DNA from: Fidelibacterota bacterium
GTDB lineage: Bacteria > Fidelibacterota > UBA2242
Length of the DNA: 55,967 nucleotides
Direction: 5' to 3'
Assembly: GCA_016782645.1 (NCBI GenBank)
Contig: JADHYC010000007.1
Location: forward strand, 1 to 55,967
Numbering within the stretch: position 1 is the first letter of the stretch; each line of letters begins with the position of its first letter. The notes under the pieces were generated by a model that was not told the DNA's origin, ran no database searches, and was given only the letters and a program-made list of their open reading frames with translations. The position numbers were made by a program, and so were the translations under genes. Positions 1 through 55,967 of the stretch are shown one piece after another.

Positions 1-191
1 CAAATGGTATACAAACTCGACCAATTTGGTATCTCAATCATCTCCAGCAACCGTATAAGAATTTTCAAAATTATAAAATCGAGAAAGCTTTCGACCTAGT
101 AAGGAAAACATTAAATATTCCATGCTCAGTTAATATTAAGAAGAGTGAAATTGAACAACTAATTAAGGCTCTGAAAAGTGGGACGAAGTAG
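1..191 (+). CDS. DegT/DnrJ/EryC1 (LegC-like) aminotransferase, C-terminal fragment
   Basis: The third frame is open from the window edge to a TAG at 189-191, giving about 62 residues. It contains TRPIWYLNHLQQPYKNF, then YKIEKAFDLV and LNIPCSVNIKKSEIEQLI. This matches the C-terminal end of PLP-dependent sugar aminotransferases of the DegT/DnrJ/EryC1 family, and especially LegC/PglE-type enzymes that make amino sugars for surface glycans. The catalytic lysine lies upstream of the window. The stop overlaps the start of the next gene by 14 bp, so the two are translationally coupled. The family call is firm; the exact sugar product cannot be read from this piece. Confidence 0.8.
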   Translation, partial: NGIQTRPIWYLNHLQQPYKNFQNYKIEKAFDLVRKTLNIPCSVNIKKSEIEQLIKALKSGTK

Positions 192-813
192 AAAAATAGG
201 ATTATGTATAAAATGCTTTCTTGACAAGGTTATAGCAATAACTGGATTAATAATTGCTTCTCCAATTTTTTTAATTGTCGGAATTATACTGAAGTTACAG
301 GGTGAAGATATATTTTATCTTCAGAAGAGATTAGGATATTTAGGGAAGGAATTTGATGCATATAAATTTACGACCATGCCAAAAGGATCTGAGAAATTTG
401 GCTTGATAACTACTACTAATGATCAGAGGCCAGATAATTTCGGCAAATTTTTAAGAAAAACGAAAATAAACGAATTACCCCAGTTAATAAATGTTTTAAT
501 TGGCGATATGAGTTTAGTTGGACCAAGGCCATTAATAAAAGAACAAATTGCAGAAAGATTATCTGAGTTAGAAATTGAAGAATATTATAGAATGCGTCCA
601 GGAGTGACCGGTGCAGGTTCTTTATATTTTCATCATGAGGATAGATTATTAGCAAGTGTAGAAGATCCTCACAAATATTACAACGAAGTAATAATTCCTA
701 AAAAGCAACAATTGGAAAAAGGGTATACAGAAAGTTGGAGTCTATTACTTGACTTTAAAATTTTTGTTTCAACATTGAAGATCTTACTTATAGATACTTT
801 GGGTATTTCATAA
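178..813 (+). CDS. Monotopic sugar-phosphate transferase (PglC/WcaJ C-domain type)
   Basis: A 211-aa bacterial sugar transferase (PF02397 type). It would move a sugar-phosphate from a UDP-sugar onto undecaprenyl phosphate at the cytoplasmic membrane, the first step of a glycan repeat. Residues ~14-40 form the re-entrant membrane helix (ITGLIIASPIFLIVGII). DIFYLQKRLG and VGPRPL are family signatures, and RPGVTGAGS replaces the more common KPGITGW. The catalytic Asp-Glu dyad of PglC appears here as Asn98-Glu99 (KINELPQL). The start is GTG inside the preceding aminotransferase gene; at this short length the protein is a complete small PglC-like enzyme. Being next to a LegC-like aminotransferase places it in a polysaccharide or glycoprotein locus. 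Confidence 0.88.
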   Translation: MGRSRKIGLCIKCFLDKVIAITGLIIASPIFLIVGIILKLQGEDIFYLQKRLGYLGKEFDAYKFTTMPKGSEKFGLITTTNDQRPDNFGKFLRKTKINELPQLINVLIGDMSLVGPRPLIKEQIAERLSELEIEEYYRMRPGVTGAGSLYFHHEDRLLASVEDPHKYYNEVIIPKKQQLEKGYTESWSLLLDFKIFVSTLKILLIDTLGIS

Positions 814-1427
814 AAGTCTTCAGCATTAAAATTCACAACAATATTGAATTGGTGTAGAGAAACTAATTTTTAAAATATTTATCTTTGTTCGGATTAAAGT
901 ATATCAATTCTGAAATGGATGTGAAAAATTGTAAAGATGTATCTCCAATATGATTAATTATATTTTAATAAATTTTCTATGTAGTAGGACTCTTTAGAAC
1001 ATACTATTCAGTAAATTATCTCTGTTTATCTATAAATCTGCGGATTGAAAAATATATATTGGGGTAGTAAAATATTTCTTGCCATGAGATAATTTTTTTT
1101 TTACATTGTTTTTAGTTAATTGTTAGGGGTAAAAAAAGACTTTAATTTGCTACCAACCATAAATCTCCAATAAATTTATTAAAAAGTAGTTAGAAGGTCG
1201 AAAAGGGTTTTCGTAAAAATCTTGCGCCTTTCTTTTTCGTTGTAAAAGATCTAATAACAACTCCGTTGTCTTTATAATTACAGGTGATTGTGAACCAAAG
1301 CACTAATTGTTTCCAAAGTATTATTTATTATTTGCAATAAATGTATTGTGAGAGAAATAAGTGATTTTGTAGCCGAATTGAGATTAGTGAAAAAACGTTT
1401 TTTATGAATCGTTTGGGAGTTTAATTT
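814..1427. other. Intergenic stretch with no gene seen
   Basis: About 610 bp, very AT-rich, between the small PGT gene and the PGT fusion gene. I see no credible coding sequence, no tRNA and no clear terminator hairpin. A GGGAGT ribosome binding site at 1415-1420 serves the next gene. The length suggests a long leader or a lost gene, but nothing in the bases decides this. Confidence 0.5.
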
Positions 1428-3986
1428 GTGATTGTTTCGCTTATTTTAGTTGTATTAATGACGTTTGCAATTTCGCTATTGTTAACCAAAGTAGCGAAAA
1501 AGGTCGCAATACGATTTCATATAGGCGATGAGCCAGGTCTTCGAAAAGTCCATAAAGTATTTATTCCGTATTTAGGTGGGGTAGCTATCCTTTTTGCGGT
1601 TACAGCTGGAACGGCTATTTCCGTGTTGTTACTACCGAAAGTTGCTGGACCAGTACCGAAGCATTACTATGTTCTTGGATTGAGCTGTGTTTTCATTGCA
1701 CTGGTTGGAATATTTGATGATTTAAGAGGACTCCGTTTTTCAACGAAATTTTATTGTCAAATTTTGGCAGCTATATTAGTTGTTGTTGTTGGGTTGAAGT
1801 TTGATACTATTTATCTTCCATTGATGGGAACAATAAATCTTGGTATCTTTTCATTTATATTCACTGTTTTTTGGATTGTTTTTATAACCAATGCTATGAA
1901 TTTATTAGATGGCCTTGATGGATTAGCTGCTGGTGTGGCAACAATCATTTTTACGACCTTTGCCATTATTTCACTACAGTCTGGTAGAACTTTAGTTGCG
2001 TTAATAAACGTTATTTTTATTGCTGCTAATCTCGGTTTCTTACGTTACAATTTTCATCCTGCTTCTATTTTTATGGGAGACACAGGATCGCTTTTCATTG
2101 GATTTTCTGTGTCTGTAATTTCTTTAGAAGTGGGAAGAATCAGCGATACGCAGACTTTAAATTGCATAATTCCGCTTACTATAATGGCAGTTCCTGTTTT
2201 AGATACTACCATTTCATTTTTCCGTAGAGCCAGTAAGCGAATGCACCCTTTTATGGCGGATAAGGAACATATTCACCATCGGCTTATGTCTATAGGTTTT
2301 TCTCATTTTAATGCAGTGAAAGTGATTTATTTATTTAGCGCTGTCACAGGTATAATGGGGCTATCTTTTGTTTGGTTGGATATAAAAAATATTGTCACAG
2401 TTTTGTTTGTTGGTATAATTTTTAGTGCTCTGTTAATTAGAAGATTAGGTTATATTGAGATTAAAAAAAATCTCATTATTGTTGGTAATAGTGAGAAAAA
2501 CGGAAACGGAAAAATTAATGGGCTTCTAAATTGTGTTAACGGAAATGGTGGGAAAGAGAAAAAATTCATTCCTTTTGATACTTCGCAATTTGTCCAGTCA
2601 TTTTTGTTCTTTTTAAGTGATTCGGCTTTTATTATAGCAGGATTTTTAATTACATATTTCTTATGGGTAGTTCCGAAATTTCCTTTCTTAGAGCCTCTTT
2701 CAAGCGGTCATACTGTTCTTTGGATTACATGGTCGATAATTTATTGGACATCACTTTTGGGACTAAATGATCTATACCATGTTGAATGGGATACTTCTCG
2801 GATTGATGAAATATTTACAGTTTTAAAAATAGTGATGTTTGGTATAATAGTGCTGATTTTTTTGAGTTTTGAGGTAAAATTTCCTTTTCTGGTTTCAAGG
2901 AAGATATTTATACTATATGGATTTTTACTTATAGCTGGATTAAGTCTGGGGAGACTTCTTTTAATTACTTTTCTCAAGGAAAAAGAAATTCTTGAATTTA
3001 AAAAGCGTCCTACTCTTATAATTGGAGCTTCTGAAAGGGCTATTAATGTAGTTAAAAAAATAAAGAGTGTGCCTATATTGAAATTCAATTTGCAAGGATT
3101 TATTGATGAGCATGGAAATGGGAATATGGGTAAAAATATACAAGGTTTACCTGTTTTAGGTGGATATCAAGATATTCCGGATATAATAAAGAAAAGGAAA
3201 ATAAAGGAAGTTATTATTGCACTTGATGATTCAGATCGAGATGAGATTATAGATTTAATAGCCCTGTTCAGTCATTATAACGTATCAATCAAATTGCTTC
3301 CTTATTTTTATAACTTGATGTCGGGGTTTCGAACAAGCCATGTTTATGGTGTATCTCTTATTAGATTTTTCAGTTCGAATATGAAAACATGGGAGTGGTT
3401 ATTAAAAAGATTCATTGATATAGCTATTTCCTTCACTGTTTTAATAGCTTTTTTACCGCTCTGGTCAATAATATGTGCGATTATTTTATTAGATTCTCCA
3501 GGGTCCATTTTTTATAAGCAGAAGCGTGTAGGAAAGAATAAAATAGAATATGAGGTTATCAAATTTCGCTCAATGGTAAGGAATGCAGAAGAAGTTACGG
3601 GTCCTAAATGGGCAGCAAAAGATGATCCTCGTATTACTCGTTTTGGCAGATTTCTTAGGAAAACTGGATTGGATGAAATTCCACAATTTGTTAATGTGCT
3701 TCTTGGGGATATGAGCATAGTGGGACCGCGACCTGAAAGACAATATTTCGTAAATGGCCTTGAAAATTCAGTTCAATTTTACTCAAGAAGATTAATTGTT
3801 AAACCTGGCATAACAGGTTGGGCTCAAATTAAGCATAAGTATGATGAGACAATTGAAGATGTACGTGAAAAATTGCGCTATGATCTCTACTATATTGAAA
3901 ATATGTCAGTTTTGCTTGATTTAAAAATTATTGTTCAGACTCTTTTAGTGGGATTTAGAAAGAAACATCCGTCAGTACGAAATTAA
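1428..3986 (+). CDS. Fusion of WecA/MraY-type PGT and WcaJ-type polyprenyl glycosylphosphotransferase
   Basis: 852 aa carrying two complete initiating-transferase families. Residues 1-~345 are a polytopic PGT of the WecA/MraY superfamily: DD at 97-98, NAMNLLDGLDG with D161 and D164, FMGDTGS with D218, and the HIHH box at 281-284. A short Asn/Gly-rich linker (~355-375) follows. Residues ~390-852 are an exopolysaccharide-type PGT: four membrane helices, a Rossmann-like domain (IIGASERA near G533), then the catalytic domain with YKQKRVG, an intact D749-E750 dyad (LDEIPQF), VGPRPER and KPGITGWAQI. GTG start with GGGAGT 7 bp upstream. No frameshift or internal start separates the halves. It probably makes lipid-linked sugars for surface polymers at the inner membrane. 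Confidence 0.9.
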   Translation: MIVSLILVVLMTFAISLLLTKVAKKVAIRFHIGDEPGLRKVHKVFIPYLGGVAILFAVTAGTAISVLLLPKVAGPVPKHYYVLGLSCVFIALVGIFDDLRGLRFSTKFYCQILAAILVVVVGLKFDTIYLPLMGTINLGIFSFIFTVFWIVFITNAMNLLDGLDGLAAGVATIIFTTFAIISLQSGRTLVALINVIFIAANLGFLRYNFHPASIFMGDTGSLFIGFSVSVISLEVGRISDTQTLNCIIPLTIMAVPVLDTTISFFRRASKRMHPFMADKEHIHHRLMSIGFSHFNAVKVIYLFSAVTGIMGLSFVWLDIKNIVTVLFVGIIFSALLIRRLGYIEIKKNLIIVGNSEKNGNGKINGLLNCVNGNGGKEKKFIPFDTSQFVQSFLFFLSDSAFIIAGFLITYFLWVVPKFPFLEPLSSGHTVLWITWSIIYWTSLLGLNDLYHVEWDTSRIDEIFTVLKIVMFGIIVLIFLSFEVKFPFLVSRKIFILYGFLLIAGLSLGRLLLITFLKEKEILEFKKRPTLIIGASERAINVVKKIKSVPILKFNLQGFIDEHGNGNMGKNIQGLPVLGGYQDIPDIIKKRKIKEVIIALDDSDRDEIIDLIALFSHYNVSIKLLPYFYNLMSGFRTSHVYGVSLIRFFSSNMKTWEWLLKRFIDIAISFTVLIAFLPLWSIICAIILLDSPGSIFYKQKRVGKNKIEYEVIKFRSMVRNAEEVTGPKWAAKDDPRITRFGRFLRKTGLDEIPQFVNVLLGDMSIVGPRPERQYFVNGLENSVQFYSRRLIVKPGITGWAQIKHKYDETIEDVREKLRYDLYYIENMSVLLDLKIIVQTLLVGFRKKHPSVRN

Positions 3987-4113
3987 TTCGTCTTAATATA
4001 GATAAAAAGTGTTCCTCTCTATATTATAATAGATCATTGATTTCTTTTAGATTTTAATCTACTTTCATATATTATTTTTATTAATTTTATAGCAGTGAAT
4101 TTGTGGAGTAGAA

Positions 4114-5391
4114 ATGTTGGATATTAAAAAAATCAGATTAGAACCAGAAAAGTATAGAAAAGGGCTTGAAGCTAAGGGAGGAGCAAAGAATCTTGATTTG
4201 CTTCTTGATCTTGATGTTCAGAGAAGAAGTTCCGTTGCAGAGGTTGATCAATTAAAAGGTCTGAGGAATAAGGTCTCTGATAAAATTGCTGCTATTAGGA
4301 AGGCAGGAAAATCTGCTGACCTCAAAATTAAGGAGATGAGAAAGGTTGCAGAGAAGATTAAATCTTTGGATTCAAAGATAAGTGATCTAGAAGAGAAGAT
4401 TAAAAATATAATGATTACTTTACCAAATACTCCTCATGAATCAGTTGAGGTTGGTTATTCACCGGAAGAGAATGAGATTTTGAGATATTGGGGTAAAAAG
4501 CCAATTTTTGATTTTAAGATCATGGATCATTTAGATATTGCCGAATCCTTAGGAATCCTGGACTTCCACAGAGCTGCAAAAATTTCTGGAGCAGGATTTC
4601 CTATGTACGTTGGAGCTGGGGCTAAATTGGAGCGTGCTTTAATAAATTTCATGCTTGATTTTCACGTATCAAAGCACGGTTATAAAGAGATTTTCCCCCC
4701 GTTTTTAGCATCCCGTGATTCCGCATTTGGGACGGGACAGCTTCCAAAATTAGAAGATGATATGTATGTTATAAGTGAGGAAGATCTATTTTTAATCCCT
4801 ACTTCAGAGATACCATTGGTAAATATTCATCGTGAGGAAATTATTCCCGAAAATAATTTACCAATAAAATATACAGCATATTCTGCCTGTTTTCGTCGAG
4901 AAGCGGGCTCTTATGGCAAAGATACTCGAGGCTTATCGCGTGTCCATCAGTTTAATAAAGTTGAAATGGTAAGGTTTACTACTGCCGAAGATTCCTATAA
5001 ACATCATGAGGAATTGCTGTCTGATGCTGAGGATATATTGCAGGCATTGAATCTTCATTATCGAGTTGTCAGTCTATGTTCAGGAGACCTTAGTTTTGCA
5101 GCAGCAAAATGCTATGATCTTGAGGTATGGGCTCCAGCATCAGAGAAATATTTTGAGGTATCAAGTGTAAGTAACTGTGAGGATTTTCAGGCTAGACGAG
5201 CAAACATAAGATACAGGAAAACTTCTGATGGGAAGGTTGCTTTTGTTAATATATTAAATGGCTCCGGAGTAGCAACGCCTCGTTTGGTAATAGCTTTTCT
5301 AGAGACTTATCAAACAGATGAAGGAAAAGTAATTATCCCTGAAATTCTTCATCCTTACACTGGATTTAAAATTATAAAGTCACAAAAATGA
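4114..5391 (+). CDS. serS: Seryl-tRNA synthetase
   Basis: 425 aa, normal for the family. It charges tRNA-Ser with serine in the cytoplasm. Residues ~1-105 form the long helical tRNA-binding arm (coiled coil, KIKSLDSKISDLEEKIKNI). The class II core follows, with motif 2 at FRREAGSYGKDTRGL and motif 3 at NGSGVATPRLVIAF. TSEIP in the middle is the usual serine-site loop. The start ATG begins MLDIKKIRLEP, the canonical SerRS N-terminus. Its last codons overlap the aldolase gene by four bases (ATGA), so the two are co-translated. No T-box leader is visible upstream. Confidence 0.97.
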   Translation: MLDIKKIRLEPEKYRKGLEAKGGAKNLDLLLDLDVQRRSSVAEVDQLKGLRNKVSDKIAAIRKAGKSADLKIKEMRKVAEKIKSLDSKISDLEEKIKNIMITLPNTPHESVEVGYSPEENEILRYWGKKPIFDFKIMDHLDIAESLGILDFHRAAKISGAGFPMYVGAGAKLERALINFMLDFHVSKHGYKEIFPPFLASRDSAFGTGQLPKLEDDMYVISEEDLFLIPTSEIPLVNIHREEIIPENNLPIKYTAYSACFRREAGSYGKDTRGLSRVHQFNKVEMVRFTTAEDSYKHHEELLSDAEDILQALNLHYRVVSLCSGDLSFAAAKCYDLEVWAPASEKYFEVSSVSNCEDFQARRANIRYRKTSDGKVAFVNILNGSGVATPRLVIAFLETYQTDEGKVIIPEILHPYTGFKIIKSQK

Positions 5392-6044
5392 TTACAGAGA
5401 AGGAACTTAGTTTCCAATTATGTGAGGTTGGGAAAAGGGTTTATAGCAAAGGATTTGTTGCTGCAAATGATGGGAATTTTAGCGTCCGGCTTGGTGTTGA
5501 TGGTTATTTAATTACTCCAACAAATATTTCCAAGGGTTTTATGCACCCGGAAGATATTGTGTTATTGACGCAAGAAGGAAAACATATCAGTGACAAAAAG
5601 CCTTCATCAGAGTATAAAATGCACTTGGGAATTTTCGCAAACAGACAGGATGTTAACGCAATTGTACATGCTCATCCACCGTTTTCTACAGCATTTGCAG
5701 TTACCAGAATATCAATAGAGAATTATGTATTACCAGAAATAATAGCTACTTTGGGAATCATTCCGCTGATTAAATATGAAACTCCATCAACACAGGCGCT
5801 AGCTGATGTCGTGAGTGAAGCCTCAAAAAAGTATGACGCCATGCTGTTAGAGAATCACGGGTTGGTTACTATTGGTTCTGATTTATGGGATGCATATTAT
5901 AAACTTGAGCGAGCGGAGCATGCTTTTAAGATTCTTTGTTATGCAAAAACTTTAGGTAATGTGAAAACTATTCCACCTGAAAAAGTAAAAAAAATATTTC
6001 AAGTATATTCAGTTTCTGATCGTATTAAGAAAAATTTAAAATAA
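5388..6044 (+). CDS. Class II aldolase/adducin family protein (L-fuculose-phosphate aldolase-like)
   Basis: 218 aa, close to FucA in length. The family uses a zinc ion to cleave or epimerise sugar phosphates. Visible motifs are ANDGNFSVR (phosphate loop), SSEYKMH carrying the catalytic Glu, HAHPPFSTAFA with two metal-binding His, and ENHGLVT with the third. All metal and catalytic positions look intact. It overlaps serS by 4 bp, an unusual partner, so context does not name the substrate. L-fuculose-1-phosphate, L-ribulose-5-phosphate and 5-methylthioribulose-1-phosphate are all possible; the FucA-type SSE motif favours an aldolase over an epimerase. Confidence 0.88.
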   Translation: MITEKELSFQLCEVGKRVYSKGFVAANDGNFSVRLGVDGYLITPTNISKGFMHPEDIVLLTQEGKHISDKKPSSEYKMHLGIFANRQDVNAIVHAHPPFSTAFAVTRISIENYVLPEIIATLGIIPLIKYETPSTQALADVVSEASKKYDAMLLENHGLVTIGSDLWDAYYKLERAEHAFKILCYAKTLGNVKTIPPEKVKKIFQVYSVSDRIKKNLK

Positions 6045-6050
6045 GACAAG

Positions 6051-6133
6051 TCCGCAAATGACACGAATTAACACGAAAAAAAATTTAAAGAACTATAAAA
6101 AAACAATTCGTATACATTTGTGTAATTTGTGGA
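6051..6133. repeat. Imperfect palindromic repeat (CACGAATTAACACGAA type)
   Basis: Arms 6051-6077 and 6107-6133 are inverted copies with about 21 of 27 positions complementary, separated by an A-rich loop. The left arm reads TCCGCAAATGACACGAATTA; the right arm ends ATTTGTGGA. The same wording recurs at 14315-14340 and, more weakly, at 35991-36127, so this is a dispersed intergenic repeat. It sits directly upstream of plsC. Confidence 0.7.
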
Positions 6134-6166
6134 TAAAAAATTTTACTAATAAAAGTGTGGTAAATA

Positions 6167-6898
6167 TTGGTTAGGAATATTTTAGTAGTTATTAGTATTG
6201 TAATAGATATTATCATATTTGGTGTAATGTGTTTGATAGTAAGTCCATTTGATTGGAGAGGTCATGTTCATGGATGGCTCATCAGAATTTGGGCAAAAAT
6301 TACACTATGGTTGATTGGGGTAAAAATCAGTATTGAGGGGCTGGAAAATTTGAAAGATGCTAATCCAGCAGTTATTCTAATGAATCATGAAAGTGCTCTT
6401 GATATCCTAATTGTACTTGCTGGATTACCAATAAATCAACGTTTTATGGCAAAGAAAGAATTATTTAAGATCCCGATATTCGGTTGGGGACTTGCTTTTG
6501 GCGGTCATATATCTATTGATAGAGCAAATACAAAAAAGGCTGTAGAGTCTATCAATAAAAATTCAAAGAGTATTATAAAGAGAAAATTGAATATAATTGT
6601 GAGTCCTGAAGGTACCCGGAGTCCTGACGGCGAAATGGGCTCTTTTAAAAAAGGTGGGTTTAAACTTGCCGAAAAATATGATTTACCGCTGATTCCTGTT
6701 ACAATACTTGGTTCCCGCTATTGCATCCCAAAAAAGAAACTTACAGTAACACCCGGCAGAGTTGGTTTAATCATAGATTCAGCAGTTAAAGTTTCAGATT
6801 TTCCCAATTTAATAAGTTGCATGAATTCAGTTCGGGAAACTATGATTCACAATAAAGATGAATACGAATCAGAAAGGAATAAAAAAAGCATTGCTTAA
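6167..6898 (+). CDS. plsC: 1-acyl-sn-glycerol-3-phosphate acyltransferase
   Basis: 243 aa. It transfers a second acyl chain to lysophosphatidic acid at the inner membrane to make phosphatidic acid. An N-terminal membrane helix (ILVVISIVIDIIIFGVMCLIV) is followed by the acyltransferase core: NHESALD (NHx4D, catalytic His/Asp), GGHISIDR and PEGTRSPDG (acceptor binding). The start is probably TTG at 6167 with only a weak ribosome site; no better in-frame start lies upstream. The 3' end overlaps the DUF2851 gene by 41 bp. Confidence 0.93.
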   Translation: MVRNILVVISIVIDIIIFGVMCLIVSPFDWRGHVHGWLIRIWAKITLWLIGVKISIEGLENLKDANPAVILMNHESALDILIVLAGLPINQRFMAKKELFKIPIFGWGLAFGGHISIDRANTKKAVESINKNSKSIIKRKLNIIVSPEGTRSPDGEMGSFKKGGFKLAEKYDLPLIPVTILGSRYCIPKKKLTVTPGRVGLIIDSAVKVSDFPNLISCMNSVRETMIHNKDEYESERNKKSIA

Positions 6899-8243
6899 TT
6901 GTAATGTAAGTCAGGTTCTTGAATCGAGACCTTTTTTTATCTGGAAGGAGAAATCGCTCTATTCTTGCTGGCTAAATCATTCCTTTCCGCAAGAGCATTT
7001 AAGAACTCTTCAGGGAAATAAGATAAGCATACTTTCTTCTGGTAAGCGCAATGAACTTGAAGGACCTGATTTTTCAGATGCTTTAATTTTAATTGATGAT
7101 CAATTTTTTCGGGGCGATGTTGAAATTCATTTAGAAAGTAAAAATTGGTATATCCATAAACATCATGAGGATCCGGTTTATAATAGCACAATTCTACATG
7201 TAGTTCTTAAGGGAGATCCGAATCTTAAAATTACAACGCAGGATGGTAAATCTGTTCCAACTTTAGTTCTTTTAAACTGTAAAGAGTTAGACGAAAACGA
7301 ATCTTTTCGCTGTGAGGAATGGAAAGGAGTAAAATGGATTGGATTATGCGAAGTTTTGATGAATTACTCGCAAATTAGATTTCAACGAAAATGTCTAACT
7401 GTCCAATCGGATCTAATGCAAATTGATCCTGAACAATATTTTTATAAAGGATTATCAGAAGTTTTAGGATATAGCAGAAATCGAGAAGCTTTCAAATCTC
7501 TTGCAGATAAACTTCCCATATCAATGGTTTATGACATTTTATCTGATAATGATAGCGAAAAATTGATAATCCTTGAAAGTTTATATTTTGGTACAGCGGG
7601 ATTTCTTAATTCAAATTATCAACGTTTTGTATCGGATTCAAAATATTTAGATGGACTTAAGGAAAAATGGTGTAGACTTAGTAGAGAATTTGATGTTGAG
7701 ATAGACAAGTCCTTTAGATGGCACTTTGCGGGTAGCAGACCGGTGAATCACCCGACTTACAGGATAGCAGCTTTAGTTCAAATTATCTACAAGATGTTTC
7801 CTGATTTTCCAGGACAGCTTTGGATTAACCAGATGGGTTCAGAGAGATCGTTGGATGAAGTTATCCAATGGACTAGATCTTATTTTCAACAACCTTGTGG
7901 TATGTGGAAAAATCATCCGTTTTTTGCTTTTCATCCTGCAAGATTATTGATAGGTAATGCAAGACTTATGGACATTTGTACTAACCTTCTATTTCCTTTT
8001 TCGTGGGCAATTGGATCAATAAAGAAAAAGGAGAAAATTATGACAAGGTCCACGGAATTTGCCAAGAAAATCGGAAAAGGGGAGATTCCCTCAAGCGTTC
8101 AAAAAATGCTCTCAAGGCTGTCTATTCCTTCATCAAAACTGAGTACTAACTGTTTAATCCAAGGTGCTATAGAATTTTTAAGGAGGTTTTGTGATTTGAA
8201 GCTGTGTAAACTTTGCCCATTGGAGCAACATGTATATAAATAA
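6858..8243 (+). CDS. DUF2851 family protein
   Basis: 461 aa of unknown function. The N-terminal region carries the DUF2851 signature: FIWKEKSL, then SSGKRNELEGPDFSDA, GDVEIHLESKNWYIH and HHEDPVYNSTILHVV. DVEIH plus WYxH give a cluster of conserved acidic and His residues that looks like a metal or nuclease-like site, but I know of no proven activity. The C-terminus has CDLKLCKLCPLEQ, a Cys cluster. The start lies inside plsC (41-bp overlap) and the end overlaps rfaE2 by 14 bp, so it is translated as part of this operon. The family is known mainly from Bacteroidota and relatives. Confidence 0.85.
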   Translation: MNTNQKGIKKALLNCNVSQVLESRPFFIWKEKSLYSCWLNHSFPQEHLRTLQGNKISILSSGKRNELEGPDFSDALILIDDQFFRGDVEIHLESKNWYIHKHHEDPVYNSTILHVVLKGDPNLKITTQDGKSVPTLVLLNCKELDENESFRCEEWKGVKWIGLCEVLMNYSQIRFQRKCLTVQSDLMQIDPEQYFYKGLSEVLGYSRNREAFKSLADKLPISMVYDILSDNDSEKLIILESLYFGTAGFLNSNYQRFVSDSKYLDGLKEKWCRLSREFDVEIDKSFRWHFAGSRPVNHPTYRIAALVQIIYKMFPDFPGQLWINQMGSERSLDEVIQWTRSYFQQPCGMWKNHPFFAFHPARLLIGNARLMDICTNLLFPFSWAIGSIKKKEKIMTRSTEFAKKIGKGEIPSSVQKMLSRLSIPSSKLSTNCLIQGAIEFLRRFCDLKLCKLCPLEQHVYK

Positions 8244-8736
8244 AAAAATGGTAAATAGAGCAGAGGTCAGCATTATCTCTAACTCTTTAAAACATGACGG
8301 TAAAAAGGTGGTTTTTACCAATGGATGCTTTGATATTTTGCACGTTGGACATATTGAGCTTTTGGGGAAGGCTAAATCTTTTGGTGATGTATTAATTGTG
8401 GCACTAAATTCAGACGATTCGGTAAAACATTTAAAAGGAAATGAGAGGCCAATTAATTCTGTAAAGGATAGAACCAGGGTGCTTTCTGCAGTGGAGTCCG
8501 TGGATTTTATTGTTATTTTTAATGAGGATACGCCTTATGAACTACTCCGGGAAGTACGGCCGGACATTCTGGTTAAAGGAGGTGATTACTCTTTAAATGA
8601 AATAGTTGGGAGAAATATTGTTGAGTCTTATGGTGGGAAGGTAGAAGTAATTCCCTTACTCAAAGGGAAATCTACAACAGATGTTATTAATAGGATTATA
8701 CAGTCGGAAAAGGCAAAACACCTTGACAATAAATAG
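8230..8736 (+). CDS. rfaE2: D-glycero-beta-D-manno-heptose 1-phosphate adenylyltransferase
   Basis: 168 aa, the stand-alone nucleotidyltransferase half of HldE. It activates heptose-1-phosphate with ATP for LPS inner-core synthesis. Motifs are TNGCFDILHVGHIELL (HxGH nucleotide site), LNSDDSVKHLKG, RPINSVKDR, VKGGDY and the C-terminal GKSTTDVINRI. The start at 8230 overlaps the DUF2851 gene; an ATG at 8248 is a possible alternative giving a protein six residues shorter. It suggests a diderm cell with heptose-containing lipopolysaccharide. Confidence 0.93.
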   Translation: MYINKKMVNRAEVSIISNSLKHDGKKVVFTNGCFDILHVGHIELLGKAKSFGDVLIVALNSDDSVKHLKGNERPINSVKDRTRVLSAVESVDFIVIFNEDTPYELLREVRPDILVKGGDYSLNEIVGRNIVESYGGKVEVIPLLKGKSTTDVINRIIQSEKAKHLDNK

Positions 8737-8749
8737 AGTATAGTATAAT
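8723..8749 (+). promoter_or_regulatory. Sigma70-like promoter candidate for the transglycosylase gene
   Basis: TTGACA at 8723-8728 and TATAAT at 8744-8749 are both perfect consensus hexamers, 41 bp before the next ATG. The spacer is 15 bp, shorter than the ideal 17, which lowers confidence. The -35 box lies in the last codons of rfaE2. Confidence 0.45.
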
Positions 8750-8790
8750 TTCCGACCTGTATTTGTAAAAAGTTGAATTAATGGAATTAT

Positions 8791-10590
8791 ATGAGTGATA
8801 TTCGAAAACACATAATACGGGACTTATTTTTATTATTTTTAATTATTTCTTTAGGATTTTCTACAGATAAGAATATTGATGAGCAATCTGTTATAACTGA
8901 TATAAGTAATGACATAGAAAATAACTCGGATGAACTTTTCGAATTACTATTTTCTGAGGCTAAATCTTATTATGTTGAAGCTTTAATTTCTGGACATTTC
9001 AAAGATACTTCAGAAGTGAAGTATTGTTTTGATCGTTCGTTTGAAGCTATTGCGGAAATTGGTGAGTTAGATACACTTAACCCTTTGCAAAAAGATGATT
9101 TTAATAGGTTTTGTGAAAAGATATCTAATGATTTTCAGATAAAATTTTCTTATTTAAATGGTGACTCCGGTGCTATTGGTGCAGCCTTTATAAGAGAAGA
9201 AATTAATCAAACGGTGTTGGATACTGTCCGTGTTGGTTGGGATACATTGGTGGTCTTGGACGATCGTCTAGGACATCTTCCGATTGTTACTTCCCAAAAG
9301 ATTGAACGTATTATTGAATTTTTTGCTGAGAAGGAGCATAAACGTTTTCAAGAATGGTTAGATAATGCAGGGTTATATCGGGAACACATGCTCCCAATTC
9401 TACGAAAACACGGGCTGCCTGATGAATTGTTTTATCTTGCTTTGATTGAGAGTGGTTATAACCCATCAGCATATTCTTATGCACATGCAGCTGGCCCATG
9501 GCAATTTATAGCTGGCACCGGAGCACGTTACGGTTTAAAGCGGAATTGGTGGATGGATGAGAGAAGGGATCCGATCAAGTCTACTTACGCAGCGGCAAAA
9601 TATCTTCGTGAACTTTGTGATGAATTTGATGATTGGTTTTTGGCTCTTGCTGCATATAATTGTGGCGAATTGAGAGTATGGCGTGCAATTCGATGGGAAG
9701 GAACGAGGGATTACTGGAAGCTTAGGTCTCTGCCACGTCAGACCCGTAACTATATTCCAACTCTTATGGCTGGAATTATTATTGCATTAAATCCTCAAAA
9801 GTACGGTTTCGAGAATACCCCAAAAGATACCTGGTTATGGGATGAAGTAGTTTTAAATAGATGTTATGAACTTGAAGATATTGCCAAAGTATCTGGTATC
9901 TCAGCCAAAGCTCTTCGTGATTATAACCCTGAATTAAGGAGATGGACAACCCCTCCAGGAGAAAAAAAATATACGCTTAGAGTTCCAAAAGGAAAATCTA
10001 AAGGGTTGCCTGATAAACTCGCAAAGTTACCCGATATTGATAAAAAACCACAATGGATAACTCATAGGGTTAGACGGGGCCAAACTCTCAGCTATATTGC
10101 AAGAAAGTATGGGACCAGTATCTCATCTTTAGTTGCTGCAAATAGTATAAGAAATAAAAATCAGATAAAAGTGGGGCAGAAACTTCAAATTCCTGCTAAT
10201 AATTACCGTGCTGCGGTTTATTCTACTTCCTCTAAGAAAAATAAAATTATTCATGTGGTTAAAAAAGGTGAAACGCTTAGCGAAATTGCAGAAAAGTACT
10301 ATGTAGGTTTAAGCAAAATTCGCTCCTGGAATAGATTATATGGTAAACGCTTTATCTATCCCGGACAGAGGCTTCAGATATTCACAAGTAGTAAATCCTC
10401 AAGCAGTAAAAAGGTACACTCTGGAAAGGGTAAGATTATTCATGTAGTTAAAAAAGGTGAAACACTTTATGAGATAGCAGACCTTTACAATGTAAGTTTA
10501 AGTAAACTTCGTTCTTGGAATAAGTTGCATGGTAAACGTTTTATCTATCCGGGACAGAAACTTGTCATATATAAATCATCAAGTAGTTGA
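8791..10590 (+). CDS. mltD: MltD-like membrane-bound lytic transglycosylase with three LysM repeats
   Basis: 599 aa. It cleaves peptidoglycan glycan strands in the periplasm. Residues 5-24 form a signal or membrane segment (IIRDLFLLFLIISLGFS). A ~150-residue spacer leads into the SLT domain, with catalytic E220 in LALIESGYNPSAYS, then AGPWQFI and LAAYNCGE. Three LysM modules follow near residues 424-468, 486-532 and 550-596; the last two share GKRFIYPGQ and are near-identical at DNA level, pointing to a recent module duplication. It is followed 2 bp later by sppA. Confidence 0.93.
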   Translation: MSDIRKHIIRDLFLLFLIISLGFSTDKNIDEQSVITDISNDIENNSDELFELLFSEAKSYYVEALISGHFKDTSEVKYCFDRSFEAIAEIGELDTLNPLQKDDFNRFCEKISNDFQIKFSYLNGDSGAIGAAFIREEINQTVLDTVRVGWDTLVVLDDRLGHLPIVTSQKIERIIEFFAEKEHKRFQEWLDNAGLYREHMLPILRKHGLPDELFYLALIESGYNPSAYSYAHAAGPWQFIAGTGARYGLKRNWWMDERRDPIKSTYAAAKYLRELCDEFDDWFLALAAYNCGELRVWRAIRWEGTRDYWKLRSLPRQTRNYIPTLMAGIIIALNPQKYGFENTPKDTWLWDEVVLNRCYELEDIAKVSGISAKALRDYNPELRRWTTPPGEKKYTLRVPKGKSKGLPDKLAKLPDIDKKPQWITHRVRRGQTLSYIARKYGTSISSLVAANSIRNKNQIKVGQKLQIPANNYRAAVYSTSSKKNKIIHVVKKGETLSEIAEKYYVGLSKIRSWNRLYGKRFIYPGQRLQIFTSSKSSSSKKVHSGKGKIIHVVKKGETLYEIADLYNVSLSKLRSWNKLHGKRFIYPGQKLVIYKSSSS

Positions 10591-10592
10591 CA

Positions 10593-11468
10593 ATGAAAAG
10601 GGCAGATAGAATAATAACCGTTATCGTGGTGGCTTTTCTTATTATTGTATTTATTGTACTATACTCTGGTATTAGTGCTGATAAAGCCCAGTATGGAAGT
10701 AGTTTTAGTAAAGGTCAGATAGCAGTCGTTAAGCTACGGGGAGTGATTGTTAGTTCTGATAAGATTGTAAATCAGTTAAAAAAATACAGTAGGCGAAAAG
10801 ATATAAAGGCAATAGTTCTTCGTATTAATTCTCCTGGAGGGGGTGTTGCTGCTTCACAGGAGATTTATGAAGAAGTAAAGCGAGTAAGAAAATCTGGAAA
10901 ACCAATTGTGGCTTCAATTGCATCAGTTGGGGCTTCAGGTGGTTATTATATAGCGCTGGGTGCTAATAAAATCGTGGCTAATCCAGGAAGTATTACCGGA
11001 AGCATAGGAGTAATTGTTGATTTTCCATTGATAGTCGATTTTCTTGAAAAAGTCGGGATTGAATTTAAAACTGTGAAAAGCGGGTATTATAAAGATTTAG
11101 GTTCTCCTTATCGTGAGTTTACAGATAAAGATCGTGCAAAAATTAAGGAAGTAGTGGATAATTTGTTCAATCAGTTTGTTAATGTTGTAGCTGAGGAAAG
11201 GCATTTAGATAAAAATGACTTGTTAAAAGTAGCAGATGGACGTATTTTCACTGGTTCTCAGGCTGTCGAATATGGTCTTATTGATACATTGGGAACTCTT
11301 GAGGATGCAATCTTATTAGCTGGTAAAATGGCTGGGATTGAAGGATATCCTACTGTTATTTTTCCAAAGAGAAAGAAGGTCTCATTAATTGAACTTCTTT
11401 TTGCAGATATTGAGGAAGTTCTTTCAATTTTAATACCTATTCCATCTTTAAATTATCTTTGGAGGTAA
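10593..11468 (+). CDS. sppA: Signal peptide peptidase SppA, S49 family
   Basis: About 291 aa, the short single-domain form. It degrades leftover signal peptides in the membrane. One N-terminal helix (IITVIVVAFLIIVFIVLYSG) anchors it. The nucleophile Ser lies in ASVGASGGYYIA and the general-base Lys in SGYYKDLGSP. ATG at 10593 (MKRADRI) is preferred over a TTG two codons upstream that overlaps the previous stop. It runs straight into the HU gene, 12 bp after its stop. Confidence 0.93.
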   Translation: MKRADRIITVIVVAFLIIVFIVLYSGISADKAQYGSSFSKGQIAVVKLRGVIVSSDKIVNQLKKYSRRKDIKAIVLRINSPGGGVAASQEIYEEVKRVRKSGKPIVASIASVGASGGYYIALGANKIVANPGSITGSIGVIVDFPLIVDFLEKVGIEFKTVKSGYYKDLGSPYREFTDKDRAKIKEVVDNLFNQFVNVVAEERHLDKNDLLKVADGRIFTGSQAVEYGLIDTLGTLEDAILLAGKMAGIEGYPTVIFPKRKKVSLIELLFADIEEVLSILIPIPSLNYLWR

Positions 11469-11480
11469 GGAGGATTAACG

Positions 11481-11780
11481 ATGACAAAATCTGATATTGT
11501 TGATATTGTTTCGCATGCAACTGGTTTAACTAAGGTTGATACGGAAGCTGTTATTGATGGGTTTTTGTCTACAATCACCGATTCTTTACAGAGAAGAGAA
11601 AGAGTTGAGTTTAGAGGTTTTGGAAGTTTTAGCCTGAAAATAAGAAAACCTAAAAAAGCTCGAAACCCTGCTACAGGTGATGAAATCTTTTTACCGGAAA
11701 GAATAGTGCCTGTGTTTAAACCGTCAAAGATTCTAAAAGATAGCATTAGTATTGAATTTAATTACAATAGATCGAATTAA
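11481..11780 (+). CDS. HU/IHF family DNA-binding protein
   Basis: 99 aa, a nucleoid-bending histone-like protein. The C-terminal half has RRERVEFRGFGSFSLKIR, the beta-arm ARNPATGDEI and VPVFKPSKILKD, all standard for the family; the FKPSK ending is typical of both HU and IHF chains. A strong ribosome site (AAGGAGG, 11467-11473) precedes the ATG. I cannot separate HU from IHF on this sequence. Confidence 0.93.
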   Translation: MTKSDIVDIVSHATGLTKVDTEAVIDGFLSTITDSLQRRERVEFRGFGSFSLKIRKPKKARNPATGDEIFLPERIVPVFKPSKILKDSISIEFNYNRSN

Positions 11781-11804
11781 GATCAGCAAAAGGAGTATGT
11801 TAGT

Positions 11805-11900
11805 ATGCCCTGTGGTAAAAAAAGGAAAAAGAGAAAGATCGCAACTCATAAGCGTAAAAAACGACTCAGAAGAGACCGTCATAAGAAAAAAATTAGATAG
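11805..11900 (+). CDS. 31-aa COX24/AURKAIP1-domain ribosomal peptide
   Basis: ATG at 11805 opens MPCGKKRKKRKIATHKRKKR and ends RRDRHKKKIR before TAG. More than half of its residues are Lys or Arg. Near-identical tiny proteins (MPSGKKRKRHKMATHKRKKRLR type) are annotated in Bacteroidota as AURKAIP1/COX24-domain proteins, related to mitochondrial mS38 and actinobacterial bS22. AGGAG at 11790-11794 gives it a ribosome site. A terminator follows 20 bp later, so it closes the operon. A role in the small ribosomal subunit is inferred from the family. Confidence 0.88.
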   Translation: MPCGKKRKKRKIATHKRKKRLRRDRHKKKIR

Positions 11901-11918
11901 TTAAACACTAAATATTGG

Positions 11919-11957
11919 GAGTAGTGATGATGAAGTCATTGTCACTGCTCTTTTTTT
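11919..11957 (+). terminator. Intrinsic terminator after the COX24 gene
   Basis: GAGTAGTGAT pairs, with some G-U, to GTCACTGCTC (11941-11950), followed by seven T (11951-11957). The xseA ATG begins at the very next base, so xseA either uses readthrough or has a promoter overlapping the terminator. Confidence 0.85.
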
Positions 11958-13169
11958 ATGGAAGAACGAATATACACAGTTTCTGAGATTTCACAGGAGG
12001 TAAAACGGGTAATAGAACAGTTTATCTCTCCTGTTTGGATTGAAGGTGAAGTCTCTAATTACTCAGTAAGTCGAGTTGGTCATGTATATTTTTCACTAAA
12101 AGATCAATTCTCACTGATCAATTGCGTAATATGGAAGAATATCTCTTTTTCAATACCTTATCAAATTACGACTGGAATGCGTCTGTTAGTTCACGGAAAT
12201 ATCACGACCTATTCAGCGCAGTCTCAATACCAGATTAATGTTATTGAAGTTAGAGCTGCAGGACTGGGTAGTCTTTATATGGCTTTTGAAGCTCTAAAGA
12301 AAAAGCTTAGCAGTGAAGGTCTTTTTGATGATTCAAGAAAAGTTTCAATACCTAAATATCCGAGAAGTATTGGTGTAATTACCAGTCCTACAGGAGCCGC
12401 TGTTCGGGATATTTTACAGATAAGTGAACGCCGCAACCCTTCTGTTAAGATTGTTATTTTTCCTGCTCAGGTTCAGGGGAAAAGTGCTGCTGACACGATT
12501 GTAAAAGGTATTGAAGTGTTTAATAAATTGGTTAATGTGGATTTTATTATCATAGGTAGAGGCGGAGGATCTATTGAAGACCTCTGGGCTTTCAATGAAG
12601 AAAAGGTTGTTCGGGCTGTTGCCGCCTCAAAGTTGCCAATTGTTAGCGCAGTTGGTCATGAAGTTGACTTTGCACTCTCTGATTTTGCTTCGGATTTAAG
12701 AGCGCCAACACCATCGGCTGCTGCTGAGATGACAATTCCTGGAATTGAGGAAATAAAAAACGGTATTAATAGAATAAACCAAAGTCTCCAGCAAGTAATT
12801 CTCTTAAAAATGGAAAAATTTCGAAATCAGGTAGATGATAGTAAAAGAAGGTTGTTTCTAAATCGCCCTCTGGAGATAATCAAACAGAGATTTCAGAGGA
12901 TTGATGAATTTGAAGGACGATTAACCACCTCTATAAAACAAGCGTTGCAGTCTAAGAAATTACGCCTCGAAACAATAGTGAATACTTTTAAGGCTTTGGA
13001 TCCAAAGGCGATCTTAAGTAGAGGGTTTGCGATAGTTTATCGCTTGCCGGAAGAATCTGTCGTAAGATCAGTCAAAGATATAGAAAGAGGTACACCAATT
13101 TCTGTTGAGGTTTCGGATGGTGGTTTCAAGGCAAAAATATCGTCTATTCGAAATGCAAAAAGCGAATGA
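11958..13169 (+). CDS. xseA: Exodeoxyribonuclease VII large subunit
   Basis: 403 aa. With XseB it degrades single-stranded DNA from both ends in repair. The N-terminal OB-fold (~residues 1-100, WIEGEVSNYSVSRVGHVYFS) binds DNA. The catalytic region has GVITSPTGAAVRDI, IIGRGGGSIEDLWAFNE and VSAVGHEVDFALSDF, then a long coiled-coil (270-350) that binds XseB copies. The MEERIYTVSEIS start is canonical. It sits directly after a terminator and 24 bp before xseB. Confidence 0.97.
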   Translation: MEERIYTVSEISQEVKRVIEQFISPVWIEGEVSNYSVSRVGHVYFSLKDQFSLINCVIWKNISFSIPYQITTGMRLLVHGNITTYSAQSQYQINVIEVRAAGLGSLYMAFEALKKKLSSEGLFDDSRKVSIPKYPRSIGVITSPTGAAVRDILQISERRNPSVKIVIFPAQVQGKSAADTIVKGIEVFNKLVNVDFIIIGRGGGSIEDLWAFNEEKVVRAVAASKLPIVSAVGHEVDFALSDFASDLRAPTPSAAAEMTIPGIEEIKNGINRINQSLQQVILLKMEKFRNQVDDSKRRLFLNRPLEIIKQRFQRIDEFEGRLTTSIKQALQSKKLRLETIVNTFKALDPKAILSRGFAIVYRLPEESVVRSVKDIERGTPISVEVSDGGFKAKISSIRNAKSE

Positions 13170-13193
13170 ATTTTTAAATATTATGAGGCAATT

Positions 13194-13418
13194 ATGGCTA
13201 AAAAATCATTATCATTAGAGGAATCTTTGCAACGTTTGGAAGAAATTTTACGAATACTTGAATCAGGAGATATGAATTTAGAAGAATCCATTAAATTTTT
13301 TGAGGAGGGGATGAAATTAACAGAAGAGTGTCAATCTCATCTTCAGAAGCTTGAAAAGCGGGTAAAGGTCCTTGTAGAAGAGGGTAATGAAAAATATATT
13401 GAAAAGGAAATGCAATAA
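13194..13418 (+). CDS. xseB: Exodeoxyribonuclease VII small subunit
   Basis: 74 aa, the usual size. SLEESLQRLEEILRILESGD and LEESIKFFEEGMKL are the two-helix signature that packs on the XseA coiled coil. It sits between xseA and nadK with 11-24 bp gaps, the standard xseAB arrangement. Confidence 0.95.
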   Translation: MAKKSLSLEESLQRLEEILRILESGDMNLEESIKFFEEGMKLTEECQSHLQKLEKRVKVLVEEGNEKYIEKEMQ

Positions 13419-13429
13419 TAGGTATTGAT

Positions 13430-14305
13430 ATGAAAATTGGATTGTATTTACGTCAAAGTTTTAAATCATTGTCGGAAGTGTTATCCACTTTAATTGACTT
13501 TCTCCTGTCGAAAGATCAAGAGGTAGTAATTCCGGATTATGTACAAAGAGATATTTTAAATAAGGATTTTCCAATATCTTTTTATCCGCTTGATAAAATG
13601 ACAGAAAAATTAGATGCGATGTTTAGTGTTGGTGGTGATGGGACGTTTCTTGATGCTGCCAGATTAATGGCAAGAACGGGCAAGCCTGTATTAGGTATTC
13701 ACCTTGGTGGATTGGGATTTTTGGCTGATGTTTCCATGGATAATTATAAGGAGAAACTGACAGCCTTTTTTAAGGGTGATTACGAAATTGAAGAAAGAGA
13801 TGTTCTCTCTGCTGAAGCGAAATATAAAGAACAATCTTCTTTCTACTTTGCTTTTAATGATTTTGTTATTGATAAAGGGCGTTCTGTTATAACAATGATC
13901 AAAATCAAAACTTTCGTGGATGACGATTATTTTAATACTTATAGAGCCGATGGATTAATAGTATCTACTCCCACCGGCTCTACAGCCTATTCATTATCAG
14001 CTGGAGGACCAATTGTTTGTCCCAATCTTAATGTGATAACTATTAGCCCGATTTGTCCTCATAGTCTTTCAGCACGTCCTGTTGTTATATCTGCAGATCA
14101 AAAGATACGTATTGATTGCCGCCATTTTAACAATGATGTTTCGCTGGTTGTTGATGGTCGAGAGCGTGTGTCGTTGCAAAATGTCTCTCAAGTGGAAATA
14201 CAAAAAGCTGACTTTACACTACGGATTGTCAGATTTAAAGGTGATTCATTCTTTCAGACTTTGCGCACAAAAATGAATTGGGGTAGGGATATTCGCGGGA
14301 ATTAA
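13430..14305 (+). CDS. nadK: NAD kinase
   Basis: 291 aa. It phosphorylates NAD to NADP with ATP or polyphosphate. GGDGTFLDAARL is the phosphate-donor motif; FNDFVIDKG, YRADGLIVSTPTGSTAYSLS and SARPVVI are the other conserved blocks. It ends the xseAB-nadK run; no clear terminator follows before the repeat zone. Confidence 0.96.
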   Translation: MKIGLYLRQSFKSLSEVLSTLIDFLLSKDQEVVIPDYVQRDILNKDFPISFYPLDKMTEKLDAMFSVGGDGTFLDAARLMARTGKPVLGIHLGGLGFLADVSMDNYKEKLTAFFKGDYEIEERDVLSAEAKYKEQSSFYFAFNDFVIDKGRSVITMIKIKTFVDDDYFNTYRADGLIVSTPTGSTAYSLSAGGPIVCPNLNVITISPICPHSLSARPVVISADQKIRIDCRHFNNDVSLVVDGRERVSLQNVSQVEIQKADFTLRIVRFKGDSFFQTLRTKMNWGRDIRGN

Positions 14306-14308
14306 TTT

Positions 14309-14400
14309 TTTTTGCCACGAAGAACACGAAGAAACACTAAGAAAATATTAACAAACCTATTTCCGGCTGAGCGTAGCGAAGACTAAACGGGTTTTGGTAG
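14309..14400. repeat. Dispersed intergenic repeat (CCACGAAGAACACGAAG type)
   Basis: GCCACGAAGAACACGAAG with AAACACTAAG directly follows a T-run behind nadK. It resembles the CACGAATTAACACGAA element upstream of plsC. The adjoining GGCTGAGCGTAGCGAAGAC tract is low in coding character. I read this as junk repeat sequence marking an accessory insertion point. Confidence 0.5.
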
Positions 14401-14992
14401 TAGTCAGTAGTGGTAGTCGTAAAAATAAAACCCATTCGGCTCCGTCACTAGCCCGTCAGTTACCGGATTTACAGTTCTGTCGGTGCCGGAAGGTGTCAGA
14501 CGGCTTACTTCCATTGTATTATCTTGATAAAATTGAAATGGGTTTGAGTGAGCCGCTATATTTCGCACAGGGAATCCATGCTTCAGCGACAATAGATGGG
14601 ACTGTATTCTACGATGGAGCAACACAGGATAGAAAAAGCCATCCTGCTTTCAGAAAACAAATAAATTGAAAATAATCAGAATAAAAATTTATTTGAGAAG
14701 AAATTTTTTATGAAAGTGATGGTACCCAAGGCATTATATTTCCTGATGAAAGCTACCTGGTATTTGATTCTGATGAAAGGCTGAGAGAAAACGAGTGCCT
14801 GCTTCATGTCAGTTTCAATAAATCCGATGGTTCGTGGACAAGATCGGTTTCTATAGGTAAACATATTAAACAAAAAACAGCAATTGCATGGATAGGCTAT
14901 GATGGGAAATACTTTTTTTTAAAGTTAAGGGAAATATTTACTGGGTCAATGTCAAAATTTTTGAAGAATTGAAACCAAAAGAATTAAAATAA
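14394..14992 (+). pseudogene. Remnant of a PD40/WD40-like beta-propeller protein
   Basis: Pieces of one protein lie in shifted frames. 14541-14669 gives YFAQGIHASATIDGTVFYD. 14707-14930 gives GTQGIIFPDESYLVFDSDE, LLHVSFNKSDGSWTRSVSIG and IGYDGKYFF. After a frame change near 14930 it ends NIYWVNVKIFEELKPKELK at TAA 14990-14992. This order (SPDExY, DGxWTxPxxxG, DGKYFF, DIYWVxAKIIEELKP) matches the C-terminal half of secreted WD40-like PD40 repeat proteins of Bacteroidota relatives. Stop codons near 14670 and the frameshift near 14930 break it. It is very unlikely to be functional. Confidence 0.75.
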
Positions 14993-15003
14993 AATGAACA
15001 ACT

Positions 15004-15099
15004 ATGAAAACAATCATTTCTATTTTTATCATTTTATTAAGTTTTACTATTTGTTATACTTCAAAGTATATAAAAAAGTTAAAATATAATAAGAACTAA
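15004..15099 (+). pseudogene. Signal-peptide stub, truncated secreted protein
   Basis: ATG at 15004 opens MKTIISIFIILLSFTICYTS, a textbook signal peptide, then KYIKKLKYNKN and stop after 31 codons. It begins 12 bp after the PD40 remnant. It is either the 5' end of a gene whose body was lost or a chance hydrophobic peptide. No function can be given. Confidence 0.4.
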
Positions 15100-15173
15100 G
15101 ATTTAGATAATTAAATGATTTCTTTTTTTATAGAGCCATTTCTTATTTTGCATAATTATTTTTTCCAACCATG

Positions 15174-15222
15174 CCTGATGCCCACCTGCTGTCGGGCAGG
15201 ACAGACTGGTCAGACAGTCAAA
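15174..15222. repeat. Small palindromes (CCTGC/GCAGG and GACTG/CAGTC)
   Basis: CCTGCTGTCGGGCAGG forms a 5-bp-stem hairpin and GACTGGTCAGACAGTC forms a second one just after it. The CCTGCC/GGCAGG wording recurs near 19991-20114 and 55743-55760, so this belongs to a GC-rich palindromic repeat family in an AT-rich genome. Confidence 0.5.
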
Positions 15223-15379
15223 TAATCCAGTGAACCTTGATCTTGAAAACGGGATACCGAAATGTGGGATACGGAAGGTTTCGACGGAAAATATTTGACA
15301 ATATTTACAACGTAGTATCCTACATGGTAAATGAAATTGAACTTTTACAAGTATGTATTTATCGAGGAGGGACTCTTTG

Positions 15380-15454
15380 TGGGCGCTGGCAGATTCGAAC
15401 TGCCGACCCCTGCCTTGTAAGGGCAGTGCTCTAAACCAGCTGAGCTAAGCGCCC
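15380..15454 (-). tRNA. tRNA-Val (anticodon TAC)
   Basis: Read on the minus strand, GGGCGCT pairs with AGCGCCC as acceptor stem. GCTC/GAGC is the D stem, CTGCC/GGCAG the anticodon stem with loop CTTACAA (anticodon TAC), and GGCAG-TTCGAAT-CTGCC the T arm. The discriminator is A and a 3' CCA is not encoded, so tRNA nucleotidyltransferase must add it. Confidence 0.95.
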
Positions 15455-15519
15455 TATTAAAAAGCGTTGGAATTTACTTAACCGCTTTCTTCTTATCAAG
15501 AACCTTTAGAAAATTTTAG

Positions 15520-17892
15520 TTACTTCTTTACAGCCAGATCAAGAACCTCAGACATCTCTTTGACAAAGTCAAATCTCATCTCTTTTTTAGTCTGTTTTGG
15601 AATTTCGACAAGGTCCTTTCGATTGTGATCTGGAAGTATAACTCGCTTCAACCCGGCTCTATGTGCAGCAAGGACTTTTTCTTTTACACCACCAATTGGG
15701 AGAACTGCACCTCTAAGAGTTATCTCTCCGGTCATTGCGAGGTTGTCTTTAACTTTCTTTTTCTTTAGTAGAGAGTAAATTGCTATTAGAATAGTCACAC
15801 CCGCTGATGGGCCGTCTTTTGGAATAGCTCCAGCAGGAACATGAATATGGATGTCAATATTTGAGAATATCTCTTCATCAATTCCCATGTCTCTCGCATT
15901 TGAGCGTATATAGCTCAATGCAGCCTCAGCCGATTCTTTCATAATGTCGCCCAATTGACCTGTCAGTTTCAGTTTACCGGTTCCTTTCATGCTTGTTGCC
16001 TCGATGAAAAGTATATCACCTCCAACGGATGTCCATGCTAACCCAATTGCTACTCCTGGTCTTGAAACTCTTTCTGCAAGATCAACAAAATATTTCTGCA
16101 GTCCAAGGTATTGCTGAACAGCTTTTGCATCAATAATAAAACTTTTATTTTTCTTTTTTTCAGCAATTTCTCGAGCTACTTTCCGGCAGATGTTTGCTAT
16201 TTCCCTTTCGAGGTTTCGCACACCTGCTTCACGAGTGTAGTTGTTAATTACACAACGAATTGCTTCATCCTTGAATTTAAGATCTGTCTTTGAAAGCCCA
16301 TGTTCTTTTATTTGTTTTTTGATCAGAAACTTCTTTGCAATATTTAATTTTTCTTCTTCAATATATCCGGAAAATTCCAGCGTCTCCATTCTATCTTTTA
16401 AAGCAGGAAGAATCGTATCCACCATATTAGCTGTAGATATAAACATCACTTTTGAAAGGTCATAGTTAACTTCAAGGTAATGATCACTAAAAGTAGAATT
16501 TTGTTCCGGGTCGAGAACCTCAAGAAGAGCTGAGGAGGGATCACCCCTAAAATCTGCTCCAACCTTGTCTATCTCATCAAGCATGAAAATAGGGTTACTC
16601 GAACCTGATTTTCTGATGCTTTGAAGGATTCTTCCGGGAAGTGCGCCGATATAAGTTCTTCTATGCCCTCGAATCTCTGCTTCATCCCGAACCCCACCTA
16701 ATGAAATTCGGATAAACTTTCTTCCCATTGCACGTGCAATGGATTTGCCCATAGATGTTTTGCCAACTCCTGGGGGACCGACAAAACAGAGAATCGGACC
16801 TTTGACAGTTTCATCTTTATCTACCTGCTCTTTTAATTTTCTAACAGCAAGATATTCGATAACTCTGGTTTTTACTTTCTCCAATCCATAATGATCTTCA
16901 TCAAGAATTTCTTGAGATTTTTTTACATCTACACCATCCTCTGTGTAAATTCCCCAGGGAAGATCTACTAACCAATCCAGGTATGTACGTGAAACAGTAT
17001 ATTCTGGTGAAGCGGGAGGTATTTTTTGTAATCTGTCCAATTCTTTCTCTGCAATTTTTCTTGCTTCCTCCGTCATTTTGCTCTTAGCTATCTTCTCTTT
17101 TATCTCCTTAAGTTCCATTGTCCCTTCGTCCTCGCCGAGTTCCTTTTTAATAGCCTTGAGCTGCTCGCGAAGAAAATATTCTCTTTGGGTCTTTGAAATC
17201 TCATCTTGGACTTCAGATTGGATCATTTCACCGAGTTCTATTCTCTGGATTTCCCGATTAATGACAACCGTTGCTTTTTCCAATCGCTTCTTGACATCGA
17301 GTTCTTCTAATATTTTTTGCTTCTCGGCAACCGGTACATTTACTAGATGCATAACTCTGTCAACTAAACGACCCGGATGCTGAATATTTGAGAGGATAGA
17401 TGTGTGTTCTTCAGAAAGATATGGAGCTACCTTTATCAATTTCACATAAAGCTGACGAATATTAGTTAACATTGCGTCAATTTCTATAGTTGGTTTATAA
17501 TGCTCTTGAGTTTTGAGAATTGCTCCTTTAAAATAAGGCTCTTGCTGGATGAAGGATTGAATTTTTGCTCTTTCCACTCCCTGAACAATAGCGCTCTTGC
17601 TGCCATCAGGCATATTAAAAATCTTAAGTACCTGAGCAATCGTACCCCACTCAAAAAGGTCTTCTTTATCAGGGTTTTCAATAGACCCTTCCTTCTGTGC
17701 AACTACAACTATCCTCTTTTTATTTTCCGGTAGGTCCTCAATGAGTCTTAAGGATCGTTCTCGCCCTATGTAAATGGGTATTACCTGTTGAGGGAAAAGC
17801 ACAGTATTCCTGAGTGCCATGATTGGTAATATTTCAGGAACAGTGGACACTATCTCTATATTTTCTTTATCATTTTTTTTATCATCTGGCAT
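15520..17892 (-). CDS. lon: ATP-dependent Lon protease
   Basis: 790 aa, full length. It degrades misfolded and regulatory proteins in the cytoplasm. Domains in order: N-terminal LAN substrate domain (~25-225, PIMALRNTVLFPQQVIPIYI), coiled coil, AAA+ module with Walker A GPPGVGKTS and Walker B FMLDEIDK, and a C-terminal S16 protease with the Ser-Lys dyad S696 (KDGPSAG) and K739 (GGVKEKVLAA). It lies alone on the minus strand between tRNA-Val and the toroid gene. Confidence 0.97.
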   Translation of the reverse strand: MPDDKKNDKENIEIVSTVPEILPIMALRNTVLFPQQVIPIYIGRERSLRLIEDLPENKKRIVVVAQKEGSIENPDKEDLFEWGTIAQVLKIFNMPDGSKSAIVQGVERAKIQSFIQQEPYFKGAILKTQEHYKPTIEIDAMLTNIRQLYVKLIKVAPYLSEEHTSILSNIQHPGRLVDRVMHLVNVPVAEKQKILEELDVKKRLEKATVVINREIQRIELGEMIQSEVQDEISKTQREYFLREQLKAIKKELGEDEGTMELKEIKEKIAKSKMTEEARKIAEKELDRLQKIPPASPEYTVSRTYLDWLVDLPWGIYTEDGVDVKKSQEILDEDHYGLEKVKTRVIEYLAVRKLKEQVDKDETVKGPILCFVGPPGVGKTSMGKSIARAMGRKFIRISLGGVRDEAEIRGHRRTYIGALPGRILQSIRKSGSSNPIFMLDEIDKVGADFRGDPSSALLEVLDPEQNSTFSDHYLEVNYDLSKVMFISTANMVDTILPALKDRMETLEFSGYIEEEKLNIAKKFLIKKQIKEHGLSKTDLKFKDEAIRCVINNYTREAGVRNLEREIANICRKVAREIAEKKKNKSFIIDAKAVQQYLGLQKYFVDLAERVSRPGVAIGLAWTSVGGDILFIEATSMKGTGKLKLTGQLGDIMKESAEAALSYIRSNARDMGIDEEIFSNIDIHIHVPAGAIPKDGPSAGVTILIAIYSLLKKKKVKDNLAMTGEITLRGAVLPIGGVKEKVLAAHRAGLKRVILPDHNRKDLVEIPKQTKKEMRFDFVKEMSEVLDLAVKK

Positions 17893-17980
17893 TCTGAACT
17901 CCGTTAACTCTAATTATTTCAATCTAATAAGTTAACCAGAATATCTAATTGATAGATAACAAAAAAGTTTCATATTTGTA

Positions 17981-18934
17981 TCAGGATTTATTTTTTTCCA
18001 TGTCCTTAAGAGCGGTTATCACCCTCAAAGTCACATTGTAATCTCCTTGCGTTGACTTTCCGGCAATTGCAGGAAATAGTCCCGATGGTAGTTGATTATC
18101 AATAAGCCAATTAACAGCCTTTTTGGATTTTGGATGATCATAAGTATCAGGAAGATTGGAAAGAGTTTCAACGAATCTTAAGGTACCTCCTCGAAATAGA
18201 CCGTTTTCTGTATAATCCACATAGAGATAATTCCAGGCATCGGGCTCAGGGAATAAGATTGTTGTATTAGATTCTAAAAAATTGTCTAATACAAACTTTG
18301 ATGCATTCTGGCAAGTGGACGATTTCCTCAATCTGGTATGGACACTGAATGCCTGACACACAAATAGAGTGGTCCATATACCGCTCTTTAAAGATTTTAC
18401 AGAAACATTTGAAGGAACCATGGAAGCTGACAGCCAACCACCATCTGGACGCTGTCTTTTAGCAATCCATCGAAAACCTTTTTCGACGAATGGGTTACCT
18501 GATAGTCCATATTTGACCAAAAGCCAAAGGGCAAAGCCGTGATGATGATATAATAAGGGGAATTTGCCGTCAGATTTTTGCATCTTAAGAAGAGTAATTA
18601 TCCCTTTTTGAATTGCGGGCATTTCCTTTGTGCAGCCAAAATCCAGAAGTTGAGCCATATTCTTCAACTGTTGCAGAAAAAGCATTGCTTTTCGTCTTTC
18701 TTCAATGATATACTTCTTGTCCAGTTTCCAGAGTCCATCAGGCTGCTGTGAATTTAATAGTTTCACACGAGGTTTATAGTTCTGGAATTCCTGCTGAAGT
18801 TTGGATAATAACTCAGTTTCTTCCGGAAAAAAACGCTCTGCTATAGCATACCTAACTGGTAAAGGAGCCTTTTTTAGAAGTATAGGAATAGGATCAATTT
18901 TCAGCAGTTTCAACCAATTATTTATTTTTGACAT
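17981..18934 (-). CDS. Prenyltransferase/squalene-oxidase-repeat (alpha-alpha toroid) protein
   Basis: 317 aa of unrecognised specific function. It has repeats of the toroid type: QQPDGLWKLDKK, KSDGKFPLLYHHHGFALWLL, RQRPDGGWLSASM and DNQLPSGLFPAIAG. Such repeats build terpene cyclases and prenyltransferase beta subunits. The DxDD motif of squalene-hopene cyclase is not visible, and the protein is much shorter than those cyclases, so a cyclase role is unlikely. No signal peptide or membrane helix. It stands alone, 89 bp upstream of lon on the same strand. Confidence 0.7.
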   Translation of the reverse strand: MSKINNWLKLLKIDPIPILLKKAPLPVRYAIAERFFPEETELLSKLQQEFQNYKPRVKLLNSQQPDGLWKLDKKYIIEERRKAMLFLQQLKNMAQLLDFGCTKEMPAIQKGIITLLKMQKSDGKFPLLYHHHGFALWLLVKYGLSGNPFVEKGFRWIAKRQRPDGGWLSASMVPSNVSVKSLKSGIWTTLFVCQAFSVHTRLRKSSTCQNASKFVLDNFLESNTTILFPEPDAWNYLYVDYTENGLFRGGTLRFVETLSNLPDTYDHPKSKKAVNWLIDNQLPSGLFPAIAGKSTQGDYNVTLRVITALKDMEKNKS

Positions 18935-19300
18935 GTTTTCTCTTTTCTGTTATAAGATGCCAATGAATTTGTTGTAAAGTTTCCTATTTATGAATCTAAA
19001 TAAAAATTATGTACCTGTTATCGCTGTTCATTTATGATTTTTAAACTTCAAATTGAAATATTAATCACTCTGTAAGTGGTAACTTTTTTATATGGTTGGT
19101 GATGATTGTTGAAAGTTATTTTAGCAGAAGAACTCTGAGGCAAACATTCAGTAGTTGAATAGACTATTGGGCTCGGTCGCATATCGGAAAAATCGATTCT
19201 AAATAACATAATAAACGGACTGTAATATCATTTTTATGTACTTTAAATGCAAGTAATATTTACCCCATTTTAGCTTTCCAATGGGGTTTAGTCGTTGTTT
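18935..19300. other. Intergenic region with a short hairpin
   Basis: 366 bp without a credible gene. CCCCATT and AATGGGG near 19263-19287 form a 7-bp stem with a 10-base loop just past the end of the HAD gene. There is no T-run on the minus side, so it is a doubtful terminator. Confidence 0.45.
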
Positions 19301-19954
19301 TTATGAAATAAAGGCATCAATTATTTTTTTTATCTCATCGTATGATTTAGCAAAGTAATTAGCTGCTTTCAAGTCTTCTTCTGAAAGGCTACTAGTGAAT
19401 CCTATTGTTATTGCTCCTGCTGCAACCGCAGAATTTACACCGTTTATGGAGTCTTCTATAACAATTACTTGTTCGGGTTTAACATTCATTTTCTTACAAA
19501 TTTCTAAATAGGGAGCAGGATCAGGTTTACTCTTTTCAACGTCATCGGCTGTTATTATATATTCAAAATAATTTTTTACTTCTGTATTATTAAAAATCCA
19601 TTTTAAAATTAAACGAGGTGTTGAAGTAACCAATCCTATTTTATAGTTACCCTTAATATCTTCAAAGAATTCCTCAAAACCTGGCAGATACATCAGGTTA
19701 TGTTTAATTTCATCCATGTAAAGTTCTCTGCTTCTATTTCGGAGTTCTTCCGATTGAGCAGAGATGCCATATTTTTCAAATGCTAATTTGAAAAATCCCA
19801 CCTCAGATAATCCTTTGAAGTATTTCCAGTCTTCGGAAGGAATTGTAACACCATATTCAACAAAAAATTTCTCTTCTGCTTTCCTGTAAAGTGGTTCGGA
19901 ATCCACAACCACACCGTCAAAGTCAAAAACAATAGCCTGAATTTTCTGTTTCAT
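19301..19954 (-). CDS. HAD-superfamily hydrolase, beta-phosphoglucomutase-like
   Basis: 217 aa. The first motif FDFDGVVVDSEPLY carries the nucleophile Asp and the acid/base Asp two residues later; TSTPR is motif II, and KPDPAPYLEICKKM and VIEDSINGVNSAVAAG are motifs III/IV. An alpha-helical cap between motifs I and II makes it subfamily IA, like beta-phosphoglucomutase, phosphatase YniC and 2-deoxyglucose-6-phosphatase. The substrate is probably a small phosphorylated sugar; neighbours do not help. Confidence 0.88.
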   Translation of the reverse strand: MKQKIQAIVFDFDGVVVDSEPLYRKAEEKFFVEYGVTIPSEDWKYFKGLSEVGFFKLAFEKYGISAQSEELRNRSRELYMDEIKHNLMYLPGFEEFFEDIKGNYKIGLVTSTPRLILKWIFNNTEVKNYFEYIITADDVEKSKPDPAPYLEICKKMNVKPEQVIVIEDSINGVNSAVAAGAITIGFTSSLSEEDLKAANYFAKSYDEIKKIIDAFIS

Positions 19955-19990
19955 GTCTTCCTTTCTTGATATATTTAGCCTGATTTATTC

Positions 19991-20114
19991 ACCTGCCAGC
20001 CCTTCATCGATTTTGTCGGGGTCGGGAGCAGGCTGGTAAGCTTAATACCGATATTGAATTCGCTGAACAGGTCCGTCTACTCCCGATAAATCGGGATACG
20101 CCGGACAGGCAGGT
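19991..20114. repeat. Nested palindromic repeat element, about 124 bp
   Basis: The outer arms ACCTGCC (19991-19997) and GGCAGGT (20108-20114) are perfect inverted copies. Inside are CCAGCC/GGCTGG (19996-20001, 20031-20036) and GTCCG/CGGAC enclosing the perfect hairpin TCCCGAT-AA-ATCGGGA (20081-20096). The whole folds into a branched structure. It looks like a REP/MITE-type non-coding element. It shares CCTGCC wording with repeats at 15.2 and 55.7 kb. Confidence 0.65.
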
Positions 20115-20324
20115 AAATATTAGAATTATGCTGTCCATGCATAAATTTTCTTTTAATAGAGTTTTCATATTACTAATAATTTATGAGTCGTATTTTAAGT
20201 AGATTCACTCATAAGTTATTAAATATTTTATATCTCTGTTCCAAAGGTTCGGGATGATCTCTGCAGAGAATGATCCAAGTTAATTAGACTCGTAAATAAT
20301 ATTCAAATTCCATCATTATTTTCT

Positions 20325-20780
20325 TTATTTAAATCCCCAAACTTCTTCCATATCTGTTATTGCGGGATCATCATAACGTTTTAATGTATTTATCCATTCA
20401 GACATATTATCATTGATTGTTATCTTCAGATATTCTAATTCTTTTTTATCAATTCTGCCTATTTCTTGCATGAATGTATAAAATTTCTTCAAACTCGAGG
20501 CGTTACCCTTTATTGATGATTCACTTGCCCACATTGCTTTTCTAATAAACCAGTAACCAAGAAACATATTAATAAAAGATACTCCCTCTTCAGGTTCCCT
20601 CGTATCATCGTATAATAAATATTCATTTATATAAAAATCAATGTTTCCAACATGCTTGTTGATTGTTTTTAACCCCAATTTTCCCTTGACTAACCAGTCT
20701 TCAAATTTAGATAACAGCTTCTCATTCGCTTTCCGTATTTTCTCACAATCCTTCTCATATTCTTCATAATCAATTGACAT
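20325..20780 (-). CDS. Stand-alone integrase core-binding-domain-like protein
   Basis: 151 aa, all-helical and acidic. It starts MSIDYEEYEKDCEKIRKANE, followed by FEDWLVKGKLGLKTINKHVG, which resembles the SAM-like N-terminal core-binding domain of tyrosine recombinases; WFIRKAMWASESSIKGNASS and LKKFYTFMQEIG continue that fold. No catalytic domain (R-HxxR-Y) follows. I recall similar stand-alone proteins in other bacteria and archaea but no function. Palindromic repeats lie on its 3' side. Confidence 0.6.
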   Translation of the reverse strand: MSIDYEEYEKDCEKIRKANEKLLSKFEDWLVKGKLGLKTINKHVGNIDFYINEYLLYDDTREPEEGVSFINMFLGYWFIRKAMWASESSIKGNASSLKKFYTFMQEIGRIDKKELEYLKITINDNMSEWINTLKRYDDPAITDMEEVWGFK

Positions 20781-20951
20781 ATTTTACTCCATAATAATAA
20801 AATATTTTAGAATTTTTACTATTTAAAGAATTTAGAGTTCTTCAAAATAATGTTCATCTATCATTTCTCTTAAACTATGAAATGCTTTGTAAAAATTACA
20901 CATCTTTCTATTTGAATTAGTTTGAGCGTATTCAAACGGGTTTTAATAGCG

Positions 20952-22367
20952 TTAAATAATAAATCCTAAAACCACATACAGTACAAAAGCCAGTCCGGCA
21001 CTAATCAGTGCATAAGGTAATTGTGTATTGACATGGTCTATATGATCGCAGGCTGATGCCATTGAAGCCACCATTGTTGTATCTGAAATCGGTGAGCAGT
21101 GATCGCCAAAAACCCCACCTCCGAGAACAGCTGAAACTACCAGAGGTAGATTTACATCCAGAGTATTTACAAGGGGGATAGCCAGCGGGATCATTAGAGC
21201 GAATGTTCCAAAGCTTGTTCCGGTTGAGAACGCAATAAATGCCGATACAGCAAAAACTAATGCAGGTACTAACCCCGGATTAAGAAAAGACGAAGTTACT
21301 TTTGCAACATACACTCCAGTCCCTAATCCTCTGCATGTATTGCCTAGCGAAAATGCCAACATCATCAGGAGCGCAAGAGATATCATTCCTCCCGCTCCTT
21401 TAAGTATCATGTCCATTATCTCTTTCATAGACATCAATCTCTGGAAGCGATACATTACACCCGCAACAGCTATTGCCAACGTCACCGACCAAAAAACAGC
21501 AGTTGAGCCTGAACCGTGGGTTATATCACCTTTTCCGGTTATTATCAATGCAATAGGCATAGCAATGCTCATAATAACTACTGGAACGACCAGGTTTCGC
21601 GCCAAATGTTTCTTCTCTTCAATTGGATGCATCTCAATGACAGTTTCATCCATAAGCGGAACCGCTCCATCTCTGAGCAACTTTCCTTCCTTTACTACAC
21701 GATTTTCAGCCTTTTTCATTGCGCCAAGATCCAATTTGAAGAGTGCAATAAGTAATACCATAAATACAGCAACTATAGAATAAAAATTCATAGGAATTGA
21801 CTGAAGCAATGCCTTTGTCGGTTCCGCAATACCTTGAGATGAAAGTAGTCCAATTATAAAGGCGCCCCATGCGTTTAGTGGAATTAACATACAAATCGGT
21901 GCTGAAGTAGAATCGGCAATGTACGCTAATTTTTCGCGTGAAATTTTCAATTTGTCGAATAGTGGGCGGCAGATAGCTCCGACTATTAGGATTTTTATAC
22001 TGGATTCAATAAAGATCACAATACCTATTATCCATGCTAAAAGCTGTGCACTCCTGCGGTCTTTTATCCATTTTCGGTCTAACAAGAAATTGACAAATCC
22101 GTTAACACCACCAGACCTCTGAGTTAAGGCAATCAAGCTGCCTACCATTGCGCTGAAAAGAATAATACGAGTATTATCAGCATCTTGAAAAACATTTACA
22201 AAAGAATTAAGTGTAGTGGCCAATCCACTAATTGGATTCCAATGTGATATGATAGTCCAGCCTATCCAGATACCAACTGCCAGAGAAATAAATACCTGCC
22301 TTGTTTTAATCGCTAAAATTATTGCTACAAGAGGAGGTAAAATTGATACCCAACCAATAGTTTCCAT
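20952..22367 (-). CDS. Na+/H+ antiporter, NhaC family
   Basis: 471 aa with about 11-12 membrane helices. The family exchanges sodium for protons (some members swap organic acids). GGVFGDHCSPISDTTMVASM near residue 425 is the NhaC hallmark, with STGTSFGTFALMIPLAIP before it. A cytoplasmic linker lies near residues 215-250. Helix 1 starts METIGWVSILPPLVAII. The upstream region holds a 20-bp-arm inverted repeat, and the gene stands alone. Confidence 0.9.
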   Translation of the reverse strand: METIGWVSILPPLVAIILAIKTRQVFISLAVGIWIGWTIISHWNPISGLATTLNSFVNVFQDADNTRIILFSAMVGSLIALTQRSGGVNGFVNFLLDRKWIKDRRSAQLLAWIIGIVIFIESSIKILIVGAICRPLFDKLKISREKLAYIADSTSAPICMLIPLNAWGAFIIGLLSSQGIAEPTKALLQSIPMNFYSIVAVFMVLLIALFKLDLGAMKKAENRVVKEGKLLRDGAVPLMDETVIEMHPIEEKKHLARNLVVPVVIMSIAMPIALIITGKGDITHGSGSTAVFWSVTLAIAVAGVMYRFQRLMSMKEIMDMILKGAGGMISLALLMMLAFSLGNTCRGLGTGVYVAKVTSSFLNPGLVPALVFAVSAFIAFSTGTSFGTFALMIPLAIPLVNTLDVNLPLVVSAVLGGGVFGDHCSPISDTTMVASMASACDHIDHVNTQLPYALISAGLAFVLYVVLGFII

Positions 22368-22407
22368 AGAATCCTGATGTTTTTAAAATCTAAATTTAGT
22401 ATGATTT

Positions 22408-22525
22408 ATGAGTCTGCTTAAGAAAGGTTGAAATTCGAAGTGTATTAAGCATAATATAAAAAATTCAGGAACTGTTTGCCAACGGTTTCTTTTCCTAATA
22501 GCTCACCTTTTTTAAGTAGACTCAT
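22408..22525. repeat. Long inverted repeat upstream of the antiporter gene
   Basis: ATGAGTCTGCTTAAGAAAGG (22408-22427) is the reverse complement, at about 18 of 20 positions, of CCTTTTTTAAGTAGACTCAT (22506-22525), with a 78-bp loop. It lies between the antiporter start and the end of the histidine kinase gene. A related TTTTAAGTAGATTCACTCAT occurs at 20190-20215, so the motif is dispersed. Confidence 0.6.
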
Positions 22526-22535
22526 TAATTAAATG

Positions 22536-24167
22536 TTAAGTATTTGAAGAAATTGGTATTTTTATATGGAATGTATTACCTATCCCAAGTTCACTTTCTA
22601 CATCGAATTTAACACCATAAGGGTCTAAAAACATATAAGTGTTAAAGAGACTTGTAAAATAGATCCTGGTTTTGTCAAATTTTTTTCCCATCGAAGTTTT
22701 CTCGGGATAAAAGAATGGTGTAAATACTTTGGACAAATCCTCTTTTGCTATCCCACATCCTGTATCGGAAATGTCTATATAGATATATTCTGCATCACTT
22801 CTGGTTTTTACTGTTATTTTTTTTTCTTTTGACTCTGACATAGAATCTATTGAGTATTGAATTATATTAAGTAATCCCTGTGAAAAATCGTTGTATAAAC
22901 CTTTTATTGAGGGTATACCCCTCCGAAAATAGTATTTTTTTTCTATTTGATGTTTAAAATAGTGGTCAGCTTCTAAAAAGCCCAGTTCTATTTTCAATAA
23001 ATCATTCAAATCAATAGATACTTTTCCAGATTTCCGTCCACTTTTGCTCTTCTTCATCAAATTGTCAACTATAGCTTCTATTTTTTTCCCGTGATAAATT
23101 ATCATATCGGGTTCTTTCAAATTGGGCATTTTTGTCTTTAACATTTGCGCTCGGCCCATTATGACTGTAAGAGGTTCTAAGATATTGTGAGCAATTCCTT
23201 CCGCAAAAAGTCCAAATGAAGATAGTCTCTGCTGTTTTAGTAAACCAATTTCCAGTTCTCTTTGATGCTGTTCTAATTTTTTTTTCTCTGTTATGTCACT
23301 TATAACGGCGAAAGTTGCTGGTGCACCTTTGTAATCTATTATCGTTACATTCGCTTCAACATCGATAACCGTTCCATTCTTTTTCTTAAATGTAGTTTCA
23401 TATCTGGCAGGAACATGTTCACCTCTATCTCTTCGCTTGCCCCTTTCATTAATAATCTCTACGCCTTTTTTTGTAAAAACTTCTCGATAGTCTTTCATGA
23501 TTAGTTCTTCATGAGTGTACCCCAGCATTTCAGCAAATTTTTTATTAATGAAGATAAGTTTATCTCTCTGACTAATTACAATTCCATCATTAACATTTTC
23601 TACTAATAAACGATACTTCTCCTCTGATTCACGAAGAACCTTTTCGGTATTTTTACGCTCTAAACTATTTACAAATATATTAGCAACAATTTTCAGTAGA
23701 TCGATTTCCTTTTCTAGCCATTCTCTTTTCCTTTTCAAAGAAGCAAAACCCAAAAACCCAGCCAATTCGCTTCTATAGATCATTGGAACTACGATAAGAG
23801 ACTTGATTCCGCTTTGTATTAAATATTCTTTTTCTCTGAATGCTTCGGAAGGTAGGTCATTAAGACCTTGAAATAGAATGACTTCAAATTTGAATAATTT
23901 ATCTTGCCACAAGGGTAATTCTTTTAAGGGAAAATTTTGCAGGTTCTCTATTTGAGGTTCAATACCGTCGGCACACCATTCGTGAGTATTAGTCATCATT
24001 TTTTTATCACTGGAAAGTGCAAATAGAAAGCTTCTGTCAACTTTAGTAAATTTGCCAAATCTTTTCAGGGCATCATTTATTTTATTATCAATTTTCTCTA
24101 GTGGGAGATTAATGAGTTGTGTTGAAATATCTACTATTAGTCTTTCGAGTTCTATCATTTTTACCAC
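22536..24167 (-). CDS. GAF-PAS sensor histidine kinase with altered N-box
   Basis: 543 aa with no membrane helix, so a cytoplasmic sensor. Residues ~12-165 form a GAF domain; ~175-295 a PAS domain (YRLLVENVNDGIVISQ, FAEMLGYTHEEL) with PAC tail. The DHp helix has H327 in GIAHNILEPLTVI. The ATPase domain keeps DTGCGI and a late GIGNTFHI, but the N-box reads LLNIIQYSIDSM, where Tyr438 stands in for the usual Mg-binding Asn of NxxxNAxDA. No response regulator lies beside it. Kinase activity may be altered or lost. Confidence 0.88.
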   Translation of the reverse strand: MVKMIELERLIVDISTQLINLPLEKIDNKINDALKRFGKFTKVDRSFLFALSSDKKMMTNTHEWCADGIEPQIENLQNFPLKELPLWQDKLFKFEVILFQGLNDLPSEAFREKEYLIQSGIKSLIVVPMIYRSELAGFLGFASLKRKREWLEKEIDLLKIVANIFVNSLERKNTEKVLRESEEKYRLLVENVNDGIVISQRDKLIFINKKFAEMLGYTHEELIMKDYREVFTKKGVEIINERGKRRDRGEHVPARYETTFKKKNGTVIDVEANVTIIDYKGAPATFAVISDITEKKKLEQHQRELEIGLLKQQRLSSFGLFAEGIAHNILEPLTVIMGRAQMLKTKMPNLKEPDMIIYHGKKIEAIVDNLMKKSKSGRKSGKVSIDLNDLLKIELGFLEADHYFKHQIEKKYYFRRGIPSIKGLYNDFSQGLLNIIQYSIDSMSESKEKKITVKTRSDAEYIYIDISDTGCGIAKEDLSKVFTPFFYPEKTSMGKKFDKTRIYFTSLFNTYMFLDPYGVKFDVESELGIGNTFHIKIPISSNT

Positions 24168-24563
24168 CGTTTATATATTTGTATCCTTTTAAAAGTATTG
24201 ATTTACTTTAAAATATGCAAATCTAAATATTCATATTATTCAGAATTGGTTTGTAAGATCAGCTATTTGGGTATCACTTGAATATTTAATGGGGATAAAA
24301 GTTTTAGACGAATTTCTACAATCTCCTATATACGAGTGATTTACAGGGGGAATTACCTGTTGATTTACAAAACAGATAAAAGATTTACTACTTTCTCTAT
24401 TTAGTATTTTTAAGTTCCGTTAGGAGCTTACTTCTAATGAAGATGTTATCTATTCAGGGGTAGGCTCCTGACACAACCTCAAAAGTAAAAATGGGATTTT
24501 TTCTTAGTTGGATTTTTTACAAGTCGTTCCTTTTTACGGATAATTCATTAGCAATCCGCGTAC
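24168..24563. other. Intergenic region with a 13-bp-stem inverted repeat
   Basis: 396 bp without a credible gene. GTTAGGAGCTTAC (near 24419-24431) and GTAGGCTCCTGAC (near 24461-24473) pair over 13 positions allowing G-U. No T-run follows on the minus strand. GTTCCGTTAGGAGC-like wording is typical of dispersed non-coding repeats. I see nothing else. Confidence 0.5.
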
Positions 24564-25169
24564 TCAGATTTGGAACCCCTCTGATCGGAGAAAAGTTTTG
24601 AGCTTGTCACATTCTGTAAATTTAAAACCTTTTATTCCTACTTTTTTTGCTCCTAAGACATTTTCTTCAAGATCGTCAATGAGTAAAGAATTCTCTGGAG
24701 AGGTATTGGATTGTTTGAGAGCTTTATGATATATTTCTGGTTCCGGTTTGCAATATCCGGCTTCAAATGAAAGCACTGCCCCATCAAGATTTCGAAGAAT
24801 ATCATATTTTCCCTCTATCGCTCTAATATGTATAGCATCAGTGTTTGATAATAAAAATATTTTTGCTTTTCCCTTCAATTTTGTGAGAAGATTCAAAACT
24901 GGTTTATTGGGCTTAAAAGAAACTTCCCAAATTTTTACCAATTTTTCCAGAGTGACAGTTTTGGGCATACGATATTTTTCACGGAGAAGGTTTATATATT
25001 CATCTATGCTATATTTACCTTTTTCGAAATCCTTTTCTAAACTGGAATTCGCTACTTCTGTTATTGTTCGTATATCAAGACCGGTTATCTCTGCTATTTT
25101 CTTAAAAGCTAGAGATTTATCCACATTTACCAGGACATTACCAAGGTCAAAGAAAATTGTGTTTATCAT
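24564..25169 (-). CDS. HAD-superfamily hydrolase, subfamily IA
   Basis: 201 aa. FFDLGNVLVNVDKS carries the nucleophile Asp, but the second catalytic Asp of the DxD pair is replaced by a DLG pattern, as in epoxide-hydrolase-like/YihX-type HADs. LLSNTDAIH is motif II, KPEPEIYHKAL and LLIDDLEENVLGAKKVG are motifs III/IV. YihX-like members act on alpha-glucose-1-phosphate; this is a family hint only. It follows the asparaginase gene by 67 bp on the same strand. Confidence 0.85.
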   Translation of the reverse strand: MINTIFFDLGNVLVNVDKSLAFKKIAEITGLDIRTITEVANSSLEKDFEKGKYSIDEYINLLREKYRMPKTVTLEKLVKIWEVSFKPNKPVLNLLTKLKGKAKIFLLSNTDAIHIRAIEGKYDILRNLDGAVLSFEAGYCKPEPEIYHKALKQSNTSPENSLLIDDLEENVLGAKKVGIKGFKFTECDKLKTFLRSEGFQI

Positions 25170-25236
25170 AAAATCGAATTTAGAATTAGAGTGCTAACTA
25201 TTATTGAAGAATGTATTTTAGTGATATATTTAATAT

Positions 25237-26229
25237 TTATTCGTTCTCTTCTAGAACGATTTCAGTTACAATTTTTCCAGTTTCAGTATCGGAATTGTTT
25301 TTAAGCACAGGACAGTGATAATTGTTGAGTTTTTCGAGAGTTTCCTCATCTATGAGTTTCAAATGCTTCATTATTGCGACAGCCATGGAATCAGCAGCCT
25401 GCTTATTACCGCTTAATACTTTCATTGCAATTCCAATGTATCTTCCATCTTCGGTTCTAACTCCTATTCCTCGCACGCCTGCGGAACCAATTTTAGAAAT
25501 TCCTTTACCACTTGTAACAGTAGTAAAATCGGTGTCAAACCTATTTCTTCCAGCAATATGTTTTGGATGCAAGCACATAATGTGAACGATCTTACGTAAA
25601 TATTCATCCGATCCTTCAACAAGTTTTTTATACATAAGCGCAATGTTTTTTAGCGGCAAAAAGAAAGTTGGTACATTACAGCTATCTATCGCTATAGGGA
25701 TTTTATCCTTTTCGGAATAATATTTTATCTTCTCAATAATTTTTATCTGTACCGGATGATTGGAACTGGTATAATTATTATGTGCAACATCCAATGCTTT
25801 AGATAAAGCTATCATACAGGTGTGTTTACCAGAGCAAGTGTTGTAAATGGCAGTGGTGCGCCGCCCTTTTAAAATCATCTGTTCGTAACTCAGTCTATCC
25901 AGAGGTGGTTGTATACCACAGACTAGATCATCAATTTTTACGCCGATTTTATTTAAAATATTTGAAACTGCTTCGACATGATAGGGCTCACCATTATGCG
26001 AAGAGCACATGACAGCTATTTCTTCGTCATTGAGATTGAATTTTTCCATAGCTCCAGATTCTAATAGAGGAACAACCTGAAACGGGTTTGCTGTTGATCT
26101 GATATAAACAGGATATTCTGAATCTCCTGCAGAAAAAAGTACATCACCTTTTTCATCTACTGCTACAGCATAACCTATGTGAAAATTCTCGACTATAGAA
26201 CTTCTATAAAGTTTCGTTACCAATATCAT
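25237..26229 (-). CDS. Asparaginase (PF06089 / L-asparaginase II type)
   Basis: 330 aa. It belongs to the thermolabile Rhizobium-type L-asparaginase family, unrelated to the bacterial type I/II enzymes. Conserved blocks are VYIRSTANPFQVVPLLESGA, MCSSHNGEPYHVEAV, CGIQPPLD, YNTCSGKHTCMIAL and GVRGIGVRTEDGRYIGIAMK. STAKPFQ is the usual form of the first block; here the Lys is Asn (TANPFQ). SGKHxxM supplies the proposed catalytic Ser/Lys. It lies 14 bp after the PdxJ-like gene, so the two are probably one transcript. Confidence 0.88.
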   Translation of the reverse strand: MILVTKLYRSSIVENFHIGYAVAVDEKGDVLFSAGDSEYPVYIRSTANPFQVVPLLESGAMEKFNLNDEEIAVMCSSHNGEPYHVEAVSNILNKIGVKIDDLVCGIQPPLDRLSYEQMILKGRRTTAIYNTCSGKHTCMIALSKALDVAHNNYTSSNHPVQIKIIEKIKYYSEKDKIPIAIDSCNVPTFFLPLKNIALMYKKLVEGSDEYLRKIVHIMCLHPKHIAGRNRFDTDFTTVTSGKGISKIGSAGVRGIGVRTEDGRYIGIAMKVLSGNKQAADSMAVAIMKHLKLIDEETLEKLNNYHCPVLKNNSDTETGKIVTEIVLEENE

Positions 26230-26243
26230 AAAATCATTCTCCC

Positions 26244-26942
26244 TTAATTTTTCTCAACTAGTTCCATTAATTCTCTCAATGCACTTTCAAAACCTGTTAT
26301 TAAAGATTGTGATAATAGGGCTTTACCCACAGATAGAAATTCTACATCAACAACTTCATTCAATTCAGCAATTATACGTCGGTTTAAATCTCCACCAATA
26401 GAAACTCTCAAATTATTCTTTATTGCGATGCGTATTGTATGAGTTATCTTCTCTAAAACAACTAGAAAACCTTTATGGGTTTCTTCTTTTGAGAGTTCAT
26501 TTGTAGCAATCTCTACCTCATCAACACCCAGCTGATAGGCTTCTTTTAATAGTTTTATCTTTGGTTTGATTCTAAGTGCAAGTCCCAAATCCTGACTATT
26601 TAAAATAGTATTAACAAGTACTTTTATCTCTTTTGAGTGAATCTCAATTGTATTATCTGCAGATTCCGGATTAATAATTGTTATCATGTCTGGTTTAATT
26701 GGTAAAACTTTTTGAACTGTCTCAGTATCTGCAGGGACTCTGACATTCAGACGACATCCGGTCATTGATCTTAGAGTAGAAATGTCAGTAACCAGATTTA
26801 CGTTTTTTCTATACGTGAAACTTACTCCAGCTACTCCAATAGATTCCACATAGCTTAGAAGATTCAATGGATTGGTAAGAGGAGCATGTACTAATTCCTC
26901 TAAAGAAATAAATGGATCTAAGTTAACTTCGAGATAAGGCAT
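26244..26942 (-). CDS. PdxJ-like protein lacking catalytic residues
   Basis: 232 aa that aligns along its whole length with pyridoxine 5'-phosphate synthase: LEVNLDPF for LGVNIDHI, ESIGVAGVSFTYRKN for EQAGADGITVHLRED, RLNVRVPADTETV for MNLEMAVTEEM, RVSIGGDLNR for KVNAGHGLTY, and LSVGKALLSQSLITGFESAL for LNIGHAIIGRAVMTGLKDAV. The catalytic His45, Glu72 and His193 positions of E. coli PdxJ read Tyr/Lys region, Arg and Gly/Asp here, and the DHxxxxR phosphate signature is missing. It is thus a PdxJ paralogue without the known chemistry. It sits between a polysaccharide deacetylase gene and an asparaginase gene, 14-15 bp from each. Confidence 0.75.
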   Translation of the reverse strand: MPYLEVNLDPFISLEELVHAPLTNPLNLLSYVESIGVAGVSFTYRKNVNLVTDISTLRSMTGCRLNVRVPADTETVQKVLPIKPDMITIINPESADNTIEIHSKEIKVLVNTILNSQDLGLALRIKPKIKLLKEAYQLGVDEVEIATNELSKEETHKGFLVVLEKITHTIRIAIKNNLRVSIGGDLNRRIIAELNEVVDVEFLSVGKALLSQSLITGFESALRELMELVEKN

Positions 26943-26957
26943 ATCTTTTTACTCTAT

Positions 26958-28127
26958 TTAAGAGACAACTTCTGAAGCAAATGAAAATGAAACTTCAGAA
27001 AAAAATCCCTGTTCAATCATTTCTTTAAAAGTTTCGAGAGTTTGTAAATTAACGTGTCCAATTGCTATTGCTTTTCCACTTCTTTTTGCGACTTCAATAG
27101 CTTTTTTAAATTGCGCCTGAATTTCGCTCTTCTCTCGTTTATTATCAAGAAATACTGTGCGGACAGCGGTTGGAATTCCTACCTCTCTTGCGACTTCATA
27201 AGCGATACTTCTAGGAGAAGTCAAACTGTCAATAAAATATAATCCTTTTTTTTTCAAACTTTTGGTAACCATTTTCATCAAATCTTCATCAGATGTAGCA
27301 AGTGAACCCATGTGATTATTCATACCTATAGCTTCAGGTAATTCCATGTATGCCGAATTAATCCTTTGTTCCACTTCATAACTTCTAAGAGTATGTTTTA
27401 ACAAATACTGTTCCTCACCTATCGCATAATTTTGGTCTTCTGGTTCCATAGGCATATGTATTATTATCTCTTTGTTATTTTTCCTTCCTTCAGAAGCTGT
27501 CCATCGAGAATATTCATGTCCTGGAATAACTGAGAGAGTAATATTCACATTAAGTCTTAGGAACCCCTTAATAACGTCATTATTACTATAGCCGAAATCA
27601 TCTATGATAACAACAAGTTTAGGCTTATACTTTAAATCGCCCCGGATCAATTGGAGGTCGGTAAATGCTTTTCCCTTTATAAATGCAATAGACCCGACCG
27701 GTTCATTATAGTAATCTACATAGACTATAAAGCCTTTATTCATAGTTAAATTACTAATCTTGCTGATAGATAAACCAGCATGTGTCAATTGAGATTTTAC
27801 AAATTTTTTCAAAGTTTTATCGTTTTCCTTTTTCGGAAATTCGAATGCTATTGAAATTTGACTTTTATCATCTGAATTAATTGTTATTTCTGTTAGACCC
27901 TTTTTAACAAGCATCTTTCTTCCTACATTTTTCAATGCTAATTGTCCCTCGTGATGAATAAGACTTTTTGTAGGCAATGCTTTAGGAACAAAGAAGAATA
28001 GGATGCTTGAAAAAAGAAGAATGAGAACTATAAAAATTAAGCTCAGCCTTCTTTCGTCTTTCCGGCGATTTGCTACTGTTTTAAAAGGTTTCTTTAAATA
28101 CCTGATATTTCTCATAGAATTTTTCAA
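26958..28127 (-). CDS. Divergent polysaccharide deacetylase (YibQ/DUF610 family)
   Basis: 389 aa. An N-terminal membrane helix (LSLIFIVLILLFSSILFFFV, ~30-50) anchors a periplasmic domain. The C-terminal half is the deacetylase barrel: KPKLVVIIDDFGYSN, LSVIPGHEYS, IIIHMPMEP, MNNHMGSLATSD, GLYFIDSLTSPRS and IAIGHVNLQT. The IDDFG Asp, HMP and NNHMGS His form the presumed metal site. Family members are found next to ftsEX/envC in proteobacteria and are linked to cell-envelope work; the substrate is not established. It heads the cluster with the PdxJ-like and asparaginase genes. Confidence 0.88.
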   Translation of the reverse strand: MKNSMRNIRYLKKPFKTVANRRKDERRLSLIFIVLILLFSSILFFFVPKALPTKSLIHHEGQLALKNVGRKMLVKKGLTEITINSDDKSQISIAFEFPKKENDKTLKKFVKSQLTHAGLSISKISNLTMNKGFIVYVDYYNEPVGSIAFIKGKAFTDLQLIRGDLKYKPKLVVIIDDFGYSNNDVIKGFLRLNVNITLSVIPGHEYSRWTASEGRKNNKEIIIHMPMEPEDQNYAIGEEQYLLKHTLRSYEVEQRINSAYMELPEAIGMNNHMGSLATSDEDLMKMVTKSLKKKGLYFIDSLTSPRSIAYEVAREVGIPTAVRTVFLDNKREKSEIQAQFKKAIEVAKRSGKAIAIGHVNLQTLETFKEMIEQGFFSEVSFSFASEVVS

Positions 28128-28308
28128 CCGTCGGAAAAATACAAAATTAGAGAGGGAATGTCAAAGCATTCTCTTTACTGAATTGAGGAAATATTTTTAT
28201 ATTCTTGAGCCTAGTATATTTGTTTTATTCAAATTCTATTATAAAATGTGTTTGTATAGTTCGCCGTCCGGCGGATTCGAAATAGCGAAATGGACAGTTC
28301 GATATCAC

Positions 28309-29178
28309 TTAATCCTTCCTATTTTCTTTATCAGCGAAATATGCGCTTGCTAAGTATAAAGTTCTCTTTTCCTCCTCATTAAGAGTATCATATCCATCCT
28401 GATTGATCTTATCCAGGATTAGATTAAGCTCCTCTTTGAAGGTTTCATCTGTATCGTATTTCTTAATGACTTCTTCATCTTTAGACGTTTTCCGCACTCT
28501 ACGGATTGGGATTTTAATCCTTATGTTTGGAAATTTTGAGCGTACGAAGCTGGATATCTGCCATCTCTTGAGATATACAAATCCGATTAAGAAGCCACCT
28601 AAATGGGTAAGATGACTGATATTGCTTGTACCAGGAGCAAAAGTTGAAAAAAACGTGACTACTGCAATGAAAATCACGAAATATTTTGCTTTTATAGGAA
28701 TCAGAAAATATAGGTACAGATAGCGGTTTGGGAACATCATCGAAAATGCTACCAAAATGCCATAAATCGCACCACTTGCACCCACGACTGGAATCGTTGA
28801 ATTGAGACCGAATAGTAGTGTTATTAACCCGGATCCAATTCCTGTCAAGAAGTAATATTTATAAAATTCTTTCTTCCCCCAGTAATTTTCTATCTCCATA
28901 CCGAACATCCACAGAACAAACATATTCCAGAAAATGTGCCAAAAACCACCATGAATAAAGAGGTAGGTTAAAGGCTGCCAGATAAATCCTCTACTCCATA
29001 CAAATTTCGGAACTATTCCAAACGTTAGGATGAAAAATTTTTCAACTGGAAGAAGATACATTACGATAAATACAGCAACATTTATAATAATTATATTGCG
29101 GATTGCACCTTTAAAGAGTCTGGGGCGAATATTGCCACTACCATATCTTACATTATTACCGTGTCTATAATAAATCAT
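28309..29178 (-). CDS. Rhomboid family intramembrane serine protease
   Basis: 289 aa with six membrane helices. GGFWHIFWNMFVLWMFGMEI holds the HxxxNM motif, VGASGAIYGI the nucleophile Ser of GxSG, and SHLTHLGGFLIGF the catalytic His. The ~80-residue charged C-tail (DEEVIKKYDTDETFKEELN, LNEEEKRTLYLASAYF) is a DUF6576-like tail common in Bacteroidota rhomboids. It cleaves membrane proteins near their transmembrane segments; targets unknown. It follows recO by 50 bp. Confidence 0.93.
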   Translation of the reverse strand: MIYYRHGNNVRYGSGNIRPRLFKGAIRNIIIINVAVFIVMYLLPVEKFFILTFGIVPKFVWSRGFIWQPLTYLFIHGGFWHIFWNMFVLWMFGMEIENYWGKKEFYKYYFLTGIGSGLITLLFGLNSTIPVVGASGAIYGILVAFSMMFPNRYLYLYFLIPIKAKYFVIFIAVVTFFSTFAPGTSNISHLTHLGGFLIGFVYLKRWQISSFVRSKFPNIRIKIPIRRVRKTSKDEEVIKKYDTDETFKEELNLILDKINQDGYDTLNEEEKRTLYLASAYFADKENRKD

Positions 29179-29228
29179 CTAATTGTTCCAATTAACTGTT
29201 AATGGTTATATTTATGTAGATATACATA

Positions 29229-29999
29229 TTACTTTTCTTCGATATTAAATTCTAAATTTGCGAGTATCTCGAGGCTTTTTAGCTTAACCGGAAAATCCAG
29301 ATGATAGGAGATGTATGAAACTAAAAATTCGATTATATCTATACTTAGTTTAGCTAGTTGAAGTTTTGGCAATCCTGCTTCCAAATTCGCTTTTTCTGAT
29401 ATTCTCATATAGTCCAATATTTCATCTCTTAATAACATGACACGCTCTTGAAAATCGGCGCATCTTTTGCAAATTATTCTTCCGGTGGATGGTTCGTATA
29501 ATGATGACTTCAATTGTTGCTTACAGATAGAACAAGTATTAAAATTTATTTTATATCCTAACATTGCAGCTATTTCTAATAAAAAATAGATAAATGCCTC
29601 TTTTATAAAATCTCTATTGCTATCCATGAACTTCATAACGTTAATTACGAGTAAAAATACCGCTTCATCTTTCTGATGTTCATGAATGAATTTATCAACA
29701 CATTCCATAATTGCCATAGCATATGCTATATCTGTGATTTCCAGGGAATTCTGAAAAAATGCCTTTATGAATTCAATTTTACTTAATATCTGGATCTCAC
29801 GTGTTGGCTTGTGATAGTAAATAACCTCAACATAACTAAGCGGTTCCAGGTAGCCTCGAAATGGACTTTTTAATCTCCTTGCACCTTTTGCAATGATTGA
29901 TACTTTTCCATGTTTTTTAGTGTAGAGTCGTACAATATTGCTTGTTTCCTTAAATGGAATACTTTTAAGAACCAGTGCTTCTGTTTTAATAACAGTCAT
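29229..29999 (-). CDS. recO: DNA repair protein RecO
   Basis: 256 aa. It works with RecR to load RecA in recombinational repair. The N-terminal OB-fold shows TEALVLKSIPFKETSNIVRL and HGKVSIIAKGARRLKSPFRG. A zinc site is formed by CSICKQQL and CKRCADF, near residues 160-185. The C-terminal helices match the family. Confidence 0.93.
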   Translation of the reverse strand: MTVIKTEALVLKSIPFKETSNIVRLYTKKHGKVSIIAKGARRLKSPFRGYLEPLSYVEVIYYHKPTREIQILSKIEFIKAFFQNSLEITDIAYAMAIMECVDKFIHEHQKDEAVFLLVINVMKFMDSNRDFIKEAFIYFLLEIAAMLGYKINFNTCSICKQQLKSSLYEPSTGRIICKRCADFQERVMLLRDEILDYMRISEKANLEAGLPKLQLAKLSIDIIEFLVSYISYHLDFPVKLKSLEILANLEFNIEEK

Positions 30000-30153
30000 A
30001 ATCTCGGTAATAGATTACGTTATTACTGCAATGGTTACAAGTGAAAATATTTCTAGATCTATCTCAATTTATATCGGATTGGACAGTTAAAACTGACTAC
30101 AAGCTGCAGAAAATTTTTATCTCATAAAAATGGCAGAACATGACTCGCTGTTG

Positions 30154-31581
30154 TTAGTAAGATTTTGCGAAAATAGTGATTTTATCTGCTGGTTTCTTAG
30201 TGTAGAAACAGGTACCCTTATCTTTTTGGTCAAAAAGTATACAGCGAATAGTTGCCTTTGTTTCTTGCTGGATTTCGGCTTCCATTTCACCATTTCCCGC
30301 CCAGAAAGCTTTTACAAAACCACCGTCTTCGATCACTTTTTTGAATTCGTTGTAATTTTCAACAGAAAAAGTATTTTTTTCTCTGAAGTCCAGGGCTTTT
30401 TTAAAAAGGTCATTCTGAATAGTTTCCAAAAGTTCTTCTATTGATTCAGAAGCTTTTTCCAAAGAGACAAATTTTTTACCTTTTATATCTCTTCTAACCA
30501 AGACAATCTGGTTCTTTTCCAAGTCCCTTGGACCGATTTCAACACGCAAGGGAACACCCTTCATCTCCCATTGGTTGAATTTCCAGCCTGGTGAAGTCTG
30601 TTCGTTATCATCAACTAAGTATCGGATGTTTCTACTTTTTAATTCTCCGCGAAATTTTCCAATGGCTTCCAGAACCTGTGATTTTTCTTTGTCATTTTTC
30701 CAGATTGGTATAATGACAATCTGATAGGGCGCAATTTTTGGAGGTAGAATCAATCCTTTATCATCGCCGTGAGTCATTATTACTGCGCCTACAAGTCTTG
30801 TACTGACTCCCCAGCTTGTAGCATATACATATTCAAGCTTATTTTCGGTGTTTAGAAATGTTACATCGAATGCTCTAGCAAAATTTTGTCCCAGATAGTG
30901 AGATGTACCTACCTGAAGAGCTTTCTTATCCCCCATCATCGCCTCTATTGTATATGTTCGCACTGCACCTGCGAATTTCTCTGCATCTGTTTTTCCTCCA
31001 ACGTGAACTGGCATTGCCATATAATTTTCCGCTAATTGGCGATAGATTTCTATGATTTTTCGGGCTTCTTCCTCAGCTTCGTTGGCGGTTGCATGTGCGG
31101 TATGACCTTCTTGCCAGAGAAACTCAGTAGTTCTGAGAAAAAGACGTGTTCTCATTTCCCAGCGTACAATATTTACCCACTGATTGATCAAAATAGGTAA
31201 ATCACGATAGGAATTAATCCATTTTTTGTACATTGACCAGATGATTGTCTCGGAAGTAGGTCTTATATATAATGGTTCTTCAAGCTTTTTCCCACCGACA
31301 TGAGTAACCACAGCACATTCCGGCGCAAACCCTTTAACGTGCTCAGCCTCTTTTTTAAGGAAACTTTCAGGAATGAACATCGGGAAGTAGGCATTTACAT
31401 GACCGCTTTTTTTGAACATTTCATCAGCAATATTTCTAATGTTTTCCCAGAGTGCATAGCCGTAAGGGCGGATTACCATTGTTCCTTTCACAGGACCGTA
31501 ATCAGCCAGTTCAGTTTTTAAAACAACATCTGTATACCATTTTGCAAAATCTACACTTTGTTTCGTAACACCTTTAGCCAC
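30154..31581 (-). CDS. proS: Prolyl-tRNA synthetase, archaeal/eukaryote-like type
   Basis: 475 aa. This is the short type-3 ProRS that lacks the bacterial editing insertion. Motifs: VIRPYGYALWENIRN, YFPMFIPESFLKKEAEHV, YIRPTSETIIWSMYKKW (class II motif 2 region), QEGHTAHATANEAEEEA, VGTSHYLGQNFA and VIMTHGDDKGLILPP, followed by the anticodon-binding domain and the C-terminal zinc-type tail. The start is GTG at 31581 (MAKGVTKQSVDFAKWY). It charges tRNA-Pro in the cytoplasm. Confidence 0.97.
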   Translation of the reverse strand: MAKGVTKQSVDFAKWYTDVVLKTELADYGPVKGTMVIRPYGYALWENIRNIADEMFKKSGHVNAYFPMFIPESFLKKEAEHVKGFAPECAVVTHVGGKKLEEPLYIRPTSETIIWSMYKKWINSYRDLPILINQWVNIVRWEMRTRLFLRTTEFLWQEGHTAHATANEAEEEARKIIEIYRQLAENYMAMPVHVGGKTDAEKFAGAVRTYTIEAMMGDKKALQVGTSHYLGQNFARAFDVTFLNTENKLEYVYATSWGVSTRLVGAVIMTHGDDKGLILPPKIAPYQIVIIPIWKNDKEKSQVLEAIGKFRGELKSRNIRYLVDDNEQTSPGWKFNQWEMKGVPLRVEIGPRDLEKNQIVLVRRDIKGKKFVSLEKASESIEELLETIQNDLFKKALDFREKNTFSVENYNEFKKVIEDGGFVKAFWAGNGEMEAEIQQETKATIRCILFDQKDKGTCFYTKKPADKITIFAKSY

Positions 31582-31587
31582 TATACA

Positions 31588-31616
31588 ATCCTATATTTTT
31601 TGTCATTCTTTGTCAA
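31588..31616 (-). promoter_or_regulatory. Promoter candidate for proS
   Basis: On the minus strand, TTGACA (31616-31611) and TAGGAT (31593-31588) are spaced 17 bp. The -10 ends only about 6 bp before the GTG start, so transcription would begin at or next to the start codon (a leaderless mRNA). The same AGGAT could instead be a ribosome site. The call is tentative. Confidence 0.35.
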
Positions 31617-31683
31617 GAAAAGGTAAATGCGCAATTAACAATTATCAATTATCAATTCACTACTTACTGCCAACCGCCTACTA

Positions 31684-32349
31684 CTACTTCTTCTCTTTAT
31701 AACCGATTCTATGAAATGGGTTAACGATACTTGTACAAATATTGAATAAATGAGCTGCTATTCTCTTTAGAAATCTTAAATACAGTGCTAATGTCACAGC
31801 GTCTAAGACATCAAGTTCATCTTCCTTTTTAATAAGAGATTCTTTAATTGCAGTACAATTATAAGAAAGTTTCTTATACTCGGAAAGAACTTTTCGTGCT
31901 AACTCGGAATTGGATTCCGGGAAAGCCTTAATTGTAATATTAAAGAATTCTCTCACTCGATTTTCAATACTAATAACCAGTTTTTCAAAACTTCCGGCAC
32001 TTAGTTTCTTCTTATGTAAAATAGCAAGGTCTGCAATGTTTTTAGTATAATCGCCTATTCTTTCAATATCAATCACGATGCTTGCAAGTACCAATCCGGC
32101 AGTAATTTCAGTTTTATCAAAGAGCATCAGATGTGTTAGAACTTTTTTCCGGATATCTCTTTCAGACTTGTTGATATCTTTATCTTTTTTGTAGATGTCG
32201 ATCCTGAGTTCTCCATCGTCACTTTCTCTAAGAGACCTGACAGATTCAAGAAACATCTCTTGATCTTCACGAAGCATTTCTATAGACTCGTTCAGGGTCT
32301 CAGATGTAAGGTCTTTTTTTCGCCATATATTTAAAAATTCACGAAACAT
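31684..32349 (-). CDS. PhoU-domain protein
   Basis: 221 aa, all helical. Two PhoU-type three-helix bundles are visible, including LVLASIVIDIERIGDYTKNIADLAILHKKKL, which carries the E/DxxxD metal-binding motif. It lies 2 bp after the Na/Pi symporter gene, so it is probably its regulatory partner; YjbB-type symporters often carry this domain as a fusion. It likely senses or dampens phosphate uptake. Confidence 0.85.
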   Translation of the reverse strand: MFREFLNIWRKKDLTSETLNESIEMLREDQEMFLESVRSLRESDDGELRIDIYKKDKDINKSERDIRKKVLTHLMLFDKTEITAGLVLASIVIDIERIGDYTKNIADLAILHKKKLSAGSFEKLVISIENRVREFFNITIKAFPESNSELARKVLSEYKKLSYNCTAIKESLIKKEDELDVLDAVTLALYLRFLKRIAAHLFNICTSIVNPFHRIGYKEKK

Positions 32350-32351
32350 AG

Positions 32352-33464
32352 CTACCTCATTAATGTAATAAATAGAAGGGGAATTAAAAAGAACACTAAT
32401 AAAATATATAATAAAGGTATATAGCGGTGCTTTATCGACCAGTGAGAAAAAACAGTTGCCATAGTTATCGGTATTGCTTTCAATGGTAGAAATATTACGA
32501 TTCCAAGCAGGTTGAAAAATAGATGACTAAAGGCAATTGTAACGGCATCGGCATTGTTCGTTGCTAAAGAAGCCAAAAAAGCGGTGATAGTTGTACCGAT
32601 ATTTGCACCGAGGTCATACGGAAAGATTTTCTTAAGACTTAAAACTCCGGCAGCTGCCAGTGGTACGACAAGAGAGGTTGTGATAGAACTGCTCTGGATA
32701 ATGGCTGTGAATAGCATGCCCAAAATCAGTGCTCTTGCGGTTGTTTTAAAAATATATTGGTCGAAAAACAGTTCGATTTTATGAAGAACAAGCAATTTCA
32801 TGACTTTGACAATGTACCTTAATGCAATAAAAAGCAAAACAAATGCTATAATTATACCTAACCATGGGATGGAAGGAAACAGATGTAAAATTGCTTTTGA
32901 AACAGGTTTGAGGATTGCACTAAGTGGATTTACGAGCTTTAACCCGCCAACATTTACAAATAAGCCTGATGCTGCCTTTGCAACAACACCTATGATATTG
33001 AAAAAATATTGAAAGGGAAATATGACAATTACAGATAATACATTAAAGAAATCATGAACTATACTTGCTCCTAATGCTCGCTCAAACTCATCCGATCTCC
33101 TTATATGTCCCATTGATACAAGAAGATTTGTAACGCTTGTGCCGATATTAGCTCCCATTATTATTGGTATTGCAAGATAAATGGCTCTGGCAGGATCAGT
33201 ACCAAATGCTCCAGCGGCGATTAGTCCTACCACCAGAGAAGTTGTAAGAGACGAACTTTGCACAAGACTTGTACAAAATATCCCGACAAATAAACCTATA
33301 ATTGGATTAGATACGCTCTGCATTATTGATGCGGCAAAATCTTTACCCATAGCTTTAAAAGAATCACCGATCAATGTAATGCTCAACAGAAAAAGATAAA
33401 TTAGACTTAGCAATGTTATTACTTTTAGTGTTTCTCTTAAGTATCTCTTATAATCCTGATTCAT
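32352..33464 (-). CDS. Na+/phosphate symporter (SLC34/NptA family)
   Basis: 370 aa with about 8-9 membrane helices. The two inverted-repeat halves each carry the QSSS signature: VQSSSLTTSLVVGL near residue 66 and IQSSSITTSLVVPL near residue 258, both followed by GANIGT. This is the diagnostic double motif of sodium-phosphate cotransporters. The next gene is a PhoU-like protein. Confidence 0.92.
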   Translation of the reverse strand: MNQDYKRYLRETLKVITLLSLIYLFLLSITLIGDSFKAMGKDFAASIMQSVSNPIIGLFVGIFCTSLVQSSSLTTSLVVGLIAAGAFGTDPARAIYLAIPIIMGANIGTSVTNLLVSMGHIRRSDEFERALGASIVHDFFNVLSVIVIFPFQYFFNIIGVVAKAASGLFVNVGGLKLVNPLSAILKPVSKAILHLFPSIPWLGIIIAFVLLFIALRYIVKVMKLLVLHKIELFFDQYIFKTTARALILGMLFTAIIQSSSITTSLVVPLAAAGVLSLKKIFPYDLGANIGTTITAFLASLATNNADAVTIAFSHLFFNLLGIVIFLPLKAIPITMATVFSHWSIKHRYIPLLYILLVFFLIPLLFITLMR

Positions 33465-33739
33465 TCTAAGTTTACAATTAATCTTAATTTTTAATGAATT
33501 TTAAAGTGTGCGAAATTACAAATTTTTTTATGATTGTCATTGCTTTTTATGTTTAATTGTGATTTCACAATTTTTGTTATTTTATGATATTTAAGGTTGG
33601 ATATAGGATAATCAAACCAGTTTATCCCGATAGTCGTTAGGATAAAAACGAGTTTACTTCGGGAATTCCATTTTTTTGATTGGAAATTGTTGCAATTGTA
33701 TTTATACTTTGTAAATTGCCCGCCGATTAGGAGAAAAGA
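33465..33739. promoter_or_regulatory. Divergent intergenic region between the symporter gene and topA
   Basis: 275 bp that must hold promoters for both directions. TTTATCC-GGATAAA pairs near 33623-33646 form a small hairpin. No confident -35/-10 pair stands out. GGAG at 33729-33732 is the ribosome site for topA. Confidence 0.4.
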
Positions 33740-35959
33740 ATGAGTAAAAATCTACTAATAGTTGAATCACCATCAAAAGCCAGAACAATAAAGAAGTATC
33801 TGGGAAGAGATTTTCAGATTCTCGCTTCTGTAGGGCATATCAGAGATTTACCAGTAAAGGAAATTGGCGTTGATATTCAGAGAAATTTTAAGCCGAAATA
33901 TGTAACAATTAAAGGCAAAACAAGAATCATTCAGCAGTTACGTACAGCAGCAAAAAACGCATCTTCGGTATATTTAGCTACAGACCCCGACCGTGAAGGA
34001 GAAGCTATTGCATGGCATATTGCCAGTTTACTTAAAGTGTCAAATGAGAAAGAGCTGAAGCGTGTTCTTTTTAATGAGATCACAAAAAGCGGTATAAAAT
34101 ATGGGATAGCACATCCCAGAAGAATTGATATAAATCTCGTAAATGCCCAGCAGGCAAGACGGATTCTGGACAGGATTTTTGGTTATCAGGTTAGTCCGTT
34201 TCTCTGGAGAATACTCTACAGTGGTCTGAGTGCCGGAAGAGTTCAGACAGTAGCCGTGAGACTTATTTGTGAACGTCAGGAAGAGATTGACAGCTTTATA
34301 CCGAAAGAATATTGGGAAATTGAGGCTGATCTTAAAACTCCTGGCGATGAAATTTTTACCGCAAAATGTATAAAGATCAATGGGAAAAAGATAAATATAC
34401 CCGATAAAAAATCTGTAAAGGAACATATAGATGTTCTGAAGAAATCTGAATTCTTTGTAAAATCAATTACTGTAAAAGAGAAAAAGAAACCCCCTTCACC
34501 ACCCTTTACGACCAGTACTTTTCAGCAAGAAGCGACAAGGAGATTTCGTTTTTCTCCTAAAAAAACAATGCAAATTGCTCAGCAGCTGTATGAGGGAGTT
34601 GATATAAACGGAGAGCCCATTGGTCTTATAACATATATGAGAACTGATTCGGTCAGAATATCTACTGAAGCAATAAGTTCTGTTAGAGATCTTATTACTA
34701 GTCAATATGGTTCAGGGTATATTCCATTGAAACCAAGATATTTCAAAAGTGGGAAACGAAAAGTTCAGGATGCGCATGAGGGGATTCGTCCAACAAGATT
34801 TGACCTTTCCCCTGCTCTAATCGCTAAGCATCTTTCCAGTGATCAAAAGAAAGTCTACACGCTTATCTGGAATAGATTTGTTGCCTGTCAGATGTCTTCT
34901 GCTATTTATAAACAAATGATAATTGATGTTGGAGCTGATAAATATCTTTTCAGGGCATTGGGAAGCGATTTGATTTTTGACGGCTTCCTGCGAATATGGC
35001 GGGAAGGGAAAAAGGAAGAGGAAAAGAAAAGTAATCTTCCTGTGAATATTAAGGAGCAAGATAGACTCACATTGGTTGAATTAAAACCTGAGCAGAAATT
35101 TACGGAACCTCTACCTCGTTATACTGAGGGAACCATTATAAAGGAATTAGACAATCTGGGCATTGGTCGACCGAGTACTTATGCGTCAATTGTAACAACA
35201 ATCGTTCAAAGAAAATATGTTGGACGGGAAAAAGGTACTTTATATCCCACCGATCTTGGAAAAACGGTCAATAGGATTTTAGTGGGTGGAATGTCTGGGA
35301 TTTTCAATGTGAGATTCACGGCAGAGATGGAAGAACAGCTGGATTATATTGAATCCGGCAGTAAAGATTGGCTAAATGTTGTAAGACAGTTTTATCAGCC
35401 TTTCAGAAAATCACTTGATGCAATGGATGCACGCCGGAAGGAAATCAAAGAAAAACTACAGGTAAAAACGGACGAAAAGTGTGAACTTTGCGGCTCACCG
35501 ATGCTGATAAAGTGGAGTCAAAATGGACGTTTTCTTGCCTGTTCATCTTTTCCTAAATGCAGAAATACGCGTCCGATAAACGGTGAGAAAGTTGTTAAAG
35601 AAGGTCTAAAAAAATGTCCCAATTGCGGTAGCCCAATGGTGGTTAAAGAAGGTCGTTACGGAAAATTTTGGGCTTGTACTAAGTATCCTCAATGTAAAAA
35701 AACATTGCCGTATTCTACCGGTATTTTCTGTCCCGAAACGGATTGTACGGGAGAAATTGTAGAAAAAAGGACAAAGAAAGGTAAGACTTTTTATAGCTGC
35801 AGTCGCTATCCTGATTGTAAGTTTGCAACGTGGAATGAGCCCATTAATAAGGAATGTCCAAGCTGTGGTTATCCAATTATAGAAAGAAAGGTAACAAGGA
35901 ATAGAGGAACAATTATATTTTGTCCCAAATGCAAGACCGAATTTCAAAATGAAGAATAA
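33740..35959 (+). CDS. topA: DNA topoisomerase I
   Basis: 739 aa. It relaxes negative supercoils by single-strand breakage. The N-terminal Toprim (LLIVESPSKARTIKKYLG, DPDREGEAIAWH) leads to the active-site Tyr299 in GLITYMRTDSVRIS. GRPSTYASIVTTI is another family block. The C-terminal quarter has four Cys4 zinc ribbons: CELCG...C, CPNCG...C, CPETDC...C and CPSCG...CPKC. Start MSKNLLIVESP is canonical. Confidence 0.97.
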   Translation: MSKNLLIVESPSKARTIKKYLGRDFQILASVGHIRDLPVKEIGVDIQRNFKPKYVTIKGKTRIIQQLRTAAKNASSVYLATDPDREGEAIAWHIASLLKVSNEKELKRVLFNEITKSGIKYGIAHPRRIDINLVNAQQARRILDRIFGYQVSPFLWRILYSGLSAGRVQTVAVRLICERQEEIDSFIPKEYWEIEADLKTPGDEIFTAKCIKINGKKINIPDKKSVKEHIDVLKKSEFFVKSITVKEKKKPPSPPFTTSTFQQEATRRFRFSPKKTMQIAQQLYEGVDINGEPIGLITYMRTDSVRISTEAISSVRDLITSQYGSGYIPLKPRYFKSGKRKVQDAHEGIRPTRFDLSPALIAKHLSSDQKKVYTLIWNRFVACQMSSAIYKQMIIDVGADKYLFRALGSDLIFDGFLRIWREGKKEEEKKSNLPVNIKEQDRLTLVELKPEQKFTEPLPRYTEGTIIKELDNLGIGRPSTYASIVTTIVQRKYVGREKGTLYPTDLGKTVNRILVGGMSGIFNVRFTAEMEEQLDYIESGSKDWLNVVRQFYQPFRKSLDAMDARRKEIKEKLQVKTDEKCELCGSPMLIKWSQNGRFLACSSFPKCRNTRPINGEKVVKEGLKKCPNCGSPMVVKEGRYGKFWACTKYPQCKKTLPYSTGIFCPETDCTGEIVEKRTKKGKTFYSCSRYPDCKFATWNEPINKECPSCGYPIIERKVTRNRGTIIFCPKCKTEFQNEE

Positions 35960-35990
35960 CCGCCAATGCTCCTGAAGGAGTCCCTTGGGA

Positions 35991-36127
35991 AACGCTAAAT
36001 TACGCTAATGTTTTTTTATTCTATATGGTGTGGATTTTCTATTTTAAAAAATATAATTTTTTTAGGAAACGTTATTTGTAGTTTAGGGAATGTGGAAGAG
36101 TATTATTAATTAGCGTGAATTGGCGTC
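35991..36127. repeat. Imperfect inverted repeat before glyS
   Basis: AACGCTAAATTACGCTAATG (35991-36010) pairs with the region around ATTAGCGTGAATTGGCGTC (36109-36127), about 15 of 20 positions. The wording (GCTAATTCACGCC type) belongs to the same class as the CACGAATTAACACGAA repeat upstream of plsC. It occupies almost all of the topA-glyS gap. Confidence 0.55.
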
Positions 36128-36155
36128 TGTTCACGGTTATTAATTGAGGAGTTTA

Positions 36156-37640
36156 ATGACGAGGAAGCAAAATAATAAACCAATGGATAAACTGGTTTCT
36201 CTATGTAAACGTCGTGGATTTATTTTCCAGTCGAGTGAAATATATGGTGGAATAACGAGTTGCTGGGATTATGGTCCATTAGGAGTTGAGCTTAAACGAA
36301 ATATTAAAAATATATGGTGGCATGATATAGTTACCAGTCGTGCAAATGTTGTCGGAATGGATAGCAGTATCCTTATGCATCCTAAAGTTTGGGAAGCGTC
36401 CGGACATGTTGAATATTTTCATGATCCTTTAATTGATTGTAAGAATTGTAAATATCGCTTCAGGGAAGATAAAGCAGTTCATAGTTTTAAATGTTCATCC
36501 TGTCCTTTTAATTTCAAAATAAATAACGGGAAAATTGAAGTAAATGATGAGTTTGAGAAACATTTTGGTGGTGATCTTTTCGCGGGTGAACCTGAAACAT
36601 ATAAGAATTCCGATTGTCCGAACTGTGGTGGAGTAGGTACTGTTAAGCTTGAGAGATTGAATTGCCCGAAATGCGGAAGCTCTGAACTATCTCCTCCAAG
36701 GCAATTTAACCTGATGTTTAAAACTCATTTTGGTGCTTCAGAGGAATCGGCTACAGAGGTCTATCTCCGGCCTGAAACAGCACAGGGAATTTTTGTTAAT
36801 TTCGATAATATTGTTACAACAGCACGCGCTAAATTGCCTTTTGGTATCGGGCAGATAGGTAAAGCTTTTCGTAATGAAATTGTTACGGGTAATTTTATTT
36901 TCAGGTCACGTGAATTTGAACAGATGGAACTCGAATTTTTTGTGAAATCTGAAGAAAGTGCCAAGTGGTATAAGTACTGGGTCAATGAACGTTTCGATTG
37001 GTATAAAAGATTAGGAGTTAGGTCGGATTACCTTAGACTTAGACAGCATGCAAAAGAAGAACTTGCTCATTACGCAAAGTCGTGTACGGATATTGAATAC
37101 CGCTTTCCATTTGGTTGGTCTGAGCTTGAAGGTATCGCTGACAGACAGACTTTTGATCTGGATCAGCACATAAAAGCCAGTGGTAAGAAGCTCAGTTATT
37201 TCGATTCTTTATCTAATAATCATATTATTCCAGGTGTAATTGAGAGTTCTGCCGGTGTTGACCGGACAATGTTGACCATTTTAACTGATGCTTATTGGGA
37301 AGATGATGAGCATGACCGAGTGGTTCTACGACTCATTCCAAAAGTAGCACCAATAAAAGTTGTTGTTTTACCATTAGTGAATAGAGATGGTATGCCGGAA
37401 ATTGCAAAAGCCATTTTTGATGATTTGAGAAAACACATGGCTGCATTTTACGATCAGGGCGGTTCAATTGGACGGCGTTACCGTCGCCAGGATGAAGCCG
37501 GAACTCCATTCGGAATTACGGTAGATTCACAAACACTTGAGGACGGAACAGTTACCCTTCGAGATAGAGATTCTTTAGAACAGATACGAATTTCCAAAGA
37601 TAATGCCGTAAAGGTACTACAGGAAAAACTGGCACTTTAA
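36156..37640 (+). CDS. glyS: Glycyl-tRNA synthetase, dimeric type
   Basis: About 494 aa, the single-chain alpha2 form. It charges tRNA-Gly. MDKLVSLCKRRGFIFQSSEI and GGITSCWDYGPLGVELKRN open the class II core; YLRPETAQGIFVNF and FRNEIVTGNFIFRSREFEQMELEFF are motif 2; SSAGVDRTML is motif 3. Two Cys4 clusters (CKNC...CSSC and CPNC...CPKC) sit in the insertion. ATG at 36156 is preferred to TTG at 36144, because GAGGAG at 36146-36151 fits the ATG. Confidence 0.96.
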   Translation: MTRKQNNKPMDKLVSLCKRRGFIFQSSEIYGGITSCWDYGPLGVELKRNIKNIWWHDIVTSRANVVGMDSSILMHPKVWEASGHVEYFHDPLIDCKNCKYRFREDKAVHSFKCSSCPFNFKINNGKIEVNDEFEKHFGGDLFAGEPETYKNSDCPNCGGVGTVKLERLNCPKCGSSELSPPRQFNLMFKTHFGASEESATEVYLRPETAQGIFVNFDNIVTTARAKLPFGIGQIGKAFRNEIVTGNFIFRSREFEQMELEFFVKSEESAKWYKYWVNERFDWYKRLGVRSDYLRLRQHAKEELAHYAKSCTDIEYRFPFGWSELEGIADRQTFDLDQHIKASGKKLSYFDSLSNNHIIPGVIESSAGVDRTMLTILTDAYWEDDEHDRVVLRLIPKVAPIKVVVLPLVNRDGMPEIAKAIFDDLRKHMAAFYDQGGSIGRRYRRQDEAGTPFGITVDSQTLEDGTVTLRDRDSLEQIRISKDNAVKVLQEKLAL

Positions 37641-37914
37641 GTTTAGAATCCGTAATTAATTCGATAAGCGGGTACATACATTTCCTTATTCAATTTTTAA
37701 CATATTGCTTATTTAATTATAATTCTTTATAATAAAAGAGAATGTTAAATGATAAATTTCTGCCAATAAAAACGTATTTTTAAGGAATTAGAGAAGAGTG
37801 GATCAATTCTCCATTTATAGTGAATATAAACGAAGTTCATCTAAAACACCAAATAGGCGTAATAAATGAAGTGTGTCTGTTAAGTAGTTATCGGAAATGT
37901 TCAGGAGGTAAAAA
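37641..37914. other. Intergenic region upstream of the orphan restriction-like gene
   Basis: 274 bp, AT-rich, without a gene or clear hairpin. AGGAGG at 37903-37908 is a strong ribosome site for the next gene. Confidence 0.5.
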
Positions 37915-39027
37915 ATGAATGCCATAATTAAATGTATAGAGAAACTTCGGATAAAATTAGATAAACACCGAAAGGATGATCTGAAAGAGTATCCCACAAG
38001 AACAATATTTATAGATCCATTATTGCAAGTTCTTGGCTGGGATGTAAGGGATCCAGAAGATGTCGAACTTGAATATCCGACTATAGACGGAAAGTCTGTT
38101 GACTATGCACCAAAGATAAATCGTAAGCCAGTTTTATTTATAGAAGCAAAACCTTTAAATAATCCACTTACGGATGTTAAATCAATTACACAAGTAGTTG
38201 GCTACTCTGCTAATGCTGGTATCGAATGGTGCATTCTTACTAATGGTGTTACATATAAAGTTTATCGTAGCACAGAGAAGGCAGAGGCCCCTGATAAGTT
38301 GCTTTTTGAAATTTCTCTCGATCCGAAGGAAACTGAGGGTATGTCGATCCAACAAGTTGCAGAACAATTTGCACGTTTTTCACGCGATGCAATGGCAAAA
38401 GGTCTCCTTGATGAGATTGGTGAACAAGTTTTCACTACAGGAAAAATAAGAAAAGCTTTGGACAAACTCTTAATGGAACCTCCAAACACACTAATCAGAC
38501 TTATACGTTCAATGATTGGAGACGACACCATTAAACCAATGCAAGTAAAGAAGGCACTCAAGAGGCTTTGGTCCCAAACATCAGAGTTTGAAATTACTTC
38601 AACTTATGAATTTGGCATAGAGCATATTCCACCTGATAGGAAAAAGGTAAGAAGTAAAGAGTACAATGAGGAACATCACATTAGGGGAAAACCACAAGAA
38701 GTTGTAGAATTGTTTCGGATAATTGACAAATTTTGTAGAGAGTTTGATCCTACCGCGGTTCAAAGAAAGTATCTTGCCATGTATGTCAGATATACTCATG
38801 GCAAAAATATCTTCTGTTGTGTTCATCTTCAGAAAAGTGGGCTCCGTGTTTGGTTGAAGTTGAATTACTCTGACTTAGAAAACCCACCTGAATATGTCCG
38901 TGATGTTTCGAATGTTGGGCATTGGGGAGTTGGCGATATTGAGCTTGCAATTGATAGTTTTGAGAGATTTCAAAATGTAAAGTATTTGATACAAAAGTCC
39001 CTTGAAAAAAACAAACGAATAAAATGA
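37915..39027 (+). CDS. Orphan HsdR-N-like nuclease-fold protein with DUF5655 domain
   Basis: 370 aa. Residues ~20-130 resemble the N-terminal PD-(D/E)XK domain of type I restriction subunits: YPTRTIFIDPLLQVLGWDV, D63 in KSVDYAPK, then E77-A-K79 in LFIEAKPL, followed by ITQVVGYSANAGIEWCILTN. Residues ~255-365 match DUF5655 (RKYLAMYVRYTHGKNIFCCV, LKLNYSDLENPPEYVRDVS). There is no helicase, methylase or specificity gene nearby, so it is not a normal restriction system. It may be a stand-alone defence or mobile-element protein. It is followed at once by a long inverted repeat. Confidence 0.78.
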   Translation: MNAIIKCIEKLRIKLDKHRKDDLKEYPTRTIFIDPLLQVLGWDVRDPEDVELEYPTIDGKSVDYAPKINRKPVLFIEAKPLNNPLTDVKSITQVVGYSANAGIEWCILTNGVTYKVYRSTEKAEAPDKLLFEISLDPKETEGMSIQQVAEQFARFSRDAMAKGLLDEIGEQVFTTGKIRKALDKLLMEPPNTLIRLIRSMIGDDTIKPMQVKKALKRLWSQTSEFEITSTYEFGIEHIPPDRKKVRSKEYNEEHHIRGKPQEVVELFRIIDKFCREFDPTAVQRKYLAMYVRYTHGKNIFCCVHLQKSGLRVWLKLNYSDLENPPEYVRDVSNVGHWGVGDIELAIDSFERFQNVKYLIQKSLEKNKRIK

Positions 39028-39036
39028 ACACTTCCA

Positions 39037-39119
39037 ATAACAGAGCGTATCTGGCTATGTGCCTTCGGTACTATGTCCAAATCCAGCCTTAAGGCTAGAC
39101 TTCAGATACGCTCGAGATG
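39037..39119. repeat. Branched inverted repeat after the HsdR-N-like gene (attC-like)
   Basis: GAGCGTATCTG (39043-39053) and CAGATACGCTC (39103-39113) are perfect 11-bp inverted copies. Outside them TAACA and TGTTA also pair, with a 4-base bulge on the right. Inside, GTGCC-TTC-GGTAC and the perfect palindrome AGCCTTAAGGCT (39085-39096) form two further hairpins. No T-run follows, so it is not a simple terminator. The shape and position behind one promoterless gene resemble an integron attC site, but the R-box consensus is not convincingly matched. Confidence 0.55.
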
Positions 39120-39161
39120 TTAACCGTAAAAAGACAGTGTTTTAGGGGGAGGGAATTACAA

Positions 39162-40274
39162 ATGAAGGATCAATCAAGAAGGCGATTTATTAAATCATGC
39201 TTTTATTTAGCGATACCAGGGTTTAGTTTTGCTCTGATGTCCTTATTTACCGGATGCAAGAAGAAGGGAAATTCAGCATCATTGGCTAATATTTTTGATC
39301 ATAAGGAGAAAGGACAGCCCATGGTTGAATCAGTAGCGAATATCGATCCGAATTTTGAGCCTGGTTATTTGAAGCTACATAGAACTGGAGAATTGAAAAA
39401 AAGGGGTGAAGAGCTATGGGAAATTATGGGAAGCTGTAAGCTCTGTCCGAGACAATGTGGAGTCAACAGACTCGAAGGGGATGAGGGTTTCTGTCAGGCT
39501 TCTTCCCAGCTTGAAATTTCATCATATCATCCGCATTTCGGGGAGGAAAGACCTCTTGTCGGGAGTGGAGGTTCAGGGACAATATTCTTCACTAATTGTG
39601 GGCTTCGATGCGTCTTTTGCATAAATTGGGAAATCAGCCAGGGGGGAGAAGGAAAGCCACGAAGTATTGAAAATATGGCGAAGAAGATGCTCAATCTTCA
39701 AAAAATTGGATGCCATAACATAAATATCGTTACCCCGACACATTACTCACCGCATGTGGTTCTTGCACTTGATATTGCAGCAGGTAGAGGTTTACGACTA
39801 CCTCTTGTATATAATACCTGCGGATGGGAACGCCTTGAAATACTGAAAAAGTTTAACGGCATTGTTGATATCTATTTGCCCGATTTTAAGTATTCGGATG
39901 GTAAAATGGCAGCGAAATATTCCTCGGGTTCAGAGACCTATCCGGAGATGACAAAAGCATCTCTGCTCGAAATGCAACGGCAGGTAGGTGTAGCAAAACC
40001 TGCTGGGGATGGTCTTATGTATAGAGGATTGATGATACGTCATCTCGTCATGCCAAATGGGGTCAGCGGGGCAAAGGAAGTGATTAGATGGATAGCGGAA
40101 AACCTTCCTAAAGATACTTATCTCAATATCATGTCACAATATAGACCGATGTATAAAGCATTTGATTATCCTGAGATTTCCCGGGGAATAACAAGAAAAG
40201 AATATGGTGAAGCTGTAAGATGTGCAAGAGAAGCCGGTCTTACGAATCTGGAAATTCAGGGGTATCTGTTTTAG
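39162..40274 (+). CDS. PflX-type radical SAM protein with Tat signal and lipobox
   Basis: About 370 aa. The start is ATG at 39162 after GGGGGAGGG; it opens MKDQSRRRFIKSCFYLAIPG, with twin arginines, a hydrophobic stretch and FTGC as a lipobox. Then CPRQCGVNR, GFCQA, FFTNCGLRCVFCINWEISQG (CxxxCxxC for the 4Fe-4S cluster), NINIVTPTHYSP, YNTCGWE, YLPDFKY and HLVMPNG. These are the blocks of COG1313, putative pyruvate-formate-lyase activating enzymes. If the signal works, the folded iron-sulfur enzyme is exported and anchored outside the cytoplasm, an uncommon place for radical SAM chemistry. Substrate unknown. Confidence 0.85.
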   Translation: MKDQSRRRFIKSCFYLAIPGFSFALMSLFTGCKKKGNSASLANIFDHKEKGQPMVESVANIDPNFEPGYLKLHRTGELKKRGEELWEIMGSCKLCPRQCGVNRLEGDEGFCQASSQLEISSYHPHFGEERPLVGSGGSGTIFFTNCGLRCVFCINWEISQGGEGKPRSIENMAKKMLNLQKIGCHNINIVTPTHYSPHVVLALDIAAGRGLRLPLVYNTCGWERLEILKKFNGIVDIYLPDFKYSDGKMAAKYSSGSETYPEMTKASLLEMQRQVGVAKPAGDGLMYRGLMIRHLVMPNGVSGAKEVIRWIAENLPKDTYLNIMSQYRPMYKAFDYPEISRGITRKEYGEAVRCAREAGLTNLEIQGYLF

Positions 40275-40336
40275 GATTATATAAAATAAATAGTGTTATC
40301 ATAATCTATACTTTCTTTTCTGAATTAACTGTTTAA

Positions 40337-41578
40337 TCAGTCCCACAATTCCGGTTTTACCAAAAGAACGGCTAACAGTCCGTACATCCCTGATACTGCT
40401 ATAATTATGAAGTCAAAGAAGTTGTGCATAAGATTTTCCCGGCGGTACTTTTTCACGAAAAAGCAAATGAGTAGAGATATAATAATTCCATAGGTGCTTT
40501 GGAATCCACTGAAGTTAACATCAAAATTTACGTATTTACTTCTACCTGATCTTGTATTTATTGTAAACGGGAATATGAATTTTTCAATTTTCCCCGTTAT
40601 AGTTTTAGATAATGGTGTAACCTTTATCTCGTAAGTATCTACTAAATTGTAATTTTTGTCAGTAACGACACAGACCCTACTTTCTGAGCCTGAATATCTT
40701 ATTACTCTATAGATAGGATTAGCTAAAAAGACTAAAGACATTTTATCCGGATTGTACCCATCGAGTGGAAGTTTAATTATTTTGTAATTGTCGTAAGTCA
40801 AGAGGTATAGTTCTTCAGATTGGGTTAAAATGGTCCCATAGAATTCCCTTCTTGGATTTTCCGATATAAATATCTTACGTATTCCCAAATCCGCCGGGAT
40901 ATTGGTTTTTACGCAAAATGGCTTTCCTTTAACCCGTTTAACATGAAAAACGAATCCTTTTGAGTCTACAATAAAATATCCCTCATCAAAAGGTTTTCGT
41001 GTCGTTGGATTTCCATCAATAAAAGTGGCAGGAAAGGAAAAACCCGTCTCAGTCAGTTTTTCAGTAAAGATTTTTGTCAAGCTATCATTAATAGTATTTG
41101 TTTCAGCAGTGATAAACTCAATTTTTGTACCGATTCTAAATAGTTCATTAGGGAGTTCAAGATTTGTAAAATTCGACTTTGATTCAAAAAGTGGGAAAAG
41201 TTGAATTAGTGGATTATGGAGTTTGTAAGGAGATATCCTGAAAGATTGGGAATTTTTTCTAATAAAAGAAACGTCAATTGGAATACCTTTAATTGTATCG
41301 GGCAATACTCCCCATTTATCCAGGTCTCTGTAAAAATCGAACGGTAATAGAGCTTCAAATTTCTTCCGATTATATCTTTTGCCGGAAGCGTCGATGTAAT
41401 TTAATTTGTTATTTTTACCTAACTTGAAATATACGAAGTCATCGATGACCGGGCTATAATAAATAATTGGTCTGCTTATCCGCTTTCCAAATAATTTCCA
41501 ATAAAAGTTAGGTAAATGTACTGCAGATATAGTTACAATAATTAAAATAATTGCATATCTTGAGATTTTATTTAACAT
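40337..41578 (-). CDS. DUF4857-like membrane protein of an ABC transporter locus
   Basis: 413 aa. One helix near residues 8-25 (YAIILIIVTISAVHLPNFYW), a long extracytoplasmic region with beta-propeller-like strands (GYFIVDSKGFVFHVKRVKG, SEELYLLTYDNYKI), and two C-terminal helices (IIISLLICFFVKKY, FIIAVSGMYGLLAVLLV). Proteins of this build (DUF4857) occur with ABC ATPase and permease genes in Bacteroidota. It overlaps the permease gene by 1 bp. Its task in transport is not known. Confidence 0.68.
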   Translation of the reverse strand: MLNKISRYAIILIIVTISAVHLPNFYWKLFGKRISRPIIYYSPVIDDFVYFKLGKNNKLNYIDASGKRYNRKKFEALLPFDFYRDLDKWGVLPDTIKGIPIDVSFIRKNSQSFRISPYKLHNPLIQLFPLFESKSNFTNLELPNELFRIGTKIEFITAETNTINDSLTKIFTEKLTETGFSFPATFIDGNPTTRKPFDEGYFIVDSKGFVFHVKRVKGKPFCVKTNIPADLGIRKIFISENPRREFYGTILTQSEELYLLTYDNYKIIKLPLDGYNPDKMSLVFLANPIYRVIRYSGSESRVCVVTDKNYNLVDTYEIKVTPLSKTITGKIEKFIFPFTINTRSGRSKYVNFDVNFSGFQSTYGIIISLLICFFVKKYRRENLMHNFFDFIIIAVSGMYGLLAVLLVKPELWD

Positions 41579-42246
41579 TATTTACTACCTTTCCTTAGAC
41601 GATATCCTGGGAATAAAATTGTTATAGAAAATAGAATTACAACAATAAAATAGTACCAAAATGAAAATCTGTATTCATTGTAGCCATTTTCGAGGAATAA
41701 AAGATTAAAATATGCAATGCTTATAATGGATAGTATTATTCGATTTTTCCATGTTGATTCGATAACAATCATGGATGCTGCAAGGTATCCTGCTATTCCT
41801 GCCAAAAGCCAGGGTGTAACTGTAATTAAAGAGCTTAAAACAATTTCTTGAGGATAAAAGGCTGAGCCTGTGATCATAAGTCCTACAATTATTAATATGT
41901 AAACTAGCATGTTTGTTAATAGTCCTATTAATATCATAAACAGCAACATCCTTTTTTCGTCAATGGGCAAATGGAAAGAGAGTCGGAAGCGGTTTTTAGT
42001 CATCTCGGGTACAAATTGCGCTACTGCAAGAGCAATTCCAGCAAATAGAGGAATATATTTTAACAGTGAGTAGTACAATACTTTCCGTTGAATTATAAGA
42101 AGCCAAGTTTTTATTGCTCCGGACATCTCGATATTATGCCTACTATCAAGTCCAATATATACTAGAACTGCGAGGCAAATTGCTGCAAAACCAACTAAAA
42201 CCCATTTAATTTTTATCCATTCTTTATATAAAATTGCTTTATACAT
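41578..42246 (-). CDS. ABC transporter permease (ABC-2-like)
   Basis: 222 aa with six predicted helices (WVLVGFAAICLAVLVYIGL; ILIGLLTNMLVYILIIVGLM; LLAGIAGYLAASMIV and others) and the opening MYKAILYKEWIKIKW, typical of ABC-2 permeases. It is placed between the ATPase gene (10 bp) and the DUF4857-like gene (1-bp overlap), so the three make one exporter. The cargo is unknown. Confidence 0.82.
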   Translation of the reverse strand: MYKAILYKEWIKIKWVLVGFAAICLAVLVYIGLDSRHNIEMSGAIKTWLLIIQRKVLYYSLLKYIPLFAGIALAVAQFVPEMTKNRFRLSFHLPIDEKRMLLFMILIGLLTNMLVYILIIVGLMITGSAFYPQEIVLSSLITVTPWLLAGIAGYLAASMIVIESTWKNRIILSIISIAYFNLLFLENGYNEYRFSFWYYFIVVILFSITILFPGYRLRKGSK

Positions 42247-42256
42247 AATTATTCCT

Positions 42257-43144
42257 TTAATATTTACCTGTTAAACCGATAAATGCTTCCTCAAGAGTCA
42301 TAAAGGTTTCTTGCAAATCTTCATAGCTGATGTTTTTTTGTTTAAAGTAAGCTTTTATCTCATTTATGTCATGAAATGAGTAAATACTGTATTTATTTTT
42401 TATTACTTCAAAGTTTTTAATTATATCATTTTTTTCTAATTGCAAACTTTCACTGTCAGTTATAAAACAATACCGGTGGAAGCTGTTAACAAATTCTTTA
42501 ATTGGCATTTGTAATAGTATTTTTTGGTATCCAATAATAATAGCGTCATCGATGATTTTTTCCAGGTCCTGAATTATATGGGAAGTCATGAAAACAGATT
42601 TATTGTTACCGTGAACATATTCAAGCAGATAGTCAAGAAACAACATTCTGTAACCAGCATCTAATCCCATGGAATAATCGTCGAGGATCATAATCTCAGG
42701 ATTCTGTGCCATAATAAGACCAAGCGCTACCTGAGAACGCTGACCACAGGACATTCTGGATATTTTATGATCGTAATTCATATCCATTTTATTCATTAAT
42801 TCGTAGTAAAATTCTTTCTTCCAATTAGTGAAGAATTTAGAATAGAATTTCTCAACCTGTTCTACCGTCATGAAGTCGTATGCCAGATGTCCTTCGTGTA
42901 AAAGTCCGATTCTGGCTCTTGTTTGGGGTGAAAGATTATGAGACTCTTCACTAAGAACCATGATTCTTCCGCTAGTTGGCTGCAAGAAGCCCATCATTAT
43001 ATTAATTATAGTTGTTTTACCCATTCCGTTTTTACCCAGAATTCCGAAGATTTTACCTCGCTGAACAGTGAAGTTCAAATCCTTGAAAATTAATTTCTTA
43101 CCATATTTATGGGTAAGATTAATACATTCAATTACGTTTTGCAT
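42257..43144 (-). CDS. ABC transporter ATP-binding protein
   Basis: 295 aa. Walker A is GILGKNGMGKTTI, Walker B IMILDDYSMGLD and the signature MSCGQRSQVALGL. The usual catalytic Glu after Walker B is Asp (LDD in place of LDE) and the signature has Cys in place of Ser-Gly. I recall ILDDYSMGLDAGYR in other ABC ATPases, so this may be a subgroup trait. ~80 residues follow the H-loop (TSHIIQDLE). First gene of the exporter operon, read towards the radical SAM gene. Confidence 0.93.
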   Translation of the reverse strand: MQNVIECINLTHKYGKKLIFKDLNFTVQRGKIFGILGKNGMGKTTIINIMMGFLQPTSGRIMVLSEESHNLSPQTRARIGLLHEGHLAYDFMTVEQVEKFYSKFFTNWKKEFYYELMNKMDMNYDHKISRMSCGQRSQVALGLIMAQNPEIMILDDYSMGLDAGYRMLFLDYLLEYVHGNNKSVFMTSHIIQDLEKIIDDAIIIGYQKILLQMPIKEFVNSFHRYCFITDSESLQLEKNDIIKNFEVIKNKYSIYSFHDINEIKAYFKQKNISYEDLQETFMTLEEAFIGLTGKY

Positions 43145-43499
43145 ATTTAACTCGATTTTCTATTATTAACTAACCAGAATTATATTGGGCGAAATTAGTA
43201 AAAACTTGTTTATTCAACAATATGTTTTTATATTTTTTCCAATTTTTTAATTGAAAATTTAATATAAGCAAGGCTAATAACTTAATTTGGCTATGAGGGA
43301 TAAAGGGGCAGAAGTCGAACCTCTTGGGCTTTGAAAATAACATGTAAAAAAGCACATTGCTTGAATTTAAGTGTAAATTGAATTATGTCTCCGTGGATGC
43401 TTTTAGCGAAGAGTAATACCTGAAACATATAAGTAGTGAAATGTAAATTGCAAATCACGAATTATTTATTGTGGTATTTTTTTGAAGGGATTTAGATAA
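43145..43499. other. Divergent intergenic region between the ABC and TonB loci
   Basis: 355 bp, very AT-rich, that must carry promoters for both directions. No clear consensus promoter, hairpin or metal-regulator palindrome is visible to me. GAAGGGA at 43484-43490 can serve as ribosome site for the receptor gene. Confidence 0.45.
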
Positions 43500-46066
43500 A
43501 TGAAAAAGTTATTTTTCTTTTTTATAATTTTATGTTTATTATTGCCGCTTTCAGTTCAGGCATCTACAATCAGTGGTAAAGTACAGTGTCAAATGGCAAG
43601 AAAAAATATTGAAGGTGCATTAGTTATTCTTTTAATGCGTGGAGATGAATCTTTTTCAAAGACTACTGTTACGGATAAATATGGGAGTTTTATTCTTGAA
43701 AATATTGAAGATGGGATTTACAACATTGAGGCTGTTAAAGATGGATATTTCAAGAATGTCTTATTTGATTTAAAAGTAGAGAAAGATCGCACTTACAATG
43801 TAAATATCAGATTGTTAAAGCAAAAAGGTAAAGCTACTAATGAATATTGTTTTATGCTTGGTGGAATAGAGGTTACATCTGTTCAAAGGGATATTATTCC
43901 GGAGGAAGCGACAACGATAAGAAAAATTGATTCCGGTGAAATTGAACACATGCAAGCCACAAACCTTGGTGATATTTTATCATTGGTTCCTGGTATCGAA
44001 AAATCTAACAATCAGGGTTTATCAAAATCCTCCCAGGTTGGTATTCGTACTATCGCTACCAGTGGTGGTACGGTAACTGGCATAGAATCCTTTGGAAGCT
44101 CTATTATTATAGACGGTAACCAGATGTCTAACGAAGCAAATCTAACGACAAAAGTATATGGCAGTTCCGGTACTCAAGGAATCGACTTAAGAAATATTCC
44201 TGCGGATAATATTAAATCTGTAGAAGTGATCACGGGCATCCCTTCGGTTGAGTATGGTAATTTCTCTAGTGGTATTATTAAGGTGGAGACTAAAAGCGGT
44301 CAGATCGCTCCTAAATTAAAGGCGAAAATCAATCCGGACACTAAAACGGCAAGTTTCAGTCACGGTATTGCTATCAAAGAATCTGTTTTGGATTATCATT
44401 TGAACTATGCCTATAGTGAACGTAATCCCCGTAAAGAGGGCGATGAATACCAGCGTTTGCACGCCAGCGGTAATATTTCCAAATATTTCTTCAATGAAAA
44501 ACTGGATACGAGAATTCGGGGCAGCTATACTAAAATGATCGACGATGAAAAACCGACCGATGTTCAAAAAATTAAAGATTATAATCGTGGCTACCGGGCT
44601 GCCGGAAGTGTAAACCTTGATTATAAACGAAGTGAAAATGACAAAATCATCGGTTTTTTTGGTTTCAATCTGAACCGTAAAAAAGCATACAAGTCAAAAT
44701 GGGTTGCTGAGATGCTTCTGATCGAAGGTGATACTCTTCCCGGTTATGTCGGTATAATGAATGAAATCGGGAAAGAATGGAATGTAAAGGGAAAACTTCA
44801 AAAAAAGACTACATATCAAAGCAGTAAGAGAATCCATAAAGTTCTCTTAGGTTTTGAAGGCGATTACCAAAACAATACCGGTGACGGATTATACATTGAT
44901 CCTGTTTACGCTTATTACGGTCAATATTCTTCGCGGCGATCCTATTTATTCAGCACTTTTCCGGAAATAACAAGCCTGAGTTTGTATTCCGAAGATATGA
45001 TAAAGGGTAAATTTCTTGGAAGAAAGTATAACCTGATGCTTGGACTTCGTTATGATGTATTTAATCCGACAGGATTTAATTTCGGCAATGTGTTTGAAGA
45101 CAAAGCCTTCCTGAAATCCGATCATGGTGATTTCCTGTGCCCCCGCTTTAATTTGCAATATTTCATAACTGATTATCTTCGTTTCAGATGTGGCGCCGGT
45201 AAAAGCGCTAAAGCGGTTTCGCTTGGCTTTATCTATAAACCGCCGGCATATTATAAATATTTGAAAGATTCGGTTGTGGTTGAAGAAGAACAACTGCGAT
45301 ACAATTCCGATTTACAGACATACACTACCGACAAATACGAAGCATCCATAGACTTGAAAATCTTGATATGTTAGGATTATCGATTACCGGGTATTACACC
45401 GAATCAAAAGACCGTCCTACCGGCGTAGTCTATCCCTGGGGATATGATATTAATCCCGATACTATAACCTCAGCCAGTTACTCAATTTATGATAACCGTG
45501 GTTGGTATAAATCCAGCGGTGTTGAGTTTACAGTACGCACTAGACGTATCTATAAATTGCAGTATAAAATGAATGTTACCTACCGCTTTACTCACAGCGG
45601 AAGAAGCGGCTTAAGCTATGATTCTCAACCCGATACAAGCTGGGACCAGATCTGGTATACGCCATCAGATAGCTGGCGCGAAAAAATTATTATTGATTAT
45701 CAGCTGAATTACATCAGCAAACGCCTCGGGGTCTGGGTTACATTTGACCTTCAACATGTGCCTCTGGAACATCGCAAAACGATTTATAACAGCAATTCAA
45801 AAATGAAAGATGTTGATGACCTCGAAGAACAAAAACTGTTCTATCAGGGGATGACGTACTGGTATGACAGCGCCGTGTATTCTACCGGTGGCAGGACCTT
45901 GTTTAATTTCAGGCTTACAAAATCCTTATCCCAGAAAACCGAATTGTCATTATATATCAATAATGTGCTGAATGACCGCGGTAAATGGGTAAATCCTTTT
46001 ACTGATCGGATTACTGAATACAACCCCGAGATTTATTATGGATTGGAGATAAGTACACAATGGTAA
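43500..46066 (+). pseudogene. TonB-dependent receptor, interrupted by a frameshift
   Basis: Two adjoining frames make one ~855-aa outer-membrane receptor. 43500-45374 holds a signal peptide (MKKLFFFFIILCLLLPLSVQ), a carboxypeptidase-regulatory-like domain (~22-105), the plug (~125-260, IEHMQATNLGDILSLVPGIE, VEVITGIPSVEYGNFSSGII) and about half of the barrel. The frame breaks near 45345-45360; the rest runs in another frame to 46066 (LENLDMLGLSITGYYTESKD ... YYGLEISTQW), ending in the usual aromatic residue. One base gained or lost explains it. It may be a real lesion or a sequencing error. No clear TonB box is visible. Confidence 0.88.
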
Positions 46067-47139
46067 AAAAACCACTGTTCTTTCTTCTTATTCTGACTCT
46101 CTTTTTATCGGGATGTTTTAAGGGAAAACCGACTCAGTTTGATGGGGAGATGGCAGTAAAGTTATATGTTACGTTTGAAGGCAATTATCTGCCAAATATC
46201 CCGGTATTGCTTAGCACGTTTGATTATAATATTTCGACTTACATAGACACAACCGATTCCGCCGGTCTGGCAAATTTTGAACCTATTCCCTATGCGGAAT
46301 ATAAAGTCAATGTAAAAGCCACTGTAATGTTTCCTGCGTTTGATAATCCGGATTCTTTGGTGGAGTTTACTGTAGTAGGTGCCTGTATTGTAGAGCCCGG
46401 CGACGGGGGCATTTTTATTGATACGCTTGAAGTTATAGCTTCCGGCGCTGAATCAGGCTTAAAAATTAATGAAATCTACGCTGCAGGACCGCCCAATGAT
46501 TTTTTCTATTGGTCTGATCAATTCATTGAACTGTATAATTCATCTGTGGATACTGTTTACTTAGACGGCATGGTTGTCTGCCGGATGGGTAAGTTTCTGG
46601 AAAGCGTTACCTATATTTTTCAATTCCCCGGCGAACCTCTGGTTGGCAGAGAATATCCCGTTCCGCCGGATTCATTTGTTGTACTTGCCCAAGACGCTAT
46701 GGACCATACGAATATACCAAACCTTCCACTACCGGAAAGCGTTGATCTGTCGCATGCCGATTGGGAATTTAGAAACAGCGTCGATTATGGAGATTTTGAT
46801 AATCCTGATGTTCCCAATATTGATAATATGGAGGTTGGTCACAGGCTTGATTTTATGATTAATTTAGCTGGTGATGTGATACTTATCGCGGACGGCAGCG
46901 ACCTCAATTATTTGGACGGGATCGATATCAATTCGGTTATTGACTGTGTTGAGTATCATAGTTCTTCCGATGCTATGAAAGAAATTGAGGCAGAACTTGA
47001 CCGGGGATTTGCCGGCGTAGGGATAATAAGATATGGGGGACAGTCCATTGAAAGAATTTCAGCCGGTTTTGACAGCAATAATTCTTCGATTGATTTCGTA
47101 ATTCTATCCAGTCCGACGCCAGGGTATCAGCATGAGTAA
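46060..47139 (+). CDS. DUF4876 family lipoprotein, copy 1
   Basis: 359 aa. A lipoprotein signal ends LTLFLSGC (Cys19). Residues ~30-110 form a prealbumin-like/carboxypeptidase-regulatory beta domain (GLANFEPIPYAEYKVNVKA). Residues ~135-359 carry the DUF4876 region, with GLKINEIYAAGPP and DQFIELYNSSVDTVYLDGM resembling a lamin-tail domain fold, and end SPTPGYQHE. It overlaps the receptor end by 7 bp. It is likely a surface or periplasmic lipoprotein partner of the receptor; ligand unknown. Confidence 0.85.
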   Translation: MVKKPLFFLLILTLFLSGCFKGKPTQFDGEMAVKLYVTFEGNYLPNIPVLLSTFDYNISTYIDTTDSAGLANFEPIPYAEYKVNVKATVMFPAFDNPDSLVEFTVVGACIVEPGDGGIFIDTLEVIASGAESGLKINEIYAAGPPNDFFYWSDQFIELYNSSVDTVYLDGMVVCRMGKFLESVTYIFQFPGEPLVGREYPVPPDSFVVLAQDAMDHTNIPNLPLPESVDLSHADWEFRNSVDYGDFDNPDVPNIDNMEVGHRLDFMINLAGDVILIADGSDLNYLDGIDINSVIDCVEYHSSSDAMKEIEAELDRGFAGVGIIRYGGQSIERISAGFDSNNSSIDFVILSSPTPGYQHE

Positions 47140-47187
47140 GTTGCTAAGATTAAAACCAAGTTTTTCAAACAACAGCGTTTGGGAGCG

Positions 47188-48273
47188 ATGAAAACACCAT
47201 TTCTATTATTGTTCTTACTATTTGTGGCATCAGCCTGTTTCAGAGAACAACCTACTCAAGTTGATGGTTCGCTGAACTTAACACTGTATGTTAAATTTGA
47301 AGACCGCTTCCTGAATTCAATTCCGGTGACTTTAAAAACCTATGACTATAATAGTACTCCTTTTAGCGGCGTTACTGATTCATGCGGAGCGGTTTCCTTT
47401 GAAAATATTCCCTATGCAGAATATCTTATTACGATAAAATCTTCCGCTATTGTAGCTTCGGCGCTTGACTCTAATGCAATGGATACGGTTACAGTAATCG
47501 CTTCAACTTTAATAACACCCACTGAAACATCAATTAATGAAAACATAATTATCGATACTATTTATACGATTGCATCCGGCGCGCAGCCTGGATTAAAAAT
47601 CAATGAATTGTATACCGTCGGTCCGCCAAACCGTTCATATTATTTTTATGATCAATTTATCGAATTGTATAATTCCTCCAACGACACGATCTACCTCGAC
47701 GGTATGGTGATTTGCAGGATGTGGCATATGCTGGAAAGTGTTACTTACATTTTCCAATTTCCCGGCGAACCCCTTGTGGGTCGCGAATATCCTGTTCCTC
47801 CTGAAACTTTCGTGGTTATTGCCCAGGATGCAATGGACCATACGAATATACCAAATCTCCCTTTACCGGAAAGCGTTGATCTGTCGCACGCCGATTGGGA
47901 ATTCAGAAACAGCGCCGATTACGGAGATTTTGATAATCCCGATGTGCCTAATCTCGACAATATAGAAGTCGGTTACAGCCGAGATTTCATGATTGCCTTA
48001 ACGATGGACGTTGTGCTTATTGCAGATGGGAGCGATCTGGACTATCTGGATGGAATGGATATCGAAGCGGTCATCGATGGTGTAGAGTACGCCTCCTTTT
48101 CAACTCACTTGAAAGACATAGAAAAAGAAGTTGATCGAGGATTTGGCGGTGTTGGTTTGACTAAATATAGCGGGCAATCACTGGAGAGAGTTGCAGCGGG
48201 GTTCGATTCGAATAATTCCAGCGTGGATTTTGTAATTTTAGATCATCCTACGCCAGGATATCAGCATGAATAG
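47188..48273 (+). CDS. DUF4876 family lipoprotein, copy 2
   Basis: 361 aa. MKTPFLLLFLLFVASAC gives a lipobox at Cys17. It is a tandem paralogue of the preceding gene: QDAMDHTNIPNLPLPESVDL is identical in both, as is the PTPGYQHE ending, while the N-terminal beta domain has diverged and has a 15-residue insert before the DUF4876 part. The start is ATG 47188 with GGGAG just before it, not the TTG at 47179. Duplication within one operon suggests two ligands or a dimer. Confidence 0.85.
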   Translation: MKTPFLLLFLLFVASACFREQPTQVDGSLNLTLYVKFEDRFLNSIPVTLKTYDYNSTPFSGVTDSCGAVSFENIPYAEYLITIKSSAIVASALDSNAMDTVTVIASTLITPTETSINENIIIDTIYTIASGAQPGLKINELYTVGPPNRSYYFYDQFIELYNSSNDTIYLDGMVICRMWHMLESVTYIFQFPGEPLVGREYPVPPETFVVIAQDAMDHTNIPNLPLPESVDLSHADWEFRNSADYGDFDNPDVPNLDNIEVGYSRDFMIALTMDVVLIADGSDLDYLDGMDIEAVIDGVEYASFSTHLKDIEKEVDRGFGGVGLTKYSGQSLERVAAGFDSNNSSVDFVILDHPTPGYQHE

Positions 48274-48321
48274 ATTTTCTGAGAAACTATATGATTAGGA
48301 TATTATTTATGGGGTTTTAGC

Positions 48322-49776
48322 ATGAATAGAAGCGCAATAATATTTTTGATATCCGGAATATTGGTGTTTTTGAGCAATTTATCAGGTTATGAAAATCCAT
48401 TATTTCCGGATATTGTGATCGAAGAACCGTTTAGCAGCACCATTCAGACGCCTATGAACCTATACCGGATCAGTTTTAATCCGGCTCTCTTCAAAATTTC
48501 GTATCAGGAAGATTTTGTTTACTATAGAGTTAACAGCTTCGACAAAATAAACTTTTACCACCGGGTATATGATCCTAAAAGACAAAGAGATTATCAGCTT
48601 TATTTCTATACACATAAAACATTAGATAAAAAATCCACTCTTGCGGCAGCTGTACGGTATAATCGCGCCGATCAGTATGATGTATACAGGTCCTTGGAAA
48701 AGAGTTTTTATAACAATTATTTCTCATATATCGATACGACCATGGGCAATGTAACTTACGAAGGTCCGCAGCTTTGGTTTTTATATAATTATTCATTGAC
48801 AAATAATTTGCTCTTTGGTTTTCAGATAGATTATGGCATTGAAAGAAGTTTAAAGGATGTATATACAAAATGTGAGACTGTAATCCGAAATCTGGATTTG
48901 AAATTCGGCGTTGGATTTGGGTCTAATAATAGCAATTTTGTCGCCGGGGCGTTTGTAAGGTATCTCAATTACCAGGGACAATATAACGCTGTAAAAGAAC
49001 TACAGGATGCTTTTGTGAGAACATATTTCGGATACCACGTATTCCGCGATGAAAACCCACGATCTTTGAACCGTAAAAACGATTATAAAGAAGGTTATGA
49101 ATTTGGCGCTCAATTAACCCGGAAAAATATTTTAGTTGACGGTCTGGGAATACAGTTGTCCGGAAGTTATGGCACAAGATATACTGATATTACAGTTGGC
49201 AGTACCTCTCTTCCAGGGGATAGAGGTTATTGGATTCGTGAGGGGTATAGAATATTTGGGGCTGTTTTTTACCAGCCGGTTGAATCGAATTTCATGTTTC
49301 AGCTGTTTTATGAATATAAAGATTTCAGCGACTGGGCTCGGGCTGGCGAGTATAATGTGGTAACTATCGAAAACGATGAGGTTATGCATCGATTCGGTTC
49401 CGTATTGTATTTGCCGCTAATGAATAAAGTTGGCGTATCCACCGGTTTTGAGATGGAGAATATTCGGTCAGACTATCACGAGTACATTGTAGAATTCGAT
49501 TATAACAGGGAACATCATAACTGGAATGCTTTTACGGACTTTAAGCTTGCAATCAATCAGATTACCAATGCCCATATTAAAGGAATGCTTGGAACAGTTG
49601 AGCCCTGGTTTTACTGGAATACGGATAAATTCGATATAATAGCGTTTCAATACGGATTTGAAAGATTATTTGTTTTTGGTACCTTGGGACTGGAATTTTA
49701 TTATGAAGTTTGGGGACCTGAAAATTCTGATAAAAATATCGAGACTTACGGATTGTCTATTTCATATAGAAAATAG
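48322..49776 (+). CDS. DUF6850-like outer-membrane beta-barrel protein
   Basis: 484 aa with a signal peptide (SAIIFLISGILVFLSNLSGY). The rest is alternating aromatic/polar beta strands (YQLYFYTHKTLDKKSTLAAA, FMFQLFYEYKDFSDWARAGE), ending TYGLSISYRK, typical for an outer-membrane barrel of ~20 strands. The place directly after DUF4876 genes and the receptor matches loci I know from Bacteroidota with DUF6850 proteins; the family name is a recollection and not proven here. It is probably an outer-membrane component of the uptake system. Confidence 0.72.
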   Translation: MNRSAIIFLISGILVFLSNLSGYENPLFPDIVIEEPFSSTIQTPMNLYRISFNPALFKISYQEDFVYYRVNSFDKINFYHRVYDPKRQRDYQLYFYTHKTLDKKSTLAAAVRYNRADQYDVYRSLEKSFYNNYFSYIDTTMGNVTYEGPQLWFLYNYSLTNNLLFGFQIDYGIERSLKDVYTKCETVIRNLDLKFGVGFGSNNSNFVAGAFVRYLNYQGQYNAVKELQDAFVRTYFGYHVFRDENPRSLNRKNDYKEGYEFGAQLTRKNILVDGLGIQLSGSYGTRYTDITVGSTSLPGDRGYWIREGYRIFGAVFYQPVESNFMFQLFYEYKDFSDWARAGEYNVVTIENDEVMHRFGSVLYLPLMNKVGVSTGFEMENIRSDYHEYIVEFDYNREHHNWNAFTDFKLAINQITNAHIKGMLGTVEPWFYWNTDKFDIIAFQYGFERLFVFGTLGLEFYYEVWGPENSDKNIETYGLSISYRK

Positions 49777-49820
49777 AAAATGTTTTCTATAAAACATATG
49801 TGTGATAGTTTAAAAAAAAC

Positions 49821-49849
49821 TTGACATTATAAACATTGTTTAATAAGAT
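49821..49849 (+). promoter_or_regulatory. Sigma70-like promoter of the BNR-repeat gene
   Basis: TTGACA (49821-49826), 17-bp spacer, TAAGAT (49844-49849). Transcription would start near 49856, giving a ~60-base leader before the ATG at 49916. It shows the gene is its own transcription unit and not part of the receptor operon. Confidence 0.65.
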
Positions 49850-49915
49850 GAGACGTCACTAACTTAGAAGGTGACAAATTTTTCTGAAATTAATATTAAC
49901 TTAAAGGAGGATGAA

Positions 49916-52900
49916 ATGAAGAAACTGCTATTGTGCATTTTTGTTATCGCATTAACTGCAGTAATTGCATTTCCGCAATCGTGGCAAGTGGTGAAAGAGA
50001 AAAGTGTACAGTACTATCCAAATGATGGATTTTTCCTCGATGCCAATACAGGTTGGCTTGTTGGAGATGATGGGGTAGTTTTAAAAACCGTAGATGGTTG
50101 TGCAACCTGGTCAATTGTACGAGAGCCTGATTATAGTTACATCGATTGGACAGATGTTGAATTCATTGATGCAAACATCGGTTATGCATGTGCGGATGAT
50201 GGATTCATTTTTAAAACTGAGGATGGAGGTGTAACCTGGACGATGATTGCTGACACCGTAAATTACAAAGTTGACTTTGCGGGATTATCTGCCGTAACGG
50301 GTGACCTTGTTTATTTTTCTGGTGATGATTGGACTCTGTTGAAAACCGCAGATGGCGGATCATCTTTTACAATGCAAGGTGACTCTGCTACATTTTTAGG
50401 CCAAGACCTCGATGGTGGTATTGCTTTCTGTGACACTAATGTAGGTGTAGTAATTGCTGATACAAAGTATGGTTACACATGGTATACACATGATGGAGGC
50501 GTAACTTGGAATCATGTGAACATCGCTGGGTTGCATACCGGAATAAGCACTAAATTGTATGATATATCTGCAGGAGGAGATTCGACAATTGTAATAGGTG
50601 GATATCATTTAACTGCTTATGTTTCCAATAATGGTGGAAGGACTTATTCTCAAGAAGCAGACCTTACATTTGCAACTAAATACTTTAAATCTGTAGATGT
50701 TTTAGATGCAAATACATATATTTTAGGCGGGAGTAGCGGACGAGTTATAAAAACATCAGATGGTGGAACTAACTGGGATACTCTTTATGTCGAAAGTGGT
50801 CAGACTGCAGGGATTGTAGATTTTATTGATGCCAACACCGGATATATTTTTTCTTATTATGGGCAATGGTTCAAAACTACCGATGGTGGAGTTAATTTCA
50901 CACCTCTAAATGAATGGCCAGGTACCAGTTTTCGAGGGCTTTCATTACCAGATGACAATAAAATTGTTATAACAGCTTTTGGTGGTGGAGAATTGTCAAT
51001 GAGTGAAGATGGTGGTCTTACCTGGAGCTATCCAAATAATTATTCCACTAATATGACAAGTAATGTTAATGTATGTGATTTTATTGATGCCAATAATGGT
51101 ATAATAGGAGGAGTATCCGGAGTTCTTCAAAAAACGGGAGACGGTGGAGCTTCCTGGAGCTCCTTTGCTAATCCGCTATATGATTTAGGATCAACAATCT
51201 ATTCGCTTCTTTATTTGAGTTCAGATACTATATATATAGGTGGCTCATCCGGGAAGATATATTTCACCTTTGATGGAGGTACAACTTGGGATGGTGCTGA
51301 CTATGGTAGTGGTAATATTGAGGATATACATGCAATCTCCGATACGAAAGTTATTGCTACTGCACAAAGTGGTAGAATTTATATATCCGACACAACCGGG
51401 GGTTCTTTTGGTTTTGTCCTGAAAAAAGATTATGGAAGTATGGATATGAATTCAGTCGAATTCCGGGGTGATGTAGGTATTGTGGCTGCGGATGATGGTT
51501 TAATTTATAGAACAACTGTTGCAGATTGGGATACGCTTGTAGAAGTTTATACTGAACCCAATGGAGAAGATCTACATGACGTCGAATTTGTTGATGATAC
51601 TCTAGTCTTTATTATTGGTTATGATGGTACAATTCTTAAGTCCACTGATGCCGGATTAACATGGGCAGCTGAGGTAAGTCCAACTGATGTTACTTTACAT
51701 AAGGTTCGTTACCGTAATGGTAGAGTTTGGGCTTCAGGAGATGCTGGTACGGTTCTCAAATGTGAAGTTGGTATCCCGATTTTGCCAGTGATATCAATAA
51801 AAGCGGCTAAAATTGATGCCAATGGCGACTATGTACCAGATTTACTAGGTGAAACTGCCTGTATTGCCGGTGTTGTAAATTCAATCAATTTTGATGCAAC
51901 CCGTACAAGCTACTATATACAAGATGCTACTGCAGGCATCAACGTTTTTGGTTATGGAGTACAGGGTGTAGATCTGAATTGTGGTGATAGTGTTCTCGTT
52001 ACCGGTGAAGTTGATCAATATTTAGGACTTACGGAAATCTCGATTTCTGCTCCGGAGGATGTCGAACTATTGGCTGCAGGAACTGCTTCACCTGACCCTG
52101 TTCTTGTAACATTAAACGATATGATGGATCCCATATTTGCTGAAGTGCATGAAGGCTTACTGGTTAAGATATTATATGTTAGTATTGTGAAAGAGGAATG
52201 GCAATCTTCATATGGTGATGTAGCTGGTGCTATTACCGATGGTACAGATACTCTTGCAATTCGTGTCTACGCTGAAACTGGAATCGCCTATGAAGATTCA
52301 TCTCTTGTTTTTGACAAGATTTTTCATTTTACTGGCATCGTAAGTCAGTACACATACAGCGATCCACCGAATGATGGATACCAAATGTTTCCAAGAGATA
52401 TCTCCGATTTTGAAATTCGAGACCCGTTGACAATTGCAGAAGCGAAAATTGATGCTGATGGTGATTATGCTCCGGACTTATATGGCGAAATAGTCGGGGT
52501 TGTAGGTGTTGTAAATTCGATTAATTTCGATGCAACCCGTACCAGCTATTATATTCAGGACAATACTGCAGGCATTAATGTATTTGGTTACGGAGTGCAG
52601 GGTGTAAACTTAAATTATGGAGATACAGTTCACGTTACCGGTGAAGTAGACCAATATAAAGGACTTACGGAAATTTCGATTTCTGCTCCGGAAGATGTCA
52701 AATTATTGGGGGCAGGAACCTCTTCACCCGAGCCAGTTCTTGTAACACTAAGTGATATGATGGATCCTGTAGTCGCTGAAGCGCATGAAGGTTTATTGGT
52801 TAAGATATCTAATGTTTATATCGTTAAAGATGCGTGGCAATCTTCATATGGTGATGTAGCTGGTGCCATTACCGATGGTACAGATACTCTTACAATTCGC

Positions 52901-53365
52901 ATTTATGCCGAGACAGGGATTGTTGATGAAGATTCATCTCTTGTTTTTGATAAGCTTTTCCACTTCACAGGCATTGTCAGTCAGTATACATCCAGTGATC
53001 CCCCGAATGATGGATACCAGATGTTCCCAAGAGATATTTCCGATTTTGAAATTATCTCTTCAATAGATGAAATCACCGCTATTCCTGAAGTTTTTGCACT
53101 GCAACAGAGCTATCCAAATCCGTTCAACCCAACAGCCTCAATTAAATACGATCTGCCTAAGGAAGCTATGGTCAGGATTATTATCTACGATATTATTGGT
53201 AGAAAAGTCCGAACACTAGTAAATGAAAAGCAGGATGCAGGTTATAAATCCATTATCTGGGATGGTCGTGATAATGAAGGATGCATGGTAAGTTCCGGTA
53301 TGTATATTTACCAGATGATAACTGATGAATTCCAAAAAACAAGAAAGATGACTCTCCTAAAGTAG
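49916..53365 (+). CDS. Large secreted YCF48/BNR-repeat protein with duplicated OB-like domains and C-terminal sorting domain
   Basis: 1149 aa from ATG 49916 (AAGGAGG at 49904-49910); signal peptide MKKLLLCIFVIALTAVIAFP. About 11-13 BNR/YCF48 repeats (KTxDGGxTW) follow to residue ~625, building a beta-propeller. Two OB-fold-like modules (each 212 aa, DNA 51809-52444 and 52445-53055) share long identical stretches such as VVNSINFDATRTSYYIQD. The C-terminus is a ~90-residue type-9-like/FlgD-like sorting domain: QSYPNPFNPTASIKYDLP, RKVRTLVNEKQDAG, SGMYIYQM, KMTLLK. It is a cell-surface or secreted protein; ligand unknown. Confidence 0.85.
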   Translation: MKKLLLCIFVIALTAVIAFPQSWQVVKEKSVQYYPNDGFFLDANTGWLVGDDGVVLKTVDGCATWSIVREPDYSYIDWTDVEFIDANIGYACADDGFIFKTEDGGVTWTMIADTVNYKVDFAGLSAVTGDLVYFSGDDWTLLKTADGGSSFTMQGDSATFLGQDLDGGIAFCDTNVGVVIADTKYGYTWYTHDGGVTWNHVNIAGLHTGISTKLYDISAGGDSTIVIGGYHLTAYVSNNGGRTYSQEADLTFATKYFKSVDVLDANTYILGGSSGRVIKTSDGGTNWDTLYVESGQTAGIVDFIDANTGYIFSYYGQWFKTTDGGVNFTPLNEWPGTSFRGLSLPDDNKIVITAFGGGELSMSEDGGLTWSYPNNYSTNMTSNVNVCDFIDANNGIIGGVSGVLQKTGDGGASWSSFANPLYDLGSTIYSLLYLSSDTIYIGGSSGKIYFTFDGGTTWDGADYGSGNIEDIHAISDTKVIATAQSGRIYISDTTGGSFGFVLKKDYGSMDMNSVEFRGDVGIVAADDGLIYRTTVADWDTLVEVYTEPNGEDLHDVEFVDDTLVFIIGYDGTILKSTDAGLTWAAEVSPTDVTLHKVRYRNGRVWASGDAGTVLKCEVGIPILPVISIKAAKIDANGDYVPDLLGETACIAGVVNSINFDATRTSYYIQDATAGINVFGYGVQGVDLNCGDSVLVTGEVDQYLGLTEISISAPEDVELLAAGTASPDPVLVTLNDMMDPIFAEVHEGLLVKILYVSIVKEEWQSSYGDVAGAITDGTDTLAIRVYAETGIAYEDSSLVFDKIFHFTGIVSQYTYSDPPNDGYQMFPRDISDFEIRDPLTIAEAKIDADGDYAPDLYGEIVGVVGVVNSINFDATRTSYYIQDNTAGINVFGYGVQGVNLNYGDTVHVTGEVDQYKGLTEISISAPEDVKLLGAGTSSPEPVLVTLSDMMDPVVAEAHEGLLVKISNVYIVKDAWQSSYGDVAGAITDGTDTLTIRIYAETGIVDEDSSLVFDKLFHFTGIVSQYTSSDPPNDGYQMFPRDISDFEIISSIDEITAIPEVFALQQSYPNPFNPTASIKYDLPKEAMVRIIIYDIIGRKVRTLVNEKQDAGYKSIIWDGRDNEGCMVSSGMYIYQMITDEFQKTRKMTLLK
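51809..53055 (+). repeat. Internal tandem duplication, unit 636 bp
   Basis: AAAATTGATGCC at 51809 and AAAATTGATGCT at 52445 start two in-frame copies, so the unit is 636 bp (212 codons). Blocks such as GTTACCGGTGAAGT(T/A)GA and CTTACGGAAAT(C/T)TCGAT remain near-identical, with mostly third-base changes. It is a fairly recent domain duplication. Confidence 0.9.
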
Positions 53366-53383
53366 TCACTTCTGTATAATCAG

Positions 53384-53421
53384 AAAATGCCCCGAGCAAT
53401 TTTGTTTCGGGGCATTTTTTT
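53384..53421 (+). terminator. Intrinsic terminator after the BNR-repeat gene
   Basis: AAATGCCCCGA (53385-53395) pairs with TCGGGGCATTT (53407-53417) around an 11-base loop, followed by T-run to 53421. A strong rho-independent terminator. Confidence 0.93.
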
Positions 53422-53475
53422 AGTGTAATTGTTTTTTTGTCTCCTGGACTCAGCAAAATCAAACAAAAAGTGTAA

Positions 53476-53628
53476 AACAATTGCCTCGAAGATTACCTTG
53501 TGCAATATCACCAGATTTACCAAGCTCTGGTCTCAAATAATGCTGGTGAAGATTATTATTACTCCAGGAATGTTCCTTTCCGGTATGAAATTAATTCTTT
53601 GGTATATCTTTCGGACATTTGTGAATGA
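53476..53628 (+). pseudogene. Possible coding remnant
   Basis: One frame between stops reads DYLVQYHQIYQALVSNN, then GEDYYYSRNVPFRYEINSLV and YLSDICE, a protein-like composition with no start codon of note. It could be the tail of a lost gene. I cannot name a family. The rest of the 53422-53724 gap shows no other feature. Confidence 0.3.
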
Positions 53629-53724
53629 GACCATAAATTTTATTTAGAATTATTTAAATCTGCCACTATATTTCGGTATGTCAATTAATGAATATATTGT
53701 TCTCAATAAAAAAATGGAGATGCA

Positions 53725-55656
53725 ATGAACAGAAATTTTCTACATAACAAGACTAAATTAGTTTTTCAAGCTTCGATACTTGTTTTGATTTTCACCCTAG
53801 TATTAATTGGATTAATAAGTAAATCTTACAACACCGATTTTGAAGCCTATTGTCCTTTCGGCGGTATATTATCTCTGGGCAGTAAATTATGGCTTGGATC
53901 GATGTCCTGCGCCATGAGTGAAGATCAGGTGTTTATGGGTATTTTCCTTTTAATCGGAGTGATGATCTTCGGTAAATTATTTTGCGGGTATATTTGCCCC
54001 ATTGGGACTGTTATTGAGTGGTTAAATAAGCTGACGGCAAAGTTTAATCTGTCTCGTGTACTCACCGGCATGTGGGATCGATTGTTGCGGCTTGGAAAAT
54101 ATATTTTATTATTCTTCACGGCATATTTTACAATTACATCCAGTGAATTATGGTGTAAAAAATTTGATCCCTATTTTGCTTCAGTGACGGGTTTTGACTC
54201 TGATGTTGTGGTTTGGGCAGGTATCTTAACAATTATGGCTGTTGTAATTGGGTCGGTAGTAATTAAATTTTTCTGGTGTAAATATGTCTGTCCTCTATCA
54301 GCGCTCAGTAATATTTTTTCAAATATTTTGATTACAGCTCCAATTATCATCATTTACATTATTCTTCGCTTGGTCGGCTGGGATCTGCATATTTTGTGGC
54401 TGCTTTTGGCTCTGGTTATTTCCGGTGCGGCAACGGAGATTATTCGATTTAAATTTTATTCGATTTCTCCTTTGAGAGTCAAGGTCAATAAAGATAATTG
54501 CATTAGCTGTTCTCTGTGCGATAAATCATGTCCGCAGGGGATTGAAGTTAGTAAATATGAAAAGGTTACTCATCCCGACTGCAACTTTTGCATGGATTGT
54601 GTAAAGAGTTGTAAGACAGATAATAGTATCGGCTTGATTAAGTCAGACGGAACCTGGCTGCCGCCGGTTGTTCTGGTGGTATTATTCGTCCTGGGATTGA
54701 TATTTGCGAAGACTTTTTCCTTTACTACTCTTTCTGAGCGGTGGGGCAATTTTGATGAATTGGAAACCGTTGGAAAATATGAGATGACGGATGTCCGAAG
54801 TATAAAATGCTGGGGCAGCGCCAAGACACTTCAGAATAAGTTAATGAGGAAAAAAGGCATTGTCGGGCTTGACGCCTGGGTAAAAGGGCGCCGGATTGTT
54901 GTCTATTACGATCCTGAAAAGACAAACGTCACCGGCGTGAAAAGAGCTGTATTTAAGCCTGTTCGATATAAGATGAATACGTTAAAGGGCTTTCAGCCGG
55001 AGCAATTAGCGGTATTTCAAATTAGTATTGACGGAATATGGGATACCTATGATAATGTCGATCTGGTCCGAATGCTGATGAAAAACAAACATATTTACGG
55101 GTATGAAACCAATTTCGGAGAACCGGTTGTTGCCAAAATATTGTTCAATACAGATAGTATTCAAACCGATGTAATAAAAGAGATTATTGAGCAGAAAAGT
55201 TATATCAGAAAAGTCAAGGGTAAGGAACAAGTAGAAAAAGTTGATTTTGAATGCGCCGATAAGGGAATGGTAATTGACACTGTTACTTACATTACTTTCA
55301 GACAGAATTTCTTTTCTGGTTACAGTCAGAAATATAATGACTATGAAGAATACGATCCCGACAGCCTGTATATCTTCGAAATTGGGCTGCCTTATGCTGA
55401 AAGTATAGGCATTCGACAAAATCTGAAGTATTTAACGAGCCACATTTCTTTCTTTGACGGGACTGTCAGAGTCAGAACCACCTATACCGATAGACCGGTT
55501 TTGCAGGTTTATTACGACCCTGCCCAGGTGGATTCTTCCCAGATTCACGCTTCGCTTCTGGAGCCGGTTTTAAAAATTTTCATTTCGGATAATGAAACCC
55601 GGGAAAGAAAAAATTTCTTTAAATTCGAAGAATCGGCGAGGGTTATTAAGTACTAA
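53725..55656 (+). CDS. Membrane polyferredoxin (NapH/CcoG-like) with three HMA-like modules
   Basis: 643 aa. Residues 1-250 hold about six membrane helices with the paired Cys motifs CPFGG (C43), CGYICP (C87, C91) and CKYVCP (C185, C189) of NapH/NosR/RdxA-type electron-transfer proteins. Two 4Fe-4S clusters follow: CISCSLCDKSCPQ (C259-C269) and CNFCMDCVKSC (~291-301). A seventh helix (VVLVVLFVLGLIFA) leads to three beta-alpha-beta-beta-alpha-beta modules resembling heavy-metal-associated domains, near 355-408, 425-490 and 548-620. Only the first keeps a Cys (C362, KCWGSA); CxxC is gone. It may pass electrons to a metal ion at the membrane; which metal is unknown. Confidence 0.82.
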   Translation: MNRNFLHNKTKLVFQASILVLIFTLVLIGLISKSYNTDFEAYCPFGGILSLGSKLWLGSMSCAMSEDQVFMGIFLLIGVMIFGKLFCGYICPIGTVIEWLNKLTAKFNLSRVLTGMWDRLLRLGKYILLFFTAYFTITSSELWCKKFDPYFASVTGFDSDVVVWAGILTIMAVVIGSVVIKFFWCKYVCPLSALSNIFSNILITAPIIIIYIILRLVGWDLHILWLLLALVISGAATEIIRFKFYSISPLRVKVNKDNCISCSLCDKSCPQGIEVSKYEKVTHPDCNFCMDCVKSCKTDNSIGLIKSDGTWLPPVVLVVLFVLGLIFAKTFSFTTLSERWGNFDELETVGKYEMTDVRSIKCWGSAKTLQNKLMRKKGIVGLDAWVKGRRIVVYYDPEKTNVTGVKRAVFKPVRYKMNTLKGFQPEQLAVFQISIDGIWDTYDNVDLVRMLMKNKHIYGYETNFGEPVVAKILFNTDSIQTDVIKEIIEQKSYIRKVKGKEQVEKVDFECADKGMVIDTVTYITFRQNFFSGYSQKYNDYEEYDPDSLYIFEIGLPYAESIGIRQNLKYLTSHISFFDGTVRVRTTYTDRPVLQVYYDPAQVDSSQIHASLLEPVLKIFISDNETRERKNFFKFEESARVIKY

Positions 55657-55742
55657 TACTTTTGACAAGTGATAGGCGATAGTATTTCTATCGTCTATCA
55701 CTTCAATGTTAGAATTTAAGTTTACATATAGTCGTTCTTTCC

Positions 55743-55767
55743 CTGCCTGGCAGGTCAGGCGGGCGAC
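55743..55767. repeat. CCTGCC/GGCAGG palindrome
   Basis: CCTGCCTGGCAGG is a 6-bp inverted repeat with one base between arms, followed by TCAGGCGGGCGAC. It is GC-rich against AT-rich surroundings and matches the wording of the repeats near 15.2 and 20.0 kb. Confidence 0.5.
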
Positions 55768-55787
55768 TTTGTGGTAAATAACATCGG

Positions 55788-55967
55788 TTAGTAATAGGTA
55801 GCATTGTGATGACCTATTTTGCGCTCTGACGCTAAGTAATCATAGATCATTCCACAGCGAAGCCCTCTAACCGATATATGAAGTTCAGGTAAATTATACT
55901 TTTGCATTATACAAAGTGTAACTAAAGCACCCATTGGAATGATATCTGCCCTTTTGGATGATAATCC
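55788..55967 (-). CDS. Ppx/GppA exopolyphosphatase family, C-terminal fragment
   Basis: Read on the minus strand from the window edge, 59 residues end at TAA (55790-55788): LSSKRADIIPMGALVTLCIM, LPELHISVRGLRCGMIYDYL, then ERKIGHHNATYY. The block KRADIIPxG and the ending SxRGLRxGxxYD are the C-terminal signature of the Ppx/GppA N-domain (polyphosphate or pppGpp hydrolysis). The gene starts beyond the window. It runs convergent to the polyferredoxin gene. Confidence 0.82.
   Translation of the reverse strand, partial: GLSSKRADIIPMGALVTLCIMQKYNLPELHISVRGLRCGMIYDYLASERKIGHHNATYY

Follow-up and report, generated by a model that had tools for sequence, protein, structure and literature searches.

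A candidate metal-complex acquisition unit with an HMA-bearing polyferredoxin in Candidatus Neomarinimicrobiota

The window considered here, the whole 55,967-nucleotide stretch of DNA that was analysed, comes from an uncultured bacterium of the Candidatus Neomarinimicrobiota and carries a group of genes that, on balance, seems to make up an envelope-wide unit for the acquisition of a metal complex, most likely a Fe(III) chelate, by capture, TonB import and ferredoxin-driven periplasmic reduction. We advance more tentatively that the HMA-bearing polyferredoxin of this unit may represent a new class of transmembrane metal-complex reductase, powered by cytoplasmic ferredoxin chemistry and working beside or instead of heme-based PepSY reductases in a TonB receptor/DUF4876/DUF6850/DUF4857-ABC uptake system of at least two phyla. 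The analysis draws on the genes and domains present, on predicted folds and membrane topology, on co-occurrence and linkage, and on the equivalence of loci across phyla. DUF4876, DUF4857 and their ABC transporter are strongly iron-regulated in gut and oral Bacteroidota, where they are without an assigned mechanism. As the gene set travels across phyla with PepSY, with a polyferredoxin or with both, periplasmic metal release becomes a concrete, testable question, and the loci described below suggest that the electrons it requires could come from ferredoxin-type clusters, not heme. If true, this would extend metal scavenging by TonB receptor, lipoprotein and reductase to a large uncultured phylum.

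Genes of the unit

The features of the unit, in window coordinates, are the following.

40337-41578, minus strand: DUF4857 protein, partner of the ABC transporter (Pfam DUF4857, 6.8e-92, 308 bits)
41578-42246, minus strand: probable ABC transporter membrane subunit (222 residues, hydrophobic, no Pfam family; assigned by position)
42257-43144, minus strand: ABC transporter ATPase (Pfam ABC_tran, 1.3e-24)
43145-43499, no strand: putative divergent promoter region separating the ABC and receptor operons, from sequence
43500-46066, plus strand: TonB-dependent receptor (Pfam Plug, 6e-13, and CarboxypepD_reg; two overlapping ORFs)
46060-47139, plus strand: DUF4876 lipoprotein 1 (Pfam DUF4876, 52 bits; LTD, lamin-tail-like, 1.4e-5; lipobox LSGC)
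47179-48273, plus strand: DUF4876 lipoprotein 2 (Pfam DUF4876, 56 bits; lipobox ASAC; likely start ATG at 47188)
48322-49776, plus strand: DUF6850 protein (Pfam DUF6850, 40.8 bits against a cut-off of 27)
49871-53365, plus strand: T9SS-targeted surface protein (PSII_BNR, 3e-28, a Ycf48/BNR propeller; DUF5689; Por_Secre_tail)
53382-53420, plus strand: predicted intrinsic terminator between surface protein and polyferredoxin (hairpin of -22.3 kcal/mol, z = -6.4, T-run)
53725-55656, plus strand: membrane polyferredoxin (Fer4_5, 2.9e-10; seven predicted helices)

The original prediction had the unit begin at the receptor, and its inventory stands in large part: the receptor, the twin lipoproteins, the DUF6850 gene and the membrane polyferredoxin are all where it placed them, but the receptor is not an intact single ORF. 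Its two ORFs (43500-45374 and 45368-46066) overlap, the frame being broken once, near 45366; since the receptor of relatives is a single ORF through this point, the split can be understood as a one-base frameshift, either genuine or an assembly error. Both tandem lipoproteins pass the Pfam DUF4876 cut-off of 27.9 bits and have lipobox-type cysteines, and the second has the solved lipoprotein 4q1z as a relative (E=2e-5). The DUF6850 protein is probably an outer-membrane beta-barrel.

What the inventory missed is the divergent ABC/DUF4857 group at 40337-43144, a core part of the uptake unit. In relatives, the ATPase gene is a conserved neighbour of the DUF4857 and receptor genes, and the membrane subunit gene lies between ATPase and DUF4857 in nearly all cases. 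DUF4857 is predicted to have a periplasmic, beta-rich, propeller-like domain with one membrane helix before it, at the N-terminus, and two after it, at the C-terminus; a sequence search of the PDB returned no homologue, and the AlphaFold2 model (pLDDT 89) matched only generic beta-propellers there, with low TM-scores. The literature on the function of DUF4857 and DUF6850 yielded nothing beyond expression data.

The T9SS-targeted protein, in which a Ycf48/BNR propeller is followed by two DUF5689/OB-like repeats and a type A sorting tail, probably starts at the ATG at 49916, this residue (Met16) being kept in 17/18 sequences. It had been set aside earlier as an independently transcribed gene. 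Separate transcription is indeed plausible, from a candidate promoter (TTGACA-17-TAAGAT at 49821) before the gene and the predicted terminator behind it, but the exclusion does not hold: in relatives too, the gene has DUF6850 on one side and the polyferredoxin on the other, and it is a conserved member of the unit.

Joint presence and linkage across genomes

The functional link between these genes was to be given up if no co-occurrence was conserved beyond this genome. The contrary was found, and the link is now well supported: co-occurrence and close linkage hold across 100 related genomes and extend to a second phylum. Among the 100 related genomes, joint presence with the polyferredoxin reaches 31/31 for DUF4876 (p=2e-19) and 23/31 for DUF4857 (p=2e-11), p-values that overstate independence, as most of the Neomarinimicrobiota cases lie within related families. 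The distance from polyferredoxin to DUF4876 is 3.4-5.8 kb in 20 genomes, and four loci (L101-L104) have the whole set in a single same-direction run, ABC-permease-DUF4857-TBDR-DUF4876-DUF6850-BNR-polyferredoxin. Absence is joint as well: four genomes from the family to which the window belongs (G001, G009, G010 and G015) are without polyferredoxin, DUF4876, DUF6850 and DUF4857 alike. In the second phylum, that of an Ignavibacteriae genome, polyferredoxin goes with DUF4857 in 6/9 against 5/287 (p=4e-8), and the two share a neighbourhood at L123, L124, L125 and L128. Apart from near relatives, a scan of contigs with a single polyferredoxin query matched no more than one Ignavibacteriae locus and, distantly, one from Desulfobacterales.

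FeoB is present in 35/38 genomes with the system and in 46/62 without it, a weakly informative difference. Fur is encoded in the window's genome; the upstream Fur site that had been proposed as a check did not emerge, the best 19-mer in 12 divergent promoters, from the window and its relatives, being no better than in shuffles.

The polyferredoxin and the nature of the metal

The polyferredoxin combines two CX3CP membrane motifs, two 4Fe-4S ferredoxin motifs and three HMA-like modules. An alignment of 21 sequences has 16 invariant cysteines, among them C87/C91 and C185/C189 of the CX3CP motifs and those at 259/262/265/269 and 286/289/292/296 of the 4Fe-4S motifs; in the polyferredoxins of two phyla, C362 and every cysteine of the 4Fe-4S and CX3CP motifs are unchanged throughout. 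The charge pattern predicts that the ferredoxin motifs are cytoplasmic and the HMA-like modules periplasmic. The three modules had been proposed from the sequence, and at the level of fold the proposal is supported: the AlphaFold2 model, of low confidence in its membrane half, has three beta-alpha-beta-beta-alpha-beta units (about 350-416, 427-497 and 549-621). Their PDB matches, headed by tandem HMA domains of CopA, include single HMA domains of ATP7B as well, so that a ferredoxin-like HMA fold may be assigned to each. The family signature does not follow, as Pfam HMA (PF00403) has no match on the polyferredoxin at E<1 and the CXXC metal motif is found in none of the three modules across the 21 sequences. 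In module 1 the site reads CxGS, its one cysteine, C362, being invariant; modules 2 and 3 are without a conserved cysteine. In the absence of CXXC, direct binding of a metal by these modules is only putative, the Cu/Zn assignment made at the outset is weak, and iron becomes the better-supported metal.

It is in this context that uptake of copper, as a chalkophore or Cu-peptide, has to be weighed, with the polyferredoxin as a CcoG-like cupric reductase whose HMA-like modules present Cu(I). The resemblance of the modules to CopA and ATP7B domains and the invariance of C362 at an HMA site speak for it, as do the cupric reductase activity of CcoG-type polyferredoxins and the genetic overlap with CcoG of CrpH, a PepSY protein of a copper-regulated TonB operon (PMC13038864). 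We nevertheless regard it as unlikely, for besides the missing CXXC, the homologous loci are iron-starvation loci, and DUF4876, DUF6850 and the receptor have no conserved Cys/Met cluster. Indeed, a search of these three proteins for conserved His/Met/Cys clusters that would name a metal found only the lipidated cysteine and single histidine positions.

Iron-starvation loci and other known systems

The closest known systems are iron-starvation loci: BT3625-3633 of B. thetaiotaomicron, together with BT1933-39 and P. gingivalis PG1019-1022. Relatives of most parts of the unit are known from published work to be strongly induced by iron starvation in gut and oral Bacteroides-type bacteria. BT3625-3633 is induced 37-128-fold under iron depletion (PMC10434189) and the P. 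gingivalis DUF4876 operon goes up along with the Hmu heme system when hemin is low (PMC10470040), such induction being known for the Bacteroides and Porphyromonas loci only. The original reading of the unit as one of metal uptake and reduction agrees with these data and with the presence of PepSY in equivalent loci, and is to that extent upheld, its choice of Cu or Zn being the weak part.

The low-hemin response could also point to heme or another tetrapyrrole, a heme- or cobamide-like ligand being imported and the reductase aiding release of the metal from the ring. Two DUF4857-ABC loci (L147 and L148) do lie in other TonB-receptor clusters, and at L147 PepSY has CbiX-type chelatase genes next to it; their receptors differ, however, and DUF4876 was detected at neither. 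Co-regulation with Hmu shows shared iron control only, and chelatase, HmuY and heme-binding families are absent from the window's unit and from the recurrent families at 20 Neomarinimicrobiota loci, which makes this explanation quite unlikely.

For PepSY proteins, reduction of metals in the periplasm is either known or has been proposed (PMC13038864, PMC12424826, PMC13142918). The family includes periplasmic siderophore reductases. No PepSY membrane protein was found in the window's unit, and a genome-wide search confined to small PepSY (PF16357) found it neither in the window's genome nor in the DUF4876-bearing relatives (0/38). Of six DUF4857 loci examined that are free of polyferredoxin, from five genomes, four (L143, L144, L146 and L147) have a PepSY_TM_like_2 gene, L144 in the very gene order reported for BT3625-3633. 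By analogy, the polyferredoxin may take the place of PepSY in Neomarinimicrobiota loci. A strict replacement was considered and rejected: L123-L125 have both, so that the two are not strict substitutes.

Taking the unit as a system for a metal complex, most likely a Fe(III) chelate, we may picture its operation as follows. The DUF4876 lipoproteins and the T9SS BNR protein would capture the complex at the surface and pass it to the TonB-dependent receptor, with DUF6850 as an accessory outer-membrane barrel; import into the periplasm would, as expected for this receptor family, be driven by TonB. Cytoplasmic electrons would then travel through the two 4Fe-4S clusters of the polyferredoxin to its membrane cysteines, and the metal would be reduced at or near the periplasmic HMA-like modules, a role thought to be that of PepSY in equivalent Bacteroides loci. 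The freed metal, or the chelator, would finally be moved by the ABC transporter, with DUF4857 as its periplasmic partner.

A variant, which we consider very unlikely, has M16, M28 and clan CD-like peptidases, whose genes are neighbours of the unit in relatives, freeing the metal from metal-peptides or metalloproteins, or processing a peptide metallophore: M16 genes lie inside the unit at L094, L095, L101-L104, L131, L132 and L134-L136 and with the polyferredoxin at L087 and L122-L127, M28 occurs at L124, and a HEAT protein with an H..DECxxG motif is found in operon B, yet the link is genomic only and the window's own unit has no such gene. That the polyferredoxin is a co-located protein of respiration or redox maintenance with no part in uptake is highly improbable: its NapH/NosR-like similarity, the terminator that precedes it in the window and one orphan copy outside the unit (genome G268, L129) would fit, but linkage and joint presence or absence hold in two phyla, with 0 copies without DUF4876 among 100 relatives.

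We may return to the unit as a metal-complex acquisition system and place it among its counterparts. With CcoG, NapH and NosR the polyferredoxin shares two CX3CP membrane motifs and two 4Fe-4S motifs; it differs by a C-terminal extension of about 310 residues with the three HMA-like modules, and scores far below the cut-offs of the NapH/MauN (37.8 bits against 213) and NosR (28 against 1000) models. CcoG reduces Cu(II). With BT3625-3633 the window has in common a TonB receptor adjoining DUF4876 lipoproteins (two in each; BT3631/3632), an ABC ATPase, a hypothetical, in the window permease-like, protein and DUF4857, an equivalence that rests on published annotations. The two differ in that the Bacteroides locus contains PepSY membrane proteins, with no polyferredoxin on record for it, while in the Neomarinimicrobiota unit one finds a T9SS BNR protein and the polyferredoxin with its HMA-like modules. 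Bordetella pertussis (CrpH/CrtA) and Caulobacter (HiuABC) have TonB receptor operons that encode a periplasmic metal reductase, known or proposed (PMC13038864, PMC12424826); their reductases are PepSY_TM proteins, and DUF4876, DUF6850 and DUF4857 are not reported there. XusABC, finally, is built from a surface lipoprotein, a TonB receptor and an inner-membrane reductase (PMC13142918), and the window has a similar trio of TonB receptor, lipoprotein and inner-membrane redox protein, in which the lipoproteins are of DUF4876/lamin-tail type, not DUF4374 as in XusB, the redox protein is a polyferredoxin, and an ABC transporter is added.

Gene content and linkage

Every gene of the original prediction is present: the TonB receptor, the pair of DUF4876 lipoproteins, the DUF6850 protein, the BNR/Ycf48 surface protein with its T9SS tail, and the membrane polyferredoxin. 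The source genome, a 2.56-Mb draft in 109 contigs whose closest named relatives are Candidatus Neomarinimicrobiota, has only two DUF4876 copies, both in the window. What had been overlooked is a neighbouring module:

40337-43144, minus strand: ABC ATPase, 222-residue membrane protein and 413-residue DUF4857 protein, divergent from the receptor.

A high-confidence model (pLDDT 89) of the DUF4857 protein, which matches its family at 308 bits, shows a membrane anchor and a beta-rich domain resembling a propeller. In the neighbourhoods L101-L104 of relatives, the ABC ATPase, permease and DUF4857 genes, ordered as in the window, directly precede the receptor, DUF4876, DUF6850, BNR surface protein and polyferredoxin, all in one direction. 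In other relatives the three genes have the window's divergent arrangement and face the receptor itself (L133, L140, L141) or an M16 peptidase lying ahead of it (L132, L134, L136).

That the predicted genes are functionally linked is strongly supported by joint presence and absence, by linkage and by recurrence in a second phylum. Among 100 relatives, the polyferredoxin (full or partial) is found in 31, DUF4876 in 38, DUF6850 in 35 and DUF4857 in 28; DUF4876 occurs in all 31 polyferredoxin genomes, neither is present in 62, and four genomes of the window's own family lack all four. Fisher values of 1e-11 to 1e-23 take no account of shared ancestry, which makes them too small; the joint absences and the constant polyferredoxin-DUF4876 spacing (3.4-5.8 kb, 20 genomes) are independent of them. 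Of 296 genomes sampled from the phylum to which an Ignavibacteriae genome belongs, nine have the polyferredoxin, 11 DUF4857 and six both (p = 4e-8); here too the polyferredoxin shares neighbourhoods with ABC/DUF4857, M16 peptidase, the BNR protein and the receptor set.

The window's receptor is split, frame 1 ending at 45374 and frame 2 starting at 45368 (frameshift within 45355-45380), while all relatives compared have a single continuous frame across the same residues; the break is a one-base loss compared with them, either genuine or an assembly error of the draft. Ahead of its sorting tail, the surface protein (49871-53365) has a tandem pair of almost identical DUF5689/OB-like repeats, about 200 residues long. 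Unrelated to the metal unit, an HSDR_N-like nuclease-domain gene with a DUF5655 tail (37915-39027) lies upstream of a radical SAM gene.

The polyferredoxin and the redox position

Sixteen cysteines are invariant across 21 polyferredoxins of two phyla: C43, C62, C87, C91, C144, C185, C189, eight of the ferredoxin domain and C362. Loop charges suggest that the N-terminus, CX3CP motifs and ferredoxin domain are cytoplasmic and the C-terminal 310 residues periplasmic. A structure model and fold matches predict the three HMA-like modules originally proposed in this C-terminal part, but the HMA label is a statement on fold, not evidence for the copper or zinc binding read from it. Module 1 holds one of the usual two cysteines, modules 2 and 3 none; H573 of module 3 is invariant in the alignment.

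In four of six DUF4857 loci devoid of polyferredoxin, a small PepSY_TM_like_2 protein lies inside the cluster, and the gene order of one of them, L144, is that published for Bacteroides thetaiotaomicron BT3625-3633. For PepSY_TM proteins (FoxB, HiuB, XusC, CrpH), a role in reducing metals in the periplasm is known or proposed (PMC12424826, PMC13142918, PMC13038864), and this is the main reason for regarding the polyferredoxin as a putative reductase. The small PepSY family is absent from all 38 DUF4876 genomes of Neomarinimicrobiota (depletion p = 0.01). Strict substitution is ruled out by three Ignavibacteria-type loci holding both, a few hundred bases apart; the two are alternatives or partners. 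PepSY genes are accompanied by small Cys-containing proteins in L146 (DUF4920) and L144 (weakly matching an OB fold), and by unclassified ORFs of similar size in L123-L125.

The proposed ligand

An Fe(III) complex is the favoured ligand, by analogy, because homologous Bacteroidota loci answer strongly to iron depletion: BT3625-3633 are induced 37-128-fold and Porphyromonas gingivalis PG1019-1022 21-215-fold (PMC10434189). A P. gingivalis DUF4876 gene also responds to hemin limitation (PMC10470040). The window genome has a Fur-family regulator gene; no Fur box stands out in the divergent promoters of the window and relatives (12 regions). A tetrapyrrole is a live rival: in L147 (310-2980), genes for a CbiX-type chelatase and a similar neighbour stand on either side of a PepSY gene, with a DUF4857-ABC gene and TonB receptors close by, which hints that a form of the transporter serves tetrapyrroles. 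Copper is likewise a live rival as the imported metal. TGTCG/CGACA half-sites, some in inverted pairs, form a possible regulator site in the divergent promoters of L132, L134, L135, L136 and L141 (14 found against 2.5 expected by dinucleotide shuffles over 12 regions, a post hoc finding); the window's own divergent promoter has none.

Relation to known systems

Many relatives have a further operon that combines another receptor with DUF4876, DUF6850 and a HEAT-repeat protein (L092, L093, L097, L100-L104). The H..DECxxG pattern of this protein recalls clan CD cysteine peptidases; the protein matches no peptidase family. Published B. thetaiotaomicron data contain both operon kinds, BT3625-3633 being annotated as DUF4857, hypothetical, ABC, PepSY, two DUF4876 and receptor, and BT1933-39 as HEAT, DUF4876 and receptor. 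The original prediction, metal uptake plus reduction, was largely right in its observations, while its mechanism is one that we infer. The most fitting description of the system is a cross-phylum variant of the known scavenging of metals by TonB receptor, surface lipoprotein and inner-membrane reductase, with the polyferredoxin-HMA protein as its previously unrecognised, putative redox module.
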